A DNA stretch of 64,000 nucleotides, taken from Okeania sp. SIO2B3 (lineage in GTDB: Bacteria; Cyanobacteriota; Cyanobacteriia; Cyanobacteriales; Microcoleaceae). The DNA lies in NCBI RefSeq assembly GCF_010672525.1, contig NZ_JAAHGH010000002.1, positions 438,754 through 502,753 on the forward strand, in the 5' to 3' direction. The notes under the pieces were generated by a model. It worked only from the letters and a program-made list of their open reading frames with translations. It made no database searches and was not told the DNA's origin. A program made the translations under genes and the position numbers. Position 1 is the stretch's first letter. Each line of letters opens with the position of its first letter. This document shows, piece after piece, positions 1 through 64,000 of this stretch.

Positions 1-154
1 TTAAAAAATGAGCGTATTTTGGCGCATAGTTGGGCATAAAAATTAAGGGACGATTCTTCCAACTACCTCCTCTATAATTCTCCGTTCCTCCTGAATTATG
101 GATTCTGGCTCCTGACTCCTAGTCTTACCACTCATACTTTTGAGGGCAAACCCT
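1..154 (-). mobile_element. Family-2 miniature element, partial, inside the intron
   Basis: The right end reads GGCAAACCCT followed by AATT, the reverse complement of the AGGGTTTGC terminus of the family-2 elements at 40059 and 3422. The interior shares the TAGTTGGGCAT and GAGCGTATTTT words seen inside the copy at 14445. The other end is off the window. It sits upstream of domain V, probably in a non-catalytic intron loop. Confidence 0.5.
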
Positions 155-326
155 AATTAATTTGTTTTTCATTATTAATTATTAATTATTCATTATTCAT
201 TATTCATTAAGGCAGGGATGTACCCATGAAAAGGGACGTTTAGGAGAGGAGCCGTGATGAGGTGAAAGTCTCACGTCCGGTTCTGAAGACGAGTCAGGTA
301 GGGTAACTTACCTGGCTTAGTTTAAC
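1..326 (+). mobile_element. 3' end of a group II intron (domains V and VI) interrupting dnaG
   Basis: Bases 249-284 fold as a group II intron domain V: the catalytic AGC triad is at 250-252 and the arms GAGCCG and CGGTTCT enclose a GAAA-like tip. Bases 288-326 form domain VI, with the stem CAGGTA/TACCTG and a purine-rich strand that could carry the branch A. The intron ends with the expected AY dinucleotide at 325-326. The next base continues the dnaG frame: one G from the upstream exon plus AA would restore the conserved DEKTPSF motif of the primase zinc-finger domain. The rest of the intron and the first exon lie outside the window. No maturase reading frame is seen here. Confidence 0.85.
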
Positions 327-2218
327 AAAAAACTCCTAGCTTTACTGTTAGTACCAACAAACAAATGTACTACTGTTTTGGCTGTGGTGCAGGTGGTAAT
401 GTTTTGAAATTTATGATGGAAGTTGGTAAGTCTTCTTTTAGTGATGTAGTGTTAGATTTAGCCAGACGTTATCAAATACAAATTAAAACAGAATCACCAG
501 AAAATAGACAAGAGTTTCAACGTCAAATTTCTCTGCGGGAACAACTTTATGAAATTTTGGCAATGGCTAATAGTTTTTATCAACACGCTTTGAGACAATC
601 ACAGGGAAAAGTTGCTTTAGAGTATTTAAAATTTTCACGTCAAATTACAGAAGAAACTATTCAAAAATTTCAACTGGGTTATGCTCCTAATGGTTGGGAA
701 ACTATTTATGGTTATTTGGTGGAACAAAAAGGTTTTTCTGTAGAATTAGTGGAGAAAGCAGGATTAATTTTACCTAGAAAATCTGGTAATAGTTATTATG
801 ATAGATTTCGCGATCGCTTGATGATTCCGATTAATGATGTGCAAGGTAGAGTTATTGGTTTTGGTGGGAGAACTTTGAGTGATGAACAACCTAAATATTT
901 GAATTCTCCTGAAACTGAATTATTTGATAAGGGTAAAATTTTATTTTGTTTGGATAAGGCAAAAACTGCTATTTCAAAACAGGATAAAGCTGTGGTTGTA
1001 GAAGGATATTTTGATGCCATTGCTCTCCATGCTGCGGGAATTAATAATGTTGTTGCTTCTCTAGGTACGGCATTAAGTTCAATTCAAATTAAACAACTTT
1101 TACGTTATACAGAGTCTAAACAAATTATTTTAAATTTTGATGCTGACCGGGCGGGTATTCAAGCTACTGACCGGGCAATTGGAGAAATAGAAAATCTTGC
1201 TTATAGTGGGGACGTTCAACTGCGAATATTGAATATTCCTGATGGGAAAGATGCTGATGAATATTTGCGAAATTATTCTGCGGAAAAGTATCGGGAATTA
1301 TTAGTTAATTCTCCGCTATGGATTGATTGGCAAATTCAAAACATTGCAGCAAATAAAAATTTGGGTTTGGCTGATGAATATGGTCAAGCAACTCAACAAA
1401 TAATTAAAATTTTAACGAAAATAACTAACGATAATCAGCTTACTTATTATCTTCAATATTGTGCAGACATTTTGAGCCAGGGAGATTCTCGTAGAGTTTC
1501 ATTACTTACTGAAAATTTGTTGAACCAAGTTGTTATTCATTGGAAAAAGCTCTTGGCTGAAAACGAATTTTTATCCGCACCATTGCTAGTAGCAAAACAG
1601 TTAAAATATTATCGACAGAATAGTAACAATTTTACTCAAGAGAAAAATAATAATTCACAGAAAGTTTTATCTCCACCTACAGAACGTAGTTTATTAGCAG
1701 AAGCAGAATATTTATTACTGCGTATTTATTTACATTGCCCAAAATATCGTCAAGATGTGAAAGATGCAATGGAGGCTAGAGATTTACAATTTAGTTTGTC
1801 TGACAATCGATTTTTGTGGAAACAAATTATTGATGTAGAAAATATGTCTGAATATCAAATTACTGACTCAGATGATTTAATTTCAAAGTTGCAAGATAGT
1901 TGTTTAGAAGCTCCAAATAAACTATCAGAAGTAGAGCATCTTTTTCATTTAGATGAAAAGACAAAGAAAAATCTTCTTAGAGCGCCTTTAGAAATTCGTT
2001 CTACCATAGCAACTATCGAATTAATTATGTGTAAAAAACGTCGTAGTGCTGTTTTAAGTATGTGGCAAAAGACTGATTTATCCACTGACTCTGAATTGGC
2101 TAAAAAATATCAAGAAAAATTCTATTCTGAATCAGAATGGATTCAGGAATTGGAGAGATTAAGAATCACCACTATCTATGATTTAATACAAGTACCTCTA
2201 GGAGAATTAAATAACTAA
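327..2218 (+). CDS. dnaG: DNA primase DnaG, downstream exon
   Basis: This gene synthesises RNA primers at the replication fork. The frame opens inside the CHC2 zinc-finger domain (KTPSFTVS, then KQMYYCFGCGAGGN), so the first ATG at 365 is internal and not a start. The TOPRIM domain follows, with VVVEGYFDAIALH and the metal-binding ILNFDADRAG, and then the helicase-binding C-terminal region. About 630 residues are encoded here. Only the N-terminal 40 or so residues of a cyanobacterial DnaG are missing, and they must lie in an upstream exon beyond the group II intron. A functional protein requires splicing of an essential transcript. There are no internal stops and the GCGATCGC motif is present, which argues for a live gene. 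Confidence 0.9.
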
Positions 2219-2921
2219 AAATTCCTTGTTTTTATATATCCTGAGATTTTTTACAAATCATTTGGGATTACTATAACTATGATAATTTCTTGATTTTATA
2301 GAATTAGCAACTTTCAATCTGGCTTTTTCATATCATTTGGAACCTAAGCATTTTTTTGATAATGACCTACTTAATTGTCGTAGGCTTTTGCGCAGCATTC
2401 CCATAGGAAAGCTCCTCTATTTGCTGTATTTTGAACCATCTCAAGGTAAACCTAGCTGTTTGTTTTGATTTCCTGCTTTTAAATTTTGGAGTCTTTATGG
2501 CTTTGCCTTTTCTCTTACCTTTTGTAGAACTGAAAAAGTCTTGATAAAAACATTATTCATTTTAATAAGCACCTACGCATAGCGAATAACTTGTTATCAA
2601 TATACATCAAAATTTGCTGAGAAGCAAAAATCCTGTATTTATTGCATATCAATACTTGTAGCGTTTATGAAAAGGTTGTTCATACAGGCGCAAAATTGCG
2701 ATTTTTCCCTAAAATTTGGCTTTCGATAGCTCATTTGAACTTTTTTTGTCAAAATTAGTTTAAATTATAAATATGTTAATCAATTAAGTATAAGTTTAAT
2801 TAATATTGAATCATTTGATAGTCTTATAGCTCTATGGACAAAACAAAAGTCAAAAATAATCTATAATTGAGTTAGCTCATTTAAAAATGTCCTAATCTTG
2901 GCTTCGATGGCTATAAAACTC

Positions 2922-3183
2922 GTAAGCATTCAGCTATTAGCAGTCAGCTATTCCTTTCCTTCGGAATGCTTCCCTACGGGATGCTACGCAAACAGCAATT
3001 AGTAATTATTTATTACTTCTTAGGTTTAGAAATGGGACTTTGGCAGTAAATTTTTATTCAAACTCAATTTCAAAGGTTGCTTTTACCTTCTCCAAAATTA
3101 ATAGCTGTTAACGCAGTTCCTCCGATAGGAGGCTAGCTAATAGCTGACGGCTGTTTGCGCAGCATTCCGGAGGAAATGCTTAC
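2922..3183. mobile_element. Family-1 miniature element with exact 8-bp duplication
   Basis: The 262-bp element starts GTAAGCATTCAGC and ends GGAAATGCTTAC. It is bracketed by the exact direct repeat TAAAACTC at 2914-2921 and 3184-3191. The interior is the alpha core (TTTAGAAATGGGACTTTGGC), shared with the copies at 23868 and, reversed, 59889. GTAA ends with 8-bp duplications are typical of IS66-family transposition. Confidence 0.85.
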
Positions 3184-3421
3184 TAAAACTCAGATAACAC
3201 AAGATTTTTCCTTCTTACTTCTGCTATACAACATACAAGAAATAACAGGTCTAAAAATCAATAAATTTTCTCATATTTTTATGGTTATACTGAAGCATTA
3301 ATTGATGAGATTAACGGCGTAACTCATACAGTGCTTATTTGATAAATATCAAACAACGTAGTGGAATAACACACCTAATTTTGTGCGGGGCGATTATTGG
3401 GCATTTCAACAATTAATAATT

Positions 3422-3701
3422 AGAGTTTGCGCTTCACTAGTCTTTTAGTAGGGGTAGGAGACAGCTATACTGGAGACAGGAGACAACCCACCCGCGGGCC
3501 CCGACCGTGGAGGGGAAGACAGGAGGAACGGGGAATGAGCGAGGAGGTAGTCGGAAAAATTATCCCTCAATTTTTCTGCCATAATAATTCCAAAATACTA
3601 GCATGCATGAGCTTTTTCCATTCCAAAGCTGGTACTTTTTTTAACTCAAAAACGTTAAAGCCTTTATCTGTCAATACTTTGAGAATTAATCAGCAAGCCC
3701 T
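3422..3701. mobile_element. Family-2 miniature element
   Basis: The left end AGAGTTTGCG and right end CAGCAAGCCCT match the family-2 termini, flanked by AATT on both sides (3418-3421 and 3702-3705). The interior contains a GC-rich GGAGACAGG-type stretch. A near-copy with a long GGAGACA tract is at 14445. Confidence 0.65.
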
Positions 3702-3716
3702 AATTAATTATTAATT

Positions 3717-3899
3717 ATTACCTCTCCTTGAAAAGAAGAGGATTGACTAATCATGAAAAATTTTTCTTCTCTTGGTCGATTGGATATGGCTCCAAGACCT
3801 CGTCATCCCTCGACCGCTTGTTTCTCCTTGTAGAGCGACAGCTCGCGGCGCAGCCAAGAAGAGGCTTTAAACCTTAATTATTCGGTAACGCACTATCTC
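3717..3899. repeat. Family-3 interspersed repeat
   Basis: Bounded by ATTACC and GGTAAC, with the family words CTCCTTGAAAAGAAGAGG and GAGGCTTTAAACC. Other copies are at 17252, 22865, 40316 and 48710. It directly follows a family-2 element here, as the copy at 40316 also does. Confidence 0.6.
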
Positions 3900-4148
3900 C
3901 AGCATATAGTAAAGTGTCAAACCGACAGTAATTCCAGAAATGGTAAGCATACTGTCATACACCCTATCTAATCTTTTTTACTACAACTATTGAATTATTG
4001 TGTGGTTATCTATCTCATAAAATACCAATCAAAAATAGGATTTACTCCCATATATTGAAAATAAAAAAGGGAAGATTGAAATAAATGTACTTCACTTTTA
4101 CTTCTGCTCATTCCCTCTGTCTTATTACTTCAAATAAAGCCAATAAAA

Positions 4149-4676
4149 TTAATCACAAAAAAGTGTATCCTTTGTGTAATTACCTGTAATAGGATTCCTA
4201 CCTTTAGCTATTTTACATAACTCCTTTTGAGTATCTGCTCGTAAAAAAGCATCTGTAAAATCTGCTCCATCAATAATTGCACCACGGAATTGAGTATGAA
4301 AAGCAAAAGCACCCTCTAAAATAGCATTAGTCAAATTTGCTTTGTTAAAAATCGCGTTATCCAAAGTAGAGTAACTTAGATTAGCTCCTACTAAATTAGC
4401 TCCTTCTAAATGAGCGCCAAACAAACTAACACCACTTAAATTTGAATTACTGAAGTCACTTTTACGCAGAATTGATTTAGTAAATGAATCATCAGTTAAG
4501 TCTCGACCAGAAAAATCCACACCCACTAAAATTTGCTTGTTATACTCATCAGCTAGAGTGGGTGTCAGATTAGTAATTGTTAAGGCAATTATTGCCCCAA
4601 TAGTAATGAGATATACTATTAGTGAAAAGACGAAGTTGACTAAAATTTGGGAAGTTTTTTGTTGTCTAAAATTCAT
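4149..4676 (-). CDS. Pentapeptide-repeat protein with N-terminal membrane or signal segment
   Basis: The 175-residue protein begins with a basic stretch (MNFRQQKTSQ) and a hydrophobic segment at about residues 11-35, so it is probably exported or membrane-anchored. From about residue 55 to 150 it is a run of pentapeptide repeats of the A(D/N)LxX type (for example LEGANLVGANLSYSTL), which fold as a right-handed quadrilateral beta helix. The tail ADTQKELCKIAKGRNPITG with a final cysteine resembles the thylakoid-lumen pentapeptide proteins. Its biochemical role is unknown. It is divergent from the YraN gene, with 60 bp between the start codons, so the two promoters share that gap. Confidence 0.8.
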   Translation of the reverse strand: MNFRQQKTSQILVNFVFSLIVYLITIGAIIALTITNLTPTLADEYNKQILVGVDFSGRDLTDDSFTKSILRKSDFSNSNLSGVSLFGAHLEGANLVGANLSYSTLDNAIFNKANLTNAILEGAFAFHTQFRGAIIDGADFTDAFLRADTQKELCKIAKGRNPITGNYTKDTLFCD

Positions 4677-4736
4677 ACTAATTCTGTCTAATTTACTCCA
4701 GGCAGTCCATAACCATAATAAGAAGAATAAACTAAA

Positions 4737-5279
4737 ATGAGCTTTTCTTCATCTGAGCAATCTGCTTCTTCCTCAAAAATTGACAGAGGTATCTTGGGAG
4801 AAGATTTAGTGGCAAAATGGTTAACTCAAGAAGGTTGGCAAATACTCCATCGACGGTGGCAATGTCGCTGGGGAGAGTTAGATATTATTGCCCTGAAAAC
4901 ATCTCCTTTAGAAGATAACCAAACTCAAAAATTTCCAATTCTGATATTTGTGGAGGTAAAAACTCGTAGTCGAGGTAACTGGGATAAAAATGGTTTACTG
5001 GCAGTTACAGAAGTAAAACAAGCAAAGTTGTGGCAAACCGCAGAAATATTTTTGAGCGATCGCCCAGAATTAGCAGATTGTTCTTGTAGATTCGATGTAG
5101 CTTTAGTCAAGTGTAATTATACTCAAAAAGATTATCCTCAATCGAAATTTCTATCATTAGAGGAGCAACTATCTAAGTTAACGATTAAGGTAGGACATTC
5201 CGTAGAATTAGCCGCTTATCAACTTGTCTTGCAAAATTATATCCCTTCTGCTTTTATTTCTACCTCTGACCTGGACTAA
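4737..5279 (+). CDS. YraN/UPF0102 family nuclease-like protein
   Basis: The 180-residue product carries the UPF0102 signature: GILGEDLVAKWL near the N-terminus, then GELDIIA and FVEVKTRS, which form the PD-(D/E)XK-type core (E-LD ... E-K). The family is a Holliday-junction-resolvase-like fold found in almost all bacteria, but its cellular role is not settled. It is slightly longer than the usual 120-130 residues because of an acidic insert before FVEVKTRS and a C-terminal extension after FDVALVK. The ATG at 4737 directly follows an A-rich stretch and gives the normal N-terminus. Confidence 0.85.
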   Translation: MSFSSSEQSASSSKIDRGILGEDLVAKWLTQEGWQILHRRWQCRWGELDIIALKTSPLEDNQTQKFPILIFVEVKTRSRGNWDKNGLLAVTEVKQAKLWQTAEIFLSDRPELADCSCRFDVALVKCNYTQKDYPQSKFLSLEEQLSKLTIKVGHSVELAAYQLVLQNYIPSAFISTSDLD

Positions 5280-6003
5280 ACTCATTTACAGTTTAATCAG
5301 GTATTTGGTGTTGTTGAATAACAGTATGATTTTTAGTATGAGTAGGGTTATAGCTACTAAACCTTTGCTTGCTTCATATCCAGAGCGATTAAAATTTGCT
5401 CTTCAACAATTAATTTGGATTTGCATCCTAACTTTCTTTTTTTATTTTTCTTTAGCTTTGATAGAACAAACCATTACTCTAAAAGTTTTTTTTAAACCCT
5501 GTAAAACCATTAAACCCTATCGATGATAAGTTTTTGGTTTACCAATATTTCACGATTGAATTAATTTAATTTAATTTAATTTAATTTAATTTAATTTAAT
5601 TTAATTTAATTTAATTTAATTTGCTAAATTAACTGTCTTTAATAAGAAGACAATGATTCTTCCTATAAAACTTATAGCGGTTTTCACAAAGGTAGACTAC
5701 AAAGCTTCTGCCTTCTGCCCTCTGCCTTTAAGTATAAATTCCGTGACTAATTTTTCATACCAGGTTTAAAACCGCATGGATCTCTTATTCTTTTGATATA
5801 TTTGTAGGCTCGAATGAGAAGCCAAATTTAATGCAAATAGTTCTATTCCTAACTATGGCAAGGCTCTGAACTGTAGAATGCTATGCAAACGAGCAAAGTA
5901 AGTTAAATTATAAAGAATAAATTAAATGTGTCCTACTCTTGTTGTACCCATACTAATATGATTAACGTACAGGTACAAATTAAAGTAAGAGTAAAACTAT
6001 AGC
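5280..6003. other. Intergenic region with a 5-bp microsatellite
   Basis: A short frame encoding a hydrophobic peptide (about 5338-5526) could be a tiny membrane protein but has no recognisable family. After it come the AATTT microsatellite (5561-5632) and, near 5674-5706, a fragment of the AGCGGTTTTC...GTAGAC repeat seen at 33485 and 46100. Confidence 0.5.
5561..5632. repeat. AATTT microsatellite, about 14 units
   Basis: A near-perfect tandem array of the 5-bp unit TTAAT over about 72 bp. It contains no genes and is probably length-variable between isolates. Confidence 0.95.
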
Positions 6004-6393
6004 TCAACCTAAAGTTTCAGGACAATATCCTAAACCCTTGACAAATTGAGTACGGAATGCTTCTATTTCCTCTTGATTTGGTTGGCCATGAGATACGACT
6101 GCTACCTGATAGCGTCTCATAACACTCAAAGGTGATTGTCCAGTTTCTAAGCCCCACAACGCCATTCTGATACGGATATCAGGCTCATAAGGTATTCCTA
6201 ATTCATTCATAAAAGCCCGAAAATCCCCATGTTGTTGAGGAGTCAAGTAGTGACTCATTTTGATTTTTACTACCCAGCCATCAATTTGATGAATCACAGT
6301 CATAAATTGAAGGGGTAGTTGATGAGTAATGCATAGGTATTCAACTACTCTCAGGCAGAGGCTAGTATTAGCTATAAAGTAAAGGTATTCCAT
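6004..6393 (-). CDS. Conserved hypothetical protein, 129 aa
   Basis: No family is recognised with confidence. The protein is soluble and globular in composition, with a central region MSHYLTPQQHGDFRAFMNELGIPYEPDIRIRMALWGLETG and a C-terminal EAFRTQFVKGLGYCPE. Its balanced composition and the absence of repeat DNA inside it argue for a real gene. It stands alone between two long spacers. The start may lie downstream of the annotated ATG: the internal methionine near residue 46 (KMSHYLTPQ) begins the most protein-like part. Confidence 0.6.
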   Translation of the reverse strand: MEYLYFIANTSLCLRVVEYLCITHQLPLQFMTVIHQIDGWVVKIKMSHYLTPQQHGDFRAFMNELGIPYEPDIRIRMALWGLETGQSPLSVMRRYQVAVVSHGQPNQEEIEAFRTQFVKGLGYCPETLG

Positions 6394-6746
6394 CTCAATC
6401 TCACTATTACCGCTGAAAACTACTGCTTTTCCCTCGGTTTAACCTCTAAATCTTTTGCTACTACAGAGGAAAAATTAAAGGTAATGAAAAACTGTTGTAG
6501 GGAGCGGGGCGGATGTTGCCGCTTCCCAGTTAATAATATTAGGTGTATGTTCTAGAATGTCTAGAGTTTTGAACTAGACGATCAATCTGTTATTTTTCAC
6601 TACAGATATATCTGCCCTACACTCTGAAAATTAATTCTGTACTTATATACTCTATATTTTCTCTCAATGTGTAGCATATCACTAGGGGAAAAGTACCCTA
6701 ATTTCTCTGGGGGATTTTACCCAATTACGAGTTATATATAGATAAT
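6394..6746. other. Intergenic region upstream of queA
   Basis: About 350 bp with no gene or repeat family recognised. It must hold the queA promoter, but no clear -10/-35 pair stands out. Confidence 0.4.
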
Positions 6747-7847
6747 ATGACTGAAGTAGATTGGTCTATTGATGCTTATGACTATGAACTTCCCCAAGAG
6801 CTAATTGCTCAAAATCCTGTTGTCCCCAGGGATAGTTCTCATTTAATGATTGTAGATTCACTTACACATCATAATTGTATTTTTAGAGATTTACCAGATT
6901 TACTCCAACCAGGGGACTTACTAGTTTTGAATAATACTCGTGTTATTCCTGCGAGGCTTTATGGCCGAAAAACTACTGGGGCTCAGGTAGAAATATTGTT
7001 GTTGAAACCAGTGGAAAATAATTGCTGGCTGGCTCTAGTAAAACCAGGTAAACGTTTTAGCAATGGTACAACAATTGAATTTGAGCCTAATTCATCTTTT
7101 GGTTTTGATTATAAGTTGCAGGCAACAGTATTGTCAACAGATAGAGAAACTGGTGGACGATTTTTACAATTTAACTTACCTCAAGGAATTTCGTTAATCA
7201 ACTTGTTAGACCAATTTGGTCATGTGCCATTCCCACCTTATGTTACAGATTCACAGGCTCTCACAGAACAATATCAAACTGTATATGGTACAATTTCAGG
7301 AGCGGTCGCTGCCCCTACTGCTGGTTTACATTTTACTGATGAATTACTAGAGAAACTAAAACAAAAAAATATTAAACTAGCTTTCATCACATTGCACGTT
7401 GGTCTTGGTACATTTCGGCCAGTTGAGACTGAGGACATCACTAAGCATGATATGCACTACGAATGGCTTGAGGTATCACCATTAGTTGTAGACAAAATTA
7501 ATCAAACAAAATCTCAAGGTGGACATATCATTGCAGTGGGAACAACAGTAGTTAGAGCTCTTGAGGGAGCAGCACTATCTAATCAGAATAATAATAGTAA
7601 GGAATTTTCTCTCTCACCATTTTCTGGTTATACCAATATATTTATTTATCCTGGCTACAAGTGGCAAATAGTAGAAGGTCTAATCACTAATTTTCATCTA
7701 CCACGCTCCAGTTTGCTGATGCTTGTGAGTGCAATGATTGGTAGAAAACGCCTTTTAAGCTTATATCAGGAGGCGATCGCCAAAAAATATCGTTTTTATT
7801 CTTTTGGTGATGCGATGTTAATTTTGCCAAGTGCTAGGATAAATTAG
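6747..7847 (+). CDS. queA: S-adenosylmethionine:tRNA ribosyltransferase-isomerase QueA
   Basis: QueA transfers and isomerises the ribose of SAM onto 7-aminomethyl-7-deazaguanine in tRNA, making epoxyqueuosine. The 366-residue product is full length. It has the family signatures YDYELPQELIAQNPV at the start, LVLNNTRVIPARLYG, FGHVPFPPYV, GAVAAPTAGLHFT, HVGLGTFRPV and the C-terminal TNFHLPRSSLLMLVSA. It is monocistronic, converges on rpmF, and a hairpin at 7868-7897 separates the two stop codons. Confidence 0.95.
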   Translation: MTEVDWSIDAYDYELPQELIAQNPVVPRDSSHLMIVDSLTHHNCIFRDLPDLLQPGDLLVLNNTRVIPARLYGRKTTGAQVEILLLKPVENNCWLALVKPGKRFSNGTTIEFEPNSSFGFDYKLQATVLSTDRETGGRFLQFNLPQGISLINLLDQFGHVPFPPYVTDSQALTEQYQTVYGTISGAVAAPTAGLHFTDELLEKLKQKNIKLAFITLHVGLGTFRPVETEDITKHDMHYEWLEVSPLVVDKINQTKSQGGHIIAVGTTVVRALEGAALSNQNNNSKEFSLSPFSGYTNIFIYPGYKWQIVEGLITNFHLPRSSLLMLVSAMIGRKRLLSLYQEAIAKKYRFYSFGDAMLILPSARIN

Positions 7848-7867
7848 TATAGTGGTTAAAGTATTTT

Positions 7868-7897
7868 GAGAATTGGACATTTTTTTCCCCAATTCTC
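7868..7897. terminator. Hairpin between convergent queA and rpmF
   Basis: GAGAATTGG (7868-7876) pairs perfectly with CCAATTCTC (7889-7897), with a T-rich loop. It lies in the 57-bp gap between two convergent stop codons, where a bidirectional terminator is expected, although no T-tract follows the stem. Confidence 0.5.
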
Positions 7898-7904
7898 CGA
7901 TTAA

Positions 7905-8081
7905 TTAATCTTCTTCCTCTTCTTCCTCAGCACTTGGATAGACAAAACTGTGGGAACGTTGAGTAAGAACTGATTTTCCTAAAGATAGCGCTTTCTGTGC
8001 CTCCAGCCTTGCTTTACGTTTCCACTGAGCTTTCCGCATCTTTGTCTTAGACTTTGAAGTTCTCTTCTTTGGTACAGCCAT
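7905..8081 (-). CDS. rpmF: 50S ribosomal protein bL32
   Basis: A 58-residue frame starting [20 protein letters not shown], the standard bL32 N-terminus, followed by a basic stretch and an acidic tail of glutamates ending in D. The cyanobacterial protein has the same length and lacks the zinc-binding cysteines in the same way. It is a structural protein of the large ribosomal subunit near the peptidyl-transferase exit region. It is monocistronic and convergent with queA. Confidence 0.93.
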
Positions 8082-8196
8082 GAAAGTTATTGTATAGACA
8101 TAGATATTTATAGACAGACTACTATAGTACCTTAATTTTAGTAACTATGGAAGACTTCTATATAAATATATTTGTAATGATTATTGGTTGGCAAAA

Positions 8197-8676
8197 TTAC
8201 AATTCATGGAAATCGTAAATTACAATTCCTGTCTCTGGATGGTTATCTACACTAACATAACCAGTTTTGAGCATTTCCTTGAGAGCTTCTTCTACTTCTA
8301 GAAAGCTAGATCCTGTTTCCATCACCCCCTGACTAACAGATAACTTTCCTCCTTTAGTGGAAGCTGACCTGAGTAAAGCCACCATTAACTGTTGACGGGT
8401 TTGTGGAGGAGAAGCTTTCATAGAGACCGCCCCATTCGATTGATATAGTGGCACTCCTTGGGATGAAGTATCTAACTTTGCTTTGACTTTAGCGTTGTGT
8501 TCTTCTACCATATTAGGAATTAAAAACAAATCAATAAATTGGCCTATTCCAAATAAACCCAATGTAAAGAGCCAAAGTAGACCGGTCAAAATTTTGCCAT
8601 TGTATAAACGATGACATCCGCTAAAGCCTAGAAAGCCAGCTCCCCAAAATAGGTAACTATATCTTATACTATTCAT
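8197..8676 (-). CDS. TM2-domain membrane protein
   Basis: The 159-residue protein has an N-terminal TM2 domain: two membrane helices at about residues 8-22 and 30-50 with the family pattern FLGFSGCHRLYNGK and GLFGIGQFIDLFLIP. The C-terminal half (from about residue 90) is soluble and helical, with TRQQLMVALLRSASTKGGKLSVSQGVMETG, resembling a small winged-helix-like module common in cyanobacterial TM2 proteins. The function is unknown. It is monocistronic. Confidence 0.85.
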   Translation of the reverse strand: MNSIRYSYLFWGAGFLGFSGCHRLYNGKILTGLLWLFTLGLFGIGQFIDLFLIPNMVEEHNAKVKAKLDTSSQGVPLYQSNGAVSMKASPPQTRQQLMVALLRSASTKGGKLSVSQGVMETGSSFLEVEEALKEMLKTGYVSVDNHPETGIVIYDFHEL

Positions 8677-9670
8677 TTAGTCCCAAAAATGATTTTTCTG
8701 AAATTAATGTACTGTTTTGCCTAGTTACTTAATTTTTGTTATGTGCACCTAGTATCATAAACACTCAACACAAATATAGTCTTATGTAGTTAAATATAGT
8801 CTTTGATCTCCAGAAATTTGGGCGACTATTGACATAATCTAACAATGTCTGTGATAATTGAAAATTATATATCCTCAAGAGTCAACGATCTGAGTTCAAT
8901 AGGGTGAAATTCCACCGACTGACACGCTACCTCTAGACACATTAGAACCTACGTCCAGGCCTCTGTATTATGACCAAGTAGAAATTGAATCAGGGAGAAA
9001 ATCATGCAAAGAGGAAAAGAAAAAGTAGTCCCAAATGCTCTTAGCTATGGGATATAGGGTGTTGTAGTTCACGAGTGTCAAGGTAACGCCTGCAAAATAA
9101 GGATATGTCATATTTGACTATATTTTTATGAACTATTATTACCATCTTAGCTTGACAGTCGAGAATCCTCACACCATGATTTTTAATTTGGTGTGAGATG
9201 AATCGACGGCTAACTGAGTAGGCTTGATGCCTGCGAGAGTTGACAATATTATTCCGGAGTATTTTGGTTTTAAATATATTTTTTTCAAGTAGAAATTGTT
9301 ACTCCGCCACTGGAAGTGATAAAATAAAAGCCATTCAATAAAACATATTTCCAGTAAATAGCATTAATTTGTTCTGCAAATTCTTTTGGCAAGGGCAAAT
9401 GGCATTCGCCCCTACAGATGGTGCTCTAAAAATCAATTTGCGTAAGTCCTGATATACATACTTTGCAATTCTTAACTAAAACTTTGCACTTCAGTCCCCT
9501 AGACCTTGCTAAACTATTAGCGTGGAAAATATAGTACTTTCTTGCTCATTCTCCAAACTGTAGACCATATAAATGGTGCAGATCAAAAAACAGAGCAGGA
9601 AGTTAAAGACATCTAAAAATACCCCACACTACCAGCCATAGATTCATAAATTCAGAAAACAACAAAACTT
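8677..9670. other. Intergenic region upstream of acsF with an IS200/IS605 remnant
   Basis: Apart from the tnpB tail at 9003-9141, there is a strong hairpin: CTCACACCA at 9168-9176 pairs with TGGTGTGAG at 9189-9197 inside an outer GTCGA/TCGAC pair. A single GGCAAATGGCATTCGCCC palindrome lies near 9397-9414. The acsF promoter must be near the 3' end, but no clear consensus was found. Confidence 0.5.
9003..9141 (+). mobile_element. IS200/IS605 remnant: last codons of tnpB plus right end
   Basis: The in-frame tail KEKVVPNALSYGI, then a stop at 9055-9057, matches the usual end of TnpB (RKVVPNAFS-GI). The following 85 bp (GGGTGTTGTAG...CAAAATAAGGATATGTC...ATAGTTCAT, on one strand or the other) recur reversed at 13050-13191, which marks them as a conserved right end. 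The body of the gene is gone. Confidence 0.65.
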
Positions 9671-10747
9671 ATGGTAGATTCTCTAAAAAAACCAGATTTT
9701 CAAGAAATGCGACCAGGGGTTAAAGTTCCTTCTAAAGAAACTATTCTAACCCCTAGATTCTACACAACAGATTTTGATAAGATGGCTAAAATGGACATCT
9801 CAGTCAATGAAGATGAATTGATAGCTATTCTAGAAGAATTTCGTACTGATTATAACCGCCATCATTTTGTTCGGGATGAAGAATTTGCCCAATCATGGGA
9901 TCATATTGATGGGGATACTCGTAGGTTATTTGTTGAGTTTCTAGAACGTTCTTGTACGGCTGAATTTTCTGGTTTTTTACTCTATAAAGAATTGGGTCGT
10001 CGTCTCAAAAATAAAAGCCCTATTTTGGCTGAGTGTTTCAATTTAATGTCCAGAGATGAAGCTCGTCATGCAGGTTTTTTAAATAAGGCCATGTCAGATT
10101 TTAATCTATCATTAGATTTAGGATTTCTGACTAAAAGTCGTAAGTATACTTTCTTTGAGCCAAAGTTTATTTTTTACGCTACTTATCTATCGGAAAAAAT
10201 TGGTTATTGGCGCTACATTACTATCTATCGTCATTTAGAAGCTCATCCAGAAGATAGAATTTATCCTATTTTCCGTTTCTTTGAAAATTGGTGTCAGGAT
10301 GAAAATCGTCATGGAGATTTCTTTGATGCTATTATGAGGGCACAACCACAAATTTTAAATGACTGGCAAGCAAAATTGTGGTGTAGATTTTTCTTACTTT
10401 CTGTGTTCGCTACTATGTATTTGAATGACGTTCAAAGAGCTGATTTTTATGCTGCTATTGGTTTGAATGCTCGTGATTATGATAAGTATGTAATTGAGAA
10501 GACTAATGAAACTTCAGGACGTGTTTTTCCAATAATTTTGGATGTAGAAGATCCTCAGTTTTATGAAAGACTAGAAATTTGTGTTAAGAATAATGAAAAG
10601 TTAACAGCGATCGCTAATTCTAATAAGTCAGGTTTTGTGAAGCTTTTCCAGAAGTTACCTCTTTATCTGTCTAATGGTTGGCAGTTCCTGAAACTATATT
10701 TTATGAAGCCAATTGAAACTGCTACTATGCAAAGTTCTGTTCGCTAA
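9671..10747 (+). CDS. acsF: Mg-protoporphyrin IX monomethyl ester oxidative cyclase, aerobic
   Basis: AcsF closes the fifth (E) ring of chlorophyll, using O2 and a di-iron centre, to give protochlorophyllide at the thylakoid. The 358-residue protein is full length. The di-iron ligands lie in ferritin-like helices: an [18 protein letters not shown] region, [10 protein letters not shown] at about residue 130, and [15 protein letters not shown] at about 215. The start at 9671 gives the family N-terminus ([35 protein letters not shown]). It is monocistronic, with a clear terminator at 10777. The preceding enzyme, ChlM, is encoded at 42346. Confidence 0.95.
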
Positions 10748-10776
10748 AAAAGTCTTTAATAATTAATCTCGCTTGA

Positions 10777-10808
10777 TAGCCTTGTGATATTTCCAAGGCT
10801 ATTTTTTT
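10777..10808 (+). terminator. Rho-independent terminator of acsF
   Basis: TAGCCTTG (10777-10784) pairs with CAAGGCTA (10794-10801), followed by seven T, 30 bp after the acsF stop codon. Confidence 0.9.
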
Positions 10809-11268
10809 ATTTGTTTTATTTAAGAAAAGAGGGAGTAGGGATTAGGGGAGAAATAATGGATGATTTATGTACTATAGCAATGGGCGCTGGTATATTTACA
10901 AATTGCAGGAAAGGCCAAATAGCTAAAAGTCTTATATTATCGCCAATTTATTCCCCCTGTTGCCTTCCGGAGCTGTTGCCTGTTGCCTGCGCACAGCGCT
11001 ATATAATTGACTATATTTTTGATTATTGGAGATGTCTAATATTAAATCCACTTAATTGGGTATACAGTACTTTTCATATTGATTAACCACATCGTCACAA
11101 TCAAAACCCTTTAGGAACGTTCCATGGAACGTCCCTACTGTGGTCTACCGTGTAGGAAAACTGCTGTAAAACAATGTTTCATTTTCAATCAGAGCGTAAA
11201 TCTTTCTAAATTTTCTTCCCTCTTGACTCCTGAGTCCTGACTCCTGACTCCTCCCTTGATATAACTCC
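10809..11268. other. Intergenic region between convergent acsF and DUF4335
   Basis: No gene is seen. It contains one copy of the GGAACGTTCCATGGAACGTCC palindrome (11111-11138) within a longer repeat also found at 46130 and, reversed, 33485. A GACTCCTGA-type tract (11222-11253) lies close to the DUF4335 stop codon. Confidence 0.5.
11111..11138. repeat. Palindromic repeat, copy 1
   Basis: A slightly degenerate copy of a 28-bp palindrome centred on CGTTCCATGGAACG, followed by CTGTGGTCTA. The same block, including flanks, is at 46154-46181 (perfect) and, in opposite orientation, 33512-33539. Confidence 0.75.
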
Positions 11269-12870
11269 TTAATTCAAGGACTCTAAAAAAGTCTGAACTT
11301 GACCATCTGGTCTCAAAACCAATCGAATTTTAGCAGTCTTGTCGCCCTCAATATTAGAGACAAAAGTTTCTTCCTCTAAAGGCATCTTTGTATTACCATA
11401 AAACTCAACTGATGCTAGACCAATTGGAGTTACCTTTTTCACCGAACCATCACCATTTAATAACAAACTATACTGCAAATTCCTATCTAAATCTGATGGT
11501 GGTTCCCAACTTTTTTCAAAATATTCTCTTACCTCTGCAACTTGGGGAATTCGATCAAATAATGTAGATTTCGGTTTTCTGCTAGCATTTTCACTAGGTT
11601 CAACCACAGATTCGCGATCGCGCAAAGCAACTGGTTCTACATCTTCCAAGGTCGGTAAATCAATTGCTCTAGGAACATTAACCGGAATACGACTCACATC
11701 TAAATAAGGTCTTACCCCACCTCCTCTATTAAGTGTTGGTGGCAAAGGTCGGTTTGGTGCGGGTGGTATTTGCAAATTTGGGGGTGGTTGCACAGGAGGT
11801 CTGGGTTGTACTGACGCGCCATAGTTAGGTATTGCTGGAGGAGGAATTGGTGGTGGTGCTGTTGGTGGTGCTGGAGGAACTGGTGGGAGTATTGTTGGTG
11901 GTGTCGGAATAACTACTGTTGTAGCATTTCCCTGATTTTGAGGAGGACGAGAAAAATCATTCAGAGGTGGTGGCAAGTTATTAGGAGCGGGTGGGGCGGG
12001 GTTTTGTCTAGGAAACAGAGGAGATGGTGTGGGAATTGGAGATGGTCTAGTAATTGTTGGTGTTGGTAGATTTGTTGGTGGTGTTGGTAATGGTGATAGA
12101 GTTACTGTTGGTGTTGGTATTGGTGTTGGTAAATTTGTTGGTGCTGGAAGGGGCGAATTACTGCTTGGTGGAGAAGCAATAATATTAGGCTCATTTTGTG
12201 GTTTGCGACTAATTGCGTAGCGGTCGTATAATTTAATGGCACTAGCTGTTAGACCAGCGCTGATGATAATTAGTATTGCACTACGCAACCATTCAGGAAG
12301 AGGTGTAACTTCACTTTCAGACTTAAACTGAGGCAATGTCTGTATATCTGTTTCACATTCATCTAGAGCGATCGCCAGGTCAAATAGTTGCAGCATACTC
12401 ATGGTAATGAAACTTCCTGACTCTTTAGTTGCTAGAGACCCCAAAAATAGATCGTGGTTTAATAAGTCTCGTGGTTGTAGATAAATACTTTGACCGTTTA
12501 TTGGAGGTGGGTAATTAGGTATGGAAAGTTTGGCATCAGCAACTTCGGTGGTCTCTTCCTGAATTTTTGTTTGTGAGTTTGACTCTGTTGCAGTGCTATT
12601 GTTTTCTTCTCCTTTCTTTTCATTGTCTAGAGGTAATTCTGGAGACTTACTGAGGAATTCTTGTACATAAGTGGTAACAACTTTGTGGAGAGTGTCTAAT
12701 TCACTGCGACCACCCCTCAGCGTAATATGCTCTGTTTCTGATACCCTGGGGTCGTCAAAACTAAGGCTAAAGCGTTGTTTTCTGGGAATACCGATCCATT
12801 TTAAGGCCGCTAAACCTCTAGCTGTAAATTTTAATGTACAAGTTGGGGGAGTATAACTTCGTGAAGGCAT
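11269..12870 (-). CDS. DUF4335 family protein, proline-rich
   Basis: The 533-residue protein has an N-terminal DUF4335 domain (about 1-185; MPSRSYTPPTCTLKF, RFSLSFDDPRVSETEHITLRG, PRDLLNHDLFLGSLA). A single membrane helix follows at about 194-210 (WLRSAILIIISAGLTASAIKLY). Next come about 170 residues rich in proline and threonine, and a folded C-terminal domain (KSWEPPSDLDRNLQYSLLLNGDGSVKKVTPIG). This suggests a cytoplasmic N-terminus and a lumenal or periplasmic C-terminus reached by the Pro-rich spacer. DUF4335 and DUF3038 genes are usually neighbours in cyanobacteria, and the DUF3038 gene is next upstream on this strand at 13711. The function is unknown. Confidence 0.85.
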   Translation of the reverse strand: MPSRSYTPPTCTLKFTARGLAALKWIGIPRKQRFSLSFDDPRVSETEHITLRGGRSELDTLHKVVTTYVQEFLSKSPELPLDNEKKGEENNSTATESNSQTKIQEETTEVADAKLSIPNYPPPINGQSIYLQPRDLLNHDLFLGSLATKESGSFITMSMLQLFDLAIALDECETDIQTLPQFKSESEVTPLPEWLRSAILIIISAGLTASAIKLYDRYAISRKPQNEPNIIASPPSSNSPLPAPTNLPTPIPTPTVTLSPLPTPPTNLPTPTITRPSPIPTPSPLFPRQNPAPPAPNNLPPPLNDFSRPPQNQGNATTVVIPTPPTILPPVPPAPPTAPPPIPPPAIPNYGASVQPRPPVQPPPNLQIPPAPNRPLPPTLNRGGGVRPYLDVSRIPVNVPRAIDLPTLEDVEPVALRDRESVVEPSENASRKPKSTLFDRIPQVAEVREYFEKSWEPPSDLDRNLQYSLLLNGDGSVKKVTPIGLASVEFYGNTKMPLEEETFVSNIEGDKTAKIRLVLRPDGQVQTFLESLN

Positions 12871-12883
12871 TGGAAAACTTTTG

Positions 12884-12921
12884 ATTGAAGAAGGAAGAAG
12901 GAAGAAGGAAGAAGGAAGAAT
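12884..12921. repeat. GAAGGAA low-complexity tract upstream of the DUF4335 start
   Basis: Tandem GAAGGAA units begin 14 bp upstream of the DUF4335 start codon, on the opposite strand. The tract occupies the place where a ribosome site or -10 box would be expected. Confidence 0.8.
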
Positions 12922-13191
12922 TACTGATGGATAGTAAACGACCGACCGCGTGTATGTCTGATCGCCCCAAATAATTTTAAGTACCCCCTGTAAAGTGGTG
13001 TATTAAACTCGCCACAGAAAAGATTAAATTATGTTAATCTACAGCTTTAACAGTAATTTCCTCATAGTTCATAAAAATATAGTCACATAGAGACATATCC
13101 TTATTTTGCAGGAGTTATCCTGACGCTCGTGTTAGCGCAGCTCCTCCGGAGGAGGCACTACAACACCCTCGCTTCCCATAGTCAAAGACAA
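12922..13191 (-). mobile_element. IS200/IS605 right end and flanking remnant
   Basis: Bases 13050-13191 are the reverse complement of the IS right end at 9056-9141 (TTCATAAAAATATAGTCA, TATCCTTATTTTGCAGG). Bases 12922-13015 resemble 41903-41995 (GGATAGT-AACGA, GTGTATGTCT, GGTGTATTAAAC), another piece of the same kind of element. Confidence 0.55.
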
Positions 13192-13353
13192 AAGGGAGCT
13201 GCTTTTTTTATAATGTTCAGGGAACCATTAACATCAGCATTGATTAATCCTTTGCTGGCGATACGATACAAACCTCTTTTCACTCTTTTTCCTGAAAAGG
13301 TGACATTATTTTTCTCACCTCCAGTTAAGATATTTGACATAAACATAATTTAA
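13192..13353 (-). pseudogene. TnpB (IS200/IS605) C-terminal fragment
   Basis: One frame of about 53 codons reads [18 protein letters not shown] then [17 protein letters not shown], which is the conserved C-terminal part of IS605-type TnpB (GLYR...[11 protein letters not shown]). It contains the last catalytic aspartate region but no upstream zinc ribbon or RuvC motifs. It is a decayed 3' fragment followed by its own right end. Confidence 0.8.
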
Positions 13354-13710
13354 CTATATAGACTATATTTATGTATAACTTTTATTATACCAATTTAATT
13401 CCAATTTAATTATAGTTGAGTTATGTAGAGTAGTAAGTAGCCAAGAGGTTAAGATATCATCATATAACTTTTTTAATTTAAATTTAGTATACAGGGATAA
13501 ATTTTATCTAAAAAAATCAAAAGAGAATTAAGGTATGAAACAGTTTAAACTCTCTGAAGTTTACCATTTACTTAATCATTACTTAATTCTCTACCATGCT
13601 GAAAACTTTTTCAATCAATTAATTAATTTTTGAATTTTTTGTTAAATCGGTATTTTGAGTTCTGCTCAAGCATTTTACTTCATACTAAAATTCTAGTATG
13701 GTTTTGGGTT

Positions 13711-14286
13711 CTAAAATTTCAGACTGGACCAAAGACGACTGCACCCTTGAGGAGCACTATAAAATAATAAATCCACTAATAACTTTAGACCTAATTTTTC
13801 TGGGTTATCGTGGGAAGTATTTTCAGAATATATGTGATATTGTTTATATGCTTTTTCAAATTTATCAAGATATTCTCTTAATAAAGTAACTGATTGAGGT
13901 TTAGTCTTTTGAGCAGCCACTTGCTCCATTAATGCTACTGCACGACGAATTAATGCTTGGTTTTGTTTTGCCAAGTGACATATAACTAGGATGAAAGATT
14001 TCGCTTCCTCTGTTTTCAGAGGTTGGTTTGCCGACATTCCCCGTTTTTCATCTACCACTAAAGTCAGTTCATCAGCTAACTTGGGAGGTATATTCAATTT
14101 ACTGGCTACTCGCAATATGCTGTCTGAATTAATTCCTGTTAAAACATTTAGGGCTAATAATTCCATGTCCAATTTTGTTCTAATCTGGTTTGACCGATTT
14201 TTTTTGGCCACGGTTTGCTGGGTATTATCTTGTCTCGAAGGCAGTATGAAGACTGAGGTATTGCCAGGAGCAGCAGATGTTACCAT
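13711..14286 (-). CDS. DUF3038 family protein
   Basis: The 191-residue, mostly helical soluble protein matches the cyanobacterial DUF3038 pattern: LDMELLALNVLTGINSDSIL, then LADELTLVVDEKRGM and LICHLAKQNQALIRRAV. The function is unknown. In many cyanobacteria it lies beside DUF4335, and that gene is next downstream on the same strand at 11269-12870. Here the pair has been pushed apart by about 840 bp of IS debris, so co-transcription is doubtful. The C-terminus (YSAPQGCSRLWSSLKF) runs up to the repeat-rich spacer. Confidence 0.8.
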   Translation of the reverse strand: MVTSAAPGNTSVFILPSRQDNTQQTVAKKNRSNQIRTKLDMELLALNVLTGINSDSILRVASKLNIPPKLADELTLVVDEKRGMSANQPLKTEEAKSFILVICHLAKQNQALIRRAVALMEQVAAQKTKPQSVTLLREYLDKFEKAYKQYHIYSENTSHDNPEKLGLKLLVDLLFYSAPQGCSRLWSSLKF

Positions 14287-14378
14287 ATTATAGACCTCTT
14301 AAAAATTTATTTATTACAAGCACGTCTATTGTAGTCGTACTTTGCTAAATTGTGTCTACTATTAGGAAAACTTTATTT

Positions 14379-14444
14379 GACGAAATATTTATTTACTAAT
14401 ATTTTTTTCAAAAAATTATTGTTTAATTTCTGAATCAATTAATT
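14379..14444. repeat. 65-bp direct repeat, copy 1
   Basis: GACGAAATATTTATTTAC...TTTAATTTCTGAATCAATTAAT recurs at 14753-14818. Copy 2 runs into the last codons and stop of the beta-helix/SPOR gene. A family-2 element lies between the copies. Confidence 0.8.
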
Positions 14445-14709
<265 letters not shown>

Positions 14710-14752
14710 AATTAAGTATAATATCATGTCCGGATCATCAAAAAACCTTTTG

Positions 14753-14818
14753 GACGAAATATTGATTTACCAATTTTTTTTTCAAAAAAATATTGTTTAA
14801 TTTCTGAATCAATTAATA
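14753..14818. repeat. 65-bp direct repeat, copy 2
   Basis: This copy overlaps the last four codons and the stop of the gene at 14809. It is the probable parent of copy 1. Confidence 0.75.
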
Positions 14819-16683
14819 AGTATGATTTTGGCATTCAAACCATTATTCCGTAAAACTTTTAATAGTTGATCTGCCTCAAGACGACTACGAAAAGCTCCAG
14901 CTTGCATGACTGAATTACCATTAATATTCGTATTAAAAGCATCTGGTACAAGCGATCGCAACTTATAGGTCTGAGCAGCATTATTGACATTAACAACTAC
15001 TCGATAACGTAGACCCAAGGCCGCAGCACGACTTTGAGAATTACGACGTAAGGATAGTCTTGGCATTGGGTTAGGATTAGGATTTTGATTTCTGCCAATA
15101 CCGGGAGGGACATAACCACCACGACCAAGGGGTATATTTGCGCTTGGTACAGATAGTAAACCAGGAGATGCAACTGGAGTAGTGGGTTCAAAACTTGGTC
15201 TAGTGTTCCTTGGAGGTAAATTTCGCCATCTTTCTAAAGTTCTGCTCCGTGACTCTGGTGGCGATACTGGTATTTCAATTGCTCGTGTATTCTGATAATT
15301 AGGATTAGTTTGTAGTAGTCTTTGTAAATTTCCTTGACGACTTGTTGTCTGGTAGGAATTTCCCCTAGACCTTGGGGTTTCTGGTTTTGGTACGGGAATA
15401 ATAATTGTTGTAGAATTTCCCGGTCTTTGTCGTGAAATAATATTATCAGAACTGTTCTGCTCCTGTAATTTTTCTGCTGAAGCTGAAATATTTGGTTTCT
15501 GTGGCGTTGTCTGAATTTCTGGTTCACTAGAAGCAGTTTCCATAACTTGCTCTTCCTGGACAGACTCTGTTTCTGGATTTACTGTAGGAGTAGTTATAAT
15601 ATTCGGCAAAGGAGCAACTCGTGGGGGTGGAGCAATTTTCCCAGCAATATCAATACTGCCATAATTACGACCGCCTCCTAAAGAATTTCCATAAGCAGGA
15701 AGAGTTTGACCTTTTACTGCATGATAAATATTATACCGAATGTTATTACGAATAGTATTACGACCAGGTTCTTGAGAGTTACCCAGATCCGGTAATGATT
15801 GAGCGATCGCTGCTACTCCATCCTGTCTATTACCCTCAATATAATTACCCCGCAAAATTGGGCGTGCATTTCCTTGAATAATAATCCCACTTTGATTTTC
15901 TATCAGACGGTTTCCCACTACTTTTGGAGCAGCATCATCAGATATTTTCATTCCAATACCAGTATTTTGAAACGAATTGTCTCTAATTTCTGGCTGAGAG
16001 TTATGATAAATTTCGATACCACTTACCCCATTGTCATAGAAATTATTTTCCTGAATAATTGCTGTATTACTACCCGCTACAGAAATGCCATTTACAGTAT
16101 TACCAGTAAAAGTATTTTTACTAATAACACAACCACTAGATTCTATCCATAAACCATAACCTTGAAGATTAGGATTTATAACTGTTACGCCACTTAAATT
16201 AGATTCATTAGCAGCTACTATTGTAATATTTTTCTGATTTAAAGTCGGACTATTAAAATTACCTCCACCTTGAATCAAAACATTTTTTCCACGGTTAAAA
16301 TAGTTGCCTTTAATGGTAATTTTTGGCTGCAAAATTAAAGGAAATTTTTCACCTGTTTGTCTATTGTAAGTTCCGGGAGCAAGTAAAATTTGTGTGTGAG
16401 GTTGAGAAATTTTCAAAGCATAAGTAATAGTTTTCAAAGGAGCGGTTTTAGTACCATCTCCAGAGTCACTACCAACAGATGAACTAACATAAAGTACATT
16501 TATTTGAGAATTAGCTTGAGTTTCTAGGGATTTGGCCACTTGTTGTGCAAATGGTACTGCCAAACTTGCAGAAGTAAATACCCCTAGTAGTGCAGTGGCT
16601 AAAATAGGTGATAAAAAGTTGATTTTACGCAGTAAATTTGTTTGATTATTTTCCTGCGAAAAAAGGATAAATATTTGTTTCAC
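14809..16683 (-). CDS. Exported right-handed beta-helix protein with C-terminal SPOR domain
   Basis: The 624-residue protein has an N-terminal signal-like segment (INFLSPILATALLGVFTSASLAVPFAQ). A DUF1565/parallel beta-helix domain follows at about residues 60-340, opening with VLYVSSSVGSDSGDGT and containing repeated turns such as GVTVINPNLQGYGLWI and GIEIYHNSQPEIRDNSF. Next is a long Pro/Gln/Arg-rich linker. The last 75 residues form a SPOR-like domain (MQAGAFRSRLEADQLLKVLRNNGLNAKIILIN) of the kind that binds denuded septal peptidoglycan. A role at the cell wall or septa is inferred. A CCTCCTAGG-type ribosome site precedes the start. Confidence 0.85.
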   Translation of the reverse strand: MKQIFILFSQENNQTNLLRKINFLSPILATALLGVFTSASLAVPFAQQVAKSLETQANSQINVLYVSSSVGSDSGDGTKTAPLKTITYALKISQPHTQILLAPGTYNRQTGEKFPLILQPKITIKGNYFNRGKNVLIQGGGNFNSPTLNQKNITIVAANESNLSGVTVINPNLQGYGLWIESSGCVISKNTFTGNTVNGISVAGSNTAIIQENNFYDNGVSGIEIYHNSQPEIRDNSFQNTGIGMKISDDAAPKVVGNRLIENQSGIIIQGNARPILRGNYIEGNRQDGVAAIAQSLPDLGNSQEPGRNTIRNNIRYNIYHAVKGQTLPAYGNSLGGGRNYGSIDIAGKIAPPPRVAPLPNIITTPTVNPETESVQEEQVMETASSEPEIQTTPQKPNISASAEKLQEQNSSDNIISRQRPGNSTTIIIPVPKPETPRSRGNSYQTTSRQGNLQRLLQTNPNYQNTRAIEIPVSPPESRSRTLERWRNLPPRNTRPSFEPTTPVASPGLLSVPSANIPLGRGGYVPPGIGRNQNPNPNPMPRLSLRRNSQSRAAALGLRYRVVVNVNNAAQTYKLRSLVPDAFNTNINGNSVMQAGAFRSRLEADQLLKVLRNNGLNAKIILIN

Positions 16684-17173
16684 GGCTTTCCTCCTAGGAA
16701 ACTGTGACAGACAATTTAGTTATTATATTTTGTCAAGTACCTCTTATTATAGGTGTTTTGAAGAAATCTTTTAATTTTTGTAAAGAGAGGTTGATTGTTA
16801 AGGATAATGGATAAGTCTGACTAGAATTAGCAAAGCTCATTTTGATAGAGATGAATGGAACTTTGCAATTACCCGAAAATATTTGCTGTTGCCAATAATT
16901 TTGTTATTTAAAAAGTCTATTTTTCCTGGCGTTCGATACTATTTAGGATTAAGCATTTAGTTAAGGTTGTTGTACATTTCAACTTCGATAAAACCATTAC
17001 CCCTATTTAAAATTATTCGTCAGTTTTAGAGTTGATGAAGTACAAAGTTTTACACTCTTAGGGAATAGGGGTTAGTATTAAACTGTACCTCACTATTCTG
17101 AAAATGCTGTAATTATCCTTCATTTATGGATATAGCGTTTCTCAAAGAGCGTGAGACATACCTATCTTTTACT

Positions 17174-17599
17174 GTAAGCATTCAGCAGTCAGCTATCAGC
17201 TATCAGCTATTTATTTTAGTTTTAGATAAAGGCTTTATTAATTAAGTCAAAATTACCGAATTATTAATTATTAATAATTAAATAATTCTGGTTTAAAGCC
17301 TACCCTTTTAAGGGAAAAAAAAGCGGTCGTTTGCGGAGCAGTCCGTTAGGATGGGATGGCGAGGTCTCCTCGCCATATCCATGAGACCAAGAGAAGAAAT
17401 AATATCTCTTGAGATTCAATCAAGAACGGTTTTAACCAGAGGTAATTATCAATTATCCATTATCAATTAATGAAATCTTACTACAAAAGCCAACTTTAAA
17501 GGCTATATTCATTTAGAGCAAGTCTTTAAAGTTGGTATATTATTGCTGATAGCTGACGACTAATAGCTGTTTGCGCAGCATTCCACAGGAAATACTTAC
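17174..17599. mobile_element. Family-1 element carrying a nested family-3 repeat
   Basis: The ends are GTAAGCATTCAGC and GGAAATACTTAC. The flanks CTTTTACT (17166-17173) and CTTTTACC (17600-17607) match at 7 of 8 bases. The core is the beta type (CTTACTACAAAAG...AAAGTTGG), also present at 21599 and 56700. It is lengthened to 426 bp by the insertion of a family-3 repeat at 17252-17456. Confidence 0.75.
17252..17456. repeat. Family-3 interspersed repeat (nested)
   Basis: Bounded by ATTACC and GGTAAT, in the orientation opposite to the copy at 22865. It contains the hairpin GATGGCGAGG/CCTCGCCAT and the words GGTTTAAAGCC and AGCGGTCG. Its position inside a family-1 element dates it as the younger insertion. 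Confidence 0.65.
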
Positions 17600-18441
17600 C
17601 TTTTACCTTTGTTTCTATTCTATTGCCTATTCCCAGATCCCAGATGCGGTGTTCCCTGTTCCCTAAAACAAACCAATGCACTTACCTCATGCTTTTTGGG
17701 AATTACTATATGCTCTTGTTGATTGTGAAAGTTAGTATTATCCAATCATATCATCACTATTTGTGTTCCTTTTTTTGCTAGTCATTCTTGATTATTTCCA
17801 GCTTCTATCCATTCATTAGCTATCGAGCAAAAAAAGTTAATATTTCATAGAAATTAGAAATTATTGGAGTAGCTTTGATTGATAAATTAAGCAAATTATT
17901 TCTTGTCTAAATGGCTTATACCTCCCATGAAATTTATTTGAGAAATCCCTAGTAATTGCCAAAATTAAATCTTTTTACTTTCCTTTTTCCTTCCCTTTTT
18001 TATATTTCTATTTTTTTTTAGCGATCGCTATAGAAATATCTAGTTAACCTAACAAAAATTTGCAGCCCTAAAGTAAAAACTTATCTAAAATATGGCCTAA
18101 CTATTTTGACCAAAAAATCAGGTCTCAAGCCTCCCCTTTCAAGTGGATGAAAAAAAATAAACTTCAGTATTTCAAGCCTCTGGCAACAGCTGCGAGGTAC
18201 TGATAACTGATAACTGATAACTGATAACTGAAATGACCTTGGTCCTACAGTTGTAATCCTGATAGCTAAACTATTTCAGAAATTATTTGAACAATAATTA
18301 AATTCTGTATTGCAGGCAATATTATACTATAAAACGGTCTATATTAATAGCAAAATTTATCATAGTCTGCCCCTCCCTATTTGAGAGAGCAAGATTATAG
18401 TCATGTTGACAATAAGGATTAAAATTTATAGGGTAATTATT

Positions 18442-19524
18442 ATGAACGATAAGTATAATTGGGGTCAAAATGTACAGCCAGGGGTTCGCCGAATTTTGGA
18501 TGCTAACCTAGATCGGGCCAGAGAAGGTTTAAGAATTATAGAAGAATGGTGTAGATTTGGCCTCAATAGTATACATTGGGCTAATGAATGTAAACAACTA
18601 CGTCAAGAGATTGGAAGTTGGCATAGTACAGAATTAAGAATGTCCCGAAATACTCCTGGCGATCCAGGCACAGAATTGACTCATCCAAAGGAAGAGGAAC
18701 GCTCAGATGTTCAACAACTGCTACAAGTTAACTTCTGTCGCTTAGAAGAAGCACTACGAGTTTTAGAAGAATACGGCAAAATTTATAATTCTCAGATGGG
18801 TTCCGCTTGTAAACAAATGCGTTATCGAGTTTACACTATAGAAAGTGGACTTCTCGCCTATAACAGGCATCAGCAATTACAAAACTCCTACCTTTATCTA
18901 GTTACCTCACCCAACGATAAATTAATCAATATAGTAGAAGCAGCTCTTCAGGGAGGATTAACTCTTGTCCAATACCGCAATAAAACAGCAGACGATATAA
19001 CAAGATTGACAGAAGCTCAAAAACTCTCTCAACTCTGCCATCGCTACGGCGCTCTATTTATTGTTAATGACCGAGTAGACCTGGCGATCGCTGTGGATGC
19101 AGATGGAGTTCATCTTGGACAGGATGATATACCAATTAAGCTTGCTAGACAACTGCTTGGCCCTCAAAAACTTGTAGGTCGTTCCACTACAAACCCAGAA
19201 GAAATGAAGGGAGCAATTGAAGAAGAAGCGGACTATATCGGAGTAGGGCCAGTATATGAAACTCCTACTAAGTTAGATAAACCAGCAGCAGGTTTAGAAT
19301 ACATTAGTTATGCTGTGAATAATTGTACTATTCCTTGGTTTGCCATTGGTGGAATTGATATGCAAAATTGTGATGAAGTTCTATCTTCTGGTGCAGAGCG
19401 TTTATCTGTAGTTAGGGCAATTATGCAGGCAGAGCAACCAACTTTAGTAACTCAATATTTTCTTTCTCAACTAAATCGCTATCAAGCCCTACGCTCTCAC
19501 AATATATTACCGGAAAAAATCTAA
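18442..19524 (+). CDS. thiE: Thiamine-phosphate synthase, long cyanobacterial form
   Basis: ThiE joins the hydroxymethylpyrimidine and thiazole halves of thiamine. From the ATG at 18442 the product has 360 residues: an N-terminal extension of about 140 residues (VRRILDANLDRAREGLRIIEEWCRF) found in cyanobacterial ThiE, then the TIM-barrel synthase with LVQYRNK, VNDRVDLAIAVDADGVHLGQDD, and GVGPVYETPTK. An upstream in-frame ATG at 18403 would add 13 residues unlike the family. The gene lies 11 bp upstream of thiS, so the two are probably co-transcribed. Confidence 0.92.
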   Translation: MNDKYNWGQNVQPGVRRILDANLDRAREGLRIIEEWCRFGLNSIHWANECKQLRQEIGSWHSTELRMSRNTPGDPGTELTHPKEEERSDVQQLLQVNFCRLEEALRVLEEYGKIYNSQMGSACKQMRYRVYTIESGLLAYNRHQQLQNSYLYLVTSPNDKLINIVEAALQGGLTLVQYRNKTADDITRLTEAQKLSQLCHRYGALFIVNDRVDLAIAVDADGVHLGQDDIPIKLARQLLGPQKLVGRSTTNPEEMKGAIEEEADYIGVGPVYETPTKLDKPAAGLEYISYAVNNCTIPWFAIGGIDMQNCDEVLSSGAERLSVVRAIMQAEQPTLVTQYFLSQLNRYQALRSHNILPEKI

Positions 19525-19535
19525 ATATTACTAGA

Positions 19536-19754
19536 ATGTCAAGTCAAATTACGCTCAAAGTTAATGGAGAAACCCATACTTGTTTACCTCATATACTTTT
19601 ACCTAATTTTCTCGAACAGTTGGGGCTAAACCCTCGGTTAGTAGCTGTGGAATATAATGGTGAAATTTTACATAGACAATTTTGGGACAAAACTGAAATA
19701 CAAGCAGGGGACAACTTGGAAATAGTTACTATTGTGGGAGGAGGTGTTGAATGA
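19536..19754 (+). CDS. thiS: Sulfur-carrier protein ThiS with a two-residue C-terminal overhang
   Basis: The 72-residue beta-grasp protein starts ITLKVNGETHTC and contains VAVEYNGEILHRQFW and GDNLEIVTIVGGG. ThiS carries sulfur for the thiazole ring as a thiocarboxylate on its terminal Gly-Gly. In this sequence the glycines are followed by Val-Glu before the stop, whereas family members normally end at the glycines. The stop codon (19752-19754) directly abuts a tandem AGTCAGA tract, so the end of the gene may have been altered by repeat sequence. Trimming or read-through of the true end cannot be judged here. Confidence 0.9.
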   Translation: MSSQITLKVNGETHTCLPHILLPNFLEQLGLNPRLVAVEYNGEILHRQFWDKTEIQAGDNLEIVTIVGGGVE

Positions 19755-20215
19755 AGTCAGAAGTCAGAAGTCAGAAGTTAGAAGTTAGAAGTTAGATTTG
19801 ATAGGCTAAAAATGGGGACTTATATTTATATATGGTTATAAGTAGTGGTGTACAAGTAGTGATTTTTGTAGTTTTGTTTCTGGCAGTGACAGGGATTTAA
19901 TTATAAATATCGCTACATCTACAAGACTATCTGATTATAGTAACTAAAAACTATAGTGCTATATATTTTAAGACTTGGGCAAATATACTGGACTAAAAAA
20001 TAAAGAAAATTCCGTATTTCAAGCCTCCTACCTACTTTAGTAGGAGGTACTATTAACTGATAAATGAAATAACCTCGACTACATAATTTTTGATTCTTGA
20101 TATTTTGTGATTCAAGTACGGATATCCCAATAATTAAACACCAAGCTTTGATTGCAAAGTCTAGAAAGAAAGCTATACATTAAAGAAAGAAGTATAAAAA
20201 TAATAACAATTATTT
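19755..20215. other. Repeat tract and intergenic region after thiS
   Basis: Tandem AGTCAGA/AGTTAGA units run from the thiS stop to about 19795. A second copy of the TATTTCAAGCCTCC...GAGGTACT repeat is at 20015-20090. No gene is seen. Confidence 0.6.
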
Positions 20216-21160
20216 ATGAATAAAAAATTGCTTTCACAGATCGTAAAATCTGTCTTTGCCATCGCGCTAGTACTTACTTTAGCTTTTAGTCAAGTTGATG
20301 CAGCTTTTGCCGCTCGGAGTGGAGGTCGCATTGGCGGTGGATCATTTAGAATGCCCAGTCGCAGTTATACATCACCTACCCGTAGTCCTGGAGGTGGTTA
20401 CTATCCTAGAGGAGGTATTGGTTTCCCATTTTTATTACCTTTCTTTGGTTTCGGTGGGTTTGGTAGTCTGTTTACAATTTTGATTTTTATTGCGATCGCT
20501 AATTTCTTAGTTAGTAGTTTCCGAAGAGTAACTCAGGGAGATGAGTTTGAAAGCTATAGTAATAATCCTACAGTTTCTGTTGCTAGTGTACAAGTTGGTT
20601 TATTGGCAGAAGGTCGCAGTTTACAAACAGACCTTGATAGAATAGCGGAAAATGCTGATACTGGTTCTGCTGCGGGTAGAGCGCAAGTTCTCCAAGAAGC
20701 TACATTATCTTTGTTGCGCCACCCTGAATATTGGGCTTATGGATCTGCCCAAAGCGAACAAGCAAAGCTAGACTCGGCAGAAGCAAAGTTTAATCAGTAT
20801 GCTTTGACTGAACGCAGTAAGTTTTCTGAGGAGACTCTTTCTAATTATAATAATCAATTAATTGATAAAGACACTCAAACTTCTCTGCCAGTTAGTGAAA
20901 CTGATGGTGAGTTGGTAACTCAGGGAACTGAAGCACCAGGGGAATATATTGTGGTTACTGTTGTTGTTGGTACTCAAGGTAAATTACAGTTGCCAGTTAT
21001 TAATAGTACAGAAGATGTAAAACGTGCTTTAAGTCAAATGGGTACTATTTCTAGCGAGCAGTTATTAGCTGTTGAAGTTTTATGGACACCTCAAGCAAGT
21101 GGCGATACTTTGACTTCTGAGGATATGGTTGCTGAGTATCCAAATCTTAAATTGGTTTAA
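20216..21160 (+). CDS. DUF1517 membrane protein
   Basis: The 314-residue protein has a signal peptide (about 1-32, cut after AFAA) and a glycine/arginine/serine-rich linker (RSGGRIGGGSFRMPSRS). A hydrophobic hairpin follows at about 65-95 (FPFLLPFFGFGGFGSLFTIL). The conserved DUF1517 domain comes next, with SVASVQVGLLAEGRSLQ, RAQVLQEATLSLLRHPEYWAYG and GEYIVVTVVVGTQGKL. The family is shared by cyanobacteria and plant chloroplasts; its exact role is unknown. It is monocistronic. A GAAGGAAGAAGG tract begins at the base after the stop. Confidence 0.88.
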   Translation: MNKKLLSQIVKSVFAIALVLTLAFSQVDAAFAARSGGRIGGGSFRMPSRSYTSPTRSPGGGYYPRGGIGFPFLLPFFGFGGFGSLFTILIFIAIANFLVSSFRRVTQGDEFESYSNNPTVSVASVQVGLLAEGRSLQTDLDRIAENADTGSAAGRAQVLQEATLSLLRHPEYWAYGSAQSEQAKLDSAEAKFNQYALTERSKFSEETLSNYNNQLIDKDTQTSLPVSETDGELVTQGTEAPGEYIVVTVVVGTQGKLQLPVINSTEDVKRALSQMGTISSEQLLAVEVLWTPQASGDTLTSEDMVAEYPNLKLV

Positions 21161-21200
21161 AGAAGGAAGAAGGAAGGAGGAAGAAGGAAGGAGGAAGTTG
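21161..21200. repeat. GAAGGAA tract abutting the DUF1517 stop
   Basis: Low-complexity AGAAGGAAGAAGGAAGGAGG starts at 21161, the first base after the TAA. Confidence 0.9.
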
Positions 21201-21598
21201 TGATGATTTTGGTTACGGTATAGCCAGTGGGAGCATCTTGCTCCCGTTGTGAGTTTTGCTTGTCTCCATTTACCCAAGAATACCAATTAGTGTACTTTTT
21301 GTTAAAATGTAATGTTCTCCATCCTTAATTTATGTAAGGGTGGGGAATATTTATTTTTGATTTTTAATATATTGCTGATTGACTCGAAGAATGAAAGGGG
21401 TAAAACTTTTCAAGTTCCTGGTATGTAAAAGTTGTTTAATCGACAAAATTTTCTGATTTCTAGTAGATGCGATGGAATTTATAGTAATATCATGTTCGGA
21501 ATTTATCAATATTTGATTGTTGTTTAATATTAGTAGCGTAGCCAGGATATTTTAGGCCAATATTATTGTCTAAAATATAATCTGAATAGTTATTATAT

Positions 21599-21785
21599 GT
21601 AAGCATTCAGCCGTCAGCCATCAGCTATCAGCTATTGCTTTTAATTTAGGATAAAAGCTTTATTAATTGTCTTACTACAAAAGTTGGCTCCCTTGCCCTT
21701 AAAGTCTATTTTAATTTAAACACTTTCCTATATATATGAGAGAGTCTTGTTGCTGATAGCTGACAGCTAATAGCTGAATGCTTAC
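21599..21785. mobile_element. Family-1 miniature element, beta core
   Basis: The 187-bp element runs from GTAAGCATTCAGCCG to GCTGAATGCTTAC, with nearly perfect terminal inverted repeats. The flanks TATTATAT (21591-21598) and TATTATTT (21786-21793) match at 7 of 8 bases. The beta core reads TTGTCTTACTACAAAAGTTG and GAGAGAGTCTTGTTGC. It is the cleanest copy for building a family consensus. Confidence 0.85.
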
Positions 21786-21915
21786 TATTATTTCACAAAT
21801 TAACTATTAGCTATCTCAGGGTCGCATCTGGTAAAAAATATCCTCAAACTTAAAATTTGAATCAATAAGTTTGAGGTAATTATAACTCGTACACAGATGC
21901 AATAAAGAATTAGTG

Positions 21916-22785
21916 ATGAAGAACTGCAACCAAGCAATTAATTCCAGAGAATACAAATTAATTCTCAACATTAATCAATTTTATGACCGTACTCATACTG
22001 TAGAAAGATTTGGCAATTTAGTTGAGTCATTGACACAACAGTTTAAAGGAAAAGCTATTAGCCAAAAAACTGAAGAAAAATATCGACAAGTTTATTACTT
22101 AGATACACCAAATTTTGATTTACGTCATCATGGTTTTATCCTGAGAATTAGGCGAGAAAAAAAATATAATCAACCGAAATATCAGATAACTCTCAAACAT
22201 CGTGAGTCAGACCGCTATTTGTCAGCTTCACAGGATTTGTCGGCAACAAAACCAGGTAAGACTAAGTTTGAAGAAGATATAATTCCGCCATTTCAAAGCA
22301 AGTTTTCTCAGTCAATATCTGTAACTAAAGACCGGCAGCCTAACTTTGAAAATATTAAACAGGTTGCAAAATTATTTCCTGGTTTAAAAGCTCTTGACAT
22401 TACCGAACAAACTTCAATTGAGTTAGTCAATAATTTTCGGGCTTTTGAAGTGGTAAAGAAACTAGGAAATTTACAATTTGGAGACAAACATATTGTGAAA
22501 ACCGATCTAAGTTTCTGGTATTTAAATACAACAGATAATTTACCGTTAATTGCAGAATTTTCACTTAAATATCGTCTACCTAAAAAATTGTTAGAATCTC
22601 CAAAAAAATTAGAACAATTTCCTATGCCAATGATTCAAGGGACAAATTATTTGTTTAAAGCTTTGCAACAACAATGGGAATGGATAAATTTTCATCCTAT
22701 GACTAAAACTGCTTATGTTTATGGCGAAGGAAATCAATTTCAAAATATGTTTTTGGCAGAAAAAAAATCTCTTTTGGCTGCTTAA
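21916..22785 (+). CDS. CYTH-like / VTC-type domain protein
   Basis: The roughly 290-residue protein resembles the CYTH/VTC tunnel-fold phosphotransferases that bind polyphosphates or triphosphates. Basic and acidic residues alternate on beta strands in YRQVYYLDTPNFDLRHHGFILRIRREK, YQITLKHRESDRYL and LPLIAEFSLKYR, and ExExK-like features are recognisable though divergent. Function (polyphosphate synthesis, triphosphatase or otherwise) cannot be fixed from sequence. A GTG at 21913 directly precedes the ATG at 21916; either could start. It is monocistronic between two element-rich spacers. Confidence 0.65.
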   Translation: MKNCNQAINSREYKLILNINQFYDRTHTVERFGNLVESLTQQFKGKAISQKTEEKYRQVYYLDTPNFDLRHHGFILRIRREKKYNQPKYQITLKHRESDRYLSASQDLSATKPGKTKFEEDIIPPFQSKFSQSISVTKDRQPNFENIKQVAKLFPGLKALDITEQTSIELVNNFRAFEVVKKLGNLQFGDKHIVKTDLSFWYLNTTDNLPLIAEFSLKYRLPKKLLESPKKLEQFPMPMIQGTNYLFKALQQQWEWINFHPMTKTAYVYGEGNQFQNMFLAEKKSLLAA

Positions 22786-22864
22786 TGTAGTAGGGTGCTG
22801 TTAGCGACAGGGTAACTGAGCAAAACTCAACGGTGCTTCATTAATTGATAATTGATAATTGATA

Positions 22865-23037
22865 ATTACCTCTGGTTAAAACCTTTCTTGATTGAATATA
22901 AGGAGATATTATTTATTCTCTTGGTTGATTGGATATGGCGAGGAGACCTCGCCATCCCTCAACCGCTTTTTTTCCCCTTAAAAGGGGAGGCTTTAAACCT
23001 GAATTATTTAATTATTAATTATTAATAATTAGGTAAT
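22865..23037. repeat. Family-3 interspersed repeat
   Basis: ATTACC to GGTAAT, with the perfect hairpin ATGGCGAGG-AGA-CCTCGCCAT and CCCCTTAAAAGGGGAGG. It is flanked by TTGATAA tandem repeats. Confidence 0.7.
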
Positions 23038-23106
23038 ACTATACTCCACTTCATTCCACTCACACACCCTACTACTAATAAAGAGGTAATATAAAGTAGT
23101 GAATTT

Positions 23107-24282
23107 TTATTGATATTGTTCCCAAGTTTCATCCTTTAATTTTTCGGCTAAATCTGTAACATCATTCACACTACCAATATAAAAGTATCTTTTACTGCTT
23201 TGCATACCCCCAGGAGTAGTCTTAAGAAAATTAGTCGGATGTAAATCAGCTAATAAAAATACTCTTGCTGGATACCATGAATTATCAATATAACTACGAC
23301 GATTTCTAGCAATTTCAACTAATTCTTCGTCCGATTTATCAACGTTTTTCCACTTAATAGAAAATTCATCTTCTGACTCAATATCCACAACTGCTTCAAT
23401 CTTAGCTACCCGGTCTACTTGTTTATTTCTATAGACTCCAAAGTACAAACTGCGACGATGACTATACTGACCACCTTTTGCTGTACAAACATATATATTA
23501 TGGTTAATAACATCATCATAAGTTCCAGCACAATTCACAACATCTAGACGATATTTCCAAGAAGGTAACAAATTTTCTTCATCAAAATACTCTTCTAAGT
23601 CGGCGATCGCATCGCCTAGACTTTTTGATAAACCTTCCACTTTTATTGACTCTAGAAAATATTCAAAACTAATAGGTAAAAATAAAATTTTATCTGCTTC
23701 AGCAATCTTTTTAACATTGGAAAAAGCCGGAACATTAGGTTCATCTTGTTCATAGTTAGCAAGAGCAATAAGAACTTTTGTACCTTGCTTTTGCTTGAGG
23801 TTTTCTAGATGACGTAATAATTGTCCTTCATCAAAATTATTTCCCCTTTTAGTTTCAATAAAAATAGGTAAGCATTCAGCTATTAGCAGTCAGCTATCAG
23901 CAATTAGTAATGAATAATTACTTCTCAGGTTTAGAAATGGGACTTTAGCAGTAAATTTTTATTCTTTCTCAATTTCAAAGGTTGTTTTTACCTTCTACAA
24001 AATTAATAGCTGATAGCTAATAGCTGACGGCTGAATACTTACAAAAATAGAGAAAGGTTCTTGAGTAATTTCTCCATCAGGAGTGCTTTGTTTTCTTCTT
24101 ACTTGTTGAGTGAATTTGACTCCAACTTTTCCAGATAAACCTTCACCTAATAGTTTACTCAAAACTTCCGATAAAAATTTAGGATTTTCTTCATAAAGCA
24201 TTTTGAGAATCAGGAGACAATGGTTTGTAGTCTGATTTTCTCTTTGAGAATAGGAGGGAAAGAGGCGAATATTTCGGCTCAT
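23107..24282 (-). pseudogene. PD-(D/E)XK-like nuclease gene disrupted by a family-1 element
   Basis: The gene starts MSRNIRLFPSYSQRENQTTN at 24282 and runs to a stop at 23107. At 24042-23868 a family-1 element adds 175 bp plus an 8-bp duplication (183 bp, in frame), bringing a stop codon. Removing the element and one AAAAATAG restores an uninterrupted frame across the junction: ...TQEPFSIF joins IETKRGNNFDEGQLL. The restored IFIETKRG strand resembles the E-x-K strand of PD-(D/E)XK nucleases. The rest (LIALANYEQDEPNVPAF; then IADLEEYFDEENLLPSW) is otherwise intact, so the disruption looks recent. The function is unrecognised; a defence nuclease is a guess. Confidence 0.8.
23868..24042. mobile_element. 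Family-1 miniature element inside a gene
   Basis: The 175-bp element runs from GTAAGCATTCAGC to GCTGAATACTTAC, with the exact 8-bp duplication AAAAATAG at 23860-23867 and 24043-24050. It has the alpha core. It is one of the best proofs in the window that this family is mobile, because the pre-insertion gene can be reconstructed. Confidence 0.92.
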
Positions 24283-24461
24283 TTGAAATCAATATTTTGA
24301 CGAATTCCATAATTGTTTAGCACTATAGCACTTTAATTCTGTCTCCTGACTCCTTCTTCAAATTCTCTCTTCAGTCAAAAATCACTCAGATTTTTCTGAA
24401 AAGTTGCGTCACAATATAGAGAGAGTATAAATTACTAGACACTTGATTATTTTTGATAAAT

Positions 24462-25778
24462 ATGGTAATGGAGCAACTTTCCCAAAATTCTCTATCTGAA
24501 ACAACTGTCAAACCAAAATTAGATTACGATTTAGTTATCGTCGGTGGGGGTATCGCTGGCACTGCTCTTGCTTGTGCTTTGAAAAATTCTGGCTTAAAAG
24601 TGGCATTAATTGAAAGTCAACCTAAATCTGTAGTTGCAGCTAGAAAACTTGCTTATAATCTCTCCTTAACATCTGGCAGAATATTAGATGGCATCGGAGT
24701 TTGGCAACAAATTTTGCCTAACATCACTACATATCGGCAAATTAGTCTTTCTGATGGTAATTATCCCCGTACTGTCCAATTTTATCCTGATGATTTGGCT
24801 ATTACTGGTAAAAGGCCAACTTTAAAGGAGGGATTGGGTTATGTGGGAGAACATCAGGTGATGCTGACGGCAATGCAGGAATTTTTGGCAGACTGTGAAC
24901 AACTTACTTGGTTATGTCCAGCGGAAGTTTTGCGGGTAGATTATAAATCGGATTTTGTGGAAGTTGAGCTAAAGCAGAAGGATACAGACAGTTTGTCTGG
25001 TGAAAATGAAAGTTTGACTGTCCGCTCTCGGTTGGTGGTAGGAGCAGATGGGGCGAGGTCTCCTATTCGTGAAGCTGCTAATATCGGTACTCATGGTTGG
25101 AAGTATTGGCAGTCTTGTGTAGCAATGACAATTAAAACTGAAAGGTCTCACAATAATATTGCTTTTGAGAGATTTTGGCCGAGTGGCCCGATGGGGGTTT
25201 TACCCTTGCCGGGAAATCGCTGTCAGGTTGTGTGGACTGCTCCTCATGCTGAGGCGAAGGCGTTGCAGGAGTTGGATAAACAGGAATTTTTGGCCAAGTT
25301 GGAGTATCGTACTGCTGGAAAGTTGGGTAAGTTGGAGTTGTTGAGCGATCGCTATGTTTTTCCGGTACAGTTGATGCAGAGTGATCGTTATGTTGAACAC
25401 CGTTTAGCTTTAATTGGGGATGCTGCTCATTGTTGTCATCCTGTGGGTGGTCAAGGTTTGAATATGGGTATTCGGGATGTAGGAGCGATCGCTGAAATTA
25501 TTAAATCTGCTCATCAGCAAGGTGAGGATATTGGAGATATTGGGGTATTGAAGCGTTATGAAAGTTGGCGCAGAAAGGAGAATTTCGTAATTTTAGGGGT
25601 TACTGATTTTCTGGATAGAATGTTTTCTGCTAGTGTGTTGCCTATAGTGGCGGTTCGTCGTTTAGGTTTGTGGGGTATGGGAATAGTTCCGATATTTAAG
25701 TCTTTGTCTTTGCGGGTGATGACTGGTTTATTTGGTCGTCATCCAGAGTTAGCTCATACCGTTTCACAGAAGTTATAA
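24462..25778 (+). CDS. FAD-dependent aromatic hydroxylase, UbiH/Coq6 family
   Basis: The roughly 438-residue flavoprotein monooxygenase has the N-terminal Rossmann motif DYDLVIVGGGIAGTALACAL with the acidic LIESQ, the middle motif VVGADGARSPIRE, and the C-terminal FAD motif LIGDAAHCCHPVGGQGLNMGIRD. This places it with UbiH/UbiF/Coq6 hydroxylases. In cyanobacteria these probably act on plastoquinone or a related ring; the substrate is inferred only. ATG codons at 24462 and 24468 are both possible starts. The stop codon directly abuts a palindromic tandem repeat. Confidence 0.85.
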   Translation: MVMEQLSQNSLSETTVKPKLDYDLVIVGGGIAGTALACALKNSGLKVALIESQPKSVVAARKLAYNLSLTSGRILDGIGVWQQILPNITTYRQISLSDGNYPRTVQFYPDDLAITGKRPTLKEGLGYVGEHQVMLTAMQEFLADCEQLTWLCPAEVLRVDYKSDFVEVELKQKDTDSLSGENESLTVRSRLVVGADGARSPIREAANIGTHGWKYWQSCVAMTIKTERSHNNIAFERFWPSGPMGVLPLPGNRCQVVWTAPHAEAKALQELDKQEFLAKLEYRTAGKLGKLELLSDRYVFPVQLMQSDRYVEHRLALIGDAAHCCHPVGGQGLNMGIRDVGAIAEIIKSAHQQGEDIGDIGVLKRYESWRRKENFVILGVTDFLDRMFSASVLPIVAVRRLGLWGMGIVPIFKSLSLRVMTGLFGRHPELAHTVSQKL

Positions 25779-25901
25779 GTCGTAGGGGCGAATGGCATTC
25801 GCCCGCGCAAAAGTCAAAAGTCGTAGGGGTGAATGGCATTCGCCCGCGCAAAAGTCAAAAGTCGTAGGGGCGAATGGCATTCGCCCGCGCAAAAGTCAAA
25901 A
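25779..25901. repeat. Three tandem 41-bp palindromic units
   Basis: GTCGTAGGGGCGAATGGCATTCGCCC followed by GCGCAAAAGTCAAAA is repeated three times from the base after the hydroxylase stop. Each unit holds the hairpin GGGCGAATG/CATTCGCCC. A relative is at about 9397-9414. It could fold as stacked transcript-end hairpins. Confidence 0.9.
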
Positions 25902-26248
25902 GTAAGATTTTATCGGCTCAAAACTTTGATGCTACAGTAATTTATCGAAGTTATTTAACATTTAAAATTTGTGAAACCTTTAAAGTGAATTAGTATCAGA
26001 TTTTGTCTGTTAAGTAGAGGAGTCAGGAGTCAGGAGGGAAAGAAGCAACAGGAGAAGAAATTTTTCGTTATAGTAGTCGCAATTACTGTTAGGAAATATT
26101 AAAAAATTAAAACTCAGACAACCCAAATTTCTTCCTTCTGCTCTATCTACTCTTATAAAAATGCACCATCACCAAAAAATGCTTCCATCTCCCCCACTCC
26201 AATAATCTAACTTCTTCCTTCTTCTTTATTCCTTCTTCCTTCTTCAAT

Positions 26249-26812
26249 TTAAAACTTTTCTAATTCAGCAATAACTCTCATAAATTCTTGCTTGAGATAA
26301 TTATCATCTTCATAACAAGAAAGCAAAGAATGATAAAACCAAAGAGTTTTTTCTTTACCCCCACGAAAGCGCTGCCAAACTATTTCTCCTTCCTGACGTA
26401 GTGCAGCTAATAAGTCTCTGCCATTATGTAGTTTATCAGCAAGAGAAATACGTTTTACAGATTGAGAACCATGACGAATTTGCTCAATATAACGTAATTT
26501 TCGCTCCTCCCAAGGTGGTTTAGGAATAGTCTCGGACTCCGTACAACCATCAATAATATTCACCACTGTTTCACCAAATAATTCCAGGATATGCTGACGA
26601 GTTGCCATACCTCCCCTATCTTCCACCGCATCATGTAATAAAGCAGCGATCGCTTCATCTTCGTTCCCTCCATTTTCTAGTACTAAAGCTGTTACACTCA
26701 ACAAATGAGCAATATAGGGTGTACATCCATCTTTGCGTAACTGTTGAGAATGTAATTGGTGAGCATATACTAATGCTTGTTCAAATTTTTCTGTAAGTTT
26801 CGTTGTTGTCAT
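26249..26812 (-). CDS. HD-domain hydrolase, SpoT/MESH1-like
   Basis: The 187-residue protein is a single HD domain. The metal site is seen in H(18 or so)...IAHLLSVT, the HD pair in AALLHDAVEDRGG (with the ED that follows in (p)ppGpp hydrolases), and SLADKLHNGRDLL. It has no synthetase, TGS or ACT domain. It therefore resembles small stand-alone alarmone hydrolases (MESH1/SAH) rather than full-length Rel/SpoT. Activity on (p)ppGpp is inferred from family and motif order. Tandem CTTCCTTCTT sequence begins a few bases beyond the stop. Confidence 0.8.
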   Translation of the reverse strand: MTTTKLTEKFEQALVYAHQLHSQQLRKDGCTPYIAHLLSVTALVLENGGNEDEAIAALLHDAVEDRGGMATRQHILELFGETVVNIIDGCTESETIPKPPWEERKLRYIEQIRHGSQSVKRISLADKLHNGRDLLAALRQEGEIVWQRFRGGKEKTLWFYHSLLSCYEDDNYLKQEFMRVIAELEKF

Positions 26813-27306
26813 TTCAGTTATCAGTTATCAGTTGTCATATTTTTTTCCTCTTCCCTATTCCTTATTCCTTATTTTGTGACTGTAGTAATGTTCAATTGCA
26901 TTTATATGACTATTCTCATTCCCATTAAAGTTCTGCTAATGAACTTACTTTGTGGTTAAATTACCTGAAAATTGCTGTAATTGTACCATATTTCGGGCAA
27001 AACTTAAGATGCGTTTACCCAGGTCTGATACCACCACCTACTTTGTGTCGTTATACTCACGGGGTAAAAATGTAGCTGAAAGCTATATATAGAGGTGGGT
27101 TTATCAAATAACCTGAAGAATACTTCAACTAAAAGAGAACTATTATTGAGAATAGATGGGGGTGTGGTGCGATACTGCTGACGCAACGCGGAGCGAACGC
27201 ACCACACCCCCCACACTAGGTTGATTATTTATTTAAATAAATTTGAAAACAGTTAAAAATATGAGAAAAAAGGTTTGATAATTATAAATAAAAAAGAATA
27301 AAAAGT
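26813..27306. other. Intergenic IS debris
   Basis: CAGTTATCAGTTATC units begin just upstream of the HD gene start. Bases 26870-26945 (TGTAGTAATGTTCAATTGCA, then TTTATATGACTATT) recur at 56146-56215 beside an IS630 remnant and are probably an IS end. Bases 27158-27211 form a long inverted repeat. Confidence 0.5.
27158..27211. repeat. Perfect 14-bp inverted repeat
   Basis: GGGGGTGTGGTGCG (27158-27171) pairs perfectly with CGCACCACACCCCC (27198-27211) around a 26-nt GC-rich loop (TGACGCAACGCGGAG). It is much more GC-rich than its surroundings and lies just upstream of a decayed IS4-type transposase. Confidence 0.8.
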
Positions 27307-28240
27307 GAATATATTAGGGTTTTATCAAGACCATATAGAACAAAAATTGACGGCAAACTCAAGTAGCAACATTACAAATATTATTATATTTAATATCAGT
27401 ATATAAAACTGTACAAATATCAAAATTAACAAGCTTATTTCCGATGCCAATCCAATCAGAAAGTAAGCGCAAACATATACAAAGATTTTTAACCCTCAAG
27501 GAATTAAGTTTACCTATATTTTGGTTTCCTTTGGTAAGAATTATGGTAGAGGAAGTATTCAGTTTTACTTCTGAATTAATATTAATTATAGATAGAACTC
27601 AATGGCAAAATACTAATATATTAATGATTAGTGTAGCCTGGAAAAAAAGAGCATTACCCATATATTGGAAGATTTTAGATCATAAAGGGGCTAGTAATTT
27701 AATAGAACAGCAGGCAGTAATTCGTCCTGTATTAAGATTATTAAAAAGGTATAAAATTATGATCACAGCAGATAGAGAATTCCACAGTATATTTCTATCC
27801 CATTGGTTAAAAAAATCTCATAAAAATCAGGTTTACTTTGTCTTAATACAGCGAAAATCTACCTCAATCAAACAAGGTAAAAAATATTGTCAACTCTCAG
27901 AATTAAAAGTAAAAGTCGGTACAGCTAAACTATTATTAAATCAAAAAATTACTAAAATCAATAAGGTGGGAACATATAATTTACTTGTATATAAAAAACA
28001 GAAAGATATCGACAACTATGTTTCATAAAAATGGTATATTTTGACTAATTTATCATCGATTGAGAAAGTGAGAAAAGTATGTAGTCTTTTATGGTCTAAA
28101 TATGTCGTTAAAGCTATATGAAAATGGCTCTTATTGTCAGCCGTAATTGTCTAACGATTGATTCAACTACCAGGAGCGTTTAATACTGAGATTGGCACAG
28201 CTTTTAAAGACTTAATTGATCAAGAATTTGAGCATTTTAA
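27307..28240 (+). pseudogene. IS4-family transposase remnant
   Basis: The open part (27444-28028) holds FPMPIQSESKRKHIQRFL, LILIIDRTQWQ (first catalytic Asp) and IMITADREFHS (second Asp), as in IS4-type DDE transposases. Upstream, the sequence from about 27307 still reads FYQDHIEQKLTANS with later stops. After the frame stop at 28028 it continues in another frame as KWYILTNLSSIEKV and breaks again before the third acidic residue. It is clearly inactive. No terminal repeats could be fixed. Confidence 0.8.
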
Positions 28241-28250
28241 CACCTAAAAC

Positions 28251-30080
28251 CTACGACCTTTGAATCCGATAAATTCGATTATTTATCTCTTCAGTAAACA
28301 ACAAACTACCATCTGGCAAAACCTCTAAACCAGTCGGACGACCCCAAGTAGTTTCCTCTGAAATATCCAGAAAACCTGTTAAAAAGTCTCGATATTCTCC
28401 AGTCGAATTACCATTTTCATCAAAGGGTACAAAAACTAATTTATAACCTGTGGGTTCCTGACGATTCCAACTACCTCGAAATGCCACAAATGCTCCATTT
28501 TGATATTCTTCTGGGAAAGTTTCACCATCATAAAATTGCAGTCCTAAAGGAGCAGAATGAGCTTGAAATAATACATCAGGTGTTTGAGTTTCAGCTACTA
28601 AATTCGGATTTTCTCCTGCTCTTCTAGGGTCTTCCAAATTAGGTGAGAAATAAGCATAAGGCCAACCATAAAATTCTCCTGACTCTAATCCGGTTAAATA
28701 ATCAGGAACTAAATCATCTCCTAACCCATCCCGTTCATTGACAGTAGTAAAAAGTTGATTTGTAATTGGATGAAAATCTAAACCTACAGGATTTCTTAAA
28801 CCAAAAGCAAAAGTTTGTTGATTAGAACCATCTAAATTCATTACTTGAACTGATGCTCTAGGTAATGGCTCTACAGATACATTGGAGAGGGAACCAATAG
28901 AAACAAAAAGTTGATTATCAGGAGAAATTGCTAAGTTTCGAGTCCAATGACCTCCTGTTGGTAAATCGGCTATTTTTTCACCAGTACCATTAATTTCTAA
29001 ATCCCCAATATTGTAGGGATATCGTACTACTGAATCTGTATTTCCTACATAGAAATAATCTTCGGTAAAAGCCATGCCAAAAGGTTGATTTAATCCATTT
29101 TCTGCATCGGCAAAAACTTGAGAAAAATCGACAGTACCATCCCCATCTGTATCGCGTAATAAACGTATTTGATTGAGTGGTGTTTCTGTTACTAATACAT
29201 CTCCAGTGGGAGTAACTTCTAACCAACGAGGACTTTCTAAATTTTCGGCAAATACATTAACAGTAAATCCATCGGGAACTTGCAAAACTGGATTATCGGG
29301 AACAGGAATAATATTGGCAGGATTAGAAGCACTATCAGTAGCAAAAGGTATAGGTAATGAGTCTAGAGAAATACGGATATTTTCTGATAATAATGTTTGA
29401 GTTTCTAGAAAACTACTGTTGCGGTTGTCATTGGATTCTATATCGAGAGAAAAAAAGCTGTTGCCATCTAATTCGGCAGGTAAAATACCTAAAACTATAC
29501 CTATGATTTTTTCCGACTGCCTAATTTTTATCGAAGTATCATTACCCCCATTCATAGCAGTTTCTATTATTAAATCATTAACTGTTAAACCCGAAGTTAA
29601 ACCAAAGCGATCGCCTATTTCAAAATCTGTAATTACATCTGCTTCTTCTGAAAGTACAAAAATATCTGCACCTGTTCCTCCAGTCAAAGTATCTATTCCT
29701 AAATCTCCATACAAAGTATCATTTCCCGTACCACCAATCAGAAAATCACTTTCTTTTCCTCCTCTTAATACATCGTTTCCCCCATCGCCATGAATCTCAT
29801 CATTTCCTAAATTTCCACTCAAGAAATCATCATTATCACCACCGAAAATTAAGTCTAAATTTTTACCACCAAATATCGTATCGTTTCCTTGATTTCCGTC
29901 GATCGTATCATTGTCTTGATTACCATTAATAACTTCTGCATCTATAGCTCCAATAATTGAGTCATTGCCACTTAAACCAAGTAGACCACCAGGCAAATTA
30001 GCAAGTAATTCTGGAGTTAGTTGAAAGTTGTCAGACTCGGAGGTTAATTCATAAAATCCGTCAGGGTTTGGCCCACTCAT
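28251..30080 (-). CDS. RTX calcium-repeat protein fused to a sorbosone-dehydrogenase-like beta-propeller
   Basis: The 609-residue protein has two parts. Residues about 35-150 are RTX nonapeptide repeats (GGxGxDxLx type: GNDTIFGGKNLDLIFGGDND, later GGTGNDTLYGD), which bind calcium. They are followed by the usual ADVITDFEIGD closing segment. From about residue 265 there is a six-bladed propeller of the L-sorbosone/glucose dehydrogenase class (VPDGFTVNVFAENLESPRW, LLRDTDGDGTVD, LRNPVGLDFHP, GSWNRQEPTGYK, RPTGLEVLPDGSLLFTEE). No N-terminal signal peptide is present, which fits RTX proteins secreted by type I systems. Here the RTX part is N-terminal, whereas it is usually C-terminal. Substrate and cofactor (PQQ) are inferred only. 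Confidence 0.85.
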   Translation of the reverse strand: MSGPNPDGFYELTSESDNFQLTPELLANLPGGLLGLSGNDSIIGAIDAEVINGNQDNDTIDGNQGNDTIFGGKNLDLIFGGDNDDFLSGNLGNDEIHGDGGNDVLRGGKESDFLIGGTGNDTLYGDLGIDTLTGGTGADIFVLSEEADVITDFEIGDRFGLTSGLTVNDLIIETAMNGGNDTSIKIRQSEKIIGIVLGILPAELDGNSFFSLDIESNDNRNSSFLETQTLLSENIRISLDSLPIPFATDSASNPANIIPVPDNPVLQVPDGFTVNVFAENLESPRWLEVTPTGDVLVTETPLNQIRLLRDTDGDGTVDFSQVFADAENGLNQPFGMAFTEDYFYVGNTDSVVRYPYNIGDLEINGTGEKIADLPTGGHWTRNLAISPDNQLFVSIGSLSNVSVEPLPRASVQVMNLDGSNQQTFAFGLRNPVGLDFHPITNQLFTTVNERDGLGDDLVPDYLTGLESGEFYGWPYAYFSPNLEDPRRAGENPNLVAETQTPDVLFQAHSAPLGLQFYDGETFPEEYQNGAFVAFRGSWNRQEPTGYKLVFVPFDENGNSTGEYRDFLTGFLDISEETTWGRPTGLEVLPDGSLLFTEEINNRIYRIQRS

Positions 30081-30572
30081 TGTTTTTGGATTTAGTTAAG
30101 TTTTTTCTATTTTATCAGGAAAGGCAGAAGGCAGAAGGCAGAAGGGAATTCTGACTCCTACTCCCGCTACCCGTGACCGAAGGGAACAAGGGCATAAAAC
30201 CCCAACCAATTGTTCCTTCTCCCTTCGTTTATAGCAGGGCAAAATGGGAAAAACATTTCCTCTTATTCGGTTCATCACCAGCATAAGTTTTAACCTACTA
30301 TAACAACCAGCTGAAAAGTTCAGAAAAGCTTCCCAAGGTTTTATATACAAGTTCGGATAATTAGTGATAAAAAAACTTTCTCGGCGTTGATGAATCAAGG
30401 GATGAAACTTAAATTTAGCTAAATATAAAATGCTTTTCAGTTAATAGTTAGACAATTGCCATTAAAGCACAATCATAGCTTGATTCACCAAAGCCACTTT
30501 CTCCTTCTCCTATTGTTTATTCTTCTTTCTTCTCTCCTGACTCCTGAGGACTGACTCCTCCCTCTAAAGTTT

Positions 30573-30680
30573 TTATTTTGGCATTGAAGAAATACCTTTA
30601 AATAATAATATTAACCCTCCAATTAAAATTGCTACTGCTAAACCACCACTCAGTAAATCAAGCCAACCACTATTTTCCAT
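30573..30680 (-). CDS. Possible 35-residue single-span membrane protein
   Basis: The frame encodes MENSGWLDLLSGGLAVAIL then IGGLILLFKGISSMPK: a short N-terminus, one clean membrane helix and a basic tail. This architecture is typical of small photosynthetic-complex subunits, but it matches none I recognise (not PetG/L/M/N, PsaI/J/M, PsbX or Psb30). The ribosome site is weak. Coding status needs expression or conservation data. Confidence 0.4.
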   Translation of the reverse strand: MENSGWLDLLSGGLAVAILIGGLILLFKGISSMPK

Positions 30681-30889
30681 AATTAAACTCAATTAAATTC
30701 TTAACAAATCTTATATCATACCTATTTTGTTACAGTCAATACTAACTTAACTAATAATCATTAAAATTTTGTTTAATTTACTGATTTTTATGAGAATTTG
30801 AGTAAATTATGGATACTATAGTATCTATGAGATTTTTATAAAATAGTAAAAAAAATATATAACAAATCTGAGGAATAAGCAGTACAAAT

Positions 30890-31142
30890 GTAAGCATTTC
30901 CTGCTGAATGGGATGCTGCGCAAACAACTATTAGCAGTTAGTTCTTCCTGTGGAATACGCTCGCATTCAGTTTTTTAATGAATGAACCAAGTATTTGCTG
31001 AACTTCTACTACATTTTTGAACAAAGAACTGAAGCACAAGAAGAACGAGCTTAAATTGTCCACTAAAGGTAATAAAACTGATAACGCAGTTCTGACCATA
31101 GGAGGCTAGCTGATAGCTGACCGCTGACCGCTGTTTGCTTAT
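30890..31142. mobile_element. Family-1 element, third core type, upstream of a kinase gene
   Basis: The 253-bp element runs from GTAAGCATTTCC to GTTTGCTTAT, with the exact 8-bp duplication GTACAAAT at 30882-30889 and 31143-31150. The interior (GAACCAAGTATTTGCTGAAC) is unlike the alpha or beta cores. It ends 42 bp before the kinase start codon. Confidence 0.88.
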
Positions 31143-31184
31143 GTACAAATTCCTATTAAGTATTAAATTTACTAATTTTTTTCT

Positions 31185-33374
31185 ATGAGCTATTGCCTCA
31201 ACTTACATTGTCAACAACCTCAAAATCCCAACGATGTAGAATTTTGCCAAACTTGCGGTTCAAAATTGTTACTGCGAGGACATTATCAAGTAATTAAACC
31301 TATTGGCAATGGCAGCTTTGGCAGAACTTTTTTAGCATTGGATTTAGATAGATTTAATACACCTTGCGTAGTCAAACAATTTTTCCCACAAAATCACAAC
31401 TTAATCTCTACCGAGAAAGCATCAGAATTATTTAAAAGAGAAGCAGAGCAACTATTAAAATTGGGAGAAAATCCCCAAATTCCTACTTTATATGCTTACT
31501 TTGAAGAGCAGGGAAATTTTTATTTGGTAGAACAATTAATTACCGGACAAACTCTTCTACAAGAATTAGAAGAACAAGGTGTATTTAGCGAGAATAAAAT
31601 CTGGGAGATATTATTAGAATTATTACCATTATTAAAGTTTATTCATGAAGAAAAAGTAATTCATAGAGATATAAAACCAGAAAATATATTACGATTTAAG
31701 ACTTCAAAATCATCAGAAAAAGGGAAAAATAAATTAGTCTTAATAGATTTTGGTGTTGCCAAACTAAATAGTCAGGATTTTGCGAGTGAAATTGGTACTA
31801 TGGCTGGTACAGTAGGATATGCTCCAATAGAACAAATACGCGGGGGTAAAGCATATCCAGCCAGCGATCTCTACAGTTTAGGTATGACTTGTATTCACTT
31901 GCTAACTAAAGTGGCACCTAACCAACTATTTGACCCATTTAGTGGAGAATTAATCTGGCGATCGCATCTAGTTCAACAAGGCAGAAAAATTAGTTATCAT
32001 CTAGAAAAAGTATTAGATAAATTAGTCAAAGACCTAGTAAAAGAAAGATATCAATCAGCTACAGAGTTACTAACAGAAATTTCTCATATATCAATTCCAA
32101 ATATTCAACAAAAAAATCAGGTTAATCGAGCAGAAAAAAAATCTTTAGGAGAAATACAAACCACTCAAGAAGTGCCGGAGAATGTACCTCATATCAGTAT
32201 CATTGTACAAGCAGAAGTAGAAGCATGGAAAAATAAACAAAATTTAGCAGAATTAACTGAATATAAGCGTGAAAAAATATTTCATAATGATACCGAAAGC
32301 CACTATCAAAGCACTCAAACATTATCAGAAAATCGACATATTAACTATCAATCAAAACCACTAAATAATGTCATAGAATTTGAAAAGAAAAAAGCAAATT
32401 TATCTTCAACAAAAACAAAAATTAGAAACTATTTAAAACTCTCTCAGTTATGGAAAAGTGTACAAATTATCCAAGAGCATAACGCTTCTGTAAACACCGT
32501 AGCTATCGGTCCCCACGGTTTTACTTTAGTCACTGGCAGCGATGACAAAATAATTAGACTATGGAATCTAAAAACAGGACAACTTTTACATAAATTTTTA
32601 GGTCACACTGCCGAAGTATATGCAATAGCTATTACTGCTGATGGCAGAAGAATTTTCAGTGGTGGAGATGATAGAACAATATTAGCTTGGAACTTACAGA
32701 AAAAAACAATTGCAGACAGATTTTATAGCTATTCAGGTTCCCCTTATAGTCATCGGGGTGGTGCTATTTTGTCAGTAGCTATTAGTCCAGATAATGAAAC
32801 TGTAATAAGTGGTAGTGCTGACCATACAATTAAACTTTGGAATCAACGTAATGGAGAATTACTTTGCAAATTACATGAACATTTAGATCAAGTTTTCTGT
32901 GTAACTTATGCCAAAGTTAATAATACTGGTACGGCAAAAAATCATCCTCAAAATCACATTTTTGCTAGTAGTAGTGCTGACAGTTCCATCAAAATTTGGC
33001 AAACAGGTACTTGTGTAAGTCTGAAAACTTTGAGGGGACATTCTGGAGGAGTATATTCAGTTGCTTTTACTTCAGATGCTCAAGCGATCGCTAGTGGTGG
33101 TGCAGATCAAACTATCAGACTCTGGGATGTTCGCACAGGTGAGCTACTGAATATATTCAAAGGTCATTCTCGTGCAGTTTTGTCTGTTGCTATTAGTCCC
33201 GATAGTCAAATTCTTGCTAGTGGAAGTCTAGATGGTACAGTTAAATTGTGGAATTTGCACACTGGAAAATTATTAGATAGTCTTTGTGGTTACTATCCAG
33301 TGCAATTTACTCCAGACGGTAACACTCTAGTTAGTGGTGGTGAAGGAGGTCGAATTTTGATTTGGAAGTTGTAG
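31185..33374 (+). CDS. Ser/Thr protein kinase with C-terminal WD40 propeller
   Basis: The 729-residue protein has three parts. The N-terminal four-cysteine ribbon (CLNLHCQQP...FCQTCGSKLL) is followed by a Hanks-type kinase domain at about 33-300 with GNGSFGRTF, VVKQF (Lys), HRDIKPENIL, DFGVAK and an APE-like APIEQIRGG. A variable linker comes next, then seven WD40 blades from about 435 to the end (for example DDKIIRLWNLKTG, ADQTIRLWDVRTG). No membrane helix is seen, so it is probably soluble, unlike the related kinase at 43981. It probably phosphorylates partners captured by the propeller. Family-1 element sequence lies immediately upstream, so its promoter may be within or beyond the element. 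Confidence 0.92.
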   Translation: MSYCLNLHCQQPQNPNDVEFCQTCGSKLLLRGHYQVIKPIGNGSFGRTFLALDLDRFNTPCVVKQFFPQNHNLISTEKASELFKREAEQLLKLGENPQIPTLYAYFEEQGNFYLVEQLITGQTLLQELEEQGVFSENKIWEILLELLPLLKFIHEEKVIHRDIKPENILRFKTSKSSEKGKNKLVLIDFGVAKLNSQDFASEIGTMAGTVGYAPIEQIRGGKAYPASDLYSLGMTCIHLLTKVAPNQLFDPFSGELIWRSHLVQQGRKISYHLEKVLDKLVKDLVKERYQSATELLTEISHISIPNIQQKNQVNRAEKKSLGEIQTTQEVPENVPHISIIVQAEVEAWKNKQNLAELTEYKREKIFHNDTESHYQSTQTLSENRHINYQSKPLNNVIEFEKKKANLSSTKTKIRNYLKLSQLWKSVQIIQEHNASVNTVAIGPHGFTLVTGSDDKIIRLWNLKTGQLLHKFLGHTAEVYAIAITADGRRIFSGGDDRTILAWNLQKKTIADRFYSYSGSPYSHRGGAILSVAISPDNETVISGSADHTIKLWNQRNGELLCKLHEHLDQVFCVTYAKVNNTGTAKNHPQNHIFASSSADSSIKIWQTGTCVSLKTLRGHSGGVYSVAFTSDAQAIASGGADQTIRLWDVRTGELLNIFKGHSRAVLSVAISPDSQILASGSLDGTVKLWNLHTGKLLDSLCGYYPVQFTPDGNTLVSGGEGGRILIWKL

Positions 33375-33832
33375 TAATATCATGTCCGGATGAAGACTTA
33401 TAAATAAACGACGGAGGAGGACCGAGTCAGGAGGACTGAGTCAGGAGTCAGAAGGAGAGAGAATCACTTTGATGAGCGTAGTTACAGCGGTTTTCATTTA
33501 GGTAGACCACAGTAGGGACGTTTCATGGAACGTCTCTACAAAGTTTTGCTTGTGAAGATGTGGTTCATCAATTTGAAAAGCACTGTATGACGATTGGAGA
33601 ATTTTTTTATGTCTAATTCCCCATACCACTTGCTCTTTTTCCAATGATAAATTTATGAATATTAGGTCTACTGATATATTTTGTAATATATTTAAAACTT
33701 TTTCTCTACTATTAGAAGGTTAGAACAGATCAAAAGTTTAAAACTAAAACAACGTAATATTTTTCCTTCTTGCTTCTTCCTTATTCCTTCTTGCTTCTTC
33801 CTTCTGCTATATTTCATACAAAACAGAAAAAT
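33375..33832. other. Intergenic region between the kinase and the RNA candidate
   Basis: TAATATCATGTCCGGA just after the kinase stop is a solo family-4 end. After it come GGAGTCAGGAGGA tracts, the palindromic block and CTTCTTCCTTATT tracts. No gene is seen. Confidence 0.5.
33485..33590. repeat. Palindromic repeat block, copy 3 (reversed)
   Basis: TACAGCGGTTTTCATTTAGG, then GTAGACCACAGTAGGGACG and CATGGAACG, is the reverse complement of the block at 46085-46220. The palindrome itself is at 33512-33539, with two mismatches. Confidence 0.75.
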
Positions 33833-34087
33833 AAAAAAACCTCTTGCCAGTTTTTGGGATAATTATATCCCTGTATATTTCAACAGCATAAATTTTCCTT
33901 CCCCACCTAATCAAGGTAAAATTCTGGCTGAAGAATCAAGCAAGAGGTTAAACTTTTAGATGCTCCTGATGTACTAACTCCCTAGATATTTCCTACGCTC
34001 CGACTAAGGAGTGGATTGTAGGAAAGCTAAACTCACTTACAAAGGTGTTTAATTCTCTTTGTAAAAGTTCAGAGTGTGTCTGTACTC
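33833..34087 (-). ncRNA. Candidate structured small RNA with its own promoter and terminator
   Basis: On the minus strand there is a -35 TTGCAT (34119-34114), a 16-bp spacer and a -10 TATTAT (34097-34092). The following roughly 255 nt contain these nested pairings: AGAGT/ACTCT just after the start; AACTTTT with AAAAGTT (about 34073 and 33955) enclosing the hairpins TTACAAAG/CTTTGTAA and TTTCCTAC/GTAGGAAA; then AACCTCTTGC (33949-33940) with GCAAGAGG(TT) (33847-33838), followed directly by a run of seven T. The last helix and T-run make a terminator. There is no reading frame. I do not recognise it as 6S, tmRNA, SRP RNA or RNase P RNA. Confidence 0.6.
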
Positions 34088-34091
34088 TTCC

Positions 34092-34119
34092 ATAATAAAA
34101 CTTTTTTCCTCAAATGCAA
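34092..34119 (-). promoter_or_regulatory. Sigma70-type promoter of the candidate sRNA
   Basis: TTGCAT and TATTAT separated by 16 bp on the minus strand, with the first stem of the RNA starting within 10 nt. Confidence 0.55.
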
Positions 34120-34236
34120 CTGGGTTATTACAATAGCCCTATTTTATTCATCGTGAAGAGAACCATAAGTAGGTAATGTTTAATATCAAAGTTAAACCAA
34201 CAGTAAAATTACTATATACAACTGAAAAAACTACTC

Positions 34237-35649
34237 TTAATTTAGTATTTTTAACCATAAAACTACTGTAGTGCCACTATTAATTATGACATCTTGCTGT
34301 TGTAAATCATGAGATAGCCACTGAGGAACTACAGGAGAATATACTTGAATTTGGCCTTTCATTGCATGTATTAAATCCAGAGCTATAGCTAATCCTAATC
34401 CTGTTCCTGGAATTTCCGTTTTAGCTTTTTCACCCCGATAGTTTCGTTCAAATAAATGTTCTAAATCTTGTGCTGGAATACCATAACCTGTATCGCTAAT
34501 AGCTATTCCTAGCATTCCTTCTCTTTCATTTTTTACCGATCGATCATCATCTGTTTGTGGAGCTGAAGTTGTCAACTTAATATAAATATTTCCCCCTGCT
34601 GGAGTATACTTCAAAGCATTATCAATAATATTACTTAAAACTTCTCGCAAAGCTTTATTATTAGCTTTTACTATAGGTAAATTATCAGAAAAATCAACTT
34701 CTAAATCTATATGACGTTCATCGGCAATTGCTTTTGCAGAAACTAATAAAGGTTCCAAAACATCTTGTACTGAAACTGATTCTAAGAAATTAGACTCTGG
34801 CAAAAGTGGTAATGATTTGAATTCTTTATTAGCTTCCGTATAATAATCTATTACATTTTCATTTTCAGTTGTAGTTTGAGGATACTCGCTTTCCCCAGAA
34901 ATACTCAAAATTTCTTCCCCAACCTCAACAGTTTCATCAATTTGTTCTATTAACTCTCTGAGGCGATCGCCTTCCCGTAAAATACTATTAGCAATATTCC
35001 AGCTTTTATCTTCTGGCAACAATCTTTTCAGCAATAACTTACCAAAAGTTCGTAGTGCAGTTAATGGACTTTTCAACTGATGCAATATGTCGTGTATTAT
35101 ATCATACTGCTGGGCTTGTAGCTTTTGCTGTTGCTGAAATTGTTCCTTTAACCATTGAGAACGTTGATCTAATATACAGGCTATGGCAATAGTATGGGCT
35201 ACTTGTTGAATTTGAGTTTTTTCACGTTGATTCCATGGCCTACCTTCTCTTACTGTTACCAGTAATCCTATTACTACTCCATCATGGATTAAAGGTAAAA
35301 CAATTTGACGTTGTTGCCAAGGATGACTTTCTGGCCATTTAGGGTCTGACTCTGTTGTGCCAGTGCTTGCTTCTAAGAGCCAAGTATTTGTCCCTGTAGT
35401 TAAGCTTGTTGCTGATAGTTTCGGAAGATCGCCTAATATTTGTATTTCTGAGGTTGTTTTGAAAATTGAAGTGGCTTCCCCATTCTCAAACTTTTCTGGG
35501 TATGCAATAATGGGAATTAGTTTAGCTTCACCTCCTTCTACTAATTTTTCTGTCAAGTAAACTATACTTAAACATGCACCCCAACTAGATACAAGGGCTA
35601 TTTGCGATCTACAAAGTCTAATCAATTCTGTACTGATTGGCATTAGCAT
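34237..35649 (-). CDS. Sensor histidine kinase with N-terminal GAF-like domain, Hik2/CSK type
   Basis: The 470-residue soluble kinase has a GAF-like sensor at about 8-160 (SIVYLTEKLVEGGEAKLIPI; VLPLIHDGVVIGLLVTVREG). The HisKA dimerisation domain carries the phospho-acceptor in DILHQLKSPLTALRTFGKLL. The HATPase domain has N-box NIIDNALKYTPAGG, G1 DTGYGIP and G2 GTGLGLAIALDLI. The lack of membrane spans and the sensor sequence resemble cyanobacterial Hik2 and the chloroplast sensor kinase, which report on plastoquinone redox or salt; this assignment is tentative. No response regulator gene is adjacent. ATG at 35649 or 35643 could start. Confidence 0.85.
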   Translation of the reverse strand: MLMPISTELIRLCRSQIALVSSWGACLSIVYLTEKLVEGGEAKLIPIIAYPEKFENGEATSIFKTTSEIQILGDLPKLSATSLTTGTNTWLLEASTGTTESDPKWPESHPWQQRQIVLPLIHDGVVIGLLVTVREGRPWNQREKTQIQQVAHTIAIACILDQRSQWLKEQFQQQQKLQAQQYDIIHDILHQLKSPLTALRTFGKLLLKRLLPEDKSWNIANSILREGDRLRELIEQIDETVEVGEEILSISGESEYPQTTTENENVIDYYTEANKEFKSLPLLPESNFLESVSVQDVLEPLLVSAKAIADERHIDLEVDFSDNLPIVKANNKALREVLSNIIDNALKYTPAGGNIYIKLTTSAPQTDDDRSVKNEREGMLGIAISDTGYGIPAQDLEHLFERNYRGEKAKTEIPGTGLGLAIALDLIHAMKGQIQVYSPVVPQWLSHDLQQQDVIINSGTTVVLWLKILN

Positions 35650-35853
35650 TGGAGCTATTTGTGGGACTTTTCACTAGATATGGACTTTTTTGGGACTCTA
35701 AATATCTCAGAATTTTATAAGTTATCTTCATCAAAGTGTATATTTTGTATCAAAATATTAAAAACACTTGAGTTTTTCAACTAAAATTTATATAATCTTA
35801 TCAAATTTGGTAGCCATAACTACACCCATCGGCTAACACAGGAGGTAAGGAAA

Positions 35854-36192
35854 TTGGCTAGAAGACGTAAGCGCAAAAGTCGTCGTAGACAAGAAGGACG
35901 CAGGATTCTTGAGCAAGTGGCTCAGTATAGCATTGAAAGTGGCGAAGATAAACCAGTCACTGCAGCCCGTAAATTTATTCATGCACAAGGTATTGTTCCC
36001 CCTGCTGTACTTTTAGTTAGAAGGAATGAGCATACTACTGATCGATACTTTTGGGCTGAAAAAGGTTTATTTGGAGCTCAGTACGTTGAAGAAAATCACT
36101 TCTTGTTCCCTAGTTTAAAGGTTTTGACTGAAGCTAAGACACCTGACAAAAAGCAAATATTTAGTTCTACTCCAAATATAATTAAAGTCTAA
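35854..36192 (+). CDS. DUF3155 protein with TTG start
   Basis: The 112-residue cyanobacterial protein has a very basic N-terminus (ARRRKRKSRRRQEGRRILEQV) and the DUF3155 core (KFIHAQGIVPPAVLLVRRNEHTTDRYFWAEKGLFG). The basic end suggests nucleic-acid or ribosome binding, but the function is unknown. The start is a TTG placed 5 bp after a strong AGGAGGTAAGG ribosome site at 35840-35849; no ATG gives the family N-terminus. A strong terminator-like hairpin follows at 36381. Confidence 0.88.
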   Translation: MARRRKRKSRRRQEGRRILEQVAQYSIESGEDKPVTAARKFIHAQGIVPPAVLLVRRNEHTTDRYFWAEKGLFGAQYVEENHFLFPSLKVLTEAKTPDKKQIFSSTPNIIKV

Positions 36193-36380
36193 GGACATCA
36201 TTAATTTAATGTTTTTTACGGGCAAATAAGAATGTCCTAGATTTTTGATGACCGCCAACAAATATCAACTTCTACTGAAATATTTATTAGGTGAGTGGGT
36301 AATACTAAACTTGTACTCCCACCTCATTTAATTTAGTAGTATTTAGTCACAGATTTTATAGCCTTATGTGCTCAATTAAC

Positions 36381-36433
36381 TAGGATTTAAAGCTTCCATC
36401 TGCCAATGGACTTAAATCCTAAGTTTTTTTTTT
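36381..36433 (+). terminator. Rho-independent terminator after DUF3155
   Basis: TAGGATTTAA (36381-36390) pairs with TTAAATCCTA (36412-36421), followed by a G and a run of T at 36424-36433. It lies about 190 bp after the stop, leaving a long 3' region that also contains AGGACAT/ATGTCCT arms. Confidence 0.8.
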
Positions 36434-36569
36434 CAATATCTCCCTTTATAACTTTTGGTTTGAGCGGAAAATTATTGTTTTGCTGATTTTTAACTAGGGC
36501 GTGTCATCAATTAGCTCTAGTAGCCGATCAAAATAATTTATCTTAATATTTTTTATACTTTTAGTTTGA

Positions 36570-37103
36570 TTATTGGTATGGCTTCAAGTTCATAGCTGTT
36601 TGTAAAGCTGTTAATTCGTCCCTATGAGCTGTGACAGAAATTAAACTTTTGACTTCAGAATTCTCAGTCAATATTCCTTCTAACTTTAGAGACACTTTTT
36701 CTGGACGTTTAGACTTTTTCCAGTAAAAAATACCTGCTAAAGGAGATAATAGCACTAGCCATAGATAGTATTGGTCATATTCAGGAATTAACATTGATAA
36801 AGCCAAACCAAAACATAAACAACCTATTGCAGCTAATAGGGTCAAGAAAAATGCCAAAAACAAACTCGGTCGAACTACTCCTTCAAATATTAGTTGATTC
36901 TCCGCTGCATTAGCACTAACAATTCGGTAGGCCCGATAGCTAAAATATTCTTTTAGCTGCTGTAAAAGTGAATCAGCTTCCCGATCAGCTATCAGTTTTA
37001 GGTTCTTAGTCCTATTTTTTACTGATGCTTTGATAAAAAAAACTAGACCAATGCTAGATAGAAGCGTCAGTACAAATGACGATACTAAAGCTATATTATT
37101 CAT
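36570..37103 (-). CDS. Cofactor assembly of complex C subunit B (CCB2/CCB4 family)
   Basis: The 177-residue membrane protein matches the CCB2/CCB4 family needed for covalent attachment of haem ci to cytochrome b6. An N-terminal helix at about 5-25 is followed by a soluble segment (LQQLKEYFSYRAYRIVSAN), a helical hairpin at about 80-125 (PSLFLAFFLTLLAAIGCLCFGLALSML; YLWLVLLSPLAGIFYW) and a C-terminal domain (VSLKLEGILTENSEVKSLISVTAHRDEL). It is monocistronic. Confidence 0.82.
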   Translation of the reverse strand: MNNIALVSSFVLTLLSSIGLVFFIKASVKNRTKNLKLIADREADSLLQQLKEYFSYRAYRIVSANAAENQLIFEGVVRPSLFLAFFLTLLAAIGCLCFGLALSMLIPEYDQYYLWLVLLSPLAGIFYWKKSKRPEKVSLKLEGILTENSEVKSLISVTAHRDELTALQTAMNLKPYQ

Positions 37104-37344
37104 ACAATTTTAAATTTGAATGGTTTTTTTATGTGTTCTCTTTTACATAAGTTTACAACAAAAAAAAGACTAGCTGCTTTGTGACAAATATCAGCTAGGA
37201 TTTATACTTCTATTTAGATTTTATAGCTGAAAAATTGGCACAAAAATATTCTCAATGGGAGTACTGGCCAAAATCAGCATCAAAATTGTCCTCACCTGCC
37301 TAGTGCAACATTTAACCTTATCAAATCTATTCATCACTGAACAT

Positions 37345-37540
37345 CTCTAATAATAGTATGGCATTACCGTAACGGTAAAGGCTGTTGCCTGCAAAGCTAA
37401 TCCTTAAAGGACTAGCGCGTTATTACCTTTCTTCTCCTTTGATAACAGAAGAATTGTTTTCACTTATAGTAGTGCTGGTATCCGAGCTAACTTCGCCTGG
37501 CAGCTAAAATCTACCGAACTGTTTCTAAAAGGCACTGTTT
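37345..37540 (-). ncRNA. Weaker candidate structured RNA
   Basis: On the minus strand an extended -10 (TGGTACAAT, TACAAT at 37551-37546) precedes about 200 nt with local hairpins. Examples are CTAGTCCTT/AAGGATTAG near 37420-37396 and the plus-strand palindrome TTACCGTAACGGTAA near 37363-37378 within GGCA...TGCC arms. Size and promoter type would suit a 6S-like RNA, but I could not build the 6S consensus fold and no terminator T-run is seen. Confidence 0.3.
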
Positions 37541-37645
37541 CCTAAATTGTACCAGATTTAGGACTATTTTTGAGATTTTGAACACTCAAAAATCAAGGAA
37601 ATGGATAGGTTTAACAAGGTTTTTGGTTAATAGTTGCGTCTCTAT

Positions 37646-38023
37646 TTACAGGGTTGATGGTTGAGTTTGGGGCCGAATATGACGATTATTAGTATATTCG
37701 TACCATAGTTGCGCTAAATCTGTAGCTTGAGAACGCCATTGAGGGATAACTTGATACATTCTCCGTGGACGTCCTCTTCCTTCTACTTTTTTCCAATAGC
37801 CAATAATTGTGCCTTGATCCTCAAGAAATTTCAGAGCGCCGTATAACACTGTGTCAGAAAGTCGATAAATAAGGTAGTCCCTTTCTAATTGGCCAATAAG
37901 CTCAGTTCCGTAAGAGTCTCTCTGTAACAACACAGATAGGATATAGCACACTGCTAATTCTTTGTTTAGATAGACCGGAGGGGGACTTTGAAAAAATTGA
38001 TAAATGTCCTCAAAAGAAGTCAT
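37646..38023 (-). CDS. PadR-family transcriptional regulator
   Basis: The 125-residue winged-helix protein matches PadR: LAVCYILSVLLQRDSYGTELIGQLERDY forms helices 1-2, then RLSDTVLYGALKFLEDQGTI is the recognition region and wing, with GRGRPRRMYQVI. It is a one-domain form lacking the long C-terminal dimerisation helix pair, as is common in cyanobacteria. No obvious target gene is adjacent; a candidate RNA lies just downstream. Confidence 0.85.
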   Translation of the reverse strand: MTSFEDIYQFFQSPPPVYLNKELAVCYILSVLLQRDSYGTELIGQLERDYLIYRLSDTVLYGALKFLEDQGTIIGYWKKVEGRGRPRRMYQVIPQWRSQATDLAQLWYEYTNNRHIRPQTQPSTL

Positions 38024-38287
38024 CTGAATTTACCCACTCACTCTATCTTCCAATCTATCGTGCAAACCATTAGGCTGACCACTCATTAGAGTTATTCTAG
38101 TAAGTAAGTGGAAATTTCAAAGTAAAAAGTCAGATAAATTGAGGATTTGTGGATAGGAATTTATTTGACTCTCAATTTTGCAGGGGGTCTATTTACCTTC
38201 TTCCCCTAGTAAGTGTGATCAAAAATATTGCAACTTTAGCAGATTAGTGGTATGGAAGTGTAAGAAATACCAGGATTTTACTATTTC

Positions 38288-38491
38288 TTAAGTTGGATTA
38301 ATACCTAACATAGCTTGTAGAGTTAAGACTAGAAAAACAAATGTCCCAATGATTAGACCAATCAGAGCGATCGCCGTAACAGGTTTATTTAATAGTGGCT
38401 TAAGTTGATCGAATAGAAAAAAGAATATTCCGAGGGTAATGGTAATCAAGTATCGTGGATAGCGAGAGACATTGTTGAAGAAATCTTGCAT
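38288..38491 (-). CDS. ycf33: DUF751 / Ycf33 small membrane protein
   Basis: The 67-residue protein has the Ycf33 pattern: MQDFFNNVSRYPRYLITITLG, then LFDQLKPLLNKPVTAIALIG and a second helix ending VLTLQAMLG. It has two membrane spans. The family is conserved in cyanobacteria and algal plastids and its function is unknown. Confidence 0.88.
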   Translation of the reverse strand: MQDFFNNVSRYPRYLITITLGIFFFLFDQLKPLLNKPVTAIALIGLIIGTFVFLVLTLQAMLGINPT

Positions 38492-38543
38492 CGTTATTGT
38501 TTGATAAAATTTTAACTCTATACAATATTAGTTTAATATCTGA

Positions 38544-39803
38544 TTAGTCAATTTGTAACCAGATCCAATCTATCCAGCTTTTTACAGTAGAAGCTCGTCT
38601 TTCTCTAGTTTTATCTCCTATTTTTAGATGATTTTCAGACAAAAGTTGGATAATTTGTTTTTTTGAGGGAATATGGGAAATTTCTAAGGATAGTTTAAAG
38701 GCTTGATTAAATACTTCGTGTTCCAATATTTTTTTGATTAGCTTTAAATATTTAAGTTTATATCTTTGACAAAAAATATCTTTGGCTTGGTTTGTTAGTG
38801 TAAAAGTTTTTCCCTGTTTTGTTATTAGCTCTAAATATTTTCCTGCACTTGTATAGTAATAAGTTTGTCTCTCATCAAATTGATAATTTTCTGTAATCTC
38901 ATCTGAAGTTAAATCATTTTCTAATAATAGTGAAATTAAGTCGATTAATCTTTCAAATTTATTTGCTTGTGGAAATGGATTTTTTGGCGGTTCAGGAATT
39001 ATTTTGATCTGAGCTAGTAGCAAGTCTATGTCGCTTCTTTGTATTTTATCGGAAGCAATTGTATAATTTTTATTTTCTACCAAGGTGATTGAATTATAGT
39101 CTGATATATCTACAAATTTATAAATAAAAAAGCTGAAAATATCGTTAGAATAAGTCATTAACACTGGTACAATTCTCTTACCGATTTTTTTTGACCACAA
39201 TCTATAGGGATAATAGAGTTGTCTAATTAAAAAATCCTCAACCTTATAATTTTTAGCTTCGATTAAAATCAAACAATCATCAGTTTCAAAACCTGCATCT
39301 ATTTCACACTGAGAGTTAGCCACATTAATTGAATATGGCTGATTATTAATATAATTTTTAATGCAAAAGTCAAAAGTTCCAGTAGACATTCTGCCTGAAA
39401 CGGTGAATTTAGTTTTTGAGTTAACTAAATCATCAATGATACCTATGTTAAATGCACAAAGTAATGCCGAACTTTCAGAATATAAATTAGTGTAATCTAT
39501 CGTTTCTATTTCTCTGGGAAACTGCCAAGGAATACTTTCAAGTTTGGAGTGATATTTGACTGGTAAGTGTATATTAAAGTGACCGATAATATATTGAGAA
39601 CGAGAAATTGGTAAAATAGATAGACAATTATCTTTAAATATTTCTGGTAAATTAACAACATGGTCAAATTTTGCCATGAGTCTGCTTTCTCGTTCCTGAT
39701 TAATTTGAGATGCTTCTATTTTGAAGAAGCCGTTTTTATTTACCTCTTCTAAGATTTGATATTTTTCAAATAACTTTTCCCATGCTACATCATTTTTAGT
39801 CAT
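38544..39803 (-). CDS. Restriction-endonuclease-like protein without a methyltransferase partner
   Basis: The 419-residue protein contains a PD-(D/E)XK core: CEIDAGFETDDCLILIEAKN at about residues 165-185 (Asp, then E-A-K), followed by the helical RQLYYPYRLW. The C-terminal half (from about 270) looks like a DNA-binding or winged-helix region, with ITENYQFDERQTYYYTSAGKYL and a basic end (GDKTRERRASTVKSWIDWIW). This arrangement is seen in Type II restriction enzymes of poorly described families. No methyltransferase or specificity gene is adjacent, since the SAM-dependent enzyme at 42346 is ChlM. It may be an orphan nuclease or depend on a distant methylase. Confidence 0.7.
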   Translation of the reverse strand: MTKNDVAWEKLFEKYQILEEVNKNGFFKIEASQINQERESRLMAKFDHVVNLPEIFKDNCLSILPISRSQYIIGHFNIHLPVKYHSKLESIPWQFPREIETIDYTNLYSESSALLCAFNIGIIDDLVNSKTKFTVSGRMSTGTFDFCIKNYINNQPYSINVANSQCEIDAGFETDDCLILIEAKNYKVEDFLIRQLYYPYRLWSKKIGKRIVPVLMTYSNDIFSFFIYKFVDISDYNSITLVENKNYTIASDKIQRSDIDLLLAQIKIIPEPPKNPFPQANKFERLIDLISLLLENDLTSDEITENYQFDERQTYYYTSAGKYLELITKQGKTFTLTNQAKDIFCQRYKLKYLKLIKKILEHEVFNQAFKLSLEISHIPSKKQIIQLLSENHLKIGDKTRERRASTVKSWIDWIWLQID

Positions 39804-39844
39804 ATCAAATCTGGATTAAACAGTTATATAAGTGTGAGGAGTAT

Positions 39845-39908
39845 GGGGAGATGGGGAGATGGGGAGATGGGGAGATGGGGAGATGGGGAGATGGGGAGAT
39901 GGGGAGAT
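39845..39908. repeat. GGGGAGAT minisatellite, eight units
   Basis: Eight perfect tandem copies of an 8-bp unit, upstream of the nuclease gene start at 39803. Confidence 0.97.
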
Positions 39909-40058
39909 TTAAGGCTTAAAGTGTTGATATAATTATAAACATATACTCTATAACCGGATTCTATGTAAAATGCGTTTTAAAAGCTTAATTTTTCGTTTTT
40001 AACTATAGCAAAGAACGAGTTTGTTAGGACTTATGTTGATGATGAACCTTCAATAATT

Positions 40059-40286
40059 AGGGTTTGCTGAAAAAATCTTATGGGTGAGGGTAGAAGACAG
40101 GAGACAGGAGGAGCGGGGAATTTAGAGTAGGTAGGAGCTAAGTTTTGTCCCAAGATTGTTCTGCCCTTATCTTGACCAAAATCCTCAGTTTTTGAACCAT
40201 TACCACTTAAAACCTCGCACTTTTTGATACTTAAAAAGGCACTTACCCTTATCTATAAATACTTTTAGATTTAATCAGCAAGCCCT
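40059..40286. mobile_element. Family-2 miniature element, best-defined copy
   Basis: The 228-bp element has 12-bp terminal inverted repeats AGGGTTTGCTGA (40059-40070) and TCAGCAAGCCCT (40275-40286), one mismatch. It is flanked by AATT on both sides (40055-40058 and 40287-40290). Confidence 0.78.
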
Positions 40287-40315
40287 AATTAATAATTAAT
40301 AATTAATAATTAATA

Positions 40316-40416
40316 ATTACCTCTTCTTTTCAAGTAGAAGATTGACGCAGAGCGTGAAAATTTTTTCTTGTTTCCTCTATAAAAAGGGATGCTTTAGAGC
40401 ACAATTTCTCGGTAAA
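40316..40416. repeat. Family-3 interspersed repeat, short form
   Basis: ATTACC to GGTAAA with TTCTTTTCAAG. It is separated from the preceding family-2 element by a run of AATTAAT, as at 3702-3716. Confidence 0.55.
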
Positions 40417-40638
40417 ATAGAGAAATTATTTTCCCACTGTTCCCTGTTCCCTGCTATATCAAAATATTTAGGCTTTTTAGCAAAAAAATTATTACTAAAA
40501 TAGTTTCTACTATATCAAGGTAAAAATATAACAGTCTCAGGAAGGGTGAGGACAGATAAACAGCTTAAAACTCAGACAACGCCATATTTTTCCTTCTTTC
40601 TTCTTCTTTCTTCTTTCTTCCTTCTTCCTTCTTCCTTC

Positions 40639-41742
40639 TCAATAAGATAACCATTGAGACTCTATTTCCCTGATTTTGCCACTTTCCCGCATTTCTAAAA
40701 TCCTAATATTAAAATCTTCTAGGAAAGAACTATCAGGAGATATCATAAAACCATAACTTTCACTAGCAAAAGTAACGGGAGATAATTTCAAGTTTTCATT
40801 AGGATTAGTATGTAAATAGTATTTAAGAGCAGGAGTATCAAAAACAACACCATCCACTTCATTTAACCTCACCAAATCAATTGCTTCTACCAAAGTCCTA
40901 GTCTGACTAATACGAGATCCATATAGTTGTGCCCATTTCTCACCAGTAGAACCTCTAACTACAGCAATTCTAGAATTTTTAATATCTTCAGGAGCAGTAA
41001 ATTGTACAACTGTTTGATCAGATAGAGAAAGAGTTAAACTTGTAGCAATACCCGCAGTTAGAGAAGAAACTGTCACCATAGTTATCATCATCCATACTCC
41101 AGCAATTATACGTCCCGCTTTAGTAATGGGAGCGCGATCGCCATATCCAACCGTGGTCAGAGTTACCAAAGCAAACCACATACCATTACCAATGCCATTC
41201 CAATAGTCTTTCGGAAATTGTTCAGTATTGCGCCGTCTTTCTGCTAACCACAAAAGATTACCAACTGTGAATAGGAGAACAACTAATAGACCTACCGAAG
41301 ACATAAAAGCAAGGCCAAAGAAAGGTTGAAGTCTACTCCAAAGCTTAGGTCTTTCTCCACTAATTAATAAACCAATATTGGCCAGAAAGTATGGTTGAGT
41401 AAAAGCCACCCTTTCCAGGCGGTCAGAAGTGACACTAATTGGCCCAATAACAAGATCGAGTTCTCCTCTCAGGATATTATCAATACCATCATTTACACTC
41501 TCTTGTCGATAAAGTTCGTATTCTAGTCCTTCTAAGGAAGATAGTTCTTGCCAAATGTCTATACTTATACCTTTAAAATCTCTATCCTTAATTACAAAGG
41601 GGGGAGAACCTGCAACTCCTACTCGTAATTTAGTCGCTCTAGCTGATAGTGGGAACAAAGATATTAGGGTAATAGAGAGTAAAGTTAGTAATTGGACTTT
41701 GCTAGTTATTTGCTTGAAGATATTTGTAGAAAAAAAATTCAT
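40639..41742 (-). CDS. GluR0-like ligand-gated potassium channel
   Basis: The 367-residue protein has a signal peptide (cut near SARA) and a periplasmic-binding-protein-3 type ligand domain split in two (about 37-130, LRVGVAGSPPFVIKDRDFKG; about 245-367, RIAVVRGSTGEKWAQLYG). Between the lobes is a pore module: helix at about 140-165, a pore loop with the potassium-selective TTVGYGDRAP at about 195, and helix at about 205-235. This is the topology of Synechocystis GluR0 and of glutamate receptors without the third helix. The ligand is probably an amino acid (inferred). The stop codon abuts a GAAGGAAGAAGG tract. Confidence 0.9.
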   Translation of the reverse strand: MNFFSTNIFKQITSKVQLLTLLSITLISLFPLSARATKLRVGVAGSPPFVIKDRDFKGISIDIWQELSSLEGLEYELYRQESVNDGIDNILRGELDLVIGPISVTSDRLERVAFTQPYFLANIGLLISGERPKLWSRLQPFFGLAFMSSVGLLVVLLFTVGNLLWLAERRRNTEQFPKDYWNGIGNGMWFALVTLTTVGYGDRAPITKAGRIIAGVWMMITMVTVSSLTAGIATSLTLSLSDQTVVQFTAPEDIKNSRIAVVRGSTGEKWAQLYGSRISQTRTLVEAIDLVRLNEVDGVVFDTPALKYYLHTNPNENLKLSPVTFASESYGFMISPDSSFLEDFNIRILEMRESGKIREIESQWLSY

Positions 41743-41856
41743 CGTGACAATTTTTTGCCCCTGAGATAGTTGATAATAATTGAGTTGAGTGTAAACTATC
41801 CTCTCAATTTATGATGTCTAGTTTTTTCTGACTTTTGCCAATTATTCTTGAAGAAA

Positions 41857-41891
41857 GCACAAGGCACAAGGCACAAGGCACAAGGCACAAG
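41857..41891. repeat. GCACAAG tandem repeat, five units
   Basis: Five copies of a 7-bp unit upstream of the channel gene. Confidence 0.9.
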
Positions 41892-42045
41892 GGAAAATTA
41901 ATTATGGATAGTCAACGATCGGCCACTCCGTGTCTACAAATCCCAAACAATTTTCAGCATCGTTGAGACGGTGGGGTATTAAACCCGCATTCATAAAAGA
42001 TAATTCTCGAAAAGTATGTTTGAGAAACTAGAAATTGCCTTGACT

Positions 42046-42183
42046 ATTTTGTTTGGACTAGGATGGTTTACAAACTTTTGTCCTCAATGTAATCTATCAA
42101 TTGGACGTGACTGAAATGCTGCAATTAATATCAAGAAAGCAGCTCAAGTGTTGCTCAAAGATTTGTTGCCACCATTAAGATAA
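42046..42183 (+). pseudogene. TnpB zinc-ribbon and C-terminal fragment
   Basis: The frame reads FCPQCNLSIGRD, stop, NAAINIKKAAQVLL then KDLLPPLR and stop at 42181-42183. CPxC followed by RDxNAA-NI is the zinc ribbon and last catalytic Asp motif of TnpB, here with a TGA in place of one residue. Confidence 0.8.
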
Positions 42184-42345
42184 AGAAGTACAATTAAGCG
42201 GATTTTAAATCAATTACAGAGGTGGGACATCCCTTGGTAGCTCAGTCAATGTTCTCATAGAGAAGTCGCTGAGAAGCCCAAATCTGATTCTCGATCAGCA
42301 GTGTGGCAGTATGTCACTAGACAAATATTTTACTATTAGGTGGAC
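42184..42345 (+). mobile_element. IS605-type right-end sequence immediately upstream of chlM
   Basis: The sequence after the tnpB stop (GTAGCTCAGTCAATG; GAGAAGTCGCTGAGAAGCCC; GATTCTCGATCAG) has the GAGAAGCCC word and short hairpins typical of TnpB guide-RNA ends. It extends to within a few bases of the chlM start, so the chlM promoter and leader lie in or across IS sequence. Confidence 0.45.
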
Positions 42346-43032
42346 ATGAACAGCAGGACAGACGACAAAATAATTGTTCGGGAATATTTTAATTCCACTG
42401 GTTTTGAGCGGTGGCAAAAAATTTATGGAGAAGGCCAAGTCAATAAAGTACAATTAGATATTAGAAAAGGACATCAACAAACCGTTGATAATGTTCTCAG
42501 TTGGCTACAAGAGGATGGTAATTTATCCGGTTTATCAATTTGCGATGCAGGTTGTGGAGTTGGTAGTTTGAGTATTCCCTTGGCCAAAGCTGGAGCTGTT
42601 ATCTATGGTAGTGACATATCAGAAAAGATGATTACCGAAGCATATCAGCGTGCGAAGTCTAGTTTGATTAGTACAGGTAATGTTAATTTTGTTGCTCAAG
42701 ATTTAGAAACTTTAAGTGGTAAATATCATACAGTTATTTGTTTGGATGTGCTGATACATTATCCTCAAGAAAAAGTTGCAGATATGATTAATCATTTGAT
42801 ATCTCTATCAGAGTCTAGACTAATTATTAGCTTTGCACCAAAAACTTTAGCTTTAAGTTTATTGAAAAAAGTAGGTGAGTTATTTCCTGGACCAAGTAAA
42901 ACTACTCGTGCTTATCAGCATCGTGAAGCTGATATTATCAAAATTATAGAAAGTAATGGTTTTTCTATCCAAAGACAAGCAATGAATAGCACTCGCTTCT
43001 ACTATTCTAGTTTATTGGAAGCTACTCGTTAG
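42346..43032 (+). CDS. chlM: Mg-protoporphyrin IX O-methyltransferase
   Basis: ChlM methylates the C13 propionate of Mg-protoporphyrin with SAM, giving the substrate for AcsF (9671). The roughly 228-residue protein has REYFNSTGFERWQKIYGE at the N-terminus, the SAM-binding motif I ICDAGCGVGSLSIPLAKAGA, YGSDISEKMI, and the ChlM-specific C-terminus RAYQHREADIIKIIESNGF with RFYYSSLLEATR. GTG at 42340 or ATG at 42346 could start. It is monocistronic; the upstream region is IS-derived. Confidence 0.93.
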   Translation: MNSRTDDKIIVREYFNSTGFERWQKIYGEGQVNKVQLDIRKGHQQTVDNVLSWLQEDGNLSGLSICDAGCGVGSLSIPLAKAGAVIYGSDISEKMITEAYQRAKSSLISTGNVNFVAQDLETLSGKYHTVICLDVLIHYPQEKVADMINHLISLSESRLIISFAPKTLALSLLKKVGELFPGPSKTTRAYQHREADIIKIIESNGFSIQRQAMNSTRFYYSSLLEATR

Positions 43033-43437
43033 TCAATTCAAGAATTGTTAAAGAATATTGAAATTGGGTCCTAAAACTACTAAAAATCAATATAATATAA
43101 CTAAATTTGTAAGTAAAACTTGGATTAAGATAAGACCCATTTAGGTTTTATATTCTTCATTGGCTGTTACAAATAAGTTATTAAGTTATATAGCTTAAAT
43201 GCTTAACTACTTAATATTAAATAACAACTATATTACGAATATTATCAATATTTTGAGAAAAGTAGTGAAGATAAAAATAGATAAAAATTAGGGTTAATTT
43301 TATCAAAATAATTGGGTCGCGCCACCCCGCCTTTTAAGGCGAAATGTTTTTGGAGGCTTACTCAAATCCCCGTTACAAAAACAACTTCTGACTTATGAAT
43401 TCTGACCTAGTTAAAATGACACAGGGGTAAAAAATTA
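43033..43437. other. Intergenic region
   Basis: The only structure noticed is the small palindrome CGCCTTTTAAGGCG near 43329, with T-rich sequence after it. It may end the chlM transcript. No gene is seen. Confidence 0.4.
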
Positions 43438-43818
43438 ATGACTAGAGTTTTTTTAGTAATAGCATCTATTCTAGGAGGTTTGTCTTTAGTCGGTGATTCT
43501 TTTGCTACTCATGCTTTGAAAGAAAAGCTTAGTCAATACTCTCTAGATATTTTTCAGACGGGTACTCGTCTACAAATGTACCACTCCCTAGCTCTGTTAG
43601 TGGTGGCTTTTTTATTAACTATTGAAGAGTTACCTCAAAGATTAATGTTGGCAGCTGGCTATGCTTTTATTATTGGCATAGCAATTTTTTCTGGAAGTTT
43701 ATATGCTCTAAGTCTGACAGAAATTAAATCGTTAGGAGCTATAACGCCCATAGGTGGAATTGCCTTGATTATTGGATGGGGCTGTATGGCAGTCGCTGGT
43801 TGGAACTTGAAACTATAA
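43438..43818 (+). CDS. DUF423 membrane protein
   Basis: The 126-residue protein has four predicted membrane helices. The DUF423 signature is recognisable: FLVIASILGGLSLVGDSFATHALKEKL (usually GAFGAHALK), FQTGTRLQMYHSLALL, and FSGSLYALSLT...LGAITPIGGIALIIGW. The family is widespread and its function is unknown. An AGGGG ribosome site lies 10 bp upstream of the ATG. It is monocistronic. Confidence 0.88.
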   Translation: MTRVFLVIASILGGLSLVGDSFATHALKEKLSQYSLDIFQTGTRLQMYHSLALLVVAFLLTIEELPQRLMLAAGYAFIIGIAIFSGSLYALSLTEIKSLGAITPIGGIALIIGWGCMAVAGWNLKL

Positions 43819-43980
43819 AATAAAAATTGATGATTTTGATTATTTATAGAAATATTAAAAGATATTCAAGTCAAAAAATCAGCAAATAATGAACAATATT
43901 TTGCCAAAAGTTTTAAAGAAGACAACTTCGAGCTATAGTGTAGTAAAGCAAAGCTATACAAATCTGGGTACCTGGCTTCT

Positions 43981-46053
43981 GTGAGTTACTGCCTTAATCC
44001 CAACTGCCCTAATCCCTCTGACCCATTAAATGCTGGTAGACGCACTTGTTGTCAATGTGGCTCAGAATTGTTGCTGCAAAATCGGTATCGCGTCATCAAG
44101 TCCCTTGGGGGGGGAGGTTTTGGGAAAACTTATTTAGTAGACGACCGAGGTGTACAAAAAGTTCTCAAAGTATTACTGAAAAGTCATCCAAAAGCTATAT
44201 CTCTGTTTCAGCAGGAAGCACAAGTACTAATCAGTTTACGAAACCCTGGGATTCCGAAGATAGAAGAAGATGGTTATTTTACATTTTTCCCAGAAAATAG
44301 TGACGAACCTATACACTGCCTCGTAATGGAATTTATTGGTGGTGCAAATTTACAGGATTGGATGAAAAGTCGTCGCCATAGGCCAATAAATCAAACTCAA
44401 GCAGTAGATTGGCTGACACAATTATCGGAAATATTGGAAAGAGTTCATCAGCAAAATTATTTCCATAGAGATATTAAACCCCACAACATCATGCGTAGAC
44501 CAAATGGCCAATTGGTGTTGATAGATTTTGGTACTGTCAGAGAGGTATCTGAAACTTACTTGGTCAAAGTAGGGCAGGGGCAAAATGTTACAGGTATTGT
44601 CTCACCAGGATATACTGCCCCAGAGCAAACAAATGGCAAAGCTGTTCCTCAATCAGATTTTTTTGCTCTAGGGCGAACTTTTGTCTACTTATTAACAGGT
44701 AAACCTCCAACAGCTTTTCCAGAAAATCCTCGTTCGGGAAAATTGCAATGGCGAAAATATGCTCCCCACATATCAAAGAAGCTGGCAGATATAATTGATT
44801 ACTTGATGGCTCCTTTCCCAGGAAATAGACCTCAAACTCCAACTATGATTTTGCAGTGTCTAGCAGAAATTGATACAGAAGATAGTTCTGGCAGAGAAAA
44901 TTCTCGAATTTATTCCCCTTCTAACCAAATTCAACTAGGCAGAGAAAATACTAAAATACCAACAGGAAAAACTCAAACTAGACATCAAGTTAGGACGAAA
45001 ATAAAAGATACACAAATATCCCGTAATAAGTCAAAAATTAAGCTAAAAAATAATCTGATAATAGGATTAACAATGTTGCTATTGGCAGTAGCAACCTCTC
45101 AATTTTATGGCTTTTGGCGCTACGGAATGTTTCCTGCAAATCCAATTCTATTGTTACGAGGGTTGAATAGTAGTAGGTTTTTGCAAAATAACTTAAATGG
45201 TTATTTAGGACAAATAAATGCGATCGCTCTGACACCAGATGGTCAAAATCTGGCTACAGGCAGCTCTAATACAATTAAAATTTGGAACCTCAAGACTGGG
45301 GAATTAAAAAATAATATTGTAGATGCTCATACAGCTCAAGTAACTACTCTAGCGATTAGTCCTAGTGGTCAAATATTGGTAAGTGGTAGTGCCGATCAAA
45401 CTATCAAATTTTGGGATCTAGGAGTAGGTAAGTTAATCAGTACAATTTTGGGCCATCAAGGCCAAGTAAATGCAGTGGCCATTAGTCCTGATGGGCAGAC
45501 ATTAGTAAGTGTTGGCAGTGATCGATTAATGAAGTTTTGGAATATTCAAACAAGCAGTCGAATGCTTACCCGAATACCAGATAAAAAATATGAAGTAAAT
45601 ACTTTAGCTTTTAGCCGAGATGGGACGATTTTAGTTAGTGGTAGTAATGACGGAACTATTAGACTGTGGAACATTAGTACAGGTATTCGCAGACAAACTC
45701 TAGAGGGACATACTAAGGCAGTGAATACAGTCGTCGTCAGCCCAGACAATCAAATTTTAGCTAGTGGGAGTGAAGATGGAACTATTAGACTATGGAATTT
45801 AGAGACAGGGGAAAAAGAAAGTGTAATTAAACCAAATATAGGTGCAGTCAAATCTATTGTTTTTAGTCCTGATAACCAAAAAATAGTAGCTGGTGGTGAA
45901 AATATTACTATTTGGGATCTAATTACAGAGGAGAAATTACAAACATTGATTGGTCATTCTGAAAAAATAACTTCTCTTGCTATTACTCCTGATGGTAAAA
46001 CCTTAGTTAGTGGAAGTATAGATCAAACTATTAAGGTCTGGCGAATGCCTTGA
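43981..46053 (+). CDS. Membrane-anchored Ser/Thr kinase with WD40 propeller
   Basis: The 690-residue protein uses a GTG start and has the same plan as the kinase at 31185: a cysteine ribbon (CLNPNCPNP...TCCQCGSELL), then a kinase domain at about 36-300 (GGGGFGKTYLV, HRDIKPHNIM, DFGTVRE, APEQTNGKA). Unlike its relative it has a membrane helix at about 355-375 (NNLIIGLTMLLLAVATSQFYGF) before the seven WD40 blades, which would put the propeller outside the cytoplasm. The kinase sequences differ enough for an old duplication. ATCAGTT tandem units begin at the base after the stop codon. Confidence 0.92.
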   Translation: MSYCLNPNCPNPSDPLNAGRRTCCQCGSELLLQNRYRVIKSLGGGGFGKTYLVDDRGVQKVLKVLLKSHPKAISLFQQEAQVLISLRNPGIPKIEEDGYFTFFPENSDEPIHCLVMEFIGGANLQDWMKSRRHRPINQTQAVDWLTQLSEILERVHQQNYFHRDIKPHNIMRRPNGQLVLIDFGTVREVSETYLVKVGQGQNVTGIVSPGYTAPEQTNGKAVPQSDFFALGRTFVYLLTGKPPTAFPENPRSGKLQWRKYAPHISKKLADIIDYLMAPFPGNRPQTPTMILQCLAEIDTEDSSGRENSRIYSPSNQIQLGRENTKIPTGKTQTRHQVRTKIKDTQISRNKSKIKLKNNLIIGLTMLLLAVATSQFYGFWRYGMFPANPILLLRGLNSSRFLQNNLNGYLGQINAIALTPDGQNLATGSSNTIKIWNLKTGELKNNIVDAHTAQVTTLAISPSGQILVSGSADQTIKFWDLGVGKLISTILGHQGQVNAVAISPDGQTLVSVGSDRLMKFWNIQTSSRMLTRIPDKKYEVNTLAFSRDGTILVSGSNDGTIRLWNISTGIRRQTLEGHTKAVNTVVVSPDNQILASGSEDGTIRLWNLETGEKESVIKPNIGAVKSIVFSPDNQKIVAGGENITIWDLITEEKLQTLIGHSEKITSLAITPDGKTLVSGSIDQTIKVWRMP

Positions 46054-46085
46054 ATCAGTTATCAGTTATCAGTTATCAGTTATCA
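46054..46085. repeat. CAGTTAT tandem tract abutting the kinase stop
   Basis: Four to five units of CAGTTAT start at 46054, immediately after the TGA at 46051-46053. Confidence 0.9.
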
Positions 46086-46153
46086 GTACCTACGGGTAAA
46101 TTACAGTGCTTTTCACCTTTGCTGGATAACCAAATCGCCATAATCAAAACCAT

Positions 46154-46181
46154 GTAGGGACGTTCCATGGAACGTCCCTAC
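46154..46181. repeat. Perfect 28-bp palindrome, copy 2
   Basis: GTAGGGACGTTCCA followed by its exact reverse complement. It lies in a longer block (AAAACCATGTAGGG...CTGTGGTCTATCGT...GGAAAACCGCTGTAGG) shared with 11100-11182 and, reversed, 33485-33540. Confidence 0.9.
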
Positions 46182-46263
46182 TGTGGTCTATCGTACAGGA
46201 AAACCGCTGTAGGAGGCGGAAAATCTTAAATTTCCTGTTTGATCAGTTAATTAACCTACCTTT

Positions 46264-48027
46264 CTAGAACCTAAATTGAGTCCTGACACTTCCTACCCAG
46301 AGAGTTTCATTATCCTCAATGTGATTAGGATTAGTAATCACAAACAAACCAGGAGTAATGGCAATATTGTCAGTCATTTGGAAGCGATAGAATACTTCAA
46401 TGTGTATAGATGTATCGGGGTCTTTTAAATCATCATCATCACCACCATCAGTAATGATTGGTGGCACACCAACAATGATACCTCCTAAACTACCGTCCCT
46501 GAATAGATCTGGAAAAGCTAAGGTCAAAGCACCCGTAAGTATTGTGATATCATCATCATCACTGTCATCTTCAGGACGAGCAAATGAGGTGCCGAACCAA
46601 CCACCTATCTGAAACCAATCATTAACTTTCCACTGAGCTTCAAAGTTGATATTGTCTGCTGTACTTGCTTGATCGTCAAAAGGGTCTCTGGCCAGAAAAC
46701 TACCAGTACTTCCGGTTAAGTTCAAATCTCCTTTTGTATGATAGGCACGCAAATAACCTATTTGAAAAGCTATTTTATCGTTTGGCTCAATCGTAAACTG
46801 GCCAAATCCACTAAACCCACCATTAAAAAGACCTCTGCCTTCTTGAGGGTCTTCCGAATCTGGTACAGCATAACCTATAGTTACCTTAATTGCATCACTA
46901 AAAGAGTAGGCAAATTTCATACCCGCATCAGAAGGAGCACGATAGTAAGTAGGGGTGAATCGTCCAAACCTAGAAACAGAACCAGAACCACTACTTTGAA
47001 AAGGATTAATAGGTGCCACAAAGTCATCAATACCATAGCCATTAGCAGCTATCTCTATTTGTGCTTTATCGTTGAGTAAAGGAAAACGATAGGCCAGTTT
47101 ATTGAGAGTCACATCATCATCTAGATCGTCATCTGTAGATAGACGAGTCATCAAACTATTTGTCAAATCTCGATCGCTATAGTTAGGAACGTTACGAGCT
47201 TGTAAACGAGTTCTCAAGCGATCTTTACCTGTAAAACTGGTATCAAAAATTAAACGAACCCGATAAGAAAGAGTCGCCTCTGTTCGATCCTCGTCACTCC
47301 GTGCTAGTCCACGTCCCCCAGCTTTTTCTCCAAAGGTATCACTCAACCAGAATAAAGTTTCACCACCCAATTTAGTAGTTGTTGAGAATTGATTGGCTTC
47401 CAGTTCCTCAGTTCTCGCTTCCAGAGCATCAACACGACCACGCAACTCTGCTAATTCTGTAGCAAACTCTTCTTGCAGTCTCTGTAATACTGCCAAATCA
47501 TCACGAGTCACTAAATCTGCTGTTGCTGCTGCGACCAATTCTGTAATTCGGTCCAAACAAGCATTCAGACCTGCAGCAAACTCATAACGGGTCATGGCCC
47601 GATTACCTTTGTAAGTACCATCTGGATAACCAGCAATACAACCATAACGTTCTACTAGAGATTGCAAAGCTTGGAAAGCCCAATCAGTGGGTTGGACATC
47701 TGATAATTGAGTCACAGATGTTACTTGTCCCATGGGATCTACTTGTTCTAACTCTGCTCCAGGAATCTTGAGGGAAGGATCTTTGAGATTTTTTAGCCTA
47801 GTATCTCCTGGTATTTCTACTTCTTCTGAGGAGGTATTACCTTGTGATTCTGTTGGTAGTTCAGATGAAGTAGTTGGATAGTTAGTTGTATTTGTATTAA
47901 CATCTTGAGCGTTAGCCAGTTGTTCTACAGAAACCTGATTTGCTAAAGCAGAATTAGCTATTAGTAAAGTGGCGATACTGAACACACCAGAAGTCTGTTT
48001 TAGAACATTCAGGATAATTTTTGTCAT
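46264..48027 (-). CDS. SLH-domain outer-membrane porin (iron-uptake porin type), paralogue 1
   Basis: The 587-residue protein has a signal peptide (about 1-29, cut after SALA) and an acidic spacer. The single SLH domain at about 105-165 (SVTQLSDVQPTDWAFQALQSL; GCIAGYPDGTYKGNRAMTRYEFA) binds peptidoglycan. A coiled coil follows at about 180-212 (LAVLQRLQEEFATELAELRGRVDALEARTEELE). The rest is an OprB-like beta barrel ending in phenylalanine (VGSVRTQFRF), as outer-membrane proteins do. It is about 80 per cent similar by eye to the gene at 49235. Confidence 0.92.
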   Translation of the reverse strand: MTKIILNVLKQTSGVFSIATLLIANSALANQVSVEQLANAQDVNTNTTNYPTTSSELPTESQGNTSSEEVEIPGDTRLKNLKDPSLKIPGAELEQVDPMGQVTSVTQLSDVQPTDWAFQALQSLVERYGCIAGYPDGTYKGNRAMTRYEFAAGLNACLDRITELVAAATADLVTRDDLAVLQRLQEEFATELAELRGRVDALEARTEELEANQFSTTTKLGGETLFWLSDTFGEKAGGRGLARSDEDRTEATLSYRVRLIFDTSFTGKDRLRTRLQARNVPNYSDRDLTNSLMTRLSTDDDLDDDVTLNKLAYRFPLLNDKAQIEIAANGYGIDDFVAPINPFQSSGSGSVSRFGRFTPTYYRAPSDAGMKFAYSFSDAIKVTIGYAVPDSEDPQEGRGLFNGGFSGFGQFTIEPNDKIAFQIGYLRAYHTKGDLNLTGSTGSFLARDPFDDQASTADNINFEAQWKVNDWFQIGGWFGTSFARPEDDSDDDDITILTGALTLAFPDLFRDGSLGGIIVGVPPIITDGGDDDDLKDPDTSIHIEVFYRFQMTDNIAITPGLFVITNPNHIEDNETLWVGSVRTQFRF

Positions 48028-48709
48028 TTCGATCTCTCCTCACACCTTTTCATAAGCTATGAACAACCCTACTGCTTAGAGTAGATTTAACTATTGATTG
48101 TTCCAATTGATTTTGTTAACAGAAGTCTTAGTGTTAGCTAAGTTTAATCTGGAGATAGATATCTAAAATTATCCCGCACTAGAGAATTAAGGGCTTAAAT
48201 GCTCTGAAATACGGTATCAACAAATAGAATCTTTTTCTCCATAAAATTATTTCTAGTAGTTTTTACACAAAACTTATCCTGAAAAAAGACAAGTTAAGCA
48301 TCGCCCTTGAGTGTAACAACAATTTAGATACTAGGTAAATATGTCTAAACTTCACTAGGGTTATCAGTAGACTCAAAATATTTCTGAATAATTAGATACA
48401 GCAGACATAGTTATCTTTTTTTACCATGAAGACTAGCACTTCTTACACAATAGTGCAACTATCTTGAATATAATATTTGATTTATTTTATTTTTCTACCT
48501 ATTGTCCCAAGATTATGACTAGCTCATACCAGAAGCGATAAATCTTTACCATCAAAACTTAGATTGTTGCTAGTAGTCAAGAGAAATAGAATTTCAGCAT
48601 TTTTTGTTCTTTATACCTCTGTTTTTAGTCAAATAGACTAAAATTTGGTAGAAGGTATTGTTTTAGCAAGTTTTTTCAACAATTAATAATTAATAATTAA
48701 TTATTAATT

Positions 48710-48807
48710 ATTACCTCTCCTTGAAAAGAAGAGGATTGATTCAAAGGAAAATTTTTCTTCATTATCCCCTTAAAAGGGGAGGCTTTAAACCAAAATTTTT
48801 CGGTAAT
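48710..48807. repeat. Family-3 interspersed repeat, short form
   Basis: ATTACCTCTCCTTGAAAAG to TTTTTCGGTAAT with CCCCTTAAAAGGGGAGG and GGCTTTAAACC. It is flanked by AATTAAT repeats. Confidence 0.7.
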
Positions 48808-49059
48808 ATTCTTTTTTCAAAATGGTATAAAAATTTATAGCTTTTGAGAAATGAAATTTAAAGGGCATTCAGTAATATCAAATCCGGCCGCATTAGTGTA
48901 ATTAGATAAAGAGTAAGATATTAAAATTTTCAATTAATTTATACATAGCATTTCTCAGGCTAGTGAGGTACTTTTATCTTTCTTATCTATTGCCAGATGA
49001 GCTGTTGCCTAGAATTTTATACCTCACTCTATTTGGGGAATTGCTATACATTGATCTGA

Positions 49060-49114
49060 AAAAAGTAAACCCCTCAGCTTGATCATCAGAACTTTTAAAG
49101 GGTAGCTAAGGGGT
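49060..49114 (-). terminator. Terminator of porin 2
   Basis: On the minus strand ACCCCTTAGC (49114-49105) pairs with GCTGAGGGGT (49078-49069), with one G-T pair, followed by TTTACTTTTTT. It lies about 120 bp after the porin stop codon. Confidence 0.75.
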
Positions 49115-49234
49115 ATAAAACTATTCTAGAAACTGACTAGCTAATCAGTCTTTCTATCATTTACTGAATTACCAAAGTTGTCAAAATAATCCAATCTGAT
49201 TAACTAATATATTTCTTCTTGTTAATTCAAAGTT

Positions 49235-50968
49235 TTAGAATCTGAATTGAGTTCTTAAAGTACCGACCCAAAGAGTGTCATTATCCTCAATGTGGTTAGG
49301 ATTTGTAATCACAAATACACCAGGAGTAATAGCGATATTGTCGTTCATTTGGAAGCGATAAAAAGCTTCAATGTGTATTGAAGTATCATCATCTTTCAAA
49401 TCATCATTATCACCACCATCAGTAACAATTGGTGGCACACCAACAATAATACCTCCTAGACTACCTTCTTTTAGTAGGTCTGGGAAAGCTAAAGTCAAAG
49501 CACCAGTAATAATAGTGATATCATCAGTATCATCATCATCTTCAGGACGGGCAAATAAAGTACCGCCCCAACCACCTATCTGAAAGCCATCAGTAACTCT
49601 CCATTGAGCCTCAAAGTTAATAGTATCTGTGGTAGTTGCTCTACCATCAAAAGGATCTCTGGCTAGAAAACTACCTGTACTTCCGGTCAAGTTAACATCA
49701 TTTTTCGTATGATAGCCGCGCAAATAACCGACTTGAAAAGCAAGTTTATCATTTGGTTCAATTGTAAACTGGCCAAATCCACTAAATGAACCATTAAAAG
49801 CACCTCTACCTTCTCGAGGATCTTCCTTATCTGGTGCAGCATAACCCACAGTTACCTGAATTGCATCATTGAAAGCGTAGGCAAACTTAACACCAGCATC
49901 AGAAGGAGCACGATAATAAATAGGGTTGAATCGTCCAAATCTGGAAATACTACCAGCACCACTACTTTCTAGAGGTGTGATAACTCCGATAAAGTCATCA
50001 ATACCATAGCCTGTAGCAGCTAATTCTATTTCACCTCTACCATTCAGTACAGGAAAACGATAGGCCAACTTACCAATAGAAACAGTATCATCCGGACTGC
50101 TATCTGTAGATAAACGAGTCATTAAAGTATTGGTCAAATCTCCACCGCTATAGTTAGGAATGTTATTAGCTTGTAGACGAGTTCTTAAACGGTCTTCTCC
50201 TGTAAAACTGGTATCAAAGTTCAAACGAACCCGATAACCAAAGGTTGTCTGAGTTTCGTCCTCATCACTCCCGGATCTTCCGCGTCCCTCAGCTTGTTCT
50301 CCCCAGGTATCGCTCAACCAAAACAAAACCTCTCCGTTAAGTTTGGTAGTAGTGGAGAACTGATTATTTTCTAGTTCTGCTGTTCTAGCTTCTAGAGCAT
50401 CTACTCGTCCTCGCAAAGCAGCTAATTCTGCGGCAAATTCCTCTTGCAGTCTCTGTAAAACTGCTAAATCTTCTCTAGTTACTAGGTCAGAAGTTGCCGC
50501 CGCAATTAATTCTGTAATTCGGTCTAAACAAGAATTCAAACCTGCTGCAAACTCATAACGGGTCATCGCTCGATTTCCCTTATAAGTCCCATCAGGATAA
50601 CCTGCGATACAACCATAACGCTCTACCAAGGATTGTAGTGCTTGGAATGCCCAGTCTGTAGGTTGTACATCTGATAACTGAGTTACAGATGTTACTTGAT
50701 CGAGTGACTCTCCATCTTCCAAGTCTGATACTCCCACTGGTGCCAGTGAAGGATCATCCATGGGCATTGAGCGAATATCTATTTGAGCTATTTCAAAAGA
50801 AGATGGGTTTTCTATCGTATTTTGGGCTAAGTTCTGATTTGCAGAATTTTCGCCACTTCCTAAAGTTTGTAAAGGAGGTTCAGCAGCGATCGCTGAACCT
50901 GCCATTAATAATGCTGCGCTAAAAACACTAGGACTGTATTTTAGAGTTTTCCAGATAAGTCTTGTCAT
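49235..50968 (-). CDS. SLH-domain outer-membrane porin (iron-uptake porin type), paralogue 2
   Basis: This 577-residue porin has the same plan as paralogue 1: signal peptide (cut near AIAA), SLH domain at about 95-155 with the same SVTQLSDVQPTDWAF start, coiled coil (LAVLQRLQEEFAAELAALRG), and a barrel ending TLRTQFRF. The barrel differs mainly in surface loops (for example RSGSDEDETQTTFGYR against RSDEDRTEATLSYR). The pair arose by tandem duplication and both copies seem intact. A structured leader precedes it and a terminator follows, so it is transcribed separately from paralogue 1. Confidence 0.92.
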   Translation of the reverse strand: MTRLIWKTLKYSPSVFSAALLMAGSAIAAEPPLQTLGSGENSANQNLAQNTIENPSSFEIAQIDIRSMPMDDPSLAPVGVSDLEDGESLDQVTSVTQLSDVQPTDWAFQALQSLVERYGCIAGYPDGTYKGNRAMTRYEFAAGLNSCLDRITELIAAATSDLVTREDLAVLQRLQEEFAAELAALRGRVDALEARTAELENNQFSTTTKLNGEVLFWLSDTWGEQAEGRGRSGSDEDETQTTFGYRVRLNFDTSFTGEDRLRTRLQANNIPNYSGGDLTNTLMTRLSTDSSPDDTVSIGKLAYRFPVLNGRGEIELAATGYGIDDFIGVITPLESSGAGSISRFGRFNPIYYRAPSDAGVKFAYAFNDAIQVTVGYAAPDKEDPREGRGAFNGSFSGFGQFTIEPNDKLAFQVGYLRGYHTKNDVNLTGSTGSFLARDPFDGRATTTDTINFEAQWRVTDGFQIGGWGGTLFARPEDDDDTDDITIITGALTLAFPDLLKEGSLGGIIVGVPPIVTDGGDNDDLKDDDTSIHIEAFYRFQMNDNIAITPGVFVITNPNHIEDNDTLWVGTLRTQFRF

Positions 50969-50989
50969 ATTTACTAACCCTCACACCAA

Positions 50990-51125
50990 TGTGACATTCT
51001 CCTAAATCAAATCAAAGATTATGATGTAGGTTTCCCAACCTCACGGATAGGGCTTTCTGTTTCACAGGGAGTGCAACCACTTAACCCTCCGCAGACAGAG
51101 ACGATGGGACTCACCGCCTTTTTAT
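50990..51125 (-). promoter_or_regulatory. Structured GC-rich leader of porin 2, IS605-end-like
   Basis: On the minus strand the leader reads AGGCGGTGAGTCCCATCGTC, then GCGGAGGGTTAAGTGG, AAGCCCTATCCGTGAGG and TTGGGAAACC. It is markedly more GC-rich than the surroundings and contains short self-complementary arms. The GTGAGTCCC...AAGCCC pattern resembles the guide-RNA ends of TnpB elements, but no tnpB is adjacent. It could be a solo IS end or a leader with a regulatory fold. Confidence 0.35.
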
Positions 51126-51694
51126 ACTGAATCTCTACTTTTGTTTTGATATATCAAGACTAGGGCGGTCTATTTGTTTTACGAAAAAACAAAGGTTTTA
51201 ATAAGTCTTAATATTTTTTTTGATCTTAAGTTTTAAATGGCCAACCGCAAAAGTCGTTTGACAATGTTAGAGATTGGTTTACTGATTAAGCGATGCTGTA
51301 ATTTAATTTCCAGCCTTTGAGGAAGGCGTGAGGATTTCTTTACGAACAGCTCAACCATTATTCTTTTCTCTCTATCACAGTTTAGTTAGTTTGTCTATAT
51401 ATACAATTTCTTTACAAGGGATGAGCTTAAGATGCCACCTTAGAAATTAGATTTTTGCTTGATTTGTAAAAATTACGGTCTCGTCGCAAATTTTACACCT
51501 AATTTGATAATTTGCAACCTAATTTTCAGAGTATTTTTTTCTGAAAACAAGCCAAAAACTAAACAGAGAAAGGATAGTTAGACAAACTAATAGTAAAACC
51601 TGAAATCAATATAATAATGTAAAATTAGAAAATCATTCAATCTAACGACCCGCTTCTCACCACTTATCGTTTTTCAGTTTCTCAATTTCTATTT

Positions 51695-52088
51695 AGGGGT
51701 GGCTGATTAAATCTAAAAGCATTGACAGGTAAAGGTTTTAGCTTTTTTTCGCTGTAAGGGGGTGCAACTTTTTAACCTTGAGCGACCAAACAGTGAGGAT
51801 AAAAGGCAGAATAATTGCAGAAAAATCAAGGGATAAAATATCCGATACCTCCTCTAAATTCTCCATTCCTCCTGACTCGGTTCTTCCCCTCCACCGGAGG
51901 GGTTATATCATGTCCGGATAATTAGTGATGAAAAAACACTTTTTCTCGTAAGCGCCTTTTCTTCCCTTCTGCCTCCTGCCTCCTGCCTCCTGCCTTCCTT
52001 CCTCCAAAGTGTAAGTATTCAACCGGACATGATATTAGGGGTGGGTTGACTCCTACCTCATACCAAAAGACTTCCATAAGCAAACCCT
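51695..52088 (-). mobile_element. Family-2 element carrying a nested family-4 element, at the phoX stop codon
   Basis: The reversed termini AGGGGTGGCTGATTAAA and AAGCAAACCCT are flanked by ATTT on both sides (51691-51694 and 52089-52092). The right duplication overlaps the phoX stop codon (52091-52093). The length of 394 bp is explained by a 131-bp family-4 insertion at 51905-52035. Confidence 0.7.
51905..52035. mobile_element. Family-4 miniature element
   Basis: The terminal inverted repeats ATATCATGTCCGG (51905-51917) and CCGGACATGATAT (52023-52035) are perfect. Solo copies of the end (TAATATCATGTCCGGA) occur at about 14719 and 33373, and worn ones at 21488 and 48871. A TA-like flank suggests IS630/Tc1-type mobility, but this is not proven. 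Confidence 0.75.
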
Positions 52089-52090
52089 AT

Positions 52091-54298
52091 TTAAGTAATT
52101 GGTTTTGAATCTAATCGACGAATAGCTATAACTGAAGGTTTCGGAGGATCGTTAACTTGTTTAGTTGGCCAGTTAGACCCCATCGGCACGGTACGAGTCT
52201 GGACAAAATCTGAACCATCAGTGGTTTTCATTGCCAACTGACGAGTTTCTGAAGTCATATTCTGGCGAATGCCGTTATATTCTCCTGGATGTTGAATAGC
52301 TAGAAACAAAGTTTTCTGGTCTTTGGTAAAGAAAGGCCCACAAGTTTCACTTTCTGTTGGCGCTATTCCAAATAAATAAGCTTCTCCAGCATTAGGACCA
52401 GAAGTGGGAAGATACCAGATAGAATTATTACCAAATAAACCACAAAGAGTAGACTGGTTTATTGGTTTGCCATCCTTACCCATTCGATTCATAGGCACTG
52501 TTTTGTTATGCTTACTGGTACTAATATCTGTCACCATCCACAGATTACCCTGTTCATCAAATTCTAAATTGTCAGGATTAGAAAATCCTAGTCCACCCTC
52601 CATAGGTTCGCCCCCAGTAGCAAACATTTCCCAACTAAATGTCATAGCATCTGGTTGATTATCATCCTCAGTCAAACGCATGATCCAACCAAATTCGTAA
52701 GCTTCACCATCCGGATCTTTAAATATACGTTTGTCTGGACTGCCATCATATTTACTGGGAGACCCGGAGGTAAAGGCAATAAATAAATTACCATTTTTAT
52801 CTACCTGAGTATCTTCGGGACGTGCGGTACAAGTAACCCCAGCAGCATTAGCAGCTAGATGAGCATCAATGAGAATAGCTCCTTGTTTCTCTTCAGCATT
52901 ACCTTTATACAAGTCCCCCAGAGTTTTATATTTCTGTTTGAACCTTTCTACTTCTTGAGAAGTCATAGCTTTGAAGCTACCACCATCAGGTCTTTGGGGT
53001 AGATTAATCATATTGTTAACGTGGACTTCTGGTAAATCTGGATTCACTGGAGTATCAGGTTGCAGAGGAATCCAACTACCTGTACCATCAGGATTAAATT
53101 TAGCGCCGTATAACATTCCATCTGTCAAAAGTTGAGAGTTAGCTTTATCAGTGGGGTCTTTTACTATACCTTTACTCACAAATTTATATAGATGACCACT
53201 ACGGCGATCGCATCCGGAATAAAATGCTAATGGTTTATCGGTTTCTACCCTAATACCTACTGCTTCGTGGCGATATCGACCTAACCAAGTATGTTTTGTA
53301 CCATAGTCGTCAGGGTTAGCTGGGTCTACTTCTACCATCCAACCATACTTATTACCAGCTAAACCAAATACACTTCCCAGACCAGCGACTCCTCTTTCAC
53401 CAATAAAGAGGGATTTTTCTCTGGTCGGGTCAACAGAAGTACCATCAGGATATACTGCTTCTACTACATAATTTTGAAAGTTTTCTTCAGCGCTAAATAC
53501 TGTTCCCCAAGGTGTAGTCCCACCTGCACAGTTAGCAAAACTACCAATGATGCGATCGCCTAATTTATCGTTATAACCTTTGCCTTTCCCTTTATTAAAA
53601 ACTGCTACTGCGGGTCCAGTTGATTTTAAATAACGTCCGTCTTCTAATCCTGAAATACCTGTTATTCTGCGGTCAAATTTTGAATTTGTTCTTACCCATT
53701 TTCCATCTGGTTCGCGACGTATAGAAATTACACCTATTCCCATATCAATCATTGCTTCTTTAGCTATTGCGATAATCTTTTGTTTCAGGGAATTTTCAAG
53801 TAATTCTTCTGAACTAATTCCTGGTTCTGTTGCTTGTCTAAATGCTGTTGCTAATTCAGCAAAAGGCATAGATTTACCAATAACTGTTTGATAAGTTGTT
53901 ACCCAAGGCAAAGGGCTAATATATTCAAAGTTTATAGTTAATAATCCTTCATTTTCACCAGTTTCAATGTAGGAAAGATAGTCATTATTGTAGCCAAAAC
54001 GTGAATCACCTATTTTGTCACCCCATGACCCAATAACATCGTAAGTAAAACCTTCTGGAATTATTAAATCATCTACTACTTCGTAATTAGTATAATTCTC
54101 TATTTTTAAATCTTGATTACTTGTTTTCAAAGGCATTGGACCTTTAACTGGTTGGAAATTAATATTGTTGGTAGAAGTTCCACTAATTGGAGATTTTTCA
54201 ATTGCTGGAGTAGATGATTGTTTTTGACAAGAATTAAGGGTTATTGTTCCTGCAGTAGCTCCTAGAAATATCAGGAATTCTCTACGTTTAAGGTTCAT
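52091..54298 (-). CDS. phoX: PhoX-type alkaline phosphatase (DUF839)
   Basis: The 735-residue protein begins MNLKRREFLIFLGATAGTITLNSC: twin arginines and a lipobox-like cysteine, so export by the Tat system and perhaps lipidation. PhoX enzymes are calcium- and iron-dependent phosphatases that release phosphate from organic esters. Conserved blocks include NCAGGTTPWGTVFSAEENFQNY, GLGSVFGLAGNKYGWMVEVDP, GRYRHEAVGI, TCTARPEDTQVDKNGNLFIAF and GGLGFSNPDNLEFDEQGNLW. The last fits the Ca-binding propeller. PhoX is known in Trichodesmium; equating this gene with it is inference, since DUF839 has several subgroups. A 168-bp tandem array lies 130-970 bp upstream. Confidence 0.8.
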   Translation of the reverse strand: MNLKRREFLIFLGATAGTITLNSCQKQSSTPAIEKSPISGTSTNNINFQPVKGPMPLKTSNQDLKIENYTNYEVVDDLIIPEGFTYDVIGSWGDKIGDSRFGYNNDYLSYIETGENEGLLTINFEYISPLPWVTTYQTVIGKSMPFAELATAFRQATEPGISSEELLENSLKQKIIAIAKEAMIDMGIGVISIRREPDGKWVRTNSKFDRRITGISGLEDGRYLKSTGPAVAVFNKGKGKGYNDKLGDRIIGSFANCAGGTTPWGTVFSAEENFQNYVVEAVYPDGTSVDPTREKSLFIGERGVAGLGSVFGLAGNKYGWMVEVDPANPDDYGTKHTWLGRYRHEAVGIRVETDKPLAFYSGCDRRSGHLYKFVSKGIVKDPTDKANSQLLTDGMLYGAKFNPDGTGSWIPLQPDTPVNPDLPEVHVNNMINLPQRPDGGSFKAMTSQEVERFKQKYKTLGDLYKGNAEEKQGAILIDAHLAANAAGVTCTARPEDTQVDKNGNLFIAFTSGSPSKYDGSPDKRIFKDPDGEAYEFGWIMRLTEDDNQPDAMTFSWEMFATGGEPMEGGLGFSNPDNLEFDEQGNLWMVTDISTSKHNKTVPMNRMGKDGKPINQSTLCGLFGNNSIWYLPTSGPNAGEAYLFGIAPTESETCGPFFTKDQKTLFLAIQHPGEYNGIRQNMTSETRQLAMKTTDGSDFVQTRTVPMGSNWPTKQVNDPPKPSVIAIRRLDSKPIT

Positions 54299-54429
54299 AG
54301 AAAAAGTAATAAGTTTTACGTTTTTTAATATAGCGTCGATTGATACTTTTTGGAAAGGGATAATTAGGCATAGTATGTACTATTTTCTTTTTTGTAGTAG
54401 ACTTTTTTTTAACAGCATTAAATTGATAT

Positions 54430-55272
54430 TATCTGTAACTTTGCTTTGGGAGTTTAGTGTTAAGGTGGTTTGATTTTATTTTTCAAGTCTAAATATATCA
54501 AAGCTTCTGTTCTTTTATTGCGTATGTCGCAATAGTCATTTTGGGCTTTTTTCTAAAAAACAATGTTTCACTTACTTGGAAATGAACTGGAAAAGTTAAT
54601 ATGTAACTTTGTTTTGGGGGTTTAGTGTTAAGGTGGTTTGATTTTATTTTTCAAGTCTAAATATATCAAAGCTTCTGTTCTTTTATTGCGTATGTCGCAA
54701 TAGTCATTTTGGGCTTTTTTCTAAAAAACAATGTTTCACTTACTTGGAAATGAACTGGAAAAGTTAATATGTAACTTTGTTTTGGGGGTTTAGTGTTAAG
54801 GTGGTTTGGTTTTATTTTTCAAGTCTAAATATATCAAAGCTTCTGTTCTTTTATTGCGTATGTCGCAATAGTCATTTTGGGCTTTTTTCTAAAAAATAAT
54901 GTTTCACTTACTTGGAAATGAGCTGAAAAAGTTAATATGTAACTTTGTTTTGGGGGTTTAGTGTTAAGGTGGTTTGATTTTATTTTTCAAGTCTAAATAT
55001 ATCAAAGCTTCTGTTCTTTTATTGCGTATGTCGCAATAGTCATTTTGGGCTTTTTTCTAAAAAACAATGTTTCACTTACTTGGAAATGAGCTGAAAAAGT
55101 TAATATGTAGCTTTATTTTGGGAGCTTAGTATTAAGGTGGTTTAATTTTATTTTTCAAGTCTAAATATATCAAAGCTTCTGTTCTTTTATTGCGTATGTC
55201 GCAATAGTCATTTTGGGCTTTTTTCTAAAAATAATGTTTTACTTACTCGGAAATTAGCTGGAAAAATTGGTA
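54430..55272. repeat. Five tandem 168-bp units upstream of phoX
   Basis: The unit recurs at exactly 168-bp spacing (TAAGGTGGTT at 54461, 54629, 54797, 54965 and 55133). The first four are nearly identical and the fifth is more diverged. Each unit holds the hairpin TATTGCG-TATGT-CGCAATA, the word GTGTTAAGGTGGTTTGATTT and GTTTCACTTACTTGGAAATG. On the minus strand each unit has a short frame, DYCDIRNKRTEALIYLDLK, ending in a stop. A worn relative of the hairpin part is at 56494-56525. Confidence 0.97.
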
Positions 55273-55499
55273 TGTAAATATCAAGCCTTATTAAAATAGG
55301 CACTCACACAACCGAAAAAAAGTTCTTCTCTCTCCAGAGACAATCTCTCAAATTTACCCTAGCTCAGGTGTTCCCTGTCCCTCATAAGCCTGATTTGTGG
55401 GTATTCAACTAGACATAACAAAACTTGATTTGTTGAATTTTAGTATTAACTAAATTTAATTTGAAAAGGTAAATCTAGATATATCTAAAAACGTAAAAA

Positions 55500-55612
55500 T
55501 TTCCTACGGAATGCTGCGCAAACAGCCGTTAGCTATTAGCTAGCCTCCTAGGTCGCAACTGCGGACTTCAGCTATTAATTTTGAGGAAGATAAAAGCAAC
55601 CTTTGAAATTCA
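55500..55612. mobile_element. Truncated family-1 element
   Basis: TTTCCTACGGAATGCTGCGC, AAACAGCCGTTAGC and the reversed alpha core (AAAAGCAACCTTTGAAATTC) are present, but neither GTAA end remains. Confidence 0.65.
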
Positions 55613-55656
55613 AGAATTGGCCTGAAAACTATCACTGGTAAATTATTAACAGGAAT

Positions 55657-56109
55657 GGGTATTAAACCCATAGGGAAACACCAATGGCTGTTTAAGTATT
55701 TGTGGCTTTATGGGGGGAATAGAACCTCAAACAGCAGAGAGCTTTTTCTATGAATTTAGCCCTAAACGACACGGTGTGTATGGAAAAATATTTGGAGTTA
55801 TTTGCACAAAAGTATCCTGATGATTTGCATATCATTCAATTGGATAATGGGCCTCTACATCAAAGTTTAAATATGTCAATTCCTGAGAACATAATTTTTT
55901 GATTTCAACCGCCTTACTCTCCAGAATTAAACCCCATCGAAAGACTATGGTTAGAGATAAAAAGAAAATTAAAATGGGAAATATTTGAGAATTTAGATCA
56001 GCTCAGGAAAAGGTTGACATCTATAATTACAGGATTAACTTCACAGACAATAGAATCTCTAGGGGGATGGGAGATCATTTTAAAAGCTTTATTAAAGGCT
56101 GGAGTTTAG
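55657..56109 (+). pseudogene. IS630-family transposase C-terminal remnant
   Basis: From 55750 to 56109 one frame reads LELFAQKYPDDLHIIQLDNG and, after a TGA, FQPPYSPELNPIERLWLEIK then LTSQTIESLGGWEIILKALL. LDNG and PPYSPELNPIERLW carry the second and third acidic residues of the IS630/Tc1 DDE domain. Upstream, YGGIEPQTAESFFYEFSPK is in another frame. Stops and frameshifts make it inactive. Confidence 0.85.
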
Positions 56110-56421
56110 TCCCTAATTTACTCCTATTCCCTATTCCTGATTTTGTGAGTGTAGTAATGTTAAATTGCATTTATATGACTATTTTCTAGCCATTAAAGTT
56201 CTGCAAGTTTTCCATCACAATTGATAAATTTTTTCCTTAACAACCTGATGCTCTCAGCAATTAAAACCTCTCCTGACTCTATAGAAGGATGGGTAGTTTT
56301 TGTATGGTTATTTTGGTTTTTGGTAGTTAAGCGTTCGCAACTACTCTGTGGCGATCGCTTAATAATTTTATACCTATTCTATTGTAACAATATTTTTTGA
56401 AATTGGTAATAAGTAATACCA

Positions 56422-56484
56422 ATTGCTGTTTGCGTAGCATTCCGAAGGAAAGGAATAGCTGACTGCTAATAGCTTAATGCTTAC
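56422..56484. mobile_element. Family-1 right-end fragment
   Basis: CTGTTTGCGTAGCATTCCG, then AATAGCTGACTGC and AATGCTTAC. The left half is missing. Confidence 0.6.
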
Positions 56485-56699
56485 CTAAAAACTTTGTTCT
56501 TTTATTGCGAATAGGGCAATATAGCTCTTCCCAGAAAGCGTGAAGTATACTTTAAGTCTTGAGCTTATTTATTTATTCTTTTACTTAACTACTGTTGCTA
56601 TATCTCAGTAGAGTCAGAAAAACTAATGAAAGTAAAAATACGGATACTAATTTCTCTATTCGTAAACAATAGAATCATAAAAATGGATATAAAAAAGTT

Positions 56700-56956
56700 G
56701 TAAGCATTTCCTGCGGAATGCGCTCGCATTCAGCTATTAGCTGTCAGCTAGCCTCCTCCGGAGGAACTACGTTAACAGCAACAAGACTCTCTGATATAGG
56801 ACAGTGTTTAAATTAAAATAGACTTTAAGGGCAAGGGAGCCAAATTTTGTAGTGAGACAATTAATAGGGCTTTTATAGTAAACTAAAAGCAATAACTGAT
56901 AGCTGATGGCTGATGGCTGACGGCTGTTTGCGCAGCATGACCTAGGAAATGCTTAC
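56700..56956. mobile_element. Family-1 element, reversed beta core, no duplication
   Basis: It runs from GTAAGCATTTCCTGCGG to GGAAATGCTTAC, with the beta core reversed (CAACAAGACTCTCTGATATA, TTTTGTAGTGAGACAATTAA). The flanks AAAAAGTT and GTATAATT do not match, so it may be recombinant or old. Confidence 0.75.
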
Positions 56957-56998
56957 GTATAATTAACGATCAAAAAACTTTCTTCTTTTCCTTCTTCT

Positions 56999-58759
56999 TT
57001 ATTCTTCTTTCTTCTCTCCTGACTCCTGAGGACTGACTCCTGAGGACTCCATTAAAAAACTGTAAATTTTTTGTGGTTCTAAATCATGTATAACTGTCAA
57101 TAATTCAGTAATTTTAAAGCTCTGACGTTCGAGTTGTACTTGTAAGGTAGTCATAGGATCGGAACCAGAAGCAATGAGAAATTCCAATTTTGAAATATTC
57201 GGCCATTTACCTATTTCTGTTAATATTTTAGCGATCGCCTGTAAATAAGGATGATTTGATTGTTGGTACCATTGAGAATTAGTTAATGTTGCTTGCTCTA
57301 AACCAAAATTAACTATTAAAGGCGCTTGAGAAAAAACTGCCATTGCCACTGGTCTAGTTTCTTCCTGCAGTAAAAAGTCATATTCTTTGATTAAACTGCG
57401 TAATTTTTCCAAGTATTCATAGCGATGTTGAATTGGAGATTTCAAAGTTGGTTTTAAGGGGCGATCCAATAAATTTACTTCTTTTGTTTTGTTCTTCCAA
57501 TCAATAGCAATAGTTACCAAATAACTGCGTAATAACATATGACCTAATTTTTGTGCTTTAGTCGCCAGATAAACAGAATTATAATCTGTTGTTTCGATTA
57601 ACAAAGGAACGCGGTCTACTATTTCGATACCATAACCATTCAAACCTGCTATTTTTCGGGGATTATTTGTAATCAAACGAATTTTATTAACACCCAGATC
57701 GTGCAATATTTGTGCCCCCATACCATAGTTCCGTAGATCAGCAGGAAAGCCTAATTTTTCATTAGCTTCCACTGTATCTAACCCTATATCCTGCAATGAA
57801 TAAGCTTTGAGTTTATTAATCAAACCTATTCCTCTACCTTCCTGTCGCAAATAGACAACAACTCCAGCACCAGCATCTTCAATCATTTTCATTGCTGCTT
57901 GCAACTGCATCCGACAGTCACAACGGAGGGAACCAAAAGCATCTCCCGTCAGACACTCAGAATGCACCCTCACCATCACAGGTTTTTCCTGAAATTCTTC
58001 TGGGTTACCTTTGACAATAGCTATATGTTCCGAATTATCTTGAGTATTGCGATAAGCATAGATTTTAAACTCACCAAATTGAGAGGGTAAATTGGCAATA
58101 GCTTCTCGGTAGACAAAGCGATCGTATCTGAGGCGATAGCTGATAATATCAGCAATACTAATCAATTTCAGATTATGCGTTATAGCATATTCTACTAATT
58201 CAGGTAATCTTGCCATCGAACCATTAGGGTTTTGAATTTCACAAATAACCCCTGCTGGATACAAACCTGCTAGTCTTGCCAGGTCAACCGATGCTTCTGT
58301 ATGACCTGCTCGTTTTAACACTCCCCCCTCTCTTGCTCGAATGGGAAAAACATGACCAGGGCGACGTAAATCTTCTGGTGTGGTAGTAGAATTGATAACT
58401 GCTTGAATAGTGCGCGCTCGGTCTTCTGCGGAAATACCCGTGGAAACTCCCAATTCAGGGGAAGCGTCAATACTGACAGTAAAAGCAGTTTGATTACTAT
58501 CAGTATTTTTAGTCACCATGAGTGGGATATCTAACTCATCAAGGCGATCGCCTGTCAATGCCAGACAAATTAGACCTCTAGCTTCTACTGCCATAAAGTT
58601 AATCATATTTGGAGTAGCAAATTGGGCAGCACAAATGACATCTCCTTCATTTTCTCGATGTTCGTCATCGACTACTACGACGCAACGACCTGCTTTAATA
58701 TCGGCAAGTGCAGCATCAATAGAATCAAATTTAAATTGTTGGTTTAATTGTGTATTCAC
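56999..58759 (-). CDS. ribBA: Bifunctional DHBP synthase / GTP cyclohydrolase II (riboflavin)
   Basis: RibBA makes both riboflavin precursors. Residues about 1-205 are the DHBP synthase ([41 protein letters not shown]). Residues about 215-410 are GTP cyclohydrolase II, with the zinc site [34 protein letters not shown] and TNNPRKI. A cyanobacterial C-terminal extension of about 175 residues has no known role. The last 16 residues ([16 protein letters not shown]) are encoded by the GAGTCAGGAGT/GAAGAAAGAA repeat type that is common between genes here, for example near 30520-30560. The neighbour bluB is divergent. Confidence 0.93.
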
Positions 58760-58807
58760 AAATAAAATACTTCTCAGGTTTTATAATTTTTTTTAAGGTA
58801 TGCTTAA

Positions 58808-58990
58808 AAAGTGTTTCCTGGCGGAATGCTGCGCAAACAGAAGTTCAGCGGTTAGCTTTCAGCGAAAAACTTGGGTTTAAATCTCCTACTTCTTATGAAG
58901 TCAATTTTAGGAAGGGTCGCGTATCCCTTCTCAAAAGCTGACTGCTAAACGCCAATAGCTGTTTGCGCAGCATTCTTTCAGTAAATGCTT
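58808..58990. mobile_element. Degenerate family-1 element between ribBA and bluB
   Basis: AAGTGTTTCCTGGCGGAATGC, then GCGCAAACAG, and at the other end AATAGCTGTTTGCGCAGC and AAATGCTTTTT. The outer GTAAGC is lost on both sides. Confidence 0.6.
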
Positions 58991-59249
58991 TTTATAAAGT
59001 ATATAGCAGTTATATTTTTTACAATATAAAATCTTTTGGAACTAGCTAACAAAGATAAGAATTTTAGAGTTTCTATATATTTTTAGATTTTTTACAAATC
59101 ATTTAGAATTGCTATAAAAAGATTATAGCGTTTCCTAAGCTACCGAAGCAATGATTAAATTTAGATAAACTTTTGATTATCTATGTCAGAAGAAGTAAGT
59201 AATTGATTTTCACATAGGAAAGACCGCATAATTCTTGGAGGTAAATTGT

Positions 59250-59888
59250 ATGAAAGGTAAATTGTTTACAGAAAAAGAACGTCAAATATTGAAAGATATT
59301 ATTATTCATCGCCGAACAGAATTTGGGGAAAATTTCATTAGTCAAGAAATTCCTGATACAACAATCGAACGCTTGCTATTCGCTGCTTTGAATGCTCCTT
59401 CAGTAGGTTTTTCTCAGCCATGGGAATTTGTAATTATTCGTGACCCATCAATTAAAACTCAAATCAAAACATCTTTTGAAAAAGAAAATGAAAAAGCCAA
59501 AGAGATATTCAAAAATAAACCTTTCTATAATCAGCTTCAATTGGAAGGAATTACCATAACTCCTGTTAATATTGCTGTGTTCTATAAACCCTCACCTAAT
59601 CCTGTTATGGGTCAAACGAGTACGGATAAAGTTGGACCGTACAGTGTTTGTCTGGCAATTCAAAACTTGTGGTTGATGGCTAGAGCTGAAAATATAGGTG
59701 TGGGTTGGGTAAGTATTTTAGATGAAAAAGAGGTGAAAATTATTCTCAATGCTCCTCCAGAAAATGAATTAATCGCCTATTTATGTATAGGTTATGTCAC
59801 AGAATTCACCGAACGTCCTTTGCTGGAAATTGCTAACTGGGAAAAGCGTAAATCAAAAGCTGCAGTTATTTATTATAACAGTTATTAA
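59250..59888 (+). CDS. bluB: BluB-like flavin-destroying nitroreductase (5,6-dimethylbenzimidazole synthase)
   Basis: The 212-residue protein fits BluB better than ordinary nitroreductases: ALNAPSVGFSQPWEFVIIRD, QLEGITITPVNIAVF, YSVCLAIQNLWLMARAENIG, VGWVSILDE and AYLCIGYVTEF. BluB cleaves FMNH2 with O2 to DMB, the lower ligand of true B12. The serine in GWVSI is kept. The aspartate expected after the paired arginines (RRD in typical BluB) is threonine by my alignment (RRTEFGENF), so activity is uncertain. GGAGG at 59237-59241 supports the ATG at 59250. The stop codon is part of a family-1 target duplication. Confidence 0.75.
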   Translation: MKGKLFTEKERQILKDIIIHRRTEFGENFISQEIPDTTIERLLFAALNAPSVGFSQPWEFVIIRDPSIKTQIKTSFEKENEKAKEIFKNKPFYNQLQLEGITITPVNIAVFYKPSPNPVMGQTSTDKVGPYSVCLAIQNLWLMARAENIGVGWVSILDEKEVKIILNAPPENELIAYLCIGYVTEFTERPLLEIANWEKRKSKAAVIYYNSY

Positions 59889-60121
59889 GTAAGCATTCAG
59901 CTGTCAGCTATTAGCTATCAGCTATTAATTTTGTCTTGGGAAAGGTAAAAGTAATTGAGAAAATTGAGAAATTAAGAAAGAATAAAAATTTACTACCAAA
60001 GTCTCCTACCCTAACCTTAGAAGTAATTATTTATTATTAATTGCTGTTAACGTAGTTCCTCCGCAGGAGGCTAGCTGACTGCTAATGGCTGTTTGCGCAG
60101 CATTCCGTAGGAAATGCTTAC
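59889..60121. mobile_element. Family-1 element inserted at the bluB stop codon
   Basis: The 233-bp element runs from GTAAGCATTCAGC to GGAAATGCTTAC, with the exact 8-bp duplication GTTATTAA at 59881-59888 and 60122-60129. The left duplication includes the TAA stop of bluB (59886-59888). The alpha core is reversed. Confidence 0.92.
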
Positions 60122-60225
60122 GTTATTAAGGCTTATTAAGACTAGATATTTGTCACTTATAGAGGCGTTTTATACAACATCTCTATAAGTGGCTTATTTA
60201 CCTTAAAATTACTGTAAATATCAAT

Positions 60226-63200
60226 TTATTCTGTTATCTCTTGTGGAGAGTCAAGAATATTTTCATATTCAATTTCTTCAGTAATTTCTTGTATAGAATC
60301 ATCGCTTTCACTGGGCATAGATTCTACAACTACTTCAGATTTTTCTGAGGTAATTTGTTCTGAGTTTGGAATATTATCTTGCTGAAAATCTTCTACAACT
60401 TCAGGTATAGAAATAGTAGAATCATCACTTTCAGTGGGGATAGGTTCTACAACTACTTCAGATTTTTCTGAGGTAATTTGTTCTGAATTTGGAATAGTAT
60501 CTTGTTGAAAATCTTCTACAACTTCAGGTATAGAAATAGTAGAATCATCACTTTCAGTGGGAATAGGTTCTACAACTACTTCAGATTTTTCTGAGGTAAT
60601 TTGTTCTGAATTTGGAATAGTATCTTGTTGAAAATCTTCTACAACTTCAGGTATAGAAATAGTAGAATCATCACTTTCAGTGGGAATAGGTTCTACAACT
60701 ACTTCAGATTTTTCTGAGGTAATTTGTTCTGAGTTTGGAATATTATCTTGCTGAAAATCTTCTACAACTTCAGGTATAGAAATAGTAGAATCATCACTTT
60801 CAGTGGGAATAGGTTCTACAGCTACTTCAGATTTTTCTGAGGTAATTTGTTCTGAGTTTGGAATAGTATCTTGTTGAAAAATTTCTACAACTTCAGGTGT
60901 AGATATAATAGTAGAATCATCACTTTCAGTGGGAATAGGTTCTACAGCTACTTCAGATTTTTCTGAGGTAATTTGTTCTGAGTTTGGAATAGTATCTTGT
61001 TGAAAAATTTCTACAACTTCAGGTGTAGATATAATAGTAGAATCATCACTTTCAGTTTCAGATTTTTCTGAGGTAATTTGTTCTGATTCTGGAATAGTAT
61101 CTTGTTGAAAATTTTCTATAACTTCAGGTATAGAAGTAGAAAGATTTTCCACTGATTCATTACTTTCTTCTACATTTGGTGTAAAAGTAGAAGTTTCTTG
61201 CGGAGGCAGTTTTTCTAATAGTTCTGTTGTTGGTACTTCCTCTACTATTTCTGGTAGACTGGGAAGCTCATTTTCCTGAAGTGAATCTTCAACTTCAGAT
61301 TTTTCTGATGGATTGAAATTTTCTTCTACATTTGGTTTTTCTATTGTGTCTAGAGTTTCTGATTTCTGTTTTTCGGTAACCTTATTTATAAGACCTTTAA
61401 ATCTATCTCTAAAACGATTCACAAATCCACCTATTTTTTCTTTTGTTGTTGGTAGTTCGTTTGCTTCGGTAGTTTCTATTTTTGAGATTGATTCTTCAGT
61501 AAAAGTTTCCTCTATTTCTAGTTCAGTAGTAGGAATATCCTCTATTCCTGGTGCAATTAATGTTTCCTCTACTTCAATTTCTTCTGCTGTTTCAGTAGTA
61601 GGAATATCCTCTGTTCCTGGTGCAATTAATGTTTCCTCTACTTCAATTTCTGCTGTTTCAGTAGTAGGAATATCCTCTGTTCCTGGTGCAATTAATGTTT
61701 CCTCTACTTCAAATTCTGCTGACTCAGTAGTAGGGATATCCTCTATTTCTGGTGCAATTAATGTTTCCTCTACTTCAATTTCTTCTGCTGTTTCAGTAGT
61801 AGGAATATCCTCTATTTCTGGTGTAATTAATGTTTCCTCTACTTCAATTTCTGCTGACTCAGTAGTAGGGATATCCTCTATTTCTGGTGCAATTAATGTT
61901 TCCTCTACTTCAATTTCTTCTCCTGACTCAGTAGTAGGGATATCCTCTATTTCTGGTGCAATTAATGTTTCCTCTACTTCAATTTCTTCTCCTGACTCAG
62001 TAGTAGGGATATCCTCTATTTCTAATTCTGGAGTTACTTCTGCTTGAGTTTCCTCATAAATGTATTCTGGGTCAACTATACTATATGCTTCCTTCAGCGA
62101 AATTTCTCCGGCGATAATTTTGCTGAGAGTATCTTGTCCACCTGGTTCGTAACTAATCAAACCAATAGTGCTATTATAAATCTCATAGAGAGCATTACCC
62201 TCATCATCAATATATTCTAACTCGATCCAATTTTTTCCTGGATGAAACCCTTCTAAATATATTGACTGCCATTGATCAGTAATAAAACTGGTTCCATTAA
62301 CCGTAACACGAATACGCCAATCAACTATTTCATCTTCAGGATCTTCTTGTCCTAGTAAGTGCGAAGGTGCATTAGTAAGATAATAATCAAGCAAGATGGG
62401 TTCCGCACCATATTCACCCAAGGGACTATTGTAAGTTAATAGTGGTAAATTTGGAGCAGGATTATTATTCGTGGTTTTAGTGAAAATGTGAAAAGTTGTT
62501 TGAGCATAAGCACCTTCATTCTTAAAACTTTCATCCCACGGACGACAAGCAAAAACTCTGATAGTATGAGTACCAGGTTCTAAGTCTGATAAAATCAGGA
62601 ATTGATTTAGGTCATAGATTTTTTTATAAGGTTTGTTGTCTAAAATTACTTCTACATAAGGTCCTAAATCTAATTCTGACTTAAATATAGGTAGGTCTTT
62701 CACCTGGAGTTGCACTGTAATAGTATTGTCTTCAAATATTTGCCCTGGTTGAGGACTTTGTATTGTAACTTGTGGTTTGTAGATGTCGATCGCTTGACGT
62801 AGTTGTTGAATTATTTCTGGTGGCGAAACTTCCAATATTTTAGAGCTAGAAGTCGTTACAGCTTTTTCTGCGCTAAGTTGAGGTAGCTCAGAGAAGCGAT
62901 CGCTACAACTGACCAAACCGGAAGTTAAAACTACTACTATTAGAAGTGTTAATAATTTTCTTAAATATAACCAGTCTAGACGATTTGTCAAAAATCCAAA
63001 AATAGATAAAGACTCTGAAACTCTTACCTTTGTTACCTGCTCCCTCTCTTGGCTACCTACTAGGTGTATATTTCGGCGATACGTCGCACCCATGTTTCCT
63101 CTGCTGGTGAGCATTTCTTGGCGAATGAAACATCTATAGAGTCCCACTCTTGTTCCCTTATTCGAGGATATTTTCTGTAAAACCAAAATCAGACTGTCGT

Positions 63201-63228
63201 ATATTCTTGGCAAGTTTATATGAAACAC
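60226..63228 (-). CDS. Lipoprotein with two families of acidic tandem repeats
   Basis: The open frame is 1000 residues. A lipoprotein signal (RKLLTLLIVVVLTSGLVSC) lies at about residues 89-108, so the true start is probably well downstream of 63228, perhaps the TTG near 62992. A folded domain follows (about 150-390; QSPQPGQIFEDNTITVQLQV, YVEVILDNKPYKKIYDL, GTHTIRVFACRPW), seen in other cyanobacterial exported proteins. Then come eight or nine 21-23-residue repeats (EIEDIPTTESGEEIEVEETL). After a short basic segment there are seven copies of a 41-residue repeat (TIPNSEQITSEKSEVVVEPI) with exact 123-bp spacing in most. The whole C-terminal 600 residues are acidic and probably extended. The function is unknown; a surface or periplasmic spacer is inferred. 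Confidence 0.75.
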   Translation of the reverse strand: MFHINLPRIYDSLILVLQKISSNKGTRVGLYRCFIRQEMLTSRGNMGATYRRNIHLVGSQEREQVTKVRVSESLSIFGFLTNRLDWLYLRKLLTLLIVVVLTSGLVSCSDRFSELPQLSAEKAVTTSSSKILEVSPPEIIQQLRQAIDIYKPQVTIQSPQPGQIFEDNTITVQLQVKDLPIFKSELDLGPYVEVILDNKPYKKIYDLNQFLILSDLEPGTHTIRVFACRPWDESFKNEGAYAQTTFHIFTKTTNNNPAPNLPLLTYNSPLGEYGAEPILLDYYLTNAPSHLLGQEDPEDEIVDWRIRVTVNGTSFITDQWQSIYLEGFHPGKNWIELEYIDDEGNALYEIYNSTIGLISYEPGGQDTLSKIIAGEISLKEAYSIVDPEYIYEETQAEVTPELEIEDIPTTESGEEIEVEETLIAPEIEDIPTTESGEEIEVEETLIAPEIEDIPTTESAEIEVEETLITPEIEDIPTTETAEEIEVEETLIAPEIEDIPTTESAEFEVEETLIAPGTEDIPTTETAEIEVEETLIAPGTEDIPTTETAEEIEVEETLIAPGIEDIPTTELEIEETFTEESISKIETTEANELPTTKEKIGGFVNRFRDRFKGLINKVTEKQKSETLDTIEKPNVEENFNPSEKSEVEDSLQENELPSLPEIVEEVPTTELLEKLPPQETSTFTPNVEESNESVENLSTSIPEVIENFQQDTIPESEQITSEKSETESDDSTIISTPEVVEIFQQDTIPNSEQITSEKSEVAVEPIPTESDDSTIISTPEVVEIFQQDTIPNSEQITSEKSEVAVEPIPTESDDSTISIPEVVEDFQQDNIPNSEQITSEKSEVVVEPIPTESDDSTISIPEVVEDFQQDTIPNSEQITSEKSEVVVEPIPTESDDSTISIPEVVEDFQQDTIPNSEQITSEKSEVVVEPIPTESDDSTISIPEVVEDFQQDNIPNSEQITSEKSEVVVESMPSESDDSIQEITEEIEYENILDSPQEITE
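60338..61100 (-). repeat. 123-bp coding minisatellite (41-residue repeat)
   Basis: The word GATTTTTCTGAGGTAA starts at 60338, 60461, 60584, 60707 and 60830 (123-bp steps), then 60956 and 61061. The near-identity of neighbouring units points to recent expansion and probable length variation. Confidence 0.95.
61505..62035 (-). repeat. 63-69-bp coding minisatellite (21-23-residue repeat)
   Basis: Eight to nine units contain GTAGTAGG(A/G)ATATCCTC and TTAATGTTTCCTCTACTTC. Unit lengths vary by whole codons (69, 66 and 63 bp). Confidence 0.93.
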
Positions 63229-63913
63229 GGACTATACTCCTATAAATTGAGAGTTGACATTGATATTTGTTTTCTCAGTTTTTCTGTTGTTTATGATGAT
63301 TTTCTCACTAAAATCAATATTTTTGCCATTGATGGGGGATTAACTATATTTTATTTTTTCGTTTTTCGATAATTAGGCGAACAGCCTTGAAGCTTATCAA
63401 AATGTAAAAAAGTCCATGTAGCCTAGTTATCTAGTCAAATTTAAAGTTTTCAAAGAATAGTTAACTTTGAAAATTGTAAATTTTCTCATAATAAGTCTTG
63501 ACTTTTTGTATATGCTGTGAATAACGATAGCTGATATTGTAAATTTTCTTATAATAAGTCTTGACTTTTTGTATATGCTGTGAAACGAGTAATAAGCAAT
63601 AATAGGTGATTAAGTTGTGCTCAAGAAATTTTAATAATTGTAAACATACAACTTATACTCGTTAAGCAAGTCTATAATCTCCTAAAGAACTTTCATTTAC
63701 ATTCAGATCGATCAAATCGAATCTATGTATTTGAGAGAGTTTAGCCAAAGTCTTATATACTTTTGGCATAACCAAAGAGTGTGGTGTTGCATTCCTGCAA
63801 AAGACAGCTAAAATCTGTAAGTTTGCAAAAGATATTGATAATTCGTTACAAATGTTATCAATGTTGACAACATCAATAGTTCAGTTCAGTTTCTTTCAGA
63901 GGGGAGAGTCTTC
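63229..63913. promoter_or_regulatory. psaA upstream region with a duplicated 49-bp segment
   Basis: A 49-bp block (ATTGTAAATTTTCT-ATAAT, TTGACTTTTTGTATATGC, TGTGAA) is present at 63473-63521 and 63536-63584 with one mismatch. ATTGTAAA in each copy, and a third at 63637-63644, fits half of the HLR1 site bound by RpaB, the high-light regulator of photosystem I genes. A GAGGGGAGAG ribosome site precedes the start codon. The element-free spacer contrasts with most others here. Confidence 0.6.
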
Positions 63914-64000
63914 ATGACCATAAGTCCTCCAGAGCGCGAGGCAAAGGTAAAAGTCACCGTAGATAAGGACCCTGTACCCACCTCATTTGAAAAGTGGGGC
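63914..64000 (+). CDS. psaA: Photosystem I P700 apoprotein A1, N-terminal part
   Basis: The first 29 codons read MTISPPEREAKVKVTVDKDP, then VPTSFEKWG, the standard cyanobacterial PsaA N-terminus. PsaA is one of the two large core proteins binding P700 in thylakoid photosystem I. The frame is open to the edge of the window. psaB usually follows downstream. Confidence 0.96.
   Translation, partial: MTISPPEREAKVKVTVDKDPVPTSFEKWG

Follow-up and report, generated by a model that had tools for sequence, protein, structure and literature searches.

A candidate trans-acting small RNA gene with a predicted two-domain fold in Okeania and two sister genera of cyanobacteria

An intergenic region of Okeania sp. 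SIO2B3 probably contains a free-standing gene for a trans-acting small RNA (sRNA), as judged from comparative analysis of a 64,000-nucleotide stretch of the genome (hereafter, the window). The RNA gene is located between a histidine-kinase gene and a convergent kinase-WD40 gene (31185-33374), and BLAST revealed a single copy in this genome of about 10 Mb. A previous sequence-only reading had proposed a candidate undescribed small RNA here, which is now supported by bounded conservation, a consensus fold and the absence of a conserved open reading frame (ORF): no ORF of at least 10 codons common to all homologues was found in the RNA gene, which is apparently non-coding. The features of the locus are as follows (positions are those of the window).

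33833-34086, minus strand: RNA gene of about 254 nt, with its predicted start at A34086 and its end in the T7 run (based on a fold z-score of -4.45, an RNAalifold z-score of -6.1 with 0/200, and the limits of conservation)
34122-34139, minus strand: dyad GGGCTATTGTAATAACCC, 18 bp, directly upstream of the promoter
34092-34119, minus strand: predicted promoter, TTGCAT (34119-34114), 16-bp spacer, TATTAT (34097-34092)
34078-34085, minus strand: 5' strand of helix P1, GUACAGAC, pairing with 33978-33971
34029-34070, minus strand: hairpin H2, with one double change (C-G to U-A)
33991-34023, minus strand: hairpin H3, UCCUAC/GUAGGA plus an apical stem
33957-33996, minus strand: near-invariant core GUAGGAAAUAUCUAGGGAGUUAGUACAUCAGGAGCAUCUA, made up of the H3 3' strand, the junction, the P1 3' strand and an unpaired linker
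33971-33978, minus strand: 3' strand of P1, GUUAGUAC, partner of 34085-34078
33940-33949, minus strand: 5' strand of the terminator helix P4, AACCUCUUGC, pairing with 33847-33838
33879-33935, minus strand: H5, with a UUCUUCAGC...GCUGUUGAA arm, an inner hairpin and an invariant GGUGGGGAAGG segment
33856-33871, minus strand: hairpin H6, GGGAUAUAAUUAUCCC, the worst-kept helix in the sister genera
33833-33847, minus strand: 3' strand of P4, GCAAGAGGUU (33847-33838), and T7 (33839-33833)
34237-35649, minus strand: upstream histidine-kinase gene (GAF-HisKA-HATPase; Pfam and synteny), in the same orientation as the RNA
33630-33677, minus strand: degraded remnant of a response-regulator-PAS-GGDEF gene (ISVDLIFINLSLEKEQ compared with ISVDLILINLSLEKEQ in L040; Pfam of intact copies)

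The minimum free energy (MFE) of the window RNA was -71.4 kcal/mol (z-score -4.45), and none of 200 shuffled sequences was equally stable. The predicted fold is composed of two domains: one closed by P1 and containing H2 and H3, and a terminator domain containing P4, H5 and H6. One architecture, that is, a 7-bp long-range helix around two hairpins, the core, and a 10-bp terminator helix around further hairpins, could be identified in all 11 homologous sequences, and both P1 and P4 were present in each of the 11 separate single-sequence folds. All 7 bp of P1 (GUAC.GAC with GUU.GUAC) were kept in the 11 sequences, with one change from G-U to A-U. In the MFE fold, H2 contained 14 pairs in two stacks, H3 had 6 bp and an apical stem, and H6 had 5-6 bp. 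One homologue (L049) has lost the distal loop of H2 and retained its stem, and the apical stem of H3, when read as UCC/GGA, showed a double change from U-A to C-G in four sequences. The pairs of P4 were also kept in all 11 sequences and followed by the T run, as in an intrinsic terminator, with a long insert inside the helix; the first two T of the run double as the last two pairs of P4. In the core, 39 of the 40 positions were identical across the 11 sequences, and a single-base insertion was observed in L048. We propose that this core is a seed or a protein-binding site.

The final alignment of 11 sequences included the window, four Okeania sequences and six sequences from two sister genera (g7 and g8). 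On the full-length alignment, RNAalifold independently yielded P1, H2, H3, the 10-bp P4 and H5, with an energy of -44.8 compared with -20.2 ± 4.0 for alignments whose columns were shuffled within gap and conservation classes (z-score -6.1; 0/200), and with -37.0 for the reverse strand. The z-scores of single-sequence folds ranged from -1.8 to -5.0 across the homologues. Under the hand-set structure, 98.4% of the cells were paired, as against 37-48% when the partners were slid by 1-3 columns. Taken together, these data are good evidence that an RNA fold is conserved. Support from compensatory change appeared to be modest: two double-change pairs were found on the MAFFT columns, a number matched in 89 of 500 shuffles; the percentage of paired cells was equalled by 25 of 500. 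As most helix positions show no variation at all, the covariation test is a weak one. On the other hand, 9 of the 15 one-sided helix changes kept the pair, compared with 4.0 expected from the substitution spectrum of the unpaired columns (P = 0.0014; the changes were tallied by type, not on a tree). Compensatory changes, for which the sequence-only reading had suggested looking in relatives, were seen in part: a few were double, many were single changes that preserved the pair, and the majority of helix positions did not vary.

With regard to its distribution, BLAST identified the RNA in four other Okeania genomes (95-98% identity), five g7 genomes and one g8 genome (75-82%), and the 11 sequences were 78-99% identical to each other. 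Conservation set in abruptly at the dyad and promoter and ceased at the terminator, its limits being 34143 and 33824. When compared with the six sequences of the sister genera, the upstream flank mostly agreed at 0.2-0.5, apart from one 20-bp bin at 0.65; agreement leapt to 0.93 at 34143-34124, where the dyad lies, stayed at about 0.6-1.0 across the RNA (100% at 33983-33964), and was 0.2-0.4 below 33824. A covariance model of the 11 sequences, searched against 388 genomes of the order, gave matches confined to the three genera and, among 386 genomes of the phylum, matched only the genome of origin and one g7 genome; both searches used stricter filters, with which distant relatives could be missed. 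A weak match in G207 (35 bits) was rejected, as it was only an unrelated inverted-repeat hairpin. On the basis of these searches, the RNA family is, as far as the sequences indicate, restricted to Okeania and the two sister genera. In G016 only a 66-bp remnant of the RNA is left (BLAST), and in G034 the RNA was not detected; therefore, it is dispensable.

The predicted start, A34086, lies 6 nt downstream of TATTAT, and the promoter was kept in the homologues. A generic consensus promoter scan of the region reported five promoter-like sites, compared with 3.5 expected by chance, and the TTGCAT-16-TATTAT pair was not among them. It is conservation, rather than the scan score, that makes the promoter credible. 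The dyad was nearly invariant across the 11 genomes, and the promoter region and dyad were conserved together with the RNA in all of them, as would be expected of a stand-alone sRNA gene. The dyad is a possible activator or repressor site. A search for its GGGNTATTNNAATANCCC sequence in the 10-Mb genome found no second occurrence, and a dyad unique in the genome means that such a search does not pin down its regulator. All elements named by the sequence-only reading were recovered: the -35/-10 pair on the minus strand (TTGCAT-16-TATTAT), the three local hairpins (H2, H3 and H6, all in the MFE fold), the 7-bp long-range pairing (P1, 34085-34078 with 33978-33971) and the perfect 10-bp closing helix running into seven T (P4, AACCUCUUGC/GCAAGAGGUU, and T7). 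Its list lacked the dyad, the near-invariant core and the conservation.

The relationship between the RNA and its neighbouring genes bears on whether it acts in cis or in trans. An unlikely reading, although the strongest of the alternatives, is that the RNA is a leader acting in cis on the response-regulator-PAS-GGDEF gene, in the manner of a riboswitch or attenuator; the P1 domain would sense a signal and CAGGAG/CUCUUG would form an antiterminator. The response-regulator-PAS-GGDEF frame is open in three genomes (L040, L041 and L044), where it starts 58-69 nt after P4, and in L042 (G002) a GGDEF gene at the same close spacing is broken by a stop. In addition, when RNAalifold was run on a truncated alignment, the invariant CAGGAG formed six invariant pairs with CUCUUG of P4, a possible alternative state of the modelled fold. 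However, the linkage to a downstream gene expected of a leader was not constant: the gene is close in these four genomes and degraded, distant or absent in most others. It is degraded in the window, a similar GGDEF gene lies about 700 bp from the RNA in L045, and four RNA-bearing genomes lack the gene at this locus (L046-L049, in G010, G025, G028 and G031), where a convergent phycobilisome-linker gene follows and the RNAs are 89-93% identical to each other. The sequence of L043 stops short of the downstream gene and was left out of this count; among the 10 assessable genomes, six retained the RNA without an intact downstream GGDEF gene, and the RNA, promoter and dyad all remain where that gene is degraded, broken or absent. 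Conversely, G016 has kept the GGDEF gene and lost most of the RNA. Thus, the RNA and the GGDEF gene come apart both ways, which argues against a dedicated leader. Moreover, P4 encloses about 90 nt, and an insert of this size inside a terminator helix is unusual for attenuators; no Rfam riboswitch was matched at the locus either. The RNA may still have a leader role in genomes with the close GGDEF arrangement. Independence from neighbouring genes, as expected of a stand-alone sRNA, is seen in the six genomes in which the downstream gene is degraded, broken or lost, and the overall pattern speaks more for a stand-alone trans-acting sRNA than for a leader.

Several other observations were made around the locus. 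A tandem tract at 33763-33818 (TTCCTTC, 21-bp unit) separates the RNA from the degraded GGDEF remnant, and its GAAGGAAGAAGCAAGAAGGAATAAG-like motif was found in about 40 other places in the genome. A DUF3155 gene (35854-36192; 112 amino acids), divergent from the kinase gene, was strikingly conserved in all relatives seen.

In every genome that has the RNA, the histidine-kinase gene was the closest conserved gene on the upstream side, and the RNA lies downstream of it in the same orientation. It is quite improbable, though, that the RNA is a 3' untranslated or processed part of the kinase mRNA without its own promoter: the gap between the two measured about 150 nt at its shortest and nearly 3 kb at its longest, with transposase- or mobile-element-like genes (assigned by eye) inside it in G010 and G025, and the dyad and promoter were conserved despite this variable gap, the promoter region being intact in these two genomes as well. 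A short leader-peptide or dual-function mRNA has very little probability; GGGGAAGG does occur a few nucleotides upstream of an AUG in Okeania, but neither the start nor the frame was kept in the sister genera, and the homologues share no 10-codon ORF. A CsrA-type sponge, suggested by several GGA motifs (AGGGAG, CAGGAGC and GGGGAAGG are invariant in the alignment), can practically be dismissed and was rejected, since no CsrA (PF02599) was found in the host genome by a search that matched three control genomes, although a GGA-binding protein other than CsrA may be involved.

We also compared the RNA with known families. Rfam 15 at gathering score gave no match at the window locus or at seven homologous loci, and a permissive Rfam scan returned nothing meaningful at the RNA locus. 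The Rfam scan proposed by the sequence-only reading agreed with its view of a candidate undescribed RNA that matches no recognised standard housekeeping RNA. 6S RNA (RF00013), which is of a similar size class and is also closed by a helix, is a separate gene: its sole match was at C112:342073-342258, with none at the RNA locus, and this identity was rejected. Elsewhere in the window (246-326, plus strand), the Rfam scan matched a group II intron domain V.

Yfr1, PsrR1, NsiR4 and IsaR1 are intergenic cyanobacterial sRNAs with their own promoter and an intrinsic terminator. The Okeania RNA resembles this type in being a stand-alone gene with its own promoter region, a conserved unpaired core and a terminator helix, whereas it is much longer (about 255 nt in two folded domains), clade-restricted and without an Rfam match. 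With riboswitch and attenuator leaders it shares a multi-branch domain that is closed by a helix and precedes an intrinsic terminator, with a GGDEF gene 58-69 nt further on in some genomes, and differs from them in being kept without an intact copy of that gene in six of the 10 assessable genomes, in the large insert in its terminator helix and in matching no Rfam family. No literature joining Okeania with non-coding RNA was found in open papers, a scope that does not extend to the Trichodesmium primary-transcriptome study. We rate the RNA as a new clade-restricted sRNA family of an ordinary kind, 'new' being relative to Rfam and open papers.

A further likeness concerns the ends of cyanobacterial mobile elements, TAGACCTCTTGC..AATTCTT, which the 5' strand of P4 resembles (ACCTCTTGC..(A/G)ATTCTT with GCAAGAGGT opposite). 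The Okeania RNA differs from such elements in being single copy in the clade, in having no transposase and in its remaining sequence. Inverted-repeat elements with these ends occur in other cyanobacteria (L062, L064 and L076-L079), and the end pattern marks such elements in G086, G085 and G207. In the genome of origin, a search for the pattern CCTCTTGCNNAATTCT found no mobile-element-like end, and a wider pattern found only the RNA itself. Derivation of the 3' domain from a mobile-element end is speculation. It forms part of a broader scenario that we consider a long shot, in which a lineage-specific two-domain RNA would have arisen in the Okeania clade beside the histidine kinase, possibly with a mobile-element-derived terminator domain, and would be switchable via CAGGAG/P4, so that a two-component or c-di-GMP signal is linked with targets in trans.

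For the preferred reading, a stand-alone trans-acting sRNA, the following mode of action is proposed. Transcription would start near A34086, controlled by a regulator bound to the GGG-TATT-GT-AATA-CCC dyad, and the transcript would end at P4-T7. The RNA would then act in trans, and its invariant unpaired linker AUCAGGAGCAUCUAAA would most likely base-pair with one or a few mRNAs; the junction GAAAUAUCUAGGGA might be a pairing site in addition to the linker or instead of it, or a protein might be bound at the linker or junction. The folded 5' and 3' domains would display the seed and shield the ends. A search for complements of the linker, with wobble pairs allowed, yielded about 30-80 matches per genome, approximately twice the reversed control, and no convincing conserved target was singled out among the genomes; in a genome of such size, chance alone would be expected to produce a 15/16 match. 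A recurring match inside a membrane-transporter-like coding sequence was explained by protein conservation. In six sequences (L080, L081, L087, L111, L116 and L127), a conserved ACTAATCAAGAGCATCTAA(A/C) stretch lies upstream of a glycosyl-hydrolase-like gene; the ATCA(A/G)GAGCATCTAA that it has in common with the linker of the RNA runs in the same sense, and for that reason the stretch was rejected as a target. This upstream stretch is duplicated in tandem in G034, a genome without detectable RNA.

Our results add an uncatalogued RNA family for mat- and bloom-forming marine cyanobacteria. Its sharp conservation and almost invariant core make the gene suited to deletion or to use as a pull-down bait, and the dyad provides a handle on the regulator of the RNA.
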